DNA of 33,638 nt, taken from IMG/VR virus record IMGVR_UViG_3300041583_000188, positions 1-33,638 of that record; one strand, written 5' to 3'. The notes below the pieces were generated by a model, which searched no databases, had not been told where the DNA came from, and saw only the letters and a list, made by a program, of their open reading frames with translations. Made by a program: the position numbers and the translations under genes. The DNA is from a virus. Of this stretch, positions 1 through 33,638 are shown in pieces. Position 1 is the first letter of the stretch. Each line of letters starts with the position of its first letter.

Positions 1-127
1 AAGGCAAAGGGCGCGAAGGCCGACGACAGAGCAGTGTTTGCACTCTGTGCCGCCCGACCAGGCATCAAAGGCTGTCATCAAAAGTTCGACCAGTACGAGC
101 TGGGCGGCAGGCACGCGCAAGCACTCA
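1..127. repeat. Direct terminal overlap, left copy
   Basis: Identical to 33512-33638. A terminal overlap of exactly 127 bp is what a de Bruijn assembler using k=127 leaves when it closes a circle. It indicates a complete circular or circularly permuted genome rather than a biological repeat. An open reading frame continues through it, which supports the join. Confidence 0.93.
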
Positions 128-219
128 TGGAACAGGCATGGGGCGCAGACACCCGCCGCCAGATCACAGCAATGGGCCAGTGGCCCGCAAACCTTGAGCA
201 AATCGGAGAAACAGAATGA
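1..219 (+). CDS. HNH-like zinc-binding nuclease, 3' part (gene crosses the circle junction)
   Basis: This is the C-terminal part of a 112-codon gene that begins at 33389; the reading frame is continuous through the 127-bp overlap of the contig ends. The joined protein has a CRSC pair near residue 24, an AAHPN histidine, a lysine/Asp-Asp stretch, LCAA and a CHQKFDQ motif. This Cys/His spacing resembles the small HNH/treble-clef nucleases of phage nin-type regions (YbcO, Ref and DUF968 types). Those families cut DNA during recombination or replication. The stop overlaps the next gene's ATG (ATGA at 216-219), so the genes are translationally coupled. Nuclease activity is inferred from motif spacing only. 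Confidence 0.7.
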   Translation, partial: KAKGAKADDRAVFALCAARPGIKGCHQKFDQYELGGRHAQALMEQAWGADTRRQITAMGQWPANLEQIGETE

Positions 220-716
220 AGCAAACGATAGAACAGCGCCTGCAAGCCGGTCTCGCAAAGCACACCCGCGAAGATGGTGACTGCCTGATCTGGACCGGCA
301 CACGGCACCCAAAGACCAGCGCGCCGGTGTACGGTGGAATCGGTGTGCGACGCGCATTTTGGCAAATGCAGTCCGGGCGAGCGCTGACAAAGCGGGATCG
401 GGTCGTCGGCACATGCAACAACCCCCGCTGCCTTGCTCACTTAGAGAGATCGACGTTTTCGGCGGTTTCAATCAGGGTTGCCCGAGACCCGAAATCGAGA
501 GCCGCGCGAAGTGTCGCATCGGCAACTGCGCAGCGCGCCCGGAGCGCAAATCTCGATATGCAAAAGGTCCGCGAAATCCGGGCCAGCACAGAGAACCAAC
601 ACACGCTGGGCGCGCGTTACGGAGTTGACCACTCACTGATAAGCAAGATCCAGACAGGCCGAGCATGGGCTGAATTGGTGGCGAGCCCGTTTGCTGGCAT
701 GGGAGCGCGCGCATGA
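216..716 (+). CDS. HNH-like endonuclease with C-terminal helix-turn-helix
   Basis: A 166-residue protein in two parts. The N-terminal half has CLIWTG near residue 23, a YGGIGVRR segment and the pair CNNPRCLAHLE near residue 67. This follows the C-x-WTG...C-x-NP-x-C-x-x-x-x-HL plan of small phage HNH endonucleases, though the usual first catalytic His is not evident. The C-terminal part (about 115-155, VREIRAS...LGARYGVDHSLISKIQTG) reads as a helix-turn-helix typical of NUMOD/HNH proteins that bind DNA through this tail. The start overlaps the previous stop. The missing His could mean a binding protein without cleavage activity. Confidence 0.65.
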   Translation: MKQTIEQRLQAGLAKHTREDGDCLIWTGTRHPKTSAPVYGGIGVRRAFWQMQSGRALTKRDRVVGTCNNPRCLAHLERSTFSAVSIRVARDPKSRAARSVASATAQRARSANLDMQKVREIRASTENQHTLGARYGVDHSLISKIQTGRAWAELVASPFAGMGARA

Positions 717-1198
717 AAAAGCGATGCACACGCAAGGTTTGGGCGCTGGTTGACCCGGTGCGCCACGCGATTGAAGGCGCCAGCATCACGCCAAGGCCGA
801 TGCTGGATTACCTGCTGGTGCGCGAGCTGTCAAGCATTGAAGCGTTCGCCCGAGGTGGTGCTGGCTTGCAAGAGTGGCACGACATGGCATCGGTCAACAA
901 CCTGACCCAGACGCTGGCCAGCTTGCACATCGGCGCCGAGGCCCTGCCGGACTGTGAAAAAGCCGAGGCCGCGCTGATCGAAGCAGCCGCGCGCTACCAG
1001 GCCACCGGGCGCATGGGACTGAGTGGGCCGGGCCTGCAAGCACTGCGCGAAGTGATCGGCTGGCATGACGCACAGCGCAGCAGCATTGCGCGCAGCAAGT
1101 ACGAGCGCGCAATCAGGCTGACTGAGGCGAGAACCCGCAGCGGGCACGCGACTGTGGACCTGGACAAGATTTTGAGCAACCAAAAGGAGAACGCATGA
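713..1198 (+). CDS. Conserved phage protein of unknown function
   Basis: A 161-residue, largely helical, charged protein. It resembles, from memory, a hypothetical family common in Burkholderiales prophages that starts with MKKR-x-x-KVWAL and carries TGRMGLSGPGLQALR in the middle (here about residues 99-113). It has no signal peptide or membrane segment, and I cannot assign a function. The start ATG overlaps the upstream stop by 4 nt and its own stop overlaps the next gene, so it sits inside a coupled run of early genes between a nuclease and a nucleotide pyrophosphohydrolase. A role in DNA metabolism is a guess from position only. Confidence 0.75.
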   Translation: MKKRCTRKVWALVDPVRHAIEGASITPRPMLDYLLVRELSSIEAFARGGAGLQEWHDMASVNNLTQTLASLHIGAEALPDCEKAEAALIEAAARYQATGRMGLSGPGLQALREVIGWHDAQRSSIARSKYERAIRLTEARTRSGHATVDLDKILSNQKENA

Positions 1199-1527
1199 GC
1201 ACGTTTGAACAGATCGAATTGAAGGTAATCCAGTGGGCGAAGGATCGCCAGATCATCGAGAACAGCAAGCCCGTCGCGCAATCCAAAAAAACTATTGAGG
1301 AAGCCGGTGAGCTGCTGGAGGCCGCAGCTTACATGGACTGTAGCGATGCACAGTGCTTAGTTGACGAATACAAAAAGGAGCTGGGTGATGTGCTTGTGAC
1401 GCTGATCGTCGGCGCTGGGTGTGCAAACGTGAGCGTGACTGAGTGCCTGGACATGGCTTACGAAAAGATCAAGGACAGGAGGGGCCACCTACGCGCCGAT
1501 GGGGTGTTTGTCAAAGAAGCCGGATGA
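1195..1527 (+). CDS. MazG-like nucleotide pyrophosphohydrolase
   Basis: A 110-residue all-helical protein with the paired acidic motifs of the MazG/dUTPase-like NTP pyrophosphohydrolase fold: EEAGE at 35-39 and KKELGD at 60-65, which would bind the catalytic magnesium. The family hydrolyses (d)NTPs to (d)NMP plus pyrophosphate. In phages it is thought to sanitise nucleotide pools or lower host (p)ppGpp. The ATG overlaps the upstream stop (ATGA) and an AGGAG-like element precedes it. It is followed by the first real intergenic gap in this part of the genome. The family is fairly certain; the exact substrate cannot be read from the sequence. Confidence 0.85.
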   Translation: MSTFEQIELKVIQWAKDRQIIENSKPVAQSKKTIEEAGELLEAAAYMDCSDAQCLVDEYKKELGDVLVTLIVGAGCANVSVTECLDMAYEKIKDRRGHLRADGVFVKEAG

Positions 1528-1570
1528 TCCGACAAACGGTAGGTTGTATGCGGTGTTAGCGCAGTAACAG

Positions 1571-1579
1571 TGATACACT
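1571..1579 (+). promoter_or_regulatory. Possible extended -10 promoter before the late operon
   Basis: TG-a-TACACT forms an extended -10 element inside the 85-bp gap after the MazG-like gene. No good -35 lies at the right distance. It could serve the small genes and terminase downstream. It is only a motif match, and the late genes could equally be reached by antiterminated transcription from upstream. Confidence 0.3.
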
Positions 1580-1612
1580 ACGTTCACGCCAACCAAACAC
1601 CCGGAGAGCAAC

Positions 1613-1825
1613 ATGAACACCATCAACATCAAGGGCCAACAGTTCCCCGCTGTAAAAGCTAGCAAGCTGGAAAGCGGCATGTTTTACTGGGATGGCAGCG
1701 AAATAGACGCTGTTGTGGTTGGAGAAAAAACCGTTCGTTTTGTTTTGGCCGGCAACGTGCCGCGCACTGTTCGCGCAAGCAGCTTGATTGCCTTGGCCCA
1801 TCAGCAAGTTGCGGTGATGCTGTGA
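1613..1825 (+). CDS. Small hypothetical protein
   Basis: A 70-residue soluble protein, mostly beta by appearance, with alternating hydrophobic residues through DAVVVGEKTVRFVLAG. A GGAG ribosome-binding site 6 nt before the ATG supports the start. It has no recognisable family. It is the first gene after the gap that may hold a promoter, and its stop overlaps the next start (GTGA). The pattern of a short strand-rich protein before terminase is common in podoviruses but does not give a function. Confidence 0.65.
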   Translation: MNTINIKGQQFPAVKASKLESGMFYWDGSEIDAVVVGEKTVRFVLAGNVPRTVRASSLIALAHQQVAVML

Positions 1826-2040
1826 TCCATAAAAGCTACAGAGCGCGTTTGCGCTTATGCATAGACGTGAGTGGCTCTCGATATGACTCAAAAATCGGAG
1901 AAGAGAGAAGCATCACTTGGCGCATGGAAACCCCGCGCGTTGTTTCTCAGGCTCGGGCAAAAGAGCCGATTGATTGGGGTGGCGCAATGGCCCGATTCGG
2001 AGACTATGAAGTTATTCAAGACGATGGGACTGCGCCATGA
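1822..2040 (+). CDS. Small hypothetical protein (GTG start)
   Basis: A 72-residue protein starting at a GTG that overlaps the previous stop; its own end overlaps the next ATG by 4 nt. It is arginine-rich in its first third, with acidic residues towards the C terminus, and has no membrane segment. No family is recognised. The coupled position on both sides is the main reason to accept it; no internal ATG gives a better start. Confidence 0.5.
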   Translation: MIHKSYRARLRLCIDVSGSRYDSKIGEERSITWRMETPRVVSQARAKEPIDWGGAMARFGDYEVIQDDGTAP

Positions 2041-2210
2041 CCGCCAAGACCCCCGCCCAACGCCAAGCCAAGCACAAAGCCGAGCAGGCCGCGCTGGGCA
2101 TCAAAGAGGTGCGCGGCATCATGGCGCATGTGGACTACCATTTTTGCATTAGACGTGACGCAAGGGACACGGTAAAATCATTTGACAGGATTGACAAGGA
2201 AAAATCATGA
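2037..2210 (+). CDS. Small basic phage protein, 57 aa
   Basis: A 57-codon reading frame that overlaps both neighbours through ATGA junctions. It begins MTAKTPAQRQAKHKA and contains ALGIKEVRGIMAH. This resembles the N terminus of a small family in proteobacterial phages (TPAERQ...ALGL-x-EVRGI) that sometimes looks like a ribbon-helix-helix precursor. Related proteins often continue with a helical segment; here the C terminus (YHFCIRRDARDTVKSF) is short, so it may be truncated or diverged. The function is unknown. Coupling, basic composition and the family-like motif make it a likely real gene. Confidence 0.6.
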   Translation: MTAKTPAQRQAKHKAEQAALGIKEVRGIMAHVDYHFCIRRDARDTVKSFDRIDKEKS

Positions 2211-2587
2211 CCGACGACACCATCGAACAAGAAATCCTAGTCAAGGGCAAGACAGCGCCGCGCGTGACCCCTGCTGACTTGGAAGAGAACATCCTCAGCG
2301 AGCACTTCTTTACAGCTTGGGATGGAGCACAGCTGGCTTACTGGCGCGTTTATGAAACAGGCAAACTAGAAAATCAGCCTGATAACAGTGGGCCACTTTC
2401 TTTGTTAATCTTCTGCGTCCTAGTCTTGCGTAACGGCTTCACCGTCACAGGTGAGAGTGCCTGCGCCAGCCCAGAGAACTTCGACGCCGAGATTGGCCGC
2501 GCGATCGCCCGCGCCAACGCCGTGGCGAAAGTATGGCCGCTTATGGGATACGCACTGAAAACACAGCTTTATCACGGCGAGGTCTGA
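2207..2587 (+). CDS. N4 gp49 / Sf6 gp66-family protein
   Basis: A 126-residue protein matching, by eye, the small family named after phage N4 gp49 and Sf6 gene 66. The hallmarks are ILSEHFFTAWDG near residue 29, LLIFCVLVLRNGFTVTGES in the middle, and ARANAVAKVWPLMGYALK at the C terminus. The family is widespread in podoviruses and siphoviruses, often beside DNA-metabolism or packaging genes, and has no established function. Here it sits just before the terminase genes. The ATG overlaps the preceding 57-aa gene. Confidence 0.8.
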   Translation: MTDDTIEQEILVKGKTAPRVTPADLEENILSEHFFTAWDGAQLAYWRVYETGKLENQPDNSGPLSLLIFCVLVLRNGFTVTGESACASPENFDAEIGRAIARANAVAKVWPLMGYALKTQLYHGEV

Positions 2588-2589
2588 CA

Positions 2590-2883
2590 ATGAATGACAC
2601 AGTGCGGAAGAGTGGGAAACCCAAAGGATCACCAAAATCGGGCGGCGGAAGTCGTAAAGGCATCCTGAACAAGACAAGCGCCAACCTCAAGAACATGATC
2701 CTAGGCGCGCTGGACGAGTCCGGCGGGGTTGGCTACCTTGTAGAGCGTGCGAACGATCCTAGGACCGCTAGCGCGTTCATGGCGCTGGTTGGCAGAGTGT
2801 TGCCAATGACGGTGCAAGGAACCGGCGTAGATGGTGAGCATGTCATTACAGTCATTGAGCGCAGGATCGTGAAGGCAAAGTGA
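2590..2883 (+). CDS. Putative terminase small subunit
   Basis: A 97-residue basic protein. The N terminus is Gly/Lys/Ser-rich (KPKGSPKSGGGSRKG), like the disordered DNA-binding start of many DUF5681-like or podoviral small terminases. The middle is helical (TSANLKNMILGALDESGGVGYLV), followed by a conserved-looking FMALVGRVLPM segment. Small terminases recognise the packaging site and regulate the large subunit. The call rests mostly on its position: its stop overlaps the start of the large terminase by 4 nt. The ATG at 2590 follows the previous stop by 2 nt; an upstream in-frame ATG at 2533 would lie inside the preceding gene and is less likely. Confidence 0.7.
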   Translation: MNDTVRKSGKPKGSPKSGGGSRKGILNKTSANLKNMILGALDESGGVGYLVERANDPRTASAFMALVGRVLPMTVQGTGVDGEHVITVIERRIVKAK

Positions 2884-4103
2884 CCCAGCTTGTAATCGAC
2901 ACGCCCGAGGTGTTTGAGCCGCTGCTGGTGCCGTCTCGGTACAAGGGCATCTATGGCGGTCGTGGATCTGGCAAGTCGCATTTCTTCGCTGAATCGTTGA
3001 TTGAACTGTGCATCCAGAAAAAGACGGATGCGGTTTGCTTGCGTGAAGTGCAGCGCTCGCTCAAGTTCAGCGTTAAAAAGCTGCTGGAAAACAAAATCCA
3101 GTCGATGAATGCTGGTGCTTACTTTGAAGTGCAAAACGAGCAGATCAAGTCTAGGCACGGCGGCGTCATAATTTTTCAAGGTATGCAAGATCACACAAGC
3201 GACAGCATTAAGTCGCTTGAGGGATTCCAGATTGCATGGTTTGAGGAAGCCCAGTCAGCAAGCCAGCGCAGCTTAGATCTGTTGCGTCCTACGATTAGAG
3301 CGCCGGGCAGTGAACTATGGTTTAGTTGGAATCCTCGGTATGCTACAGATCCGGTAGATATGTTGCTAAGGGGTGCAAACCCACCGCCCGATGGCATCGT
3401 GATCGAGGCGAATCACAGTGACAATCCTTGGATGCCTGATGAGCTGGTTAAAGAGCTTGAGTACGACAAGAGGCGTGATCCTGACAAGTACGCCCATATC
3501 TGGCTCGGCAAGTATCAAAGCAACAGCAGCGCTCGGGTGTTCCACAACTGGCACATCGAAGAGTTTGAGACAGACCCTACAGCCTTGATTCGCCAGGGTG
3601 CTGACTGGGGCTTTAGCGTTGATCCTACGGTGCTAGTCCAGTGCTACATATCGGGCCGAAGGCTGTATGTGTGCCATGAAGCGTACCGGGTGGGCTGTGA
3701 CATTGTGGATACGCCAGAGCTATTCATGAGCGTGCCAGACTCCGAGAAGTGGCCGATGGTAGCCGACTCAGCCAGGCCAGAAACTATCAGCCATCTTAGA
3801 AAGCACGGCTTTCCAAAGATCACGAGTGCGGTGAAAGGCCCAAAGTCTGTAGAGGAAGGTATTGAGTTCCTCAAGAGCTTCGATATTGTGGTGCATCCAA
3901 GGTGCATCCACTTGATCGACGAGTTGGCGCTGTACTCGTTCAAAGTTGACCCGCTAGACGAAAGCCGGGTTCTTCCGATCCTTGCCGACAAAGACAACCA
4001 CGTCATTGACGCATTGCGGTATGCTTGCGAGAGTGCGCGGCGTGCTGTAAGGCCGAACCACGCTTTACATTTTCAGCCCATCCCGAGCGCAAACCGCTGG
4101 TAA
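2880..4103 (+). CDS. terL: Terminase large subunit (PBSX/phage-type)
   Basis: A 407-residue packaging motor. Walker A GGRGSGKS lies at residues 26-33 and Walker B with its catalytic acid at about 118-124 (IAWFEEA). The C-terminal RNase H-like nuclease begins with GADWGFSVDP near residue 236, has VADSARPE in the middle, and ends with DNHVIDALRY near 372. It would translocate DNA into the prohead and cut concatemers, pairing with the small subunit just upstream. GTG is the start, overlapping the small-subunit stop. The length is normal for the family. P22-type virions package by headful from a pac site, which fits the circularly permuted assembly, although terminase class alone does not prove it. 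Confidence 0.95.
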   Translation: MTQLVIDTPEVFEPLLVPSRYKGIYGGRGSGKSHFFAESLIELCIQKKTDAVCLREVQRSLKFSVKKLLENKIQSMNAGAYFEVQNEQIKSRHGGVIIFQGMQDHTSDSIKSLEGFQIAWFEEAQSASQRSLDLLRPTIRAPGSELWFSWNPRYATDPVDMLLRGANPPPDGIVIEANHSDNPWMPDELVKELEYDKRRDPDKYAHIWLGKYQSNSSARVFHNWHIEEFETDPTALIRQGADWGFSVDPTVLVQCYISGRRLYVCHEAYRVGCDIVDTPELFMSVPDSEKWPMVADSARPETISHLRKHGFPKITSAVKGPKSVEEGIEFLKSFDIVVHPRCIHLIDELALYSFKVDPLDESRVLPILADKDNHVIDALRYACESARRAVRPNHALHFQPIPSANRW

Positions 4104-4107
4104 AAAC

Positions 4108-6138
4108 ATGGCAACAAAAAAGCAAGATCAAGAACTAGTCGGCATCCACGCAGAGGCGTTGGCTCAGTTCGATGATATTCAGACAGCATTGAAGGATGAG
4201 CGTCTGCAATGCTTGCAAGACCGACGTTTCTACAGCATCTCAGGCGCTCAATGGGAAGGCCCGCTAGGCGAGATCTACGAGAACAAGCCCAAGTTCGAGG
4301 TCAACAAAGTTGCACTGGCGGTAATGCGGATCATCAGCGAGTACCGCAACAACCGGGTAACCGTTGACTACACGCCGAAGGACGGGACAAAAGCAGATGA
4401 GCTTGCTGACACCTGCGACGGACTGTACCGCGCAGATGAGCAGGACAGCGTGGCTGACGAAGCGTATGACAATGGGTTTGAAGAAGCTGTAGGTGGTGGT
4501 TTTGGCGCTTGGCGCTTGCGCACAAAGTACGAGGACGAGGAATCAGAAGACGACGACCGGCAGCGGGTGATTATTGAGCCGATCTTTGATGCCGATAGCT
4601 CGGTGTTCTTTGACCTCGACTCAAAGAGGATGGACAAGTCGGACGCCAAGTATTGCTACGTCATATTTTCTATGACGCGGGAGAGATACATTGAAGAGTT
4701 TGGCGACAATCCGACTGATTGGCCTAAGACCATTCATCAGCATGAGTTCGACTGGTCAACGCCTGATATGGTGTTTGTTGCCGAATACTACAAAGTCGAG
4801 ATGGTAAGTGAGACCATCCGGGTTTTTCAGGGCATCGACGGTGTTGAGGAAAAGTACCGCACAAAAGATTTTAAAGACGACCCGACGCTAGAGGAAACCC
4901 TGCTAGCCGTTGGCAAGACTGAGGTTAGAACCAAGCGCGTTAAGACTAAGCGGGTGCACAAATACATCTTGTCGGGCGGCAGGGTGCTGGAGGACGCGGG
5001 CTACATTGCGGGGAAGTGCATCCCAATCGTACCGGTGTACGGTAAGCGTTGGTTCGTGGACAACATAGAGCGTTGCATGGGCCATGTCCGGCTTGCCAAA
5101 GACGCCCAGCGGCTGAAGAATATGCAGCTATCAAAGCTGGGTGAGATCTCCGCATTGTCCAGCGTGGAGAAGCCAATCCTGACACCTGAGCAGGTTGCAG
5201 GCCATCAAGTGATGTGGAGCGAAGACAACCTTAAGGACTATCCTTACCTTCTCGTTAACCCGATCACAGGACCAGACGGCAGCCAGAGCATTACTGGGCC
5301 GATTGGGTACACCAAGCCGCCTACGATACCGCCTGCGATGGCTGCGCTGCTACAGATAACGGAGACTGACATGCAAGACATTCTGGGCAATCAGTCCCAG
5401 GGTGACAAGATCGTGTCCAACATTTCAGGCAAAGCTGTGGAGATGATCCAGCAGCGGCTCGATATGCAAACGTTTATCTACATGAGCAACTTCTCGAAAG
5501 CCATGAAGCGCAGCGGCGAGATCTGGCTAAGCATGGCCCGTGATGTTTACGTTGAGGAAGGTAGGCGCATGAAGGTAATCGCTGCAAACGATGTGACCGA
5601 CAGCGTGGAGCTTATGAAGCCCATGATCGACCCTGACACGGGTGAGATCAAGATGCAGAACAACATGGCCGATGCTGCTTTTGATGTCGCTGTTGATGTT
5701 GGTCCATCGTCTAGCAGCAAGCGCAGCGCCACTGTAAGCGCGCTTATGGGCATGATGCAAGTCACGCAAGACCCAGAGACGCTGAACGTGCTTGGTTCGA
5801 TGGCAATGATGAACATGGAAGGCGAGGGCATATCTGATGTGCGAGACTTCTTCCGAAATCGGCTTATCAAAATCGGCGTTATCAAGCCGACAGAAAAAGA
5901 GTCTCAAGAACTCATGGCAGAAATGCAAGGTCAGCCAGAAGATCCGAACTCTGTGTTCCTTAAGGCGGCAGCAGAAGAGGCGATTGCCAAGGCAGCGAAG
6001 GCCAAGGCCGATACGGTGGCAACGGTGGCAGACTCTGAACTTACGCGGGCCAAGACTATCGAGACGATGGCAGGCATTGAGCTGGACAGCCAAGCCCAGG
6101 CCATAGAGCTAGCTCAAGAAATCGGTGTCGGTGTGTAG
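4108..6138 (+). CDS. P22-like portal protein
   Basis: A 676-residue protein of P22 portal size. It has the N-terminal region typical of the family (FYSISGAQWEG, then KFEVNKVALAVMRIISEYRNNR near residues 60-80), a long acidic middle, KRWFVDNIERCMGHVRLAKDAQR near 310, and a helical C terminus rich in Ala/Glu (about 610-670) that could form the barrel-like tail. Portals form the dodecameric vertex through which DNA enters and leaves and to which gp4-like and gp10-like tail factors dock; both are encoded downstream. It starts 4 nt after terL. I am confident of the family. Confidence 0.93.
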   Translation: MATKKQDQELVGIHAEALAQFDDIQTALKDERLQCLQDRRFYSISGAQWEGPLGEIYENKPKFEVNKVALAVMRIISEYRNNRVTVDYTPKDGTKADELADTCDGLYRADEQDSVADEAYDNGFEEAVGGGFGAWRLRTKYEDEESEDDDRQRVIIEPIFDADSSVFFDLDSKRMDKSDAKYCYVIFSMTRERYIEEFGDNPTDWPKTIHQHEFDWSTPDMVFVAEYYKVEMVSETIRVFQGIDGVEEKYRTKDFKDDPTLEETLLAVGKTEVRTKRVKTKRVHKYILSGGRVLEDAGYIAGKCIPIVPVYGKRWFVDNIERCMGHVRLAKDAQRLKNMQLSKLGEISALSSVEKPILTPEQVAGHQVMWSEDNLKDYPYLLVNPITGPDGSQSITGPIGYTKPPTIPPAMAALLQITETDMQDILGNQSQGDKIVSNISGKAVEMIQQRLDMQTFIYMSNFSKAMKRSGEIWLSMARDVYVEEGRRMKVIAANDVTDSVELMKPMIDPDTGEIKMQNNMADAAFDVAVDVGPSSSSKRSATVSALMGMMQVTQDPETLNVLGSMAMMNMEGEGISDVRDFFRNRLIKIGVIKPTEKESQELMAEMQGQPEDPNSVFLKAAAEEAIAKAAKAKADTVATVADSELTRAKTIETMAGIELDSQAQAIELAQEIGVGV

Positions 6139-6238
6139 ATGCAAAACCAGCAGCCCGACTTGCTGCAGTTTAGTTGATAATCACAGAATACGGAACACCG
6201 CCCCGCCGTTTAAAGTGGGCGAGTTAATAGGGTTGAAG

Positions 6239-7069
6239 ATGGAACTAAAGGCAGAACAAGACTACGACGAGCCAGAAGAAGTTATCGAGAGCTTAGACAC
6301 TACCGAGACAGGTGATGTTGTGGCTGACGAAGACGACGCGGATGATGTTGTTGTGTCTATCGGAGAGGAATCGCCACCTCCAGAGGATCACGCTCCAGCG
6401 CCAGCATGGGTTAAGGAGTTGCGTAAGACAAGCCGGGAAAAAGATAAGCGTATCCGTGAACTTGAAGCGCGCGAGGCAAGCCGTACACCTGAGAAAAAAC
6501 CGGTTGTACTAAGCGCCAAGCCCACGCTTGAAGGCCACGACTACGACTCTGAAAAGTACGAAGATGCGTTGTCAAATTGGTTTGAGCAAAAGCGCCAGGT
6601 AGAGGCTGAGACTGAGAAGTTAAAGTCAGCCGAGCAGACTCAGACTAAAGAATGGCAGGGCAAGCTAGACGGCTACACGAAGGCCAAAGCAGAGTTAAAG
6701 GTGCGTGATTTTGAAGAAGCCGAGTCGGTGGCGACCGAGCTTTTCAGTATGACGCAGCAGGGTGTGATTCTGCAAGGTGCAGACAACCCGGCTTTGGTGA
6801 TTTACGCGATTGGAAAAAGCCCAAAGAAAGCAGCAGAGCTTGCAGCCATTACAGACCCTGTGAAATTTGCTTTTGCGGTTGCAAAACTTGAAAAGGAATT
6901 GAAAGTGACCAGCCGCAAAGCACCCGAGCCAGAACGCACGATCTCATCTAACGGTCGCACGTCTGGCGCGGTTGACTCAACACTTGAACGGCTTAGAGCA
7001 GACGCAGAGAAGTCTGGTAACTACTCAAAAGTTTATCAGTACCGACAAGCCAAGCGATCAGCCAAATAA
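6239..7069 (+). CDS. Scaffolding protein
   Basis: A 276-residue, highly charged protein between portal and coat, the usual place for the P22 scaffold. The first 60 residues are very acidic. A predicted coiled-coil follows (KELRKTSREKDKRIRELEARE), and the C terminus is short and basic (YRQAKRSAK), like the helix-turn-helix tail with which P22 scaffold binds coat. It would direct procapsid assembly and then leave. The start at 6239 is chosen because AGGG precedes it at a good distance; the same frame is open back to 6125, overlapping the portal end. The 100 bp from 6139 to 6238 hold no other credible gene. Confidence 0.85.
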   Translation: MELKAEQDYDEPEEVIESLDTTETGDVVADEDDADDVVVSIGEESPPPEDHAPAPAWVKELRKTSREKDKRIRELEAREASRTPEKKPVVLSAKPTLEGHDYDSEKYEDALSNWFEQKRQVEAETEKLKSAEQTQTKEWQGKLDGYTKAKAELKVRDFEEAESVATELFSMTQQGVILQGADNPALVIYAIGKSPKKAAELAAITDPVKFAFAVAKLEKELKVTSRKAPEPERTISSNGRTSGAVDSTLERLRADAEKSGNYSKVYQYRQAKRSAK

Positions 7070-7089
7070 CTTAACCTATTGGACCCATT

Positions 7090-8361
7090 ATGGCTAACAC
7101 ATTTTCCAAAGAAGAACGAGTCGCATTTGAAGACCTTTTGGAAGGCTTTAACGATGCGCTGGTGTTGTCCCGCAACGTCTCGATCTATCAGACCGATCAG
7201 ACGATGATGGAGCGCACCAACAACATCATCTTTCGACCACAGCCCTACATTGCCCAGTCGTTTGACAGCACCCCAGGCGTGAGCATCTCAGGCTCTTACA
7301 ACGACTTTACACAGCTTTCTGTGCCTGCCACTATCGGCTTTAGCAAGACGGTTGCTTTTGAGCTTAACGCCCTGGAACTGCGTGACGCGTTGCAAGAAGG
7401 CCGATTGGGCGTTGCTGCAAAGCAGAAGCTGGCAAGCGATATTAACGTGGCAATCATGAACTCTGCTGCTTCGCTTGGATCGCTTGTTGTGCCCATCGCT
7501 GCCGCTGCTGGCGACTATGACAACATTGCGCTTGCTGACACGATCATGAACGAGCAAGGCGTGAACATGGAAGAGCGCTACTTGGCTCTTTCCAGCCGCG
7601 ACTACAACGGCTTGGCTGGCAACCTGTCGCAAGCATCGCGCTCGTTTGGTAATCCAAAGTCGGACAAAGCTTACGAGTCTAGTTTTGTTGGCCCCGTTGC
7701 AGGTTTTGACACCTACAAAATGGACTACGCTAACCGGATTACTGCCGCGGCTGGTGGTGCAACTGCGATTGATACCCGCACTGCTGCTAACAACTTCTAT
7801 GTTCCGGTTGCTACATCTACGGCAGTTGGTGGCAAGATCAACGTTGATAACCGCTTCCAAACTGTTGCAGTGGACAACACTGGCGGCATTGTTGCCGGTG
7901 ACGCATTCACCATCTCAGGCGTTGAAGCGGTGCATCACATCACCAAGCAATCTACTGGCCAGCTTAAGACGTTTCGTGTTGTGAGCGTGACCAACGGAAC
8001 TACGATGGTTATCACGCCGCCAGTGATCTCTACCCAAGGCGGCACCGATGCTGAGGCACAATATCAAAACGTTATCGTTACCCAGGCTTCTGCCGCTGCG
8101 ATTGTCTTCTTGAACGTCAACGCCACAAGCGTCAACGTTTTTTGGCAGCGCGATTGCTTGGAAATCCTTCCCGGTCGCTACTCTGTGCCTACCGATGCAG
8201 GCGTGGCCATCATGCGAGCCAGCACAGACCAAGGCATTGAGCTGGTGATGCAGAAGTTCTACGACATTGACACGATGAAAACTAAGTACCGCTTGGATAC
8301 ATTGTTCGGTGTGGTAAACAAGAATCCACAAATGTCTGGCATTCTGTTATTCAACCAGTAA
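7090..8361 (+). CDS. Major capsid protein, P22 coat (gp5) family
   Basis: A 423-residue protein, the size of P22 gp5 (about 430). The N terminus (FEDLLEGFNDALVLSRNVSIYQTDQ...MMERTNNIIFRPQPY) matches the P22-type coat pattern, and the segment FTQLSVPATIGFSKTVAFELNALELRD belongs to the HK97-fold core. Residues about 225-330 are rich in Val/Thr/Gly and may contain the inserted I-domain of P22-like coats. It forms the T=7-type shell around the scaffold. An intrinsic terminator follows directly, which probably sets coat expression above that of the downstream tail genes. Confidence 0.93.
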   Translation: MANTFSKEERVAFEDLLEGFNDALVLSRNVSIYQTDQTMMERTNNIIFRPQPYIAQSFDSTPGVSISGSYNDFTQLSVPATIGFSKTVAFELNALELRDALQEGRLGVAAKQKLASDINVAIMNSAASLGSLVVPIAAAAGDYDNIALADTIMNEQGVNMEERYLALSSRDYNGLAGNLSQASRSFGNPKSDKAYESSFVGPVAGFDTYKMDYANRITAAAGGATAIDTRTAANNFYVPVATSTAVGGKINVDNRFQTVAVDNTGGIVAGDAFTISGVEAVHHITKQSTGQLKTFRVVSVTNGTTMVITPPVISTQGGTDAEAQYQNVIVTQASAAAIVFLNVNATSVNVFWQRDCLEILPGRYSVPTDAGVAIMRASTDQGIELVMQKFYDIDTMKTKYRLDTLFGVVNKNPQMSGILLFNQ

Positions 8362-8367
8362 TCACAG

Positions 8368-8386
8368 AAGGGCTTCGGCCCTTTTA
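8368..8386 (+). terminator. Intrinsic terminator after the coat gene
   Basis: AAGGGC-TTCG-GCCCTT followed by TTATC: a 6-bp stem with a stable UUCG tetraloop, 7 nt after the coat stop. The T run is short, so it is probably leaky, letting some transcription pass into the tail genes. Confidence 0.8.
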
Positions 8387-8411
8387 TCATTGTTAACTTT
8401 AAAAGGCTAAT

Positions 8412-8555
8412 ATGAAAAACGGTAAAAACGGTATGGGTATGACTAAAACCAAGTCCGGCATGATGATGTCGCCTATGCCAGCCAAAAAATCCATGAGCAG
8501 CACCAAGCCTGCCATGAAAAACGCCAAGCCAGCCATGAAAATGAAGTCAAAATGA
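8412..8555 (+). CDS. Small Lys/Met-rich basic protein, 47 aa
   Basis: A 47-codon reading frame between the coat terminator and the next small gene. It is composed almost wholly of Lys, Met, Ser, Ala and Pro, with a repeated (K)PAMK motif (TKPAMK, AKPAMK). The next gene starts inside its stop (ATGA at 8552-8555). Such short basic proteins after the coat gene occur in other podoviruses; virion DNA binding is possible but unproven. The coupled arrangement and the next conserved gene support that it is translated. Confidence 0.6.
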   Translation: MKNGKNGMGMTKTKSGMMMSPMPAKKSMSSTKPAMKNAKPAMKMKSK

Positions 8556-8722
8556 AGCTGGGCCTTTACGCCAACATCAATGCAAAGCAAGACCGCATCA
8601 AAGCCCAAAAAGCAGCCGGTGGCAAAGTCGAGCGTATGCGCTCTGTTGGCAGTAAAGGTGCCCCAACAGCAGCCGCATTTAAGCAGTCTGCCAAAACTGC
8701 CAAGCCTGCTAAGAAAAAATGA
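8552..8722 (+). CDS. Conserved small basic structural-region protein, 56 aa
   Basis: A 56-residue basic protein starting MKLGLYANINAKQDRI and containing RSVGSKGAPTAAAFKQSAKTA. This pattern (LY-x-NI-x-AK-x-x-RI ... GSKGAPTA-x-AFK-x-SAKTA) recurs, from memory, in small proteins encoded beside the coat gene of many P22-like and marine podoviruses. Its function is not known. The start overlaps the previous stop and its own stop overlaps the next ATG. I am confident it is a real gene. Confidence 0.75.
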   Translation: MKLGLYANINAKQDRIKAQKAAGGKVERMRSVGSKGAPTAAAFKQSAKTAKPAKKK

Positions 8723-9126
8723 CTGATCTTCCCGCGCTGGTTTACAAGTCGCCAGGTACTCACATGCAACCATCGGGCGGCAGCTATAAATACTCCCAGG
8801 CACTGACGCAAGAAGACCTTGATAGGCTCTTGGCGGATGGATGGTACTTGACTAGCTTGGCTGCAATTAAAGCCGCTGGAGCAGGATCTGTTAGGCCTGT
8901 GATCCGTGCGAAATGGCGTGATACCAAGACGAAGAAGAAGCGACCATCTGTGCCGCTTGATGGCATCAACCATCGTCTTTTGGTAGTGGCGGACAAGCAA
9001 GACGATGCACCGCCTACGCGGGTTGAGCTGCTGCAAAAAGCAAGCGAGCTGGGCTTGGTTTTCTCTGAAAAAGCCACAGATCACAGAATCGCAAAACTTA
9101 TCACCAGAAAACTTAGCGGGGAATGA
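8719..9126 (+). CDS. Structural-region protein with HeH/SAP-like C terminus
   Basis: A 135-residue protein. The N-terminal half (LVYKSPGTHMQPSGGSYKYSQ...DGWYLTSLAAIKAAG) is typical of small proteins between coat and gp4 in podoviruses. The last 40 residues (TRVELLQKASELGLVFSEKATDHRIAKLITRKL) look like a short HeH/LEM/SAP-type helix-extended-loop-helix motif, which can bind nucleic acid. A Lys/Arg-rich linker (DTKTKKKRPSV) lies between them. No function is established. It overlaps its upstream neighbour by 4 nt and stops 1 nt before the gp4-like gene. Confidence 0.75.
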   Translation: MTDLPALVYKSPGTHMQPSGGSYKYSQALTQEDLDRLLADGWYLTSLAAIKAAGAGSVRPVIRAKWRDTKTKKKRPSVPLDGINHRLLVVADKQDDAPPTRVELLQKASELGLVFSEKATDHRIAKLITRKLSGE

Positions 9127-9127
9127 C

Positions 9128-9610
9128 ATGGGATACAGCAAGCGTGAATTTGTCTCTGCTGCTTATGAAGAAATCGGGCTTGCGAACTACACATTTGATC
9201 TACAGCCAGAACAGCTCCAATCAGCTTTGCGCCGCCTTGATGCGATGATGGCCGACTGGAATGGTAAAGGAATCCGCTTAGGATACCCGCTGCCGGGCAG
9301 TCCGTCAGATAGTGAGCTAAGCGAGCCGACACTGATACCAGACAGCGGCAATGAAGCGGTAATCACTAACCTTGCGATCCGTCTTGCTCCGAGCATGGGC
9401 AGGCAGGTGATGATGGGCACAATGGCGATTGCCAAGGCCAGCTACAACACGCTGCTACAGCGCGCCGCAATGCCGCCAGAGCAGCAGCTACCATCCACAA
9501 TGCCAGGTGGCGCAGGCCGCAAGCTTTCAAGACAGTACAACAACCCATTTTTGCCCAAGCCTGTAGATCCGATTCTGGCAGGACCAGATGGGCCGATAGA
9601 ATTTTACTGA
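9128..9610 (+). CDS. P22 gp4-like tail accessory / DNA stabilisation protein
   Basis: A 160-residue helical protein matching P22 gp4 in size (166) and pattern: it begins with a helix like SKREFVSAAYEEIGLANYTFDLQPEQLQSALRRLDAMMADW, continues with NEAVITNLAIRLAPSMGR, and ends in a proline-rich tail. In P22, gp4 binds under the portal ring once DNA is packaged and forms the first tail layer. P22 gp4 has also been reported to have cell-wall hydrolase activity; I see no catalytic motif here. The ATG at 9128 is chosen over upstream in-frame codons because those lie in the previous gene. Confidence 0.88.
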   Translation: MGYSKREFVSAAYEEIGLANYTFDLQPEQLQSALRRLDAMMADWNGKGIRLGYPLPGSPSDSELSEPTLIPDSGNEAVITNLAIRLAPSMGRQVMMGTMAIAKASYNTLLQRAAMPPEQQLPSTMPGGAGRKLSRQYNNPFLPKPVDPILAGPDGPIEFY

Positions 9611-9620
9611 TAGCTAAAAA

Positions 9621-10073
9621 ATGCCATACATCAATCAGCTGCCTGTTCTGAATAATGTCTCGCCAGGCGATCAGATCCCGGTTTACAGCCCCAACAATGG
9701 CGACGCTAGACGGTTGCCTATCAGTCAGCTCATAGCGTTTTTCCAGCCGACATTCGCATCGCGCAGCCTTGCGACTAACATCCTCACACCCGGCACGGGC
9801 TTTAATATTGCCGTGCCTACGCCGGTTGACCAGCAGTGGATGCTCATTCAGCCAGTCAGCACGCTGGCACTTGGCACAATTACTTTACCGTTAAACACCG
9901 GCACGCCAGACGGTTCCGAGGTGCTTGTCACAACAACCCAGCAGATCACTGGTTTTACCCTTGCGCTTAACGGTGCAACCCAAGCCTACGGCGTGCCTAC
10001 TACCTTGGCAGCAGAAGACAACTTCCGGGTGCGCTACGTTGCCGCAACAAACAGTTGGTATCGCATCGCGTAA
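9621..10073 (+). CDS. Virion-associated beta-rich protein
   Basis: A 150-residue Thr/Pro/Gly-rich protein, mostly beta by composition (ITLPLNTGTPDGSEVLVTTTQQITGFTLALNG), with no membrane segment. Its start pattern (MPYINQLPVLNNVSPGDQIPVYSPNNGDARRLPISQLIAFFQ) is known from small tail-region proteins of podoviruses and siphoviruses that end in a jelly-roll-like domain. It lies between the gp4-like and gp10-like genes where P22 has nothing, so it is probably an extra tail or decoration protein. That role is inferred from position and fold type only. Confidence 0.75.
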   Translation: MPYINQLPVLNNVSPGDQIPVYSPNNGDARRLPISQLIAFFQPTFASRSLATNILTPGTGFNIAVPTPVDQQWMLIQPVSTLALGTITLPLNTGTPDGSEVLVTTTQQITGFTLALNGATQAYGVPTTLAAEDNFRVRYVAATNSWYRIA

Positions 10074-10078
10074 ACCAA

Positions 10079-11485
10079 ATGCAGATTCCGATTCTCAACG
10101 GCATCTATGCCGACAGCTCGCCGCAGCTGCGCACGGCTTACCCGGTAAACCTTGTGCCAGTGCCTAAGAAGTCTGGCATCAGTAACGGCTTTCTGCGACC
10201 AGGCGATGGTTTGGTGCAAAACGGTACAGGCCCAGGCATCGACCGCGGCGGCATCAACTGGCGCGATGAGCTTTACCGGGTTATGGGCACAAAGCTTGTT
10301 TTGGTAGGCCGTGACGGCACAGTTACCACATTGGGCGATGTTGGAGGCCCGGTTGATGAAATGGTGACAATGGACTACGGCTTCGGTCGCTTGGCCATAG
10401 CATCCGGTGGGCGTCTTTACTACTGGGACGAAGTATCTTTAGTGCAAGTCACAGACCCTGATCTAGGGATTGTTTTAGACGTGGTATGGGTTGACGGCTA
10501 CTTCATGACTACAGACGGCGATTCTTTGGTTGTGACTGAGCTTTCAGACCCAACACAGATCAACCCTCTAAAGTATGGAAGCTCAGAGGTAGACCCTGAT
10601 CCTGTTGTTGCCCTGCTGAAACTTCGCAATGAAGTGTATGCATTGAACCGGAACACAATCGAGGTGTTCGACAACGTGGGAGGGGAGTTCTTCCCGTTTG
10701 CCAGGATTCCCGGCGCTCAGATCACAAGGGGCGTGGTTGGCACCCAGGCTTGCTGCACATACCTTGATGCGATTGCATTCCTTGGTAGTTCACGCAACCA
10801 GCCCCCAGGTATTTTCTTGGGCGTCAACGCACGGTCTGACAAGATAAGCACGCAGGAGATTGACAACCTGCTGCTTGAATACACCGAAGCCGAGCTGTCT
10901 GTTGTAAAGCTTGAGTCTCGCAACGACAGAAGCCACCAATTTCTATACGTTCATCTTCCTGATCGCGCGGTTGTCTACGACGCCGCAGCATCCCAGGATC
11001 TGGGTGAACCAGTCTGGTTTACGCTCACCAGTAGCCTTACAGAATATTCTCAATACCGTGGAAAAAATATGGTGTGGGCCTATGACAAATGGCTAATTGG
11101 TGACACGCAAAGCCCATTGCTAGGATTCTTTGTTCAAGACATAAGCACCCACTGGGAGCAGATTGTTTACTGGGAGTTTGGGACCATGATTGTCTACAAC
11201 GAAGGCAACGGGGTGATATTTAACGAGCTAGAGCTGGTTAGCTTGACTGGCAGTGTGGCGCTTGGTTCAAACCCAACCATTACAACCAGCTACAGCACAG
11301 ATGGCATGTCGTTTAGCCAAGAGCGCGCGGTGAAGGTGGGCACGACGGGCAGCACAAAAAAGCGGTTGGTATGGTTTCAACAAGGCCACATGCGAAACTT
11401 CCGCATCCAGCGTTTTAAGGGCAACAGCCAAGCGCACTTGTCTTTTATGCGCCTAGAGGCTCAGCTAGATCCTCTGGCTTACTAA
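10079..11485 (+). CDS. P22 gp10-like tail hub / packaged DNA stabilisation protein
   Basis: A 468-residue protein with the size and opening of P22 gp10 (472): IPILNGIYADSSPQLRTAYPVNLVPVPKKSGISNGFLRPG. Repeating Gly/Asp/Tyr-rich strands follow, consistent with the beta-propeller-like hub (GTVTTLGDVGG, GRLAIASGGRLYYWDE). gp10 forms the hexameric hub below gp4, where the tailspikes attach. The ATG at 10079 directly follows the previous stop; the same frame is open to 10055 but that would overlap the upstream gene. Family confidence is high. Confidence 0.9.
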   Translation: MQIPILNGIYADSSPQLRTAYPVNLVPVPKKSGISNGFLRPGDGLVQNGTGPGIDRGGINWRDELYRVMGTKLVLVGRDGTVTTLGDVGGPVDEMVTMDYGFGRLAIASGGRLYYWDEVSLVQVTDPDLGIVLDVVWVDGYFMTTDGDSLVVTELSDPTQINPLKYGSSEVDPDPVVALLKLRNEVYALNRNTIEVFDNVGGEFFPFARIPGAQITRGVVGTQACCTYLDAIAFLGSSRNQPPGIFLGVNARSDKISTQEIDNLLLEYTEAELSVVKLESRNDRSHQFLYVHLPDRAVVYDAAASQDLGEPVWFTLTSSLTEYSQYRGKNMVWAYDKWLIGDTQSPLLGFFVQDISTHWEQIVYWEFGTMIVYNEGNGVIFNELELVSLTGSVALGSNPTITTSYSTDGMSFSQERAVKVGTTGSTKKRLVWFQQGHMRNFRIQRFKGNSQAHLSFMRLEAQLDPLAY

Positions 11486-11487
11486 AC

Positions 11488-12108
11488 ATGGCCGCATCAT
11501 TTAGCATCAGCCGCGACCAGCTGGCGACGTTTTTGAACAGCCAAGAGCTGGTGCGTCAATTTGAGCGTCTTTTGCAGTCGGCAAACTTAACCGCTGTTGC
11601 CAACGGCGGCACAGGACAATCCACCTACGAAAATGGTGAACTTCTGATTGGCCTAGCCCCAGGTTTGGCAAAATCAACACTTACGGCGGGAATTGGCATC
11701 GGGGTTGACAACGGCCCCGGGTTCATCGGTATCCGCATCACAGATACAGACGTAACGCCAGGATCATTCACTTACGCATCAATCACGGTAGATGCACAAG
11801 GGCGACTGACTGCCGCGTCCAGCGGGGTGGACCCTGTGACTTCAGTCACCGGAACCGCGCCCATCACCAGCACGGGCGGTTTGACGCCCGCGATCAGTAT
11901 TGATGATACCGCAGTCGTGCCTGGTGATTACGTTTTCGCATCATTCACCGTGGACGCGAAAGGTCGACTCACTGCCGCATCGAGTGGGACGCCACTGGCT
12001 GGGGGAATCGGTGCTACCATCACGACTGCGAAGTTAACTGCCGGGGGCATCAATGGCAGTATGACGTTCACGAACGGCCTTTTAACGGCCCAAACCCAGG
12101 CTACGTAA
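11488..12108 (+). CDS. Fibre- or needle-like tail protein with internal repeats
   Basis: A 206-residue protein in the place P22 gives to its tail needle (gp26), but without the long coiled-coil. It contains the NGGTGQSTYENGELLIG motif common in trimeric phage fibres. Two copies of a 22-residue unit follow: SFTYASITVDAQGRLTAASSG near 90-110 and DYVFASFTVDAKGRLTAASSG near 148-168. Helices make up the first 35 residues. A fibrous beta-rich trimer that plugs or extends the tail is the likeliest role. It starts 2 nt after the gp10-like gene and ends just before a change in base composition. Confidence 0.65.
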   Translation: MAASFSISRDQLATFLNSQELVRQFERLLQSANLTAVANGGTGQSTYENGELLIGLAPGLAKSTLTAGIGIGVDNGPGFIGIRITDTDVTPGSFTYASITVDAQGRLTAASSGVDPVTSVTGTAPITSTGGLTPAISIDDTAVVPGDYVFASFTVDAKGRLTAASSGTPLAGGIGATITTAKLTAGGINGSMTFTNGLLTAQTQAT

Positions 12109-12118
12109 GGAGAATATT

Positions 12119-12520
12119 ATGGACGTGCCGCGAATGATGGTCGGGAGTATAATGGGCGGACTCCCGGAGTCCGAACCGTTCATAACCGCAGCCGAGAATC
12201 GGCGCAATGCAGCAGTCGTGATCGCTGACTGGATGTTCGGGCCGGAGAACCCGTCGAGCGTCCCTGGCACGAATAAGCCGTTCTGGATGGCCCTCGCGGG
12301 CGCGCTCCAAGTCGACGAGAAAGAAGCCCGCCGCCACCGTTGTTCGAATTGCGTTCACTACGACAACAGCAGTATGACCCAGGCGCTGATGGCCCAAATC
12401 CCGCAGAACGACGCTGATGTTGATGCGGGCTATCGCGGATATTGCCACCGATTCGATTTCATCTGCCACGATATGCGAGCCTGCCAAGCCCAGGAAGAAC
12501 GTACGTTCAGTGATGATTGA
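12119..12520 (+). CDS. Cys-rich metal-binding-like protein, unknown function
   Basis: A 133-residue protein preceded by a strong AAGGAG site. The N-terminal half has no clear motif. The C-terminal half carries four Cys and several aromatic residues in the order CSNCVHYDN, then GYCHRFDFICHDMRACQ. The spacing would suit one zinc site or an iron-sulphur-like centre, as in small HiPIP-like or rubredoxin-like folds. No membrane segment is present. It begins a cassette that looks transferred as a block, with GC-richer codon use than the genes before it, and is coupled to a tiny gene and a cupin-like protein. The metal binding is inferred, not shown. Confidence 0.7.
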   Translation: MDVPRMMVGSIMGGLPESEPFITAAENRRNAAVVIADWMFGPENPSSVPGTNKPFWMALAGALQVDEKEARRHRCSNCVHYDNSSMTQALMAQIPQNDADVDAGYRGYCHRFDFICHDMRACQAQEERTFSDD

Positions 12521-12602
12521 CAGACGTTCGTCGATGTGGTGGAATTCGTATGCTGAGTCTGTTGAACTACCGGCAGTTCGTCCACCATTGAAGAATCAAT
12601 GA
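12513..12602 (+). CDS. Very small coupled gene, 29 aa
   Basis: A 29-codon frame whose ATG lies inside the end of the Cys-rich gene and whose stop overlaps the ATG of the cupin-like gene (ATGA at 12599-12602). It thus spans the whole 78-nt gap exactly. The peptide has an aromatic core (MWWNSYAESV) and a Pro-rich tail. The perfect fit between two genes argues for translation, either as a product or as a coupling device. No family is recognised. Confidence 0.45.
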   Translation: MIDRRSSMWWNSYAESVELPAVRPPLKNQ

Positions 12603-13021
12603 ACGATACCACGATTCAGATCACGACGACCGACTACCTACCGATCTACCGGTTGGAGGCGGAGTTGTTGAAGCTGCCCCAGGTCGAAATGCCTGTGACG
12701 CATGATTTCTGCAACGGCATCTACGCTCGCACAATCTTCATCCCAGCCGGTACGGTGTTGACAGGCGCAGTACATAAGGACGAATCATTTTTCGTGGTCC
12801 GCACGGGCTGGATTATCGTCACGACTGATTCCGACACCATCACGATCGGTCCAGGTTCCATGAGCGTGACCAAGCCGGGGACCAAACGCGCCGGGATCGC
12901 TATTACCGATGTCGAGGTGACGACTTTCCACGCAAATCCTGTAAACGAGCGCGACCCGGACGCTTTGTGGGATATGTTCACCGTGCCCGCGCCGGTACTG
13001 AGTATTGAAGGAGAAGCATAA
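12599..13021 (+). CDS. Cupin-like virion-region protein
   Basis: A 140-residue beta-rich protein. The run YARTIFIPAGTVLTGAVHKDESFFVVRTGWIIVTTDSDTITIGPGS (about 42-88) has the layout of a single-domain cupin or RmlC-like jelly roll, with GAVHKDE where many cupins carry their metal-binding His/Glu. Similar cupin-like proteins occur in podoviral structural regions without known activity. It lies immediately upstream of the first ejection protein, sharing a stop/start junction (TAATG) with it. It could be a capsid decoration protein or a sugar-binding factor; I cannot choose between them. Confidence 0.7.
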   Translation: MNDTTIQITTTDYLPIYRLEAELLKLPQVEMPVTHDFCNGIYARTIFIPAGTVLTGAVHKDESFFVVRTGWIIVTTDSDTITIGPGSMSVTKPGTKRAGIAITDVEVTTFHANPVNERDPDALWDMFTVPAPVLSIEGEA

Positions 13022-13668
13022 TGGCATTTGGATTATCAGCTGCTGCTGTTGCGGGCATAGCGGTCGCCGGAGCCACGGTGGTTTCAGGCGTCCTGTCTGC
13101 TGATGCGTCGAAGAACGCCGCCGATACCCAGGCCGCTGCTTCCGAAACCGGTATCCAGGAACAGCGTCGTCAATTCGAGGCGATCCAGAAGCTACTTGCG
13201 CCCTTCACTCAGGGTGGTACGGCAGCGTTCGGACAGCAGCAGGCGTTGATCGGAGTTCAGGGACCAGAGGCACAGCAGCAGGCTATCAATGCGCTGGAGC
13301 AGGGACCAGCGTTTCAGTCCATCGCCCAACAAGGCGAGAATGCGATCCTGCAGAATGCGTCGGCGACCGGTGGCCTGCGCGGGGGTAACGTCCAAGCTGC
13401 TCTTGGCCAATTCCGGCCACAGCTACTCAGCCAGTTGATCGACCAGCAGTTCAACCAATTGGGCGGTCTGTCTGCCACCGGGCAGGCATCGGCAGCGGGG
13501 CAGGCGACTGCAGCGCAGAATCAAGGCTCGGCCATCTCCAACTTGCTGGCCCAGCAGGGGGCCGCAGTTGCGGGCGGACAACTCGCTGCCGGAAGGGCGG
13601 CTGCGTCGATCCCCGCCGCGATTTCCAGTGGCTTCGGGATGTTCAAAGGCTTGGGAGGTAAATTTTAA
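13021..13668 (+). CDS. Ejection (DNA-transfer) protein, P22 gp7-like
   Basis: A 215-residue Ala/Gln/Gly-rich protein. It opens with a hydrophobic Ala/Gly/Val segment (about 4-27), followed by a Gln-rich helical region with ASETGIQEQRRQFEAIQKLLAPFTQGG. The latter is typical of the smallest ejection proteins of P22-like and related podoviruses. These are packed in the head, leave before the DNA and help form the trans-envelope channel. It is the first of three such genes in P22 gp7-gp20-gp16 order, joined by stop/start overlaps. Confidence 0.8.
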   Translation: MAFGLSAAAVAGIAVAGATVVSGVLSADASKNAADTQAAASETGIQEQRRQFEAIQKLLAPFTQGGTAAFGQQQALIGVQGPEAQQQAINALEQGPAFQSIAQQGENAILQNASATGGLRGGNVQAALGQFRPQLLSQLIDQQFNQLGGLSATGQASAAGQATAAQNQGSAISNLLAQQGAAVAGGQLAAGRAAASIPAAISSGFGMFKGLGGKF

Positions 13669-15032
13669 TGGTCCAGCCCATCGACTACAGTATTAACGTG
13701 CCTGACCCGACCCAATCATTCTTGAAGTCGTTCGAGATGGGGTCCGCGATCGTTGACAGGGATGCCGTTCAAGCAGAAGCCACCCGCAAAGCGGAGCAGC
13801 AGCAGATGACGGCAGCAGCGATCGCGCGTCTCCAGCAGCCGGGGGCGACCGCGAAGGATTACGCGAATCTCGCGATGATGCTGCCCGAAACCCAGGCCAA
13901 GTCCATCCGCGAAAGCTTCAGCCTCATCAATGTCGAACGCCAAGAGACCGCATTGAAGCAGTCGGGCGAGGTGTTCTCCGCGTTCAAATCAGGCAAGCCC
14001 GCGATCGCGATTCAACTCATGGAACGTCAGATTGAAGCGAAGCGTAACAGTGGCGACGAGGCCGGTGCGAAGTTCCTGGAGACGTGGCGTGACGTAGCTA
14101 GAGAGAATCCGAAAGCCGTCGAGGATTATTTCGGATTCACGATCTCGCAGATCCCTGGTGGCGATAAGGTCATTGATTCGGTGATCAAGATGCGCGAAGC
14201 GCCGACGGGCGGGCAATTCAAAGTATTGACTCCAGCACGGATCGCCGAACTCGGCCTAGGCACCGGTTCGTTCCAGGAGGACGTCAATACCGGCAAAGTC
14301 ACAGCCATCGGGAGCGGTGGTGTCACGATCAACATGCCGCCTGCAATGGGGCCGATCGCCAAAGACTACCGGGTAAATTACGACCCGCAAAACCGACCTA
14401 TTTCTATGGAGGTGATCCCTGGATCGAATACGGCCCGCGAACTGGAAGCGGCTGAATCGAAGCGCGGAGCCGCTGCTGGGACATCTCTGACCAGTTCCAG
14501 TATCGTCGGAGAAGAGATCGGACGACTGAAATCGCTGATTAAGAATCAGACGGTTCTTAGTCCCGTTACAGGTGTTACAGGCGCTCTCGTGGCGGGTGCC
14601 GGTCCGCTGGCTGCTGGGTCGGCCCGCCGGTCCGCTGAAGCGGTGGCGGAGACCATTCGCGCTAACATCGGCTTTGATCGTCTGAACCAAATGCGTCTGG
14701 AATCACCGACCGGTGGAGCGTTGGGCAACGTCACGGAGCAGGAATTGAAATTTCTCCAGGCCGTGCTGGGTTCGCTGAATCTGGACCAGAAGGATGCCGA
14801 CATTATCAAGAACTTGAACCGGCTGGACAAGATCTACGGCGGCATTATCAAGAAGGCGGCGGCTTATCCGAATGCTGGAAAATTCGGTTTCGACGGTGCG
14901 GCTCCTGCGAACCCCGCAGCCCCTGCCGGAGCCCCGACCGTGAATGTAGGCGGGCAGACGTTCGCTAGACCCGCCGGTTTCACTGACGAGCAATGGGCCG
15001 GATATAAACGCGCCATGGGAGTCACTGAATGA
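13668..15032 (+). CDS. Ejection protein, P22 gp20-like
   Basis: A 454-residue protein, close in size to P22 gp20 (471), starting MVQPIDYSINVPDPTQSFLKSFEMG. It is largely helical with many Ala, Gln and Glu, has no signal peptide, and ends in a Pro/Ala linker followed by a short domain (TVNVGGQTFARPAGFTDEQWAGYKRAMG). GGAGG precedes the ATG, which overlaps the gp7-like stop. Assignment rests on gene order, length and composition, since ejection proteins diverge quickly. Confidence 0.78.
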   Translation: MVQPIDYSINVPDPTQSFLKSFEMGSAIVDRDAVQAEATRKAEQQQMTAAAIARLQQPGATAKDYANLAMMLPETQAKSIRESFSLINVERQETALKQSGEVFSAFKSGKPAIAIQLMERQIEAKRNSGDEAGAKFLETWRDVARENPKAVEDYFGFTISQIPGGDKVIDSVIKMREAPTGGQFKVLTPARIAELGLGTGSFQEDVNTGKVTAIGSGGVTINMPPAMGPIAKDYRVNYDPQNRPISMEVIPGSNTARELEAAESKRGAAAGTSLTSSSIVGEEIGRLKSLIKNQTVLSPVTGVTGALVAGAGPLAAGSARRSAEAVAETIRANIGFDRLNQMRLESPTGGALGNVTEQELKFLQAVLGSLNLDQKDADIIKNLNRLDKIYGGIIKKAAAYPNAGKFGFDGAAPANPAAPAGAPTVNVGGQTFARPAGFTDEQWAGYKRAMGVTE

Positions 15033-17545
15033 GTCCCGCTGAGTGGCTAGCCTCGCAGTCGACTGCCGCGCCTGCAGCCGTGCCGCCGGTCGACGCGCCT
15101 GCTCGTGCTTCGCTGGCCAGTACCCGCCGCGAGACTGATCGGGCGGAAATCCTGAACGCCGAGATGCGCAAGGCCCGTGAACGGGTGATGGCGGGAGATA
15201 CAAGGGCGGCAGGCGACGTCGAAGCATTGACCCGCGAAATGCGGCGGCTCAACATCCCGATCGCGGGTGCAACAGCACCGATCGCATCAATGGCGGTTCC
15301 AGCAGTCGCGACGCCGATGCCCGTTGTCGCAGCAGCGGCCCCAGCGACTGCCGCATTATCTCCTGCCGACTGGTTGGCGTCCCAGACCCCTGCCGCTGCT
15401 GCCGTGCCCTCGGTAGACGTACAGCCAGCGACACCCGAAGTACCCTCGACTACCGTGGGCGGGCTAGTGGGCGCAGTCACTCGCGGACTGGCTCCCGTGG
15501 CGGTCGGAGCGGGTCTCGGAGCCATCGCGGGCGCTCCACTAGCTGGCGTGGGCGCGATCCCAGGGGCGATCGTCGGTGCCGGTGCTGCCACTATCGCTTC
15601 CGTACTCGGCAATCCCGTAGTCGGGGCAATCAATGGACTGCTCGGCACTCAATTCACGATGCCGACCGAAGCGATGGAACAGTTGCTCACCCGCATCGGG
15701 GTAGCGCAGCCCAAGACCGAGGCCGAACGTATTGTCCAGTCTACCTCAGCGGGGGCGGGCGTTGGTGGCGGTCTAGTCGCGGCAGGTCAAGCTATCACAC
15801 GGATCGCGGGCACCGCTTCGCCAGTGGCCGCTAGGGTCGGCGGTGTCCTAGCTGGTCAGCCCGCAGCCCAAATAACCGGTGGCGCTACGGGTGGTGCGGC
15901 GGGGCAGGCCGCACAAGAAGCTGGGGCTGGTCCAGTCGGGCAAGTGATCGCAGGCGTGGCCGGTGGAATGGTCGGCGCAGCAGCGGGCACGGCACGTACT
16001 ATCAATACCCAACTCCCGTCTGATTTAACAGCAGCGCGGGAAGCCGGGGTTCGTGTTCTGACCAGTGACGCGGTACCTCCACGGACATTCGCGCAGAAAT
16101 GGCTGCAGACGATCGGTGAACGTATTCCCGTGGTGGGCACCGGTCCCGTGAGACAGCAGCAACAGGCCGAACGCATTCAGGCGGTCAAGAATGTCGCCGA
16201 TGACTTCGGAATCGATGATCCGCAGCTGCTCTCCACCAAGGTCATGAACGATCTTGCGGCTAAGCGTGGTGCGGAGCTTTCGAAATACGTCGGCGCTCGC
16301 GCCGCAGTCGTGCAAAAGATCAGTACCGCGCAGGCGCAAGTCGGACCCGGCCAGTCGCTGATCGACGAGGCGAACGTGCTTGCCGCGAAGGCGACCGACC
16401 TTTTGGGTGACCAAGCTGCATTATCAGTCCGAGTCGCTGCACTCCGGGCGGAAGCTTCGCCTCCGCTGTCCCGGATCGCCAGCTTGGATGCCCGGATCGC
16501 GCAGAGGCAGGTGAAAATCGATGAGGCTAATACAGCTGCCGCACTGAAACGGCAGCAAGGTCAGTCGATGATCGATGGTGTGTCAAATGCGTCCGTTACT
16601 GTTACCAGGACGATGGCCGCGATCGATACCGAAATCGCCACTCTTACCGCTATGGGCACCAATCAGGTGAACCCCGCCATCGGCATCCTTCGCGACTGGA
16701 AGGCATCGATCCAGGGCAAGGATCTGGCTAATGTCGAACTCCTACGCAAGCAGCTGAGCCAGAGCTTCAAAGCCCCGGAGCTTACCGCGATTCGCGGAAT
16801 CGGCGATAAGGCAGTGTCCAACATCTACAGGCCATTGGCCGATGACATGGGCGACTTCATCCAGGCCAATGGCACCGGGCGTGACTTCACGAAGTGGCAG
16901 GTCGCCAATAAACGGCTGACCGAGATGAGTGGCGAACTCAAGATGGATTCTCTGAAATCCGTATTGTCTCGCGGCGAACTCGTTCCTGAAACCGTAAACC
17001 GTCTGTTATTCAGCTCCAAGCCCAGCGAGATCGCCCAACTATATAAGGGCTTGACCCCGCAAGGCCGCGCCAACGCAAGATCCGCGATCATTACCCGTGC
17101 CGTCAATAACTCCAACGGTATCGATAACATTAGTCCCGAGAAGTTCGCCACCCAAGTCGACAAGCTCAGCAAGTCGATCAATGTCTTTTTCACAGGCGAC
17201 GAATTGAATCGTGTCCAGGGTCTCGCTCGTGTGATCCGCCTCACCAAGCGCGGAGCGGAGGCGTCCTTACTTCCCGCCACGGGCATCCAGAATTTCTACG
17301 CTATGCTTGGAGTCAGCGTAGGCGGTGCTACAAGTGGCGCGTCGGGCGCAGTCATCGCGGGAACCGCCATGGGAACAGTCGGCGGTGCAGCGCGGATCTA
17401 CGAATCGACCGCAGTCCGTAACCTGCTTCTACGACTCCCCCGAACCCCCGCAGGCAGTGCGGAAGAACTCATGCTCACAAAACGTTTATTCACAGCCATT
17501 GACTCCCAGCAGCGCGTAGCCGCACCAGAAACCGCAGAGAAATAA
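15029..17545 (+). CDS. Ejection protein, P22 gp16-like, large
   Basis: An 838-residue protein, larger than P22 gp16 (609). The N-terminal third is Ala/Pro-rich with two copies of the motif LSPADWLASQ/MSPAEWLASQ (near 1-10 and 110-119). Long Gly/Ala-zipper stretches follow (about 145-310) that could insert into membrane during injection. The middle is coiled-coil-like (about 420-560). The last 250 residues are helical. No peptidoglycan-cleaving domain is visible. It is the largest of the three ejection proteins and starts at an ATGA overlap with the gp20-like gene. Confidence 0.8.
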   Translation: MSPAEWLASQSTAAPAAVPPVDAPARASLASTRRETDRAEILNAEMRKARERVMAGDTRAAGDVEALTREMRRLNIPIAGATAPIASMAVPAVATPMPVVAAAAPATAALSPADWLASQTPAAAAVPSVDVQPATPEVPSTTVGGLVGAVTRGLAPVAVGAGLGAIAGAPLAGVGAIPGAIVGAGAATIASVLGNPVVGAINGLLGTQFTMPTEAMEQLLTRIGVAQPKTEAERIVQSTSAGAGVGGGLVAAGQAITRIAGTASPVAARVGGVLAGQPAAQITGGATGGAAGQAAQEAGAGPVGQVIAGVAGGMVGAAAGTARTINTQLPSDLTAAREAGVRVLTSDAVPPRTFAQKWLQTIGERIPVVGTGPVRQQQQAERIQAVKNVADDFGIDDPQLLSTKVMNDLAAKRGAELSKYVGARAAVVQKISTAQAQVGPGQSLIDEANVLAAKATDLLGDQAALSVRVAALRAEASPPLSRIASLDARIAQRQVKIDEANTAAALKRQQGQSMIDGVSNASVTVTRTMAAIDTEIATLTAMGTNQVNPAIGILRDWKASIQGKDLANVELLRKQLSQSFKAPELTAIRGIGDKAVSNIYRPLADDMGDFIQANGTGRDFTKWQVANKRLTEMSGELKMDSLKSVLSRGELVPETVNRLLFSSKPSEIAQLYKGLTPQGRANARSAIITRAVNNSNGIDNISPEKFATQVDKLSKSINVFFTGDELNRVQGLARVIRLTKRGAEASLLPATGIQNFYAMLGVSVGGATSGASGAVIAGTAMGTVGGAARIYESTAVRNLLLRLPRTPAGSAEELMLTKRLFTAIDSQQRVAAPETAEK

Positions 17546-17548
17546 ATA

Positions 17549-19351
17549 ATGTCCGGAATACCAGTACAAACACCCTTCCCGATCTTTAACGACATTGACG
17601 GCCAGCCGCTAGAGGCTGGGTATATCTTTGTTGGCGTTGCTAACCTAGACCCGCAGGTCAACCCTGTAGCGGTCTTCTTTGATGAGGCGCTTACCCAACC
17701 AGCGGGGCAGCCCATTCGCACTATCGGCGGTTATGCGGTAAATTCTGGTACACCGACGAATCTTTACTCGGGCAGTAACTACAGTATCCGGGTTACGAAC
17801 AAGAATGGTTCGGTTATTTACTCGGCGCCTGTTGCTCAAAGTTATTTGACATTGACATCAGACCTAGCTGCTGCAGGCCCCGGCAAAGGTGCCAATCTGG
17901 TGGGCTTTATTCAGGCGGGCGCTGGTGCTGTTGCAACTACAGTAGATGCGAAGTTAAAAGGTATTATTAGCGTTAAGGACTTCGGGGCCATCGGTGACGG
18001 GACGACAGATGACACTGGCGCTATTGCGGCGGCACTGCTTACCGGCAGGGTGGTTAGCTTCCCAGAAGGAACATATCTAACAGGCCCCATCGTAGTAAAT
18101 ACGTTCCAGGGTCTTCGTATTTATGGATCTAGCAAATACGGAACAACCATTAAGCTAAAAAATGGCAGTAACGATCATTTAATTTCTTTTGTGACGGGCG
18201 CTGCGTCTTGTTCTATCAGAGGCATAACGCTCGACCAAAACAGCGACAACCAATCAGGCGGACACGGCGTAAGATTAGGCGGTGTCAATGGTTTGGTGAT
18301 GGATGACTTTATTATTAAAAACTGCCGTACTTATGGCATCGGGACACAAGCGGGAACTAACAAAAACGTTAAAATTACTAACTTTGAACTAGACCGAATA
18401 GGTGAGGACGGTATTGATATTAAAGATTTCAACTTTGACAATGAAAACATAATCATAGCCGATGGATCAATTCGAAATTTTGGTTACCTACAGACTCTAA
18501 AAGTGGGAATCGACATTCGTGGTCCTGCACTTGTTTCCAATATAGTTGGAATTATGCAAAACACGAATTCAAGGGGTCTACTTCGGTTGCGTAGTGCTAG
18601 TGTCCAAGGTAGGCACGGGCAAGGCTCTTTCTCAAATCTTACGGCAGACGGTACTCTCGGGACAGATTGTGTCGCCTTATGGGTCGAGCCTGGAGTAACT
18701 AACTTTGCGATTAGTAATGTTTCTATGTGCGGGGGGGCGCTGGGAGTAATTTATGGATTTGGTGGAGTTTTTAACAACTTGAGCCAATTTGACGCGGACG
18801 GGGGGCAGGACGCCTTGTCTATCTTCGCCACAGACTCGCTATTTAACAATATATCAATTGACGGATGCGTTCGTGGTGTGGATTTTGAGCCTGGAGCCAC
18901 AGGAAACACCATAAACAATCTAAGGGTGGCCAATGTAAGCGTAAACGACGCCATTCGCTTCAACGCAACGGCAGACAATAATTCAATATGTGGGGGCGTG
19001 GTTCAGGCTGGAAAAAATGTTGGCGATTCAGCTTCTGGCACAAGGATTGAAGATATCAGAAATTGGAGAACTCAAGCCAATATAACTTCTCAGACTTTCT
19101 TGGTTGACAGCACGGGGACGAAAGTATTGACCATAGCGCACGGACTTAACGTTACGCCTCTGGCCGAAGACGTTAGCTTAACAGTCGGCATTGAGCCTGG
19201 TGGCCCGACTGATTGGCGTACCATACAGATACAGATGGACGGGAACCCTTCGTCATCTTCCATATTCGCTAGGGTCGTTGTCGGAACAGCAAGCGAAACT
19301 ACTGGGGCTACGGCTGTATTGCGGGTGCAGGTCAGAGCGAAAAACTCATGA
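17549..19351 (+). CDS. Tailspike with P22-type head-binding domain and pectate-lyase-like beta-helix
   Basis: A 600-residue protein. Residues 1 to about 110 (PVQTPFPIFNDIDGQPLEAGYIFVG ... IRTIGGYAVNSGTPTNLYSG) match the N-terminal head-binding domain of P22 tailspike, which docks on the gp4/gp10 hub. From about 140 a pectate-lyase superfamily start (ISVKDFGAIGDGTTDDTGAIAAAL) leads into a right-handed beta-helix. The last 100 residues form a separate beta-rich tip (TKVLTIAHGLNVTPLAEDVSLTV). It would bind, and may cleave, a host surface polysaccharide. The base composition is more AT-rich than the ejection genes, as expected of a swapped host-range module. Confidence 0.92.
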   Translation: MSGIPVQTPFPIFNDIDGQPLEAGYIFVGVANLDPQVNPVAVFFDEALTQPAGQPIRTIGGYAVNSGTPTNLYSGSNYSIRVTNKNGSVIYSAPVAQSYLTLTSDLAAAGPGKGANLVGFIQAGAGAVATTVDAKLKGIISVKDFGAIGDGTTDDTGAIAAALLTGRVVSFPEGTYLTGPIVVNTFQGLRIYGSSKYGTTIKLKNGSNDHLISFVTGAASCSIRGITLDQNSDNQSGGHGVRLGGVNGLVMDDFIIKNCRTYGIGTQAGTNKNVKITNFELDRIGEDGIDIKDFNFDNENIIIADGSIRNFGYLQTLKVGIDIRGPALVSNIVGIMQNTNSRGLLRLRSASVQGRHGQGSFSNLTADGTLGTDCVALWVEPGVTNFAISNVSMCGGALGVIYGFGGVFNNLSQFDADGGQDALSIFATDSLFNNISIDGCVRGVDFEPGATGNTINNLRVANVSVNDAIRFNATADNNSICGGVVQAGKNVGDSASGTRIEDIRNWRTQANITSQTFLVDSTGTKVLTIAHGLNVTPLAEDVSLTVGIEPGGPTDWRTIQIQMDGNPSSSSIFARVVVGTASETTGATAVLRVQVRAKNS

Positions 19352-19401
19352 TTTTGAACAATGCTTGCGACAACTCTTACTTACTATCAATGGCTTAAAT
19401 C

Positions 19402-19704
19402 ATGGACAAAACCTCAATTGAGCACGCCCTCATCGCAGTCGTTGTGCAAGTCGCCTTTGGCCTGTGGCTCGGTGACTGGATCGCAGGCGCGGCATTGGCT
19501 TGTGTCTGGTTTGTTGCCCGCGAGCACACCCAGGCCGAGTACCGCTGGATCGCTAAGTTTGGCGGCGGCAAGCGCGCTAACCTCACTGCAATGGGATGGG
19601 CTGATAAACGCATCTGGAATATCGGGTCTGTACTTGATTTCGCCGTCCCGGTCGCGGCCTGTCTAGCTGTGTACTTTCTTAGTCCTCTATATTTGACAAT
19701 TTAA
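19402..19704 (+). CDS. Small membrane protein
   Basis: A 100-residue protein with hydrophobic helices at about 9-20 and 24-40 (including WIAGAALACVWFVA) and a third at 77-97 (LDFAVPVAACLAVYFL). Between them is a charged EHTQAEYRWIAKFGGGKRANL stretch. Similar proteins occur beside tail fibres and lysis genes in Burkholderiales phages and have no assigned role; a holin or antiholin partner is possible. It has no clear ribosome-binding site, and the 50 bp before it carry no other gene. Confidence 0.7.
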   Translation: MDKTSIEHALIAVVVQVAFGLWLGDWIAGAALACVWFVAREHTQAEYRWIAKFGGGKRANLTAMGWADKRIWNIGSVLDFAVPVAACLAVYFLSPLYLTI

Positions 19705-19716
19705 AGTAAGGAAACC

Positions 19717-20070
19717 ATGTCTACAAGTTCACAATATGCATTTACACCGCTTGGCCTAACAGTTGCTGTTAGCTCATCATCAACACCGCCAGCAGGATCT
19801 CAAGCGCCAGTGATAGCTAAGTTTGACCCACAGGCCACAGGTCAATATCGATTTGTAAACCAGGGCGCGGCTGTCGTGTTTTTGGGGCACGGGGTAAGTG
19901 CTACCGATGCACAGGCAAGCGCTGTTATTCCTATTGCAGGAACGCCATCAAGGGCTATCCCGCTGTTGCCTGGGCGCAGTGAAATACTTAGGTTTGGCAT
20001 TGATACATTTTTCAGCGCCATATCTACCACTGCAATTACTTTGTTTGTAACACCAGGCAAAGGCATTTGA
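19717..20070 (+). CDS. Small beta-rich virion-region protein
   Basis: A 117-residue Ser/Ala/Pro-rich soluble protein, mostly beta by composition (GQYRFVNQGAAVVFLGHG, SRAIPLLPGRSEILRFG). A TAAGGAAA site precedes the ATG. The layout resembles small tail or decoration proteins found near lysis genes in tailed phages, in which a C-terminal jelly-roll part is preceded by a flexible start. No firm family. It is the last gene before the holin. Confidence 0.65.
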   Translation: MSTSSQYAFTPLGLTVAVSSSSTPPAGSQAPVIAKFDPQATGQYRFVNQGAAVVFLGHGVSATDAQASAVIPIAGTPSRAIPLLPGRSEILRFGIDTFFSAISTTAITLFVTPGKGI

Positions 20071-20100
20071 TTTTCTCGTTATCAAAAAATAATTGTACTG

Positions 20101-20337
20101 ATGAAAAACGAAGCCACAACAAACGCATTAGAGGCTACAGTTGCTAGCCTTGCAAACAAGGCCACCTATACAGGCGCAGGAGTTACCATTAGTGGCGGTA
20201 TTTTGATTTCTGAGATTGCGGTTATTGTCGGTATGGTTATCGGAGTACTGGGTCTGTTGGTTAATTGGTACTATCGCGCCAAAGATGATCGACGAGCTGT
20301 AATTGAACACAAGCGACGCATGGGAGAGCGCGAATGA
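20101..20337 (+). CDS. Holin
   Basis: A 78-residue protein with an amphipathic Ala-rich N terminus and hydrophobic stretches at about 20-35 and 36-58 (ISEIAVIVGMVIGVLGLLVNWYY). A strongly charged C-terminal tail follows (RAKDDRRAVIEHKRRMGERE). This is the class II holin plan, as in the lambdoid P21-type and Phage_holin_3-like families. It permeabilises the inner membrane and frees or activates the SAR endolysin next to it. No Shine-Dalgarno is evident; the 30 bp before the ATG are very AT-rich. The stop overlaps the endolysin ATG. Confidence 0.82.
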   Translation: MKNEATTNALEATVASLANKATYTGAGVTISGGILISEIAVIVGMVIGVLGLLVNWYYRAKDDRRAVIEHKRRMGERE

Positions 20338-20834
20338 AGCACCCACGCATGTTTATTGCCGCGTTGTCGCTGAGTGCGGCAGCGTTTGGTGGGCTCGTGC
20401 TAAAGGAGGGCTACACCGACCGGGCTGTAATACCTATTCCAGGCGACCGGCCTACCGTGGGCTTCGGCAGCACGTTTGACGACAAGGGCTTGCCCGTGAA
20501 GATTGGAGACACCATTACCGCGCCCCAGGCCGTGCTGCGTTCGCTGGCCCACATCGCCAAAGACGAGAGCGCGCTGAAGCAGTGTGTGACTGCGCCATTG
20601 AACCAAGCAGAGTATGACGGCTTGGTCGAATTTTCATACCAATTCGGCACCGCCACCGCCTGCCGCTCAAGTATGGTGCGCCACATCAACGCGGGTCGGT
20701 ACGCCGAGGCGTGCGCGGCTTATCTGCGCTACCGCTTCGCCACCGGCAAAGACTGTTCCGACCCAGCCAACAGGTGCCGAGGCGTGTGGCTGCGCACCCA
20801 AGAGCGGCACCAAAAATGCATGGCGGCGCAATGA
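20334..20834 (+). CDS. SAR endolysin, GH24 lysozyme
   Basis: A 166-residue muramidase. Residues 6-23 form a weakly hydrophobic Ala/Gly/Ser/Leu segment after a basic start, typical of a signal-anchor-release sequence that exports the enzyme by Sec and keeps it tethered. The catalytic Glu is E25 (LKEGYTDRA), with D38 and T41 in GDRPTVGFGST, as in T4/P21-type lysozymes. Several Cys (QCV, ACRSS, DCSD, RCRG) could form the disulphides that hold SAR enzymes inactive. It lies between holin and Rz and overlaps both. Confidence 0.92.
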   Translation: MKHPRMFIAALSLSAAAFGGLVLKEGYTDRAVIPIPGDRPTVGFGSTFDDKGLPVKIGDTITAPQAVLRSLAHIAKDESALKQCVTAPLNQAEYDGLVEFSYQFGTATACRSSMVRHINAGRYAEACAAYLRYRFATGKDCSDPANRCRGVWLRTQERHQKCMAAQ

Positions 20835-21307
20835 TATGGACACCCCTGATCCGCCCGTTGGTTGCGCCCATAGCTATTGCCATCTCACTTGCTGGGTGTG
20901 CATGGTACGCGCACAGCAGCGGGCATCGATCCGGGATGCAAGCTACCCAAGCGAAGTGGGACTCAGAGAAAGTGCGGACGCTGGAAGCGCAGGGCGAGCA
21001 GATCCTGATTGCGCAGATCCGCGAAGGCGAGCTGACGGCTCAGATGGACAAGTTGAAAAGGACGCACCGTGAACAAACGACTCGCATTGCTGCTGCCCAT
21101 GCTGATCTTGTTGACAGCCTGCGCGACAGGCCCGACCGTCCGAGTGATGGAGGTGTGCCAGAAGCCGCCACCGCTGGAGCTGGATGTACCGGCGCGGGAC
21201 TATTTGGCCCTGATGCGAGATTTCTTGCAGGGCTCGCTGCCGATGCCGCCAGACTACAGGCTGGATTCGACTCCTGCAAAGCTGCCCTCGATTCGCTGAC
21301 GCGGTGA
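20831..21307 (+). CDS. Rz: Rz-like spanin, inner-membrane subunit
   Basis: A 158-residue protein with one N-terminal membrane helix (LIRPLVAPIAIAISLAGCAWY, about 6-26) and a periplasmic coiled-coil region (KWDSEKVRTLEAQGEQILIAQIREGELTAQMDKLKRTH). That is the plan of lambda Rz (i-spanin). It works with the outer-membrane lipoprotein Rz1 to fuse the two membranes in the last lysis step. The ATG overlaps the endolysin stop. The lipoprotein gene is nested inside it in another frame, as in lambda. Confidence 0.87.
   Translation: MIWTPLIRPLVAPIAIAISLAGCAWYAHSSGHRSGMQATQAKWDSEKVRTLEAQGEQILIAQIREGELTAQMDKLKRTHREQTTRIAAAHADLVDSLRDRPDRPSDGGVPEAATAGAGCTGAGLFGPDARFLAGLAADAARLQAGFDSCKAALDSLTR
21069..21299 (+). 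CDS. Rz1: Rz1-like spanin lipoprotein, nested in Rz
   Basis: A 76-residue lipoprotein lying wholly inside the Rz gene in a different frame. It starts at GTG and has a signal peptide ending in the lipobox LTAC (15-18), so Cys18 would be lipidated. The mature part has a PPP motif (QKPPPLELDVPARDY) and several more prolines, typical of Rz1 o-spanins. It pairs with the Rz periplasmic region. The nested arrangement is a strong sign that the call is right. Confidence 0.88.
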   Translation: MNKRLALLLPMLILLTACATGPTVRVMEVCQKPPPLELDVPARDYLALMRDFLQGSLPMPPDYRLDSTPAKLPSIR

Positions 21308-21309
21308 TA

Positions 21310-21318
21310 TGGCATAAT
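21310..21318 (+). promoter_or_regulatory. Extended -10 promoter for the structured RNA
   Basis: TGg-CATAAT, an extended -10 with a 5/6 hexamer, lies just after the Rz stop and before the long non-coding region. No good -35 is visible, which extended -10 promoters can tolerate. Start would fall near 21325. Confidence 0.5.
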
Positions 21319-21555
21319 GCGCACCAGTGGCGCATGAGTGCCATCACAAAAGCCGAAGGCGAGAAAAGTCGAAGATCGCAGGCAGCACACTTCGGTGTGT
21401 CCAGGGCGCAGCCAGAAATGGAGCAAGCGCCCGCACAGCAGCGAACGCACTGCCGGTTTTTGTGATGGTCGGCATGAGTGCTATCAAGAGGGCTCATTGT
21501 CTGGCTCGTAGCCAGGACGGGCACGTAGTGTCCGGATGGGATTCAGTGAGCCACC

Positions 21556-21635
21556 TTGATGGTCAAGCCCGTAAATAGCCTACCCGGCCCCAAGGAACGG
21601 TATCAAAGTCGGTGCAATCCGATGCTGCCATCAAC
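21556..21635 (+). repeat. RNA module, copy 1
   Basis: About 80 nt closed by UUGAUGG (21556-21562) and CCAUCAA (21628-21634). It contains AAGCCCGUAAAUAGCC, GGCCCCAAGGAACGG and AGUCGGUGCAAUCCGAUGCU, all repeated in copy 2. Its inner hairpin is GCC-UACCC-GGC. Confidence 0.85.
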
Positions 21636-21795
21636 TTTTTAGCGGAATGCACGGGCTGACGTGCGAGTGCCTGCAAAACCGTGGAGCAACGGCTTGACCG
21701 CCGCCACATGCCGGGATCAGCTCCGGCCCGCTACCCGATGGCATGACCAGCACCCGCAGCAGGGTTCACCCTCGTGGTGCTGGCTTGCCGACCTT

Positions 21796-21873
21796 TTGAT
21801 GACAAGCCCGTAAATAGCCGCAAGGCCCCAAGGAACGGTTCCGAAGTCGGTGCAATCCGATGCTGCCATCAAC
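21796..21873 (+). repeat. RNA module, copy 2
   Basis: About 78 nt closed by UUGAUG (21796-21801) and CAUCAA (21867-21872). It is nearly identical to copy 1. Differences are confined to the closing-stem edge, the hairpin loop (here GCC-GCAA-GGC, a GNRA loop) and a short UUCCG/UAUCAA segment. It ends 3 nt before the terminator stem. Confidence 0.85.
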
Positions 21874-21875
21874 CC

Positions 21876-21907
21876 AAAAGCCCGCCAGGAAACTGAGCGG
21901 GCTTTTT
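21876..21907 (+). terminator. Intrinsic terminator of the structured RNA
   Basis: Stem AAAGCCCGC-CAG / CTG-a-GCGGGCTTT with a GAAA tetraloop, followed by TTCTT. One A is bulged. The preceding A run makes it usable in both directions, which would also shield the RNA from leftward transcription. Confidence 0.9.
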
Positions 21908-21930
21908 CTTGCCTGCGGGCAAGGCGTGAT

Positions 21931-22151
21931 GTTTGGCGTAAGGTTTGAGAATTTGAGGCAATTCTCATAGTGCGGTACAGCTCTGCCATTGAGCTACACC
22001 CGCATTCTGTAACCCATTGATCTGTCACGGGTTTTTCTCTTTTTGGCCTGTTCTCCCTATGAAGAACCTACGCCGGGCCGACTGTATTGGCGTAACCCCA
22101 CTTGTCTACGCAGCATCTACACTTGCGCTGCTGGCGTAGGGTTTGGCGTAG
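21931..22151. other. Probable phage attachment site (attP) with integrase arm-type repeats
   Basis: A TTGGCGTA word occurs at 21933-21940, 22087-22094 and 22143-22150; close variants are CTGGCGTA at 22131-22138 and inverted TACGCCGG at 22069-22076. They flank a central segment (21946-22003) holding an 8-bp perfect hairpin and a tRNA 5'-half. Repeats on both sides of a tRNA-derived core, directly upstream of int, are the layout of tyrosine-recombinase attP sites. The 300 bp from 21908 to 22217 hold no gene. Confidence 0.65.
21971..22003 (-). pseudogene. tRNA-Gly-like 5' half (probable att core)
   Basis: Read leftward from 22003: GCGGGTG (acceptor strand), TA, D-stem GCTC, loop AATGGCA, GAGC. 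This is the acceptor plus D-arm of a bacterial tRNA resembling tRNA-Gly. No anticodon arm, T-arm or 3' acceptor follows, so it is not a working tRNA. Instead the next bases (TGTACCGCA) pair back on the acceptor and D-stem strand, making one long imperfect hairpin. It is best explained as the part of the attachment core shared with a host tRNA gene. Confidence 0.6.
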
Positions 22152-22217
22152 TTTTTCGCTGATCCCCTTGCTGCCGACGCTGCCCGCTGTGGGCGGTGCG
22201 AGTTCGGAGTGTAGCGA

Positions 22218-23456
22218 ATGTTCTTTGATGCCCGTGCGGCCAAGCTGCTGACGCCTGGGTCACACCTTGTGATTCCCGGTTGCCCCGGCCTGCGCCTGGT
22301 GGCCACTGCGACCACGCGCGCCTGGGTGTACCGATTCAAAGATTCAGCCGGGCTGATGAAGCAAACCAAGATCGGCCTGTGGCCCGCGATGCCAGCAGCC
22401 AGCGCGGCGGCAAAGTGGCAGGCGCTTCGGGATGCGCGGGCCAGCGGTGAAGACGTGCAGGCGATCCAGCGGCCAAAGCCTACGCCCAAAACCTACGCTG
22501 TGGCCGACTTGGTGAACGACTACATCACCGGCCATGTGCGCGAGCGCCGGGGGGAAGCGGGCGCACTGGCGTCAGAGCGGGCGCTGTTGCGGTTTCTGGC
22601 CGAGTCGCATGTGCTGGCCCGCAAGCAAGCGGCAAGCGTCACCAGGGCCGACTGCTTCGATGCGCTGGACGCACGCAAGGCCACGCCCACGGCTGCGATG
22701 CACCTACGCGCCCTGCTGGGTGCCGCGTGGGATTACGCGCTCGACTCAGGCCGGTTGACCGAGGCGCCAAACTGGTGGCGGCTGGTCATGCGTGGCAGGC
22801 TCAAAAGCAAAGGCAAGATCGTTGGTGGTGTGCACCTCGGCACGGCCAAGCGTGTGCTGACGATTGCCGAGGTGCGCGAGCTGCTGGCGTGGTTGCCGAA
22901 CATGCACAGCCTGGGGCGCGACGTGACGCTGCTTTACCTGATGACGTGCTGCCGGGGTGGCGAGATTGTCAGGATGCGCCCGGAACACATCAAGCGCGAG
23001 GGCGCGGTGTGGTGGTGGACCATCCCGGCGTCGCTCACGAAAAACGCGGGCAACCCGAGGGCGGTGGATCACCGGGTGCCGCTGCTGGGCAGGGCGCTGG
23101 AGGTGGTGCAGCGCCGCGTGGGTGGCGTGGGTGAATCGGGCTGGCTATTCTGGACTGAGCGCGGCGGTCAGTACACGCAGAACGATTTCAGCACCTACCT
23201 TTACAGCCTGCACCCGGACAGCGCAAAGTCACGGGCGCGGCAAGGCGAGGGGCTGGCCTTGCCGGTGCTGGGCTGGACGGCCCACGATCTGCGCCGCACC
23301 GGGCGCACACTGCTGGCAGAGATGGGGTGCCCGCAGGAAGTGGCCGAAGCGATCCTGGGGCACCTGCCCAGCGTGATAGTTGGGACGTACAACCGCAGCT
23401 CCTACGATGCGCAGCGGGTGGAGTGGCTGGGGCGGCTCAGTCAGGCGCTGGGGTAG
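22218..23456 (+). CDS. int: Tyrosine integrase (site-specific recombinase)
   Basis: A 412-residue integrase. The N terminus (LLTPGSHLVIPGCPGLRLVATATTRAWVYRFKDSAG...IGLWPAM) resembles the DUF4102-type arm-binding domain of P4-like integrases. A SAM-like core-binding domain spans about 90-185. The catalytic set is R246 (CCRGGEIVRM), K275 (SLTKNAG), H356 and R359 (WTAHDLRRTGR), H382 (ILGHLPS) and the nucleophile Y391 (VGTYNRSS). It integrates the phage at the matching host tRNA and, with a directionality factor, excises it. The attP-like region lies just upstream. Its 3' end overlaps the convergent FtsK-gamma-like gene by 20 bp. Confidence 0.95.
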   Translation: MFFDARAAKLLTPGSHLVIPGCPGLRLVATATTRAWVYRFKDSAGLMKQTKIGLWPAMPAASAAAKWQALRDARASGEDVQAIQRPKPTPKTYAVADLVNDYITGHVRERRGEAGALASERALLRFLAESHVLARKQAASVTRADCFDALDARKATPTAAMHLRALLGAAWDYALDSGRLTEAPNWWRLVMRGRLKSKGKIVGGVHLGTAKRVLTIAEVRELLAWLPNMHSLGRDVTLLYLMTCCRGGEIVRMRPEHIKREGAVWWWTIPASLTKNAGNPRAVDHRVPLLGRALEVVQRRVGGVGESGWLFWTERGGQYTQNDFSTYLYSLHPDSAKSRARQGEGLALPVLGWTAHDLRRTGRTLLAEMGCPQEVAEAILGHLPSVIVGTYNRSSYDAQRVEWLGRLSQALG

Positions 23457-23655
23457 GCGATCGCCTGATCGACCAGCAAACACCAGTAGCCTTGCTATAG
23501 GTCATGGTCACCACCCCATTTTCAATCAAGTCGTCCATGATTCTTGATGCGCGGTTGTAGCCGATCATGAAGGTGCGCTGAATCATAGAAATGCAGATTC
23601 GTTCCGGGTTTGCGCGCACCAAAGATTCCGCCTCGGTATAGAGATCATCAATCAT
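23437..23655 (-). CDS. Stand-alone FtsK-gamma-like winged-helix protein
   Basis: A 72-residue protein that is essentially one FtsK gamma domain: LYTEAESLVRANPERICISMIQRTFMIGYNRASRIMDDLIENGVV covers the family's signature, including the QR-x-F-x-IGYNRA-x-RI recognition helix. In cellular FtsK this domain reads KOPS sites and activates XerD at dif. Here the motor and membrane parts are absent. It is the last gene of the leftward operon, 2 nt after the excisionase-like gene and convergent with int. It may act as a DNA-binding accessory in recombination, or target host XerCD/FtsK; that is inference. The longer in-frame extension upstream lies within the excisionase-like gene and is not used. Confidence 0.85.
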   Translation of the reverse strand: MIDDLYTEAESLVRANPERICISMIQRTFMIGYNRASRIMDDLIENGVVTMTYSKATGVCWSIRRSPTPAPD

Positions 23656-23657
23656 GC

Positions 23658-23912
23658 TCACGCTGCCACCCGACCTTTCCGCCCAAACCCTGAGCCAGCA
23701 GGCGGCGCAAGGTCTGACGCGGGCCGGGTCGCCACATACTCGCGCAGATTCGCCATCGTGTATCGCGCATTGCGAGCGCCGACAAGGATCGGCTTCAGCA
23801 GCGGCTCGGTGCGGGTCAGCGCCTGGAATGTGGACGCGGACACGTCCAGCATCTGCGCGGCCTTGTCTTGAGCCACGCACAGCGGTTCGATTCTGATGAT
23901 GTGGTCGCTCAT
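23658..23912 (-). CDS. Excisionase/AlpA-like DNA-binding protein
   Basis: An 84-residue protein with a MerR/AlpA-type winged helix: LCVAQDKAAQMLDVSASTFQALTRTEPLLKPILVGARNARYTMANLREYVATR. The order is helix-turn-helix, a short wing with RNARY, then a final helix, as in phage excisionases and AlpA regulators. The C-terminal tail is Gly/Arg-rich and could add contacts. It is the best candidate for the recombination directionality factor working with int. The ATG overlaps the upstream stop. Confidence 0.8.
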   Translation of the reverse strand: MSDHIIRIEPLCVAQDKAAQMLDVSASTFQALTRTEPLLKPILVGARNARYTMANLREYVATRPASDLAPPAGSGFGRKGRVAA

Positions 23913-24112
23913 GGTTTTTCCTCTGGGTCAAATGTTGGAAGCTCGCGCCAGTGTGTCCAGTGGTCCGCAGCACGGTAATTGCTGTACGTCGCCACGCCTG
24001 ATGGCCTGTGAATGAGTTGCAGCTTGACGCCGCCTGGGGGCTTTTGGTGAATTGGAATCCAGTGATAATTCCGGTCCACTGCTGCTGTTTTGCTGCTGTT
24101 GATCGCGGTCAT
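23909..24112 (-). CDS. DUF551-like small protein
   Basis: A 67-residue protein with WIPIHQKPPGG near the start and HWTHWRELP near the end, the two landmarks of the DUF551 family of short phage proteins (WIP...P and THWMPLP). No function is known for that family. It is coupled to both neighbours by ATGA overlaps. The start at 24112 is chosen over the longer frame because it matches the end of the upstream gene. Confidence 0.65.
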   Translation of the reverse strand: MTAINSSKTAAVDRNYHWIPIHQKPPGGVKLQLIHRPSGVATYSNYRAADHWTHWRELPTFDPEEKP

Positions 24113-24285
24113 GGTGTTTTGAAAATCGGGATGTACTGACAGCTCACACCACGCACCACGGCTGTATTTGCCGGGGTGCGCTCGCCCCAAGTCTGATCCG
24201 GATGACCCACCCAGCGGGCGCAATCGCAGCACAGATCATCGTGGGCTACCGGGTGGCAGCGGCTTATGTCATGGGGCAGCGTCAT
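24109..24285 (-). CDS. Small Cys/His-rich protein, 58 aa
   Basis: A 58-residue protein with CHPVAHDDLCCDCARWVG in its first third, then a Cys near the end (VSCQYIPIF). The Cys/His cluster could bind zinc. ATGA overlaps on both sides fix the boundaries at 24285 and 24109. No family is recognised; similar mini zinc proteins are common in phage early operons. Confidence 0.6.
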   Translation of the reverse strand: MTLPHDISRCHPVAHDDLCCDCARWVGHPDQTWGERTPANTAVVRGVSCQYIPIFKTP

Positions 24286-24653
24286 GGCTTTTCCTTTGCA
24301 AAAGCCCGCTCCCACTCGCGGGCTGAAAAAATCATTAGCGCCCGCTTGTTTGCATCCATCAATCCGAAACTGTGATCGCGAGAAAGGCAAGCGCTGTTGA
24401 TCTGAGCATCACTTAGCGGCTGCTGTCCGCTGGCAATCTGCGCCCACCCTTCGCGCTGCTGCTGCTTGAGCACAATAACTGCGCTGCTGGCTGTCTCAAG
24501 GGATGCTGTTAGCTGGGCGGTCTGCGCCTCAAGATCAGCGATGCGCTTTTGCAGCGGTTCAATTGCTTGATTAACGTGATTAACTATTACTCTTTGCTCA
24601 CGCGGGCTCCACTGCATTGTGTGTTCTGGGTGGGGCGGCAGTTCGTATTGCAT
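24282..24653 (-). CDS. Coiled-coil hypothetical protein
   Basis: A 123-residue protein with a heptad-like coil in its middle (EPLQKRIADLEAQTAQLTASLETASSAVIVLKQQ) and a helical end (ANKRALMIFSAREWERAFAKE). It starts MQYELPPHPEHTMQWSPREQR. The start at 24653 is preceded by GGAGAA at ideal spacing. An alternative ATG at 24722 overlaps the Gp157-like stop but has no good ribosome-binding site and would add 23 residues. No known family. Confidence 0.7.
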   Translation of the reverse strand: MQYELPPHPEHTMQWSPREQRVIVNHVNQAIEPLQKRIADLEAQTAQLTASLETASSAVIVLKQQQREGWAQIASGQQPLSDAQINSACLSRDHSFGLMDANKRALMIFSAREWERAFAKEKP

Positions 24654-24718
24654 ATCAATTCTCCGATTTAGATCTGATGCAGGGATGAATTCCCCGCTGT
24701 CAAGGCAAAGCCCTGGGG

Positions 24719-25213
24719 TCATTTGATCGTCAATCTGTCACGTCGCACAATGCGCGCGCCAGCCACGGGCTCGCCTGCCAAAATCGCGGCTTTGATCTTT
24801 GCTTTGCTCAGTCCTGGCGGGCGTGGGTCAAGGCACAGCTCGGGCGGGAATTCCACGCCGTCTTCGATTTCCACCGATTCGTCCCGGCCAATGTGAAGCG
24901 TAGCGGCGGCCAAGCCATCGGCACTTACTTTGCTGATGCCAGCATTGCGCATACAGTCGGACATGTAAGCCCGGAATCCATCCAGTCGGGCTTTGCGGGT
25001 GGCGACTTGTTTGTGCATCGCCGCAAGCATCTTTTCTGATGCGTCAATCAGCGCGGTCTCTTCCAGCGCGTAGGCCACACAGGCCCCGCCCTTGCTTGCG
25101 AACAGCTCGCGGCTGCTGGTGTAGGCGTCGGTGTATTCGCCGGTCTCTGGGTCAACGGTCGAGAGGGCTTCGCGCACCGCTTGCGCGGCATCAAAAAGGG
25201 TTATGGCTGTCAT
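24719..25213 (-). CDS. Siphovirus Gp157-family protein
   Basis: A 164-residue protein matching the Gp157 family: a long helical N-terminal half, with the RLDGFRAYMSDCMRNAGISKV region around 85-105, then IGRDESVEIEDGVEFPPELC and a C-terminal PGLSKAKIKAAILAGEPVAGARIVRRDRLTIK. The family's namesake was linked to phage resistance in streptococci, but its role is unclear. It is usually found, as here, next to SSB and recombinase genes, so a replication/recombination role is likely. Confidence 0.85.
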   Translation of the reverse strand: MTAITLFDAAQAVREALSTVDPETGEYTDAYTSSRELFASKGGACVAYALEETALIDASEKMLAAMHKQVATRKARLDGFRAYMSDCMRNAGISKVSADGLAAATLHIGRDESVEIEDGVEFPPELCLDPRPPGLSKAKIKAAILAGEPVAGARIVRRDRLTIK

Positions 25214-25225
25214 GGTGTTGGCCGA

Positions 25226-25861
25226 TCAGAAAGGGATTGAGTCGTCGAGGTCATCGAATGCGCCCGGCGTTGATGCACCGCCCTGTGCTGGCGCTGCCGA
25301 CTGAGGCGCGCGGCGGGTTTTAAGAGGACGGTGATGCAGGCGAGCGACCATCTTTTCCAGCAGCACAGGCGAGGTCTTGCGGTCCAGAATCTCGCTTGCC
25401 GTCAGTTCGGTGTCGGCTTGAAAACAGCCCGACAAGACCATGCGGTTGACCACCGACCCATCGGCCTTTTCGTATTCCTCGGTCTCCAGCAGCAGGCCAA
25501 TGGGTTTCCCGCACAGGTCAGGGAAGATTGAGCCTTCACGGGTGGATTCCTGTTTCGTGTCGAAGTCGTAGAAGCCAACAGTCCCAACCTGCGGCTTGAT
25601 GTCGCGCAGCTTCATGCAGGCCATCAATGCCATCAGCATGTCAAAGCCCATGATCCTTGTTCCGTCCGCTTTGAGCGTGTAGATGCTCAAGCGGGCTTTC
25701 TGTCCCGATGCGGCTTCAAATTCCAGGGCAATGCCCCGCGTACCGCTTTTCGCGGTGATGTCTTCGGCCTGGGTGAACTTGCCGGTGTATTTGCCGATCT
25801 CTTTGATCTGGTTGCCGGTGCTGTCGGCTTTGCGTGCGGATTGTGTGTCGAGTGCGTACAT
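25226..25861 (-). CDS. Single-stranded DNA-binding-like protein
   Basis: A 211-residue protein with a beta-rich core (about 15-150), a flexible Ala/Pro/Gly stretch, and an acidic tail ending DDLDDSIPF. That tail is the hallmark of SSB proteins, whose last residues recruit partner enzymes. The core does not resemble E. coli SSB closely; it looks like phage-specific SSB-like families. It sits between the Sak4-like ATPase and the Gp157-like gene, which supports a role in replication or annealing. Confidence 0.78.
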   Translation of the reverse strand: MYALDTQSARKADSTGNQIKEIGKYTGKFTQAEDITAKSGTRGIALEFEAASGQKARLSIYTLKADGTRIMGFDMLMALMACMKLRDIKPQVGTVGFYDFDTKQESTREGSIFPDLCGKPIGLLLETEEYEKADGSVVNRMVLSGCFQADTELTASEILDRKTSPVLLEKMVARLHHRPLKTRRAPQSAAPAQGGASTPGAFDDLDDSIPF

Positions 25862-25878
25862 GGTGCTTTTCCTTGTGT

Positions 25879-26529
25879 TTAAGCAGTGGTGGCGGGGTGG
25901 TAATACTCGGATATGGCTGCATCAATTACAGCCAGGTCGTTGTCGATGTGAAGGTCTGCGAACATGCCCAGCGGTGACTTGGTGCAATCGTTGCCGTTGG
26001 TCTGGGTGCTGAATTTGTAGTTGCCGTTGATAACTTCGGTTCGCAGAACGATGGTGAAAAAACCTTCTGGCACAAGCGTTTGATCGACCATCTTGCCAAC
26101 CGTCTTCATGCGAACAGCGCCGAATTCGTCGGTTTGTGTGTGAGCCAACAGGTACACCCGGCGATGCGGCGCAAGGTCGCCAGCGGCTCGAAAAATGTTC
26201 CATGCGCTCTTGGCGATATCGGTGAACTTCTCATAGCCCTTGTCTGCGCTGCGGGACATCAGAGAATTCACCATGACGGCCTGGTAATCGTCAATCACCA
26301 CAACTTCATGGGGTGACGAACGCATGAGTTTTTCGATCAGCGCCGGGTCGTCGGTCTGAATGACGTTGCCCACGTCCTTGAGCTCGGCGCGGGTTTTCCA
26401 CCCGGTAGCTCGAAAAGGCAGTGGTTTTTTGATGCACTGGATCAGCAGGGTTTTCGCTGGGTCCAAGTTGCGAAGGCTGGTGGACTTGCCTGACCCGCTG
26501 TTTCCGAGAATGAGAGTTGCAATGCTCAC
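25879..26529 (-). CDS. Sak4-like P-loop recombination ATPase
   Basis: A 216-residue RecA-core ATPase. Walker A is GNSGSGKST (9-17), and the Walker B-like strand EVVVIDDYQAV lies at about 75-85. A sensor-like LLAHTQTDE follows around 127-135. Such short proteins are called Sak4 or AAA_24 in phages and assist single-strand annealing or recombination with an SSB, here the next gene. The start is GTG. The 68 bp upstream of it carry no gene. Confidence 0.82.
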   Translation of the reverse strand: MSIATLILGNSGSGKSTSLRNLDPAKTLLIQCIKKPLPFRATGWKTRAELKDVGNVIQTDDPALIEKLMRSSPHEVVVIDDYQAVMVNSLMSRSADKGYEKFTDIAKSAWNIFRAAGDLAPHRRVYLLAHTQTDEFGAVRMKTVGKMVDQTLVPEGFFTIVLRTEVINGNYKFSTQTNGNDCTKSPLGMFADLHIDNDLAVIDAAISEYYHPATTA

Positions 26530-26597
26530 GATGTGCTTTCGATTGTGTTGATGTGGTCTTTTGCTGGCTTGGTTTGGGTGCCGATGAACCCATGATT

Positions 26598-26750
26598 TCA
26601 GTTGAAGGGGTCAGCCATTCGCTTGACGCGCTGCTGCTGCTTCAATTCGCGCCAGAATGCGCGCCATGCTGCCCTGAATGCCTTCCTGATGGGCGCTGGT
26701 GGGCGGGGTGTGCGGCCTTCGTATGGCCAGTACGCGTCTTTTGTTCTCAT
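26598..26750 (-). CDS. Small basic protein, 50 aa
   Basis: A 50-codon frame 7 nt after the stop of the upstream gene. The product is Arg/Lys/Trp-rich (PIRKAFRAAWRAFWRELKQQQRVKR) and would form a basic amphipathic helix. The first 20 residues are Pro-rich. DNA or RNA binding is possible; no family is recognised. Only a weak ribosome-binding site (GAGAAC) is seen. Confidence 0.5.
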   Translation of the reverse strand: MRTKDAYWPYEGRTPRPPAPIRKAFRAAWRAFWRELKQQQRVKRMADPFN

Positions 26751-26757
26751 GTTGTTC

Positions 26758-27093
26758 TCAGGGTTGGTTAAAAATGGTGATGGCGATTGCCACCGTCACG
26801 GCTGCGCCAACAAGCGCGAGCGATACCAGCGCATAGGCCAGCATCCGCATCGCGCTCATTGCGTCGTCAGACTCCTGCTCGTCATACATGCGGCTGACAA
26901 AGGCATCGGGCAACATGTTGTCGGTATTGACCAGCTCAATCACCGGAGCAGCCGCCTGAATCACCGGAGCAACCTGCTCAATCACCGGAGCGTGTGCCTT
27001 GCGCACTGCGCTCATGTGCTGGCCAGCGCTGCGGTTGATGGACTCGTTCATGTGGTGCATGGCGCGCTCGCACGCCCTTTCGATTGGCGTCAT
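26758..27093 (-). CDS. Tail-anchored small membrane protein with APVI repeats
   Basis: A 111-residue protein. The N-terminal half is soluble and His/Met-rich. Residues about 52-70 repeat the motif APVI three times (AHAPVIEQVAPVIQAAAPVIELV), matching three copies of AATCACCGGAGC on the plus strand between 26938 and 26990. The C-terminal 22 residues are a membrane helix (LAYALVSLALVGAAVTVAIAI) ending just before the stop. It is coupled to another tail-anchored protein upstream. A role at the inner membrane, such as exclusion of other phages, is a guess. Confidence 0.65.
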   Translation of the reverse strand: MTPIERACERAMHHMNESINRSAGQHMSAVRKAHAPVIEQVAPVIQAAAPVIELVNTDNMLPDAFVSRMYDEQESDDAMSAMRMLAYALVSLALVGAAVTVAIAITIFNQP

Positions 27094-27266
27094 GGCAGAT
27101 GCCTCCATGCAGCCAGGCCGATCAACACCAGCGCAGCAATGACGCATCCGATTACGACGATGCGGTCGGTGGGGTGCATCGGCTCAACTGGCTCAGTGAT
27201 GTGCTTGCTGGCGTGCGGCCCGAAAGCTTCGTCCAGCGTTCGCGCGAAACGGTCTTGGTGTTTCAT
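27090..27266 (-). CDS. Small tail-anchored membrane protein, 57 aa
   Basis: A 57-residue protein with a soluble charged first half and one C-terminal membrane helix (RIVVIGCVIAALVLIGLAAW), leaving only three or four residues beyond it. AGGAG precedes the ATG, and both ends overlap neighbours by ATGA. It resembles its downstream neighbour in plan, so the two may act as a pair. Function unknown. Confidence 0.68.
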   Translation of the reverse strand: MKHQDRFARTLDEAFGPHASKHITEPVEPMHPTDRIVVIGCVIAALVLIGLAAWRHLP

Positions 27267-27634
27267 GGCTGCACTCCTGTTGCTTTGGTAATGGCTGCGC
27301 GGGCTTTCTTTTGTGCGTCGGAAATCGGTTGTCCGTAGCGCCTTTGCCGATCTGTCGCCGCGTCAAGCTCTTTCAGCGCAGCCAGCAGTTCAGGAAAGCA
27401 ATCAGCGCGACGTTTTTGCTCTGCTTGCGCTGCTGATTTGGCTTTGCTGGCCTCCTCCTGAGCATCCCATTTGGCTTGCAAGTCAGCCGTTCTGGCGGCG
27501 CTTTTGGCTTTGATGGTCGGCGGGTGATGGGTCTTGCAAAACCACTTGCCTTCATGCTCATGCGCTGCGTTTTTGCTGCACTGGTTGTTGACGTAGCCTC
27601 CAAAAATCAGCACTTCGCACTTGTGCGCGCTCAT
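27263..27634 (-). CDS. Coiled-coil protein with N-terminal zinc-like motif
   Basis: A 123-residue protein. The start carries Cys/His residues in the order CEVLIFGGYVNNQC, HEHEGKWFCKTHH, which could hold one zinc. A Lys/Ala-rich helix follows (RTADLQAKWDAQEEASKAKSAAQAEQKRR). The C terminus (ELLAALKELDAATDRQRRYGQPISDAQKKARAAI) is a pattern frequent in short phage proteins. The start at 27634 overlaps the upstream stop; the longer frame would overlap that gene and is rejected. Function unknown. Confidence 0.65.
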   Translation of the reverse strand: MSAHKCEVLIFGGYVNNQCSKNAAHEHEGKWFCKTHHPPTIKAKSAARTADLQAKWDAQEEASKAKSAAQAEQKRRADCFPELLAALKELDAATDRQRRYGQPISDAQKKARAAITKATGVQP

Positions 27635-27861
27635 GCTGCCATCCGCTGAATCTGCGGCTGCGGCGCACCGTGACCGCGAGCACCCGGCGTGTTCATCCAC
27701 ACCACGCCGTCTGGGTCGATCTGGCGCTGCATCTTGTGCAGCTTGCGCAGGGCTTCTTCGCCACGCTGGTAAACAGCGTAGTCGTCGCTGAACTGGTACT
27801 GCCAGTCCATCGCCTTGAGCGCCTGTCCGTAGGCGGCCAGCTTGCTGATGGGGTTGCTCAT
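27631..27861 (-). CDS. First gene of the leftward operon, 76 aa
   Basis: A 76-residue soluble protein with a helical core (LAAYGQALKAMDWQYQFSDDYAVYQRGEEALRKLHKMQRQIDPDG). GGAG lies 9 nt before the ATG. It is the promoter-proximal gene of the leftward early operon, the place lambdoid phages use for early regulators such as antiterminators, but I see no Arg-rich N-type motif. Function unknown. Confidence 0.65.
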   Translation of the reverse strand: MSNPISKLAAYGQALKAMDWQYQFSDDYAVYQRGEEALRKLHKMQRQIDPDGVVWMNTPGARGHGAPQPQIQRMAA

Positions 27862-27908
27862 GTTGCTGCTCCAGTTGTTGCTGCTGAGAAATTCAGCGGC
27901 ATGGAAGT

Positions 27909-27989
27909 AATGTAGCACGGCCTGTATCACAGGCGCAAGGAATATTTGATAAATATTTTTCTACAGCGGCTCATATACCGTGCTACAGT
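27909..27989. promoter_or_regulatory. Divergent early promoters with symmetric operators
   Basis: CCGTGCTACA occurs at 27978-27987 and, inverted, at 27911-27920. Each copy contains an extended -10: TGcTACAGT (plus, hexamer 27984-27989) and TGcTACATT (minus, 27914-27909). A second palindrome, CCTGT-atc-ACAGG, lies at 27921-27933, and CCGTG...CACGG pairs around the right copy (27978-27994). The layout suggests one repressor binding both promoters. The AT-rich centre is 27940-27960. Confidence 0.6.
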
Positions 27990-27995
27990 CACGGC

Positions 27996-28145
27996 ATGAC
28001 AAAAAAAGACACTCCAACGAAACCGGGATCCGTTCGCTTGCCGAACGCGCACTGGACCATGCTGCGCGCACTTATGCAGCTTCAAGGAAGGGGGTGGCTT
28101 GAGAAAGCCGTTGACCGAGAGCACAAGCTGCGCTTCCCTAAATGA
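27996..28145 (+). CDS. Small RHH-like putative regulator, 49 aa
   Basis: A 49-codon gene directly downstream of the rightward promoter. The segment VRLPNAHWTMLRALMQLQGRGWLEKAVDRE has the strand-helix-helix shape of Arc/CopG-type ribbon-helix-helix DNA-binding proteins. Its ATG lies about 7 nt after the -10, so the mRNA may be leaderless, as lambda cI mRNA is. By position it is a good candidate for a Cro-like or repressor function. Its stop overlaps the next start. The fold call is tentative. Confidence 0.6.
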   Translation: MTKKDTPTKPGSVRLPNAHWTMLRALMQLQGRGWLEKAVDREHKLRFPK

Positions 28146-28477
28146 GCAGCCTTGCCCAAGCCCACCCGGGCAATCCACGCAGCAACGAAGTGATGCCTGG
28201 CCTGTCAGCGCGCGCAAAGGCATTGCTCGCACCACGCCACCACCCGCAGTTCACTCGCGCCGTGCCTGCTGTTGACGCCGCGTTGTGCTGGCCCGGTACG
28301 TGGATCAAGCGCAGCACCAACAACGGATTCACGCGCCCGGCTGGGCCTTCGGTGATGGCGCCGACACGCACAGCCCGCGAGCTTGCTGCCGACGCATCAA
28401 AGCGCAGTGTTTTTTTGTCGAACGGAAAACCGCCGGCCAGGGTGCGCCCGCCGCGCAAGCCAAAAGCAAAGAGTTAA
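28142..28477 (+). CDS. Basic hypothetical protein in the switch region
   Basis: A 111-residue very basic protein without membrane segments. It has many Arg, Pro and Ala residues and ends KPPARVRPPRKPKAKS. No helix-turn-helix is evident. It starts at an ATGA overlap with the small regulator and is followed by an 86-bp gap that holds only a leftward terminator. A role as a nucleic-acid-binding regulator is possible from composition and position. No family is recognised. Confidence 0.55.
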   Translation: MSSLAQAHPGNPRSNEVMPGLSARAKALLAPRHHPQFTRAVPAVDAALCWPGTWIKRSTNNGFTRPAGPSVMAPTRTARELAADASKRSVFLSNGKPPARVRPPRKPKAKS

Positions 28478-28505
28478 CGGCGGTATGGCTGCGCCTGTTC
28501 AGCCA

Positions 28506-28542
28506 CAAAAAAGCCCGGCAGTGCTGTAACACGTACCGGGCT
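28506..28542 (-). terminator. Leftward intrinsic terminator between regulators
   Basis: AGCCCGG (28512-28518) pairs with CCGGGCT (28536-28542), with a GTG...CAC inner pair. On the minus strand the stem is followed by TTTTTTG, so it ends leftward transcription. No leftward gene lies upstream of it, so it may end a short antisense RNA to the next gene's start. Confidence 0.6.
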
Positions 28543-28563
28543 ATCTCAGAAAGCAAACGAAGT

Positions 28564-29283
28564 ATGACAGCCCTGATGACTTTTGGCAACAACAAAGTTG
28601 CCACCATGAGCAGCCTTGAACTGCTTGACGCAATCAACCAGGCCCGCGCTCAGTTCGGTGAGTCTGAGGTTCGGCGCAATGATTTTCTGTCAAGGTGTAA
28701 GGATGAACTGTTTGGCGAGCACTACGAAACTTTCGTAGTGACCAATGGCAACGGCACCGAGTCCGAAGTCGTCCAGATGACGCTCGATCAGTGCATGTAC
28801 GTGGCGATGCGCGAATCCAAGGGGGTCCGCCGCCAAGTGCAGGCAAAGCTGCGCGAAGCCCAGCAGCCCGCCATTGATCTGGAAAACCCTGAGCACCTGC
28901 GCGGCCTTCTGGTCACCTACGCCGAAAAGTCGATTGAGCTGAAAAGCCAGCTTGACCATGCCATCGCCACCAAGGCGCACATCAGCGACCGCAAGACGGC
29001 CACCGCGATGGCCACGGCATCAGCCAAGAGCCGCGAGAACACCAAGCTGCGCTCACGCATGGGTGAGGCCATCGAAAGCGCTTCGATCTTTGCCGTGGAG
29101 AACAAGACCAAAGGCAAGTTTGCATGGCGCCCGCTGCGCGACTACTGCAACGCCAGCGAGCTGCACATGGGAAATAGCTGGAACCCCGGCATGCAGATCA
29201 ATGTGAAGACCTACCCAGCCTCTGCTTGGTTGGCCGTGTACGGGGTTGACTTGGCTGATCTGTTCGGCGAGGTGGCCGCTTGA
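28564..29283 (+). CDS. Rha/antirepressor-like phage regulatory protein
   Basis: A 239-residue protein. The N-terminal domain (about 16-100: SLELLDAINQARAQFGESEVRRNDFLSRCKDELF ... MTLDQCMYVAMRESKGVRRQVQAKL) has the pattern of Rha/P22-antirepressor N-terminal domains (DNA- or partner-binding). A helical linker with many Lys/Ala follows, then a C-terminal domain (ENKTKGKFAWRPLRDYCNASEL ... VYGVDLADLFGEV). Rha proteins interfere with growth in hosts lacking IHF and antirepressors relieve repression; which applies here cannot be told. The stop overlaps the TTG start of the O-like gene. Confidence 0.75.
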   Translation: MTALMTFGNNKVATMSSLELLDAINQARAQFGESEVRRNDFLSRCKDELFGEHYETFVVTNGNGTESEVVQMTLDQCMYVAMRESKGVRRQVQAKLREAQQPAIDLENPEHLRGLLVTYAEKSIELKSQLDHAIATKAHISDRKTATAMATASAKSRENTKLRSRMGEAIESASIFAVENKTKGKFAWRPLRDYCNASELHMGNSWNPGMQINVKTYPASAWLAVYGVDLADLFGEVAA

Positions 29284-30047
29284 TCACCCGCGCCCCACGC
29301 CCCAACTCGAATTTTTACATTCTTGACAAGCGGATCAGCGAGGACGCGAGCCTGTCTTGGGCATCGCGCGGCCTGCTGGTGTACCTGCTGGGCAAGCCGG
29401 ATCACTGGCAGGTTTCGGTGCAGGCGCTTATCAACGAAACATCGGCATCGTCGCACCCGCTGGGCCGGGACGGTGTTCGCGGGCTTATCACCGAGCTGAT
29501 GTCGGCTGGCTATGTGCAGCGCACAGCAGCGCGCGGTGAAGGCGGGAAGCTGGCTGGTTACGACTATATCGTGGCCGAGACGTGTACCGCACCGAAGGCT
29601 GTTTTGCCGTCGCCGGTTTCACCGGGGCCGGATAAGCCGTCGCCGGTTGAACCGGGGCCGGTGAATCCCCCACTAGTAAGTATTGAAGAAGAAACAAGGA
29701 TTGAGAAGAAAGCAAGGATTGAAGGGGAGAAGCCCGCGCAAGCGCTGGCCATCCCACCCACTTTGCTTGCTGACTTTCTCGTTGTTCGCAAAGCCAAACG
29801 CGCAGGCCCGCTGACGGCAACCGCGATCGCTGGGTTGCAGCGCGAAGCCGACAAAGCCGGGATCAGCCTGGAAGCCGCTGTGACCGCCTGCTGCGAGTTT
29901 GGCTGGCAGGGGTTCAACGCCGGTTGGTACGCCGCCCGCGCACCGAAGCCCGCCGCCATGACGGCAAACCGCCAAGCCCACAAGCACGCTGGCGCCGCCG
30001 CTGCGATCTGGGGCAATTCAACACCCGAGGAGTTCATTGATGTTTAA
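29280..30047 (+). CDS. O-like replication initiator
   Basis: A 255-residue protein with an N-terminal winged helix (about 10-90: NFYILDKRISEDASLSWASRGLLVYLLGKPDHWQVSVQAL ... VRGLITELMSAGYVQR) typical of phage replisome organisers. A Pro-rich linker (about 108-130) follows, then a C-terminal helical part with FLVVRKAKRAG and FGWQGFNAGWYAA, like DnaT/DnaD-type ends. It starts at TTG overlapping the previous stop. The linker is encoded by direct repeats that may be the origin. It precedes a P-like helicase loader, as O precedes P in lambda. Confidence 0.8.
   Translation: MITRAPRPNSNFYILDKRISEDASLSWASRGLLVYLLGKPDHWQVSVQALINETSASSHPLGRDGVRGLITELMSAGYVQRTAARGEGGKLAGYDYIVAETCTAPKAVLPSPVSPGPDKPSPVEPGPVNPPLVSIEEETRIEKKARIEGEKPAQALAIPPTLLADFLVVRKAKRAGPLTATAIAGLQREADKAGISLEAAVTACCEFGWQGFNAGWYAARAPKPAAMTANRQAHKHAGAAAAIWGNSTPEEFIDV
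29606..29722 (+). other. Candidate replication origin inside the O-like gene
   Basis: Two 26-bp direct repeats (29606-29631 and 29636-29661, period 30 bp, differing at two bases), each containing CCGG-rich palindromes, lie in the linker-coding part. An A-rich, purine-skewed stretch follows (29675-29722), with CAAGGATTGA twice (29695-29704, 29713-29722). This mirrors lambda ori, where iterons in O are followed by an AT-rich unwinding region. Confidence 0.5.
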
Positions 30048-30615
30048 GCCGATCACCCTCTCCGCCGACGCTGTGCGCGCCGGGTCAACCGGATCAGCCG
30101 AGCCGGACTCAGCCGTCAGCAACGTCTTCCGGGTGCTTCATGGCTTCTACGGCAACCTGTTTTTGGGCAAGTTTTCCAACGGGCAGACGAACGCCCAAGG
30201 CGAAGACACGGGTGTTTTGGGTGCCAAGGGCATTTGGACGCACGGCCTGCGCGCTTTTGATGTGGGCGTCATCAAAGCCGCGCTGGCTCGCGTGATCGAC
30301 GATCACCCGGAGTTCCCGCCGAACCTGCCGCAGTTCGTTGCGATCTGCAAAGCCATCCAGCCGCGAAAAGTGGCGCCGGAAAGCCAGCCGCGCCTGGGGA
30401 TGGACAGCGCTTTGCAGGCTGAGTACAGCGCCCGTGCGCGCGCCGAAGCGATGGCGGCATACCAGCGCCGCGTCAACGCCGAAAAACGCGCTACAGACGG
30501 TTTGCCGATGTTGCAGCAACTGGTGGCGCAAGCGGTGGCGCTGGCCGGTGGCGACGAGGTGGCGACGCTGCGCCGGTTGGATGCCGAAGCCATCCGCACA
30601 AGGCGGGCCGCATGA
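30040..30615 (+). CDS. P-like replicative helicase loader
   Basis: A 191-residue protein with the lambda P-family core: SNVFRVLHGFYGNLFLGKFSNG (about 26-50) then GIWTHGLRAFDVGVIKAALARVIDDHPEFPPNLPQFVAICK (about 66-106). P proteins bring host DnaB to the origin marked by O. The C-terminal half is a Lys/Arg/Ala-rich helix that should contact DnaB. GAGGAG precedes the ATG at 30040, inside the end of the O-like gene. I am fairly sure of the family. Confidence 0.85.
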   Translation: MFKPITLSADAVRAGSTGSAEPDSAVSNVFRVLHGFYGNLFLGKFSNGQTNAQGEDTGVLGAKGIWTHGLRAFDVGVIKAALARVIDDHPEFPPNLPQFVAICKAIQPRKVAPESQPRLGMDSALQAEYSARARAEAMAAYQRRVNAEKRATDGLPMLQQLVAQAVALAGGDEVATLRRLDAEAIRTRRAA

Positions 30616-31181
30616 ACACAGTCGCCGTTCTTTTCGCGCGTGCTGACAGCGTTTACAAGACCATGCCGGGGGTTGATGTCTGGGATGAGTCGCGCGACGC
30701 CCGGCGCTGGCCCGGTGGTTGCCCGGTGGTTGCCCACCCGCCTTGCAGGGCATGGGGCCGATTGCGCGCATTCGCCAACCCGGCGCCGCATGAAAAAGAC
30801 TTGGCCCGATGGGCTGTTGCCCAAGTTCGAGAGTTCGGGGGCGTGCTTGAGCACCCGGCTGGTTCGACACTTTGGGCTGACCAAGGACTGCCGCGACCTG
30901 GTGCGCACGATGAATTCGGCGGATGGACATTGCCAGCTCCGCAAAAGTGGTGGGGCCACAAAGCCGAGAAAGCGAGCTGGTTCTACATCGTTGGCTGCGA
31001 GCCCAGCGACATCCCGCCGATCCCGTATGTGATGGGCGAAGCCGCGTATGTGGTGCAAAGCCGAAAGCGCAACGACTGCCGGCCTCACATCACCAAGGCA
31101 GAGCGCGAGCACACCCCCAAGGCGTTGGCAATCTGGCTGGTGGATCCTGCCCGCCGCTGCAAAGTAACGGAGGCCGCATGA
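30612..31181 (+). CDS. DNA-methylase-like phage protein
   Basis: A 189-residue protein. VVAHPPCRAWGRLRAFA (about 39-55) carries the PPC core used as motif IV by cytosine-5 methyltransferases. GVLEHPAGSTLW follows, and the C terminus HITKAEREHTPKALAIWLV resembles the closing motif of that fold. The usual SAM-binding motif I (Phe-x-Gly-x-Gly) is not evident, so activity is doubtful. Similar proteins in Burkholderiales phages are labelled hypothetical or methylase-like. A short tandem repeat (GCCCGGTGGTT twice, near 30710-30731) encodes part of the lead-in. It could be an inactive or highly divergent enzyme. Confidence 0.6.
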   Translation: MNTVAVLFARADSVYKTMPGVDVWDESRDARRWPGGCPVVAHPPCRAWGRLRAFANPAPHEKDLARWAVAQVREFGGVLEHPAGSTLWADQGLPRPGAHDEFGGWTLPAPQKWWGHKAEKASWFYIVGCEPSDIPPIPYVMGEAAYVVQSRKRNDCRPHITKAEREHTPKALAIWLVDPARRCKVTEAA

Positions 31182-31463
31182 ATGTGCATCGACTGCCACC
31201 GAGCGAGCATCGGGCCGGGCTGGCCCATGCACTGCCCCACCTGTTTGTGGTGCGGTGCGCGGCTGCTGAAAACCATCGGACGGATGCAGATCACAGCCGA
31301 GCAATCGGTGGCCAGGCGGCGCAAAGTGTTGGCGGACTGGGTAGCGCATGGGCACAGCGAGCAGGAGTTGCGACGGCTGGCGAAGGGGCCGACACCGCTC
31401 GCACCGACTGGCCAGGACGCGCCGCCGGTATCCGCGCCCCTGAGCAAGACGAAACGCCGTTGA
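31182..31463 (+). CDS. Small zinc-ribbon protein
   Basis: A 93-residue protein with CIDCH at residues 2-6 and CPTCLWCGARLL at about 18-29, a compact set of Cys pairs that should bind zinc. A helix-turn-helix-like part follows (ITAEQSVARRRKVLADWVAHGHSEQELRRLA), then a Pro-rich basic tail. A regulator or nucleic-acid-binding role is likely; no family is recognised. It starts at ATG 31182, overlapping the methylase-like stop. The alternative frame from 31178 lacks such motifs and is not favoured. Confidence 0.65.
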   Translation: MCIDCHRASIGPGWPMHCPTCLWCGARLLKTIGRMQITAEQSVARRRKVLADWVAHGHSEQELRRLAKGPTPLAPTGQDAPPVSAPLSKTKRR

Positions 31464-31657
31464 GCGCCGATGAAGTGATGGTTGTCGCACGCATCGGCCT
31501 GTGCCGCATCCCCAGCGCAACAAAGCCGCCGCAGCGCGTTTTCGTGGCAAGGGGCGACTGGGCTATTGATTCGGCTGGCGCGACGTGTGCGCGCTGGTTT
31601 GATGGGCTGATGCGAAGCGATGCGGGCGGCTCGGGTGGCAAGGGGGCGATCCTGTGA
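31460..31657 (+). CDS. Small hypothetical protein (TTG start), 65 aa
   Basis: A 65-residue protein starting at a TTG that overlaps the previous stop (TTGA), the same junction used by the O-like gene. It contains LSADEVMVVARIGLCRIPS and FDGLMRSDAGGSGGKGAIL. The same frame is open far upstream, but that stretch runs through two other genes. An internal ATG at 31478 would give a shorter product. Family unknown. Confidence 0.5.
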   Translation: MSADEVMVVARIGLCRIPSATKPPQRVFVARGDWAIDSAGATCARWFDGLMRSDAGGSGGKGAIL

Positions 31658-32580
31658 CTCCATTCCGTCAAAACCAAAAAGCCGAAAAACAAGCTGAACG
31701 GTTGCAAAAGTGCGCCACCCGACAAGCAGCATTGACGCAAATAGGTGGATCGGTGACAGCTACTTGTGCGGATTGCGGGCAAGCTTTTTGGATGCACCCG
31801 ATATTTGGAAGGTCAACGCGGTGCTGTGGGTGTCGAGTTGCGCAGAAGGAAAAGACTCAAAACAAATACACCGATAGCTATAAGCCGGTGTATGGGTATC
31901 CAAAACCCGTTCAATTCCAAGAGGAATCTGAAATCCATGATTACTTTGGACACCACAAACTGACCTGCTTGGAGTGTGGTCACCAATTTAGGGGGTTACA
32001 GCAGCACATCAACCATATGCACCTTATGTCTGCTGATGATTACAAGGTAAAGTTTGGGATTCCGCTTGGGTATGGTTTGGTGGGCGCGGAAACAAAGGAA
32101 AAGTTAAGAACATTTACTACCGAATTAAACGCCAGGCTGACCAGCGAAGAACTGGCAGAAAAAGTGCAAAAAATGCACGCTGCACACCCCCGTACAGGGG
32201 GCATATCATCAACGCAGCCGGTAATAAAAAAGAAGCGTCAAACAATAGGCAAAAAGTTAAGTGAATCCGAGAATCACATCTGTCGGACGGTGAGCGGGAC
32301 AACTTTGGCGCCATGCAGTGAGTGCGGCGATATGTACGTAGTTGCGGCATGGAGCGCGGTAACAGACCCATGTCGTATTAAGTGCAAAAAGTGCAAAACA
32401 AAGAAATCATCCGAATACAATGCCGATTGGGTTAAACAGAATCCTGAGCTTGTAAAGAAATACCAAAAAAACTACAGGGAAAAGCTAAGAGCAAATGGCA
32501 ATTTGCAAGAAATTGAAAAAAAGAAAAGGGAAGCCAGAAAGCAAAAAAAGCTCGCTCTTGACGCGGTGGTGACGGCATGA
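31654..32580 (+). CDS. MucR/Ros-like zinc-finger protein with extra zinc ribbons
   Basis: A 308-residue protein with three zinc-binding parts. An N-terminal ribbon has CADC (38-41) and CCGC (57-60). The centre has CLEC (105-108) and H118, H121, H123, followed by LMSADDYKVKFGIPLGYGLVG; this is the Ros/MucR plan, where a finger precedes a (D/E)YR-x-K-x-G-x-P motif. A C-terminal pair (CSECGDM ... CKKCKTKK, about 222-246) precedes a very basic helical tail. It is AT- and Lys-rich compared with its neighbours, suggesting recent transfer. MucR/Ros proteins are transcription regulators; this one could also bind phage DNA during replication. The start is GTG. Confidence 0.75.
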   Translation: MTPFRQNQKAEKQAERLQKCATRQAALTQIGGSVTATCADCGQAFWMHPIFGRSTRCCGCRVAQKEKTQNKYTDSYKPVYGYPKPVQFQEESEIHDYFGHHKLTCLECGHQFRGLQQHINHMHLMSADDYKVKFGIPLGYGLVGAETKEKLRTFTTELNARLTSEELAEKVQKMHAAHPRTGGISSTQPVIKKKRQTIGKKLSESENHICRTVSGTTLAPCSECGDMYVVAAWSAVTDPCRIKCKKCKTKKSSEYNADWVKQNPELVKKYQKNYREKLRANGNLQEIEKKKREARKQKKLALDAVVTA

Positions 32581-32765
32581 GCGACCGAAGCCAACAACCC
32601 GCAGCACTCAAGCGCCGGATCGCGGTGCTGGAAGGCCAGCTCGCGGCGGAGCAGGAGCGCTCAGAAAAAGCATGGTCCGGCTACCGCGCCGCGCTTTATG
32701 AGTTGGTCGAAGTCAAGCTGCGCATTGATGCGGTGGTGCGCGCGGCGAATGGGGAGTCGGTATGA
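32577..32765 (+). CDS. Small coiled-coil protein, 62 aa
   Basis: A 62-residue helical protein (ALKRRIAVLEGQLAAEQERSEKAWSGYRAALYELVEVKLRIDAVVRA) with heptad spacing, probably an oligomerising coil. ATGA overlaps join it to both neighbours. No family is recognised. Such short coil proteins are common between regulators and nucleases in phage early operons. Confidence 0.65.
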   Translation: MSDRSQQPAALKRRIAVLEGQLAAEQERSEKAWSGYRAALYELVEVKLRIDAVVRAANGESV

Positions 32766-33034
32766 GGCGAGCGGCAAGGATTGACCTGAACCATGGCGAA
32801 GTGGTTGATGCACTGCGAAAAGTCGGCGTGTCGGTGGTCTCGCTCGCATCGGTGGGCAACGGAATCCCTGATTTGCTCGCGGCCAAAAACGACAAGGTTT
32901 GGCTGATCGAAGTGAAGGGGCCAAAAGGCAAGCTGACGCCCGCGCAAGTCGAATTCATGGCGACTTGGCCGGGTGTCGTCCACATCGTGCGCAGTGTCGA
33001 TGACGCGCTAAGACTGGTGGGAGTTCAGGCATGA
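32762..33034 (+). CDS. VRR-NUC domain nuclease
   Basis: A 90-residue protein that is a single VRR-NUC domain: NHGEVVDALRKVGVSVVSLA, then GNGIPDLLAAKNDKVWLIEVKGPKGKLTPAQVEFMATW. The D and E-x-K (PDLL ... IEVKGP) are the PD-(D/E)xK catalytic set, and the following Gln helix is typical. Phage members cut branched DNA, including Holliday junctions. It is coupled to both neighbours. With the HNH-like genes just across the circle junction it forms a small nuclease group. Confidence 0.88.
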   Translation: MRRAARIDLNHGEVVDALRKVGVSVVSLASVGNGIPDLLAAKNDKVWLIEVKGPKGKLTPAQVEFMATWPGVVHIVRSVDDALRLVGVQA

Positions 33035-33354
33035 AAGACCCAAACACCGCCGTCGATTTCATCATCGCCAAATCTGCCGAGTTCGCAAAAGCCAAGGCTG
33101 AGCGGGTCTACCTTGAGGAATTCCGCAAAAGCAAAAAGGCCATGTTGATGTATGAATGCGTTGAAAAGGCCGTGAACGCCCGCGAGCAGTACGCCTACGC
33201 CCACCCGGATTACTTGGAGTTGCTGGAGGGCATCAAAGCCGCCATCGAAGCCGAGGAAGCGCTGGTGTGGCAGCTCAGGGCCGCGCAGGCGAGGGTGGAA
33301 ATCTGGCGCTCGATGGAAGCCAGCAACCGAAACCAAGATCGGGCGACCCGGTGA
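33031..33354 (+). CDS. Conserved helical phage protein
   Basis: A 107-residue protein, all helical by appearance, starting MKDPNTAVDFIIAKSAEFAKAKAERVYLEEFRKSKKAMLM. The pattern recurs in many small phage proteins placed next to replication or nuclease genes. They have no established function, though some are suggested to bind DNA. It overlaps the VRR-NUC stop. No membrane segment. Confidence 0.72.
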   Translation: MKDPNTAVDFIIAKSAEFAKAKAERVYLEEFRKSKKAMLMYECVEKAVNAREQYAYAHPDYLELLEGIKAAIEAEEALVWQLRAAQARVEIWRSMEASNRNQDRATR

Positions 33355-33388
33355 ACCGAAGCACATTCAAGCGCCCGGAGGTGGCCGC

Positions 33389-33638
33389 ATGATCGCCTTC
33401 CCCAAAACCGTAGCCGCCCGCTCAGAAGCCTACCGCCGCTTGGTGGCCGCGATGCCCTGCCGGTCCTGCGGCATCCAGGGCAGCAGCCAGGCGGCGCACC
33501 CGAACAGCGGGAAGGCAAAGGGCGCGAAGGCCGACGACAGAGCAGTGTTTGCACTCTGTGCCGCCCGACCAGGCATCAAAGGCTGTCATCAAAAGTTCGA
33601 CCAGTACGAGCTGGGCGGCAGGCACGCGCAAGCACTCA
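33389..33638 (+). CDS. HNH-like zinc-binding nuclease, 5' part
   Basis: The first 83 codons of the gene that continues at 1-219 once the circle is closed. It starts MIAFPKTVAARSEAYRRLVAAMPCRSC. A GGAGG element precedes the ATG at good spacing. The Cys/His set that defines the likely nuclease domain (CRSC, AAHPN, ALCAAR, GCHQKFD) falls in this part. The contig end cuts the gene; there is no natural truncation. Confidence 0.75.
   Translation, partial: MIAFPKTVAARSEAYRRLVAAMPCRSCGIQGSSQAAHPNSGKAKGAKADDRAVFALCAARPGIKGCHQKFDQYELGGRHAQAL
33512..33638. repeat. Direct terminal overlap, right copy
   Basis: Identical to 1-127. Removing one copy leaves a 33,511-bp circle with an intact gene across the join. 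Confidence 0.93.

Follow-up and report, generated by a model that had tools for sequence, protein, structure and literature searches.

Positions 21325-21907 of the window (the whole 33,638-nt stretch of DNA analysed here) probably encode a structured, non-coding RNA. It is built from six closed domains of ~50-130 nt rather than from one 580-nt fold, and two of its domain types, modules A and B, have relatives beyond the nearest phages. We read module B as a new sister family of the prophage small RNAs STnc100 and PasD; the window RNA is, in this reading, a multi-domain array built from modules of that sort. We are very confident of the anatomy, a modular and structured non-coding RNA that contains modules A and B. 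RNAs of this kind are known already, and their spread is much wider than the betaproteobacterial podoviruses.

The RNA gene and its boundaries

The source genome, an IMG/VR virus record, is that of a P22-like podovirus with portal and coat proteins of the P22 families, and the RNA gene sits between the spanin genes and the integrase. The predicted fold of 21325-21907 has an energy of -247.8 kcal/mol, whereas shuffles average -216.7 (z -4.45) and 0 of 100 reach as good a value; the minus strand gives z -2.40 in the same test. This supports the large structured non-coding RNA proposed in a preliminary description of the segment, which had also found no credible ORF there. None of the ORFs within 21325-21907 has a family match, the longest on the same strand (83 aa, 21327-21578) has no Pfam match, and the minus-strand ORFs across the segment are mechanical. 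The transcript is bounded by two predicted elements:

21310-21318, plus strand: extended -10 promoter TGG-CATAAT, recognized from the sequence, with the RNA start expected near 21325
21876-21911, plus strand: intrinsic terminator, a hairpin followed by a T-run (z -4.35); an equal hairpin of other bases in the related contig L014

Both elements had been described before, one at each end, and both stand, as do the reported UUCG and GAAA tetraloops, present in CACUUCGGUG and in the GAAA-capped terminator. The promoter has no good -35 element and is omitted from a sigma-70 scan for that reason. It belongs to a 28-nt block, GACGCGGTGATNTGGCATANTGCGCACC, common to the contigs L005, L007 and L014; four related phages share the promoter, and the block is kept even where the downstream sequence diverges. 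The terminator hairpin itself spans 21876-21906 and is followed by TTTTTCTT; its bases differ in L014, with the hairpin structure kept.

Downstream of the gene, the minus strand of 21972-22007 reads GCGGGTGTAGCTCAATGGCAGAGCTGTACCGCACTA and resembles the 5' part of a tRNA-Gly gene. Judged by this likeness the segment is a probable attP core, and the prophage form would put the RNA gene at its extreme edge. The ends of the window are repeated, ~33510-33638 matching 1 to ~125 (reading frame KAKGAKADDRAVF...), as in a circularly closed contig.

Domain architecture and exchange between phages

The domains follow one another in the order M1-M2-A-B-C-A, ahead of the terminator:

21341-21468, plus strand: M1, closed by the 15-nt inverted repeat 21341-21355/21454-21468, with a UUCG hairpin inside (z -4.50)
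21472-21557, plus strand: M2 (GGGCTCATTG..CAGTGAGCC), z -2.48; replaced along with A1 in L007
21555-21635, plus strand: module A, copy 1 (A1), 88.8 bits and E 2.5e-25 with covariance model R2, which was built from six module A copies, both window copies included; covariation
21638-21735, plus strand: module B, 61.7 bits and E 1e-13 with covariance model R1, which includes a near-identical copy of this module; covariation
21740-21789, plus strand: domain C, the long hairpin GACCAGCACC..GGTGCTGG (z -3.86)
21795-21873, plus strand: module A, copy 2 (A2), 88.7 bits and E 2.7e-25 with the same model R2

The repeat that closes M1 is the long-range arm of the preliminary description, which was real but given too short at 11 bp: it is 15 nt long and 93% complementary. 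A 50-nt direct repeat (94%) and a 17-nt one (100%), spaced by 238-239, had been overlooked; they are the two copies of module A, and gave the first hint of modules. Folded in isolation, A1 and B adopt most of their covariation-supported helices. M1, M2 and C, three of the six window domains, occur only in the nearest phages, and M1 had no match in phage records beyond these relatives.

Comparison with the nearest relatives reveals how the array varies. L007 is identical to the window over M1, C and A2 and nearly so over B, and carries other sequence over 21472-21640, replacing M2 and A1 exactly between domain boundaries. In L014 the layout is promoter block, 48-aa ORF, B, B, A and terminator. 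These layouts show that the domains are exchanged between phages as whole units at their boundaries. When the whole RNA was compared with phages and plasmids by blastn, only fragments were returned, the single real match being the plasmid pBVIE05 (two 21-nt conserved pieces). The neighbouring lysozyme was rejected as a bait, the relatives L020-L022 running directly into structural genes with the RNA absent.

The ORF of L014 (10564-10709; MKAGLYANINAKQ..., phrog_16028, function unknown) stands where the first RNA domains would be. A CRISPR array resembling type I-E (GTGTTCCCCACAGGCGTGGGGATGAACCG) closes the L007 contig (12176-12612). Its first repeat is preceded by 32 nt that equal window positions 21847-21878, within A2, and another spacer matches the integrase at 22818-22849 with 4 mismatches; both have an AAG PAM. 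On account of these matches a phage-borne array was rejected, and the array is probably an assembly join to that of a host, whose spacers would target this phage family and, in one case, the RNA gene.

Structure and covariation of module B

Module B of the window is composed of three helices and a loop-loop contact:

21640-21645/21728-21733, plus strand: helix P1, the closing helix
21648-21653/21660-21665, plus strand: helix P2, a D-arm-like hairpin
21710-21714/21723-21727, plus strand: helix P3, a T-arm-like hairpin
21655-21659 with 21717-21721, plus strand: loop-loop ('kissing') pairing of complementary loops

The layout is P1, 2 nt, the P2 hairpin, a variable part, the 5-bp P3 hairpin, 0 nt and P1', and the insert between P2 and P3 varies in both length and sequence. 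Scans of IMG/VR for the conserved first hairpin returned at least 120 contigs, and 149 sites yielded 94 distinct modules with the closing helix and the second hairpin. The closing helix and P3 are present at 109 of 132 P2 sites, compared with 18 of 2640 random sites. In an alignment of 34 sequences, 95.1% of cells are paired and 14 of the 24 pairs have changed on both sides. Shuffles score 0.116 and slid structures no more than 0.113, compared with a covariation score of 0.358 for the alignment; the contribution of P1 and P3 to it is biased upwards because both were required at extraction. The inner pairs of P2, which the first scan left unconstrained and the second constrained in part, covary too.

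The P2 hexaloop, GGCUGA, is complementary to UCAGC of the P3 loop. When P3 served as the anchor of a scan that left its loop and P2 unconstrained, pairing of at least 4 bp between the loops is retained in 41 of 42 distinct loop pairs. Shuffling the 21 unusual loop pairs (20 observed; shuffle mean 17.2, maximum 20) is a weak test because most of them share common loops, and the weight is carried by the compensated variants UGGUG/CACCA (L237), GGUGA/UCACC (L310) and UUGC/GCAA (L269, L301, L309 and L318). The window module (21638-21735) has the features that define R1, namely covariation in P1, P2 and P3 together with loop complementarity.

The inserts fold on average no better than their shuffles (z -0.34) and may be functionless spacers. 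ARAGORN places a tRNA-Pro within the insert of two modules (L097, 522-745; L130, 3006-3225), as in the linker of GOLLD; these nested tRNAs, called by ARAGORN alone and unconfirmed at the Rfam gathering score, were rejected. Four sequences have a long hairpin, CACAACAGGTAAGRGCA..TGCTCTTWCCGTTGTG, upstream of B: P1 (L174 3918-4010), ep3 (L226 2930-3010), IME207 (L227 2916-3006) and an E. coli prophage (L225 3936-4010). The 3' strand of this hairpin overlaps the 5' strand of the B closing helix, and the two may be mutually exclusive.

Distribution of module B

More than 90 distinct B modules are found in IMG/VR, and carriers include P1 (two copies), the Klebsiella phage KP6 (Ackermannviridae), mEp460, IME207, ep3 and the B. 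vietnamiensis plasmid pBVIE05. In P1 the two copies directly follow tRNA-Asn and tRNA-Thr and are succeeded by an STnc100-like module; KP6 has one copy in a 3-kb stretch free of annotated genes, ahead of a tRNA array and in tandem with STnc100. The single copy of IME207 is immediately upstream of two tRNAs, and the two copies of the Burkholderia plasmid come after a tRNA. P1-type B sequence is present in 840 of 5,426 complete E. coli genomes (~15%); 707 of the places are chromosomal and 236 are on plasmids. Of the 25 matches listed, none coincides with an annotated feature. In prophages the sequence sits between genes, for instance in the gap separating antiterminator and holin or in one upstream of yfdP.

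ORFs of at least 100 aa cover 43% of B sites, as against 81% of random sites. A tRNA lies within 1 kb of 16 of 89 modules, as against 6% of random sites, and the neighbourhood is same-strand in 16 of 17 cases. Module B is phage-linked, since its pattern in host genomes (one order and one class sampled: 3 of 399 Burkholderiales and 3 of 369 Gammaproteobacteria) is at the level of the reversed-pattern control; a covariance-model search of 7 genomes, scoring part of the candidates, found none. P1 (L174 3288-3393) and KP6 (L175 3579-3844) also contain tmRNA-like stretches with the tag frames ANDDLMMVAA* and ANDNTFLAVA*, which score 26 and 23 bits with Rfam tmRNA_permuted, under the cut-off of 47.

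The suggestion of a new class in betaproteobacterial podoviruses holds in so far as the phage carrying the RNA is P22-like and modules A and B lie outside every Rfam family. It falls short in scale and range: the conserved units are domains of ~80-130 nt, and module B spans very different phages as well as E. coli prophages.

Module A

Both window copies of module A contain CCGUAAAUA..AAGGAACGG..GUGCAAU with covariation in P1, P2b and P3, the combination that defines R2. Outside the window family, the only carriers of module A found were L166, L169 and L172, in which it lies between the acceptor and coding pieces of a permuted phage tmRNA. Of the 20 pairs, 12 have changes on both sides across six copies, of window type and tmRNA type, although the copies form two sequence groups and the changes therefore represent few independent events. 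Permuted tmRNA (RF01850, RF04321) thus resembles the window in holding A as its intervening segment in these three contigs, but no tmRNA pieces flank the window copies. Covarying helices among homologues, whose absence the preliminary description had named as evidence against an RNA, are accordingly present for both B and A.

A 16-nt A motif by itself was rejected as a marker: among the 13 IMG/VR contigs containing it, a real module A is confined to L005 and L007, the other 11 having none. Among GTDB genomes, 40 pattern matches included 0 real A modules.

Comparison with known RNAs

The window as a whole has 0 Rfam matches at gathering score. Over 21100-22100 at E<=5 nothing credible was returned, only Trp_leader (2.2) and Bp2_287 (4.3), both attributable to chance. 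The absence of a covariance-model match rules out ROOL, GOLLD, OLE and any other Rfam family, so the earlier proposal of a divergent ROOL or GOLLD does not survive the scan. ROOL (Rumen-Originating, Ornate, Large) is like the window RNA in its size of ~580 nt and its prophage setting, and differs in that domain order varies among relatives of the window. GOLLD shares a phage location, a length of several hundred nucleotides, a tRNA-island setting and a variable beside a conserved part, but the window has exchangeable domains instead of one conserved fold. No tRNA was found in the window by ARAGORN or RF00005. The species 1 and 2 stable RNAs of T4 (rnaC and rnaD) are small, at 119-139 nt, and lie within a phage tRNA cluster; they are unmatched by the A model, and were rejected as relatives of B, the best B-model score being 4.3 bits (E 3) and falling off rnaC/rnaD.

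The closest likeness of module B is to STnc100 (RF02076) and PasD, prophage small RNAs of Gammaproteobacteria. They share with B a closing helix ..GGUG/CACC.., AAU, a hexaloop hairpin, a variable part and a 5-bp hairpin abutting the closing helix, and B follows their core plan throughout (P1 - AAU - hairpin - variable - 5-bp hairpin - 0 nt - P1'). They also share its phage location, and stand in tandem with B in P1 and KP6. RF02076 matches KP6 5007-5220 above the gathering score; on P1 4693-4813 it reaches 33.9 bits (E 5e-4), below the gathering score of 47. The B model in turn aligns end to end with the STnc100-like core, a distant structural match of 20.7 bits in P1 and 14.4 bits in KP6, obtained with filters off when the model was run on two chosen stretches (301 and 261 nt). 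In contrast, RF02076 has no match to B in the window (E<=5) or in P1, KP6, ep3 and IME207 (E<=0.5); the loops of STnc100 and PasD differ, lacking the GCUGA/UCAGC pair, and both have been described as single small RNAs whereas the window RNA has six domains.

Pas small RNAs are prophage-encoded, bound by Hfq and paired with targets according to RIL-seq and confirmed by northern blot, and a common ancestry of PasD and STnc100 has been inferred despite their different seeds (PMC13192938, a 2026 preprint from the Storz laboratory). STnc100_4 was detected by northern blot in EHEC (PMC5331693). The shared plan, the end-to-end match of the B model and this ancestry with different seeds underlie our reading of B as a sister family; common descent of B and STnc100/PasD is likely. 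A literature search for the B core sequence, confined to an open collection without most subscription journals, returned no paper that contains it.

Proposed function and alternatives

We propose that one transcript of ~580 nt would be made from its own promoter behind the spanin genes up to its own terminator, as a series of independently closed RNA domains. Modules A and B belong to a repertoire of phage RNA modules, placed in tandem, often by tRNA or tmRNA genes, and exchanged as whole units. In B, the closing helix and two hairpins with paired loops form a scaffold with a variable insert. The domains would function like STnc100 and PasD, as small RNAs of a prophage. Their conserved scaffold would stabilize the RNA and be recognized by a factor that binds or processes RNA, and base-pairing with RNAs of the host or of rival phages would fall to the variable insert or to single-stranded parts. 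A base-pairing RNA is favoured because of the conserved scaffold with its variable insert, the promoter and terminator, the restriction to phages and the kinship with Hfq-bound small RNAs. We give this functional reading, an array of prophage small-RNA-like modules with a stable scaffold and a variable segment, slightly less than an even chance. An antisense role against the phage's own genome was rejected, the longest complementarity being 12 nt, at chance level.

Because of the tRNA-like layout and the tRNA/tmRNA neighbourhood, the main rival is that the domains are tRNA mimics that imitate the tRNA elbow (acceptor helix on T-arm, D-loop/T-loop pairing) and act as decoys, by which tRNA-cleaving defence nucleases, maturation enzymes or the ribosome-rescue machinery would be titrated or inhibited. 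The topology of B equals that of tRNA, D/T loop pairing included, tRNAs adjoin B in P1, KP6, IME207 and pBVIE05, and A lies inside permuted tmRNA genes. Against this reading, P1 varies from 5 to 14 bp, a 3' CCA is absent, the P3 loop has 8-9 nt and no UUCRA, and ARAGORN and the Rfam tRNA models call neither A nor B, the B regions of P1 and KP6 included. Most B loci have no detectable tRNA close by. We consider such decoys unlikely.

The same-strand orientation of the tRNA neighbours (16/17) and the position of A between two tmRNA pieces would also suit a role in stable-RNA operons as processing or insulating elements, with hairpins directing cleavage or shielding the ends of neighbouring tRNAs and tmRNAs. 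Such a role is quite improbable, given that the window array and most B loci are without a tRNA and that the window and L014 arrays have a promoter block and terminator of their own. In its size, its strong fold, its prophage setting and its bounds of promoter and terminator, the window RNA recalls an RNA-only assembly of the type of ROOL and GOLLD, which occur near tRNA islands and form cages (PMC12286853); the entire 580 nt would be one fold or a multimer, with loops perhaps pairing between molecules. Neither family has an Rfam match here, and a single cooperative fold would hardly tolerate the free exchange and reordering of domains among the window, L007 and L014, making this the least probable of the alternatives, at long odds.

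Returning to the array of small-RNA-like modules, we advance as a tentative and somewhat doubtful extension that the RNA cartridges B, A and STnc100/PasD may form one large unnamed superfamily common to phages of Proteobacteria. Each would combine a tRNA-elbow-like kissing-loop scaffold with a variable insert, and they would be arrayed and swapped like tRNA genes, serving as decoys or base-pairing effectors against the RNA systems of the host or of rival phages. Module B itself is a widespread unannotated fold, even in the well-studied P1, and its presence there and in E. coli genomes makes its function testable in K-12. Its defined fold comes with a variable segment, for which targets can be sought, and it ties isolated prophage small RNAs such as STnc100 and PasD to a modular RNA system that extends across phage families and proteobacterial classes.
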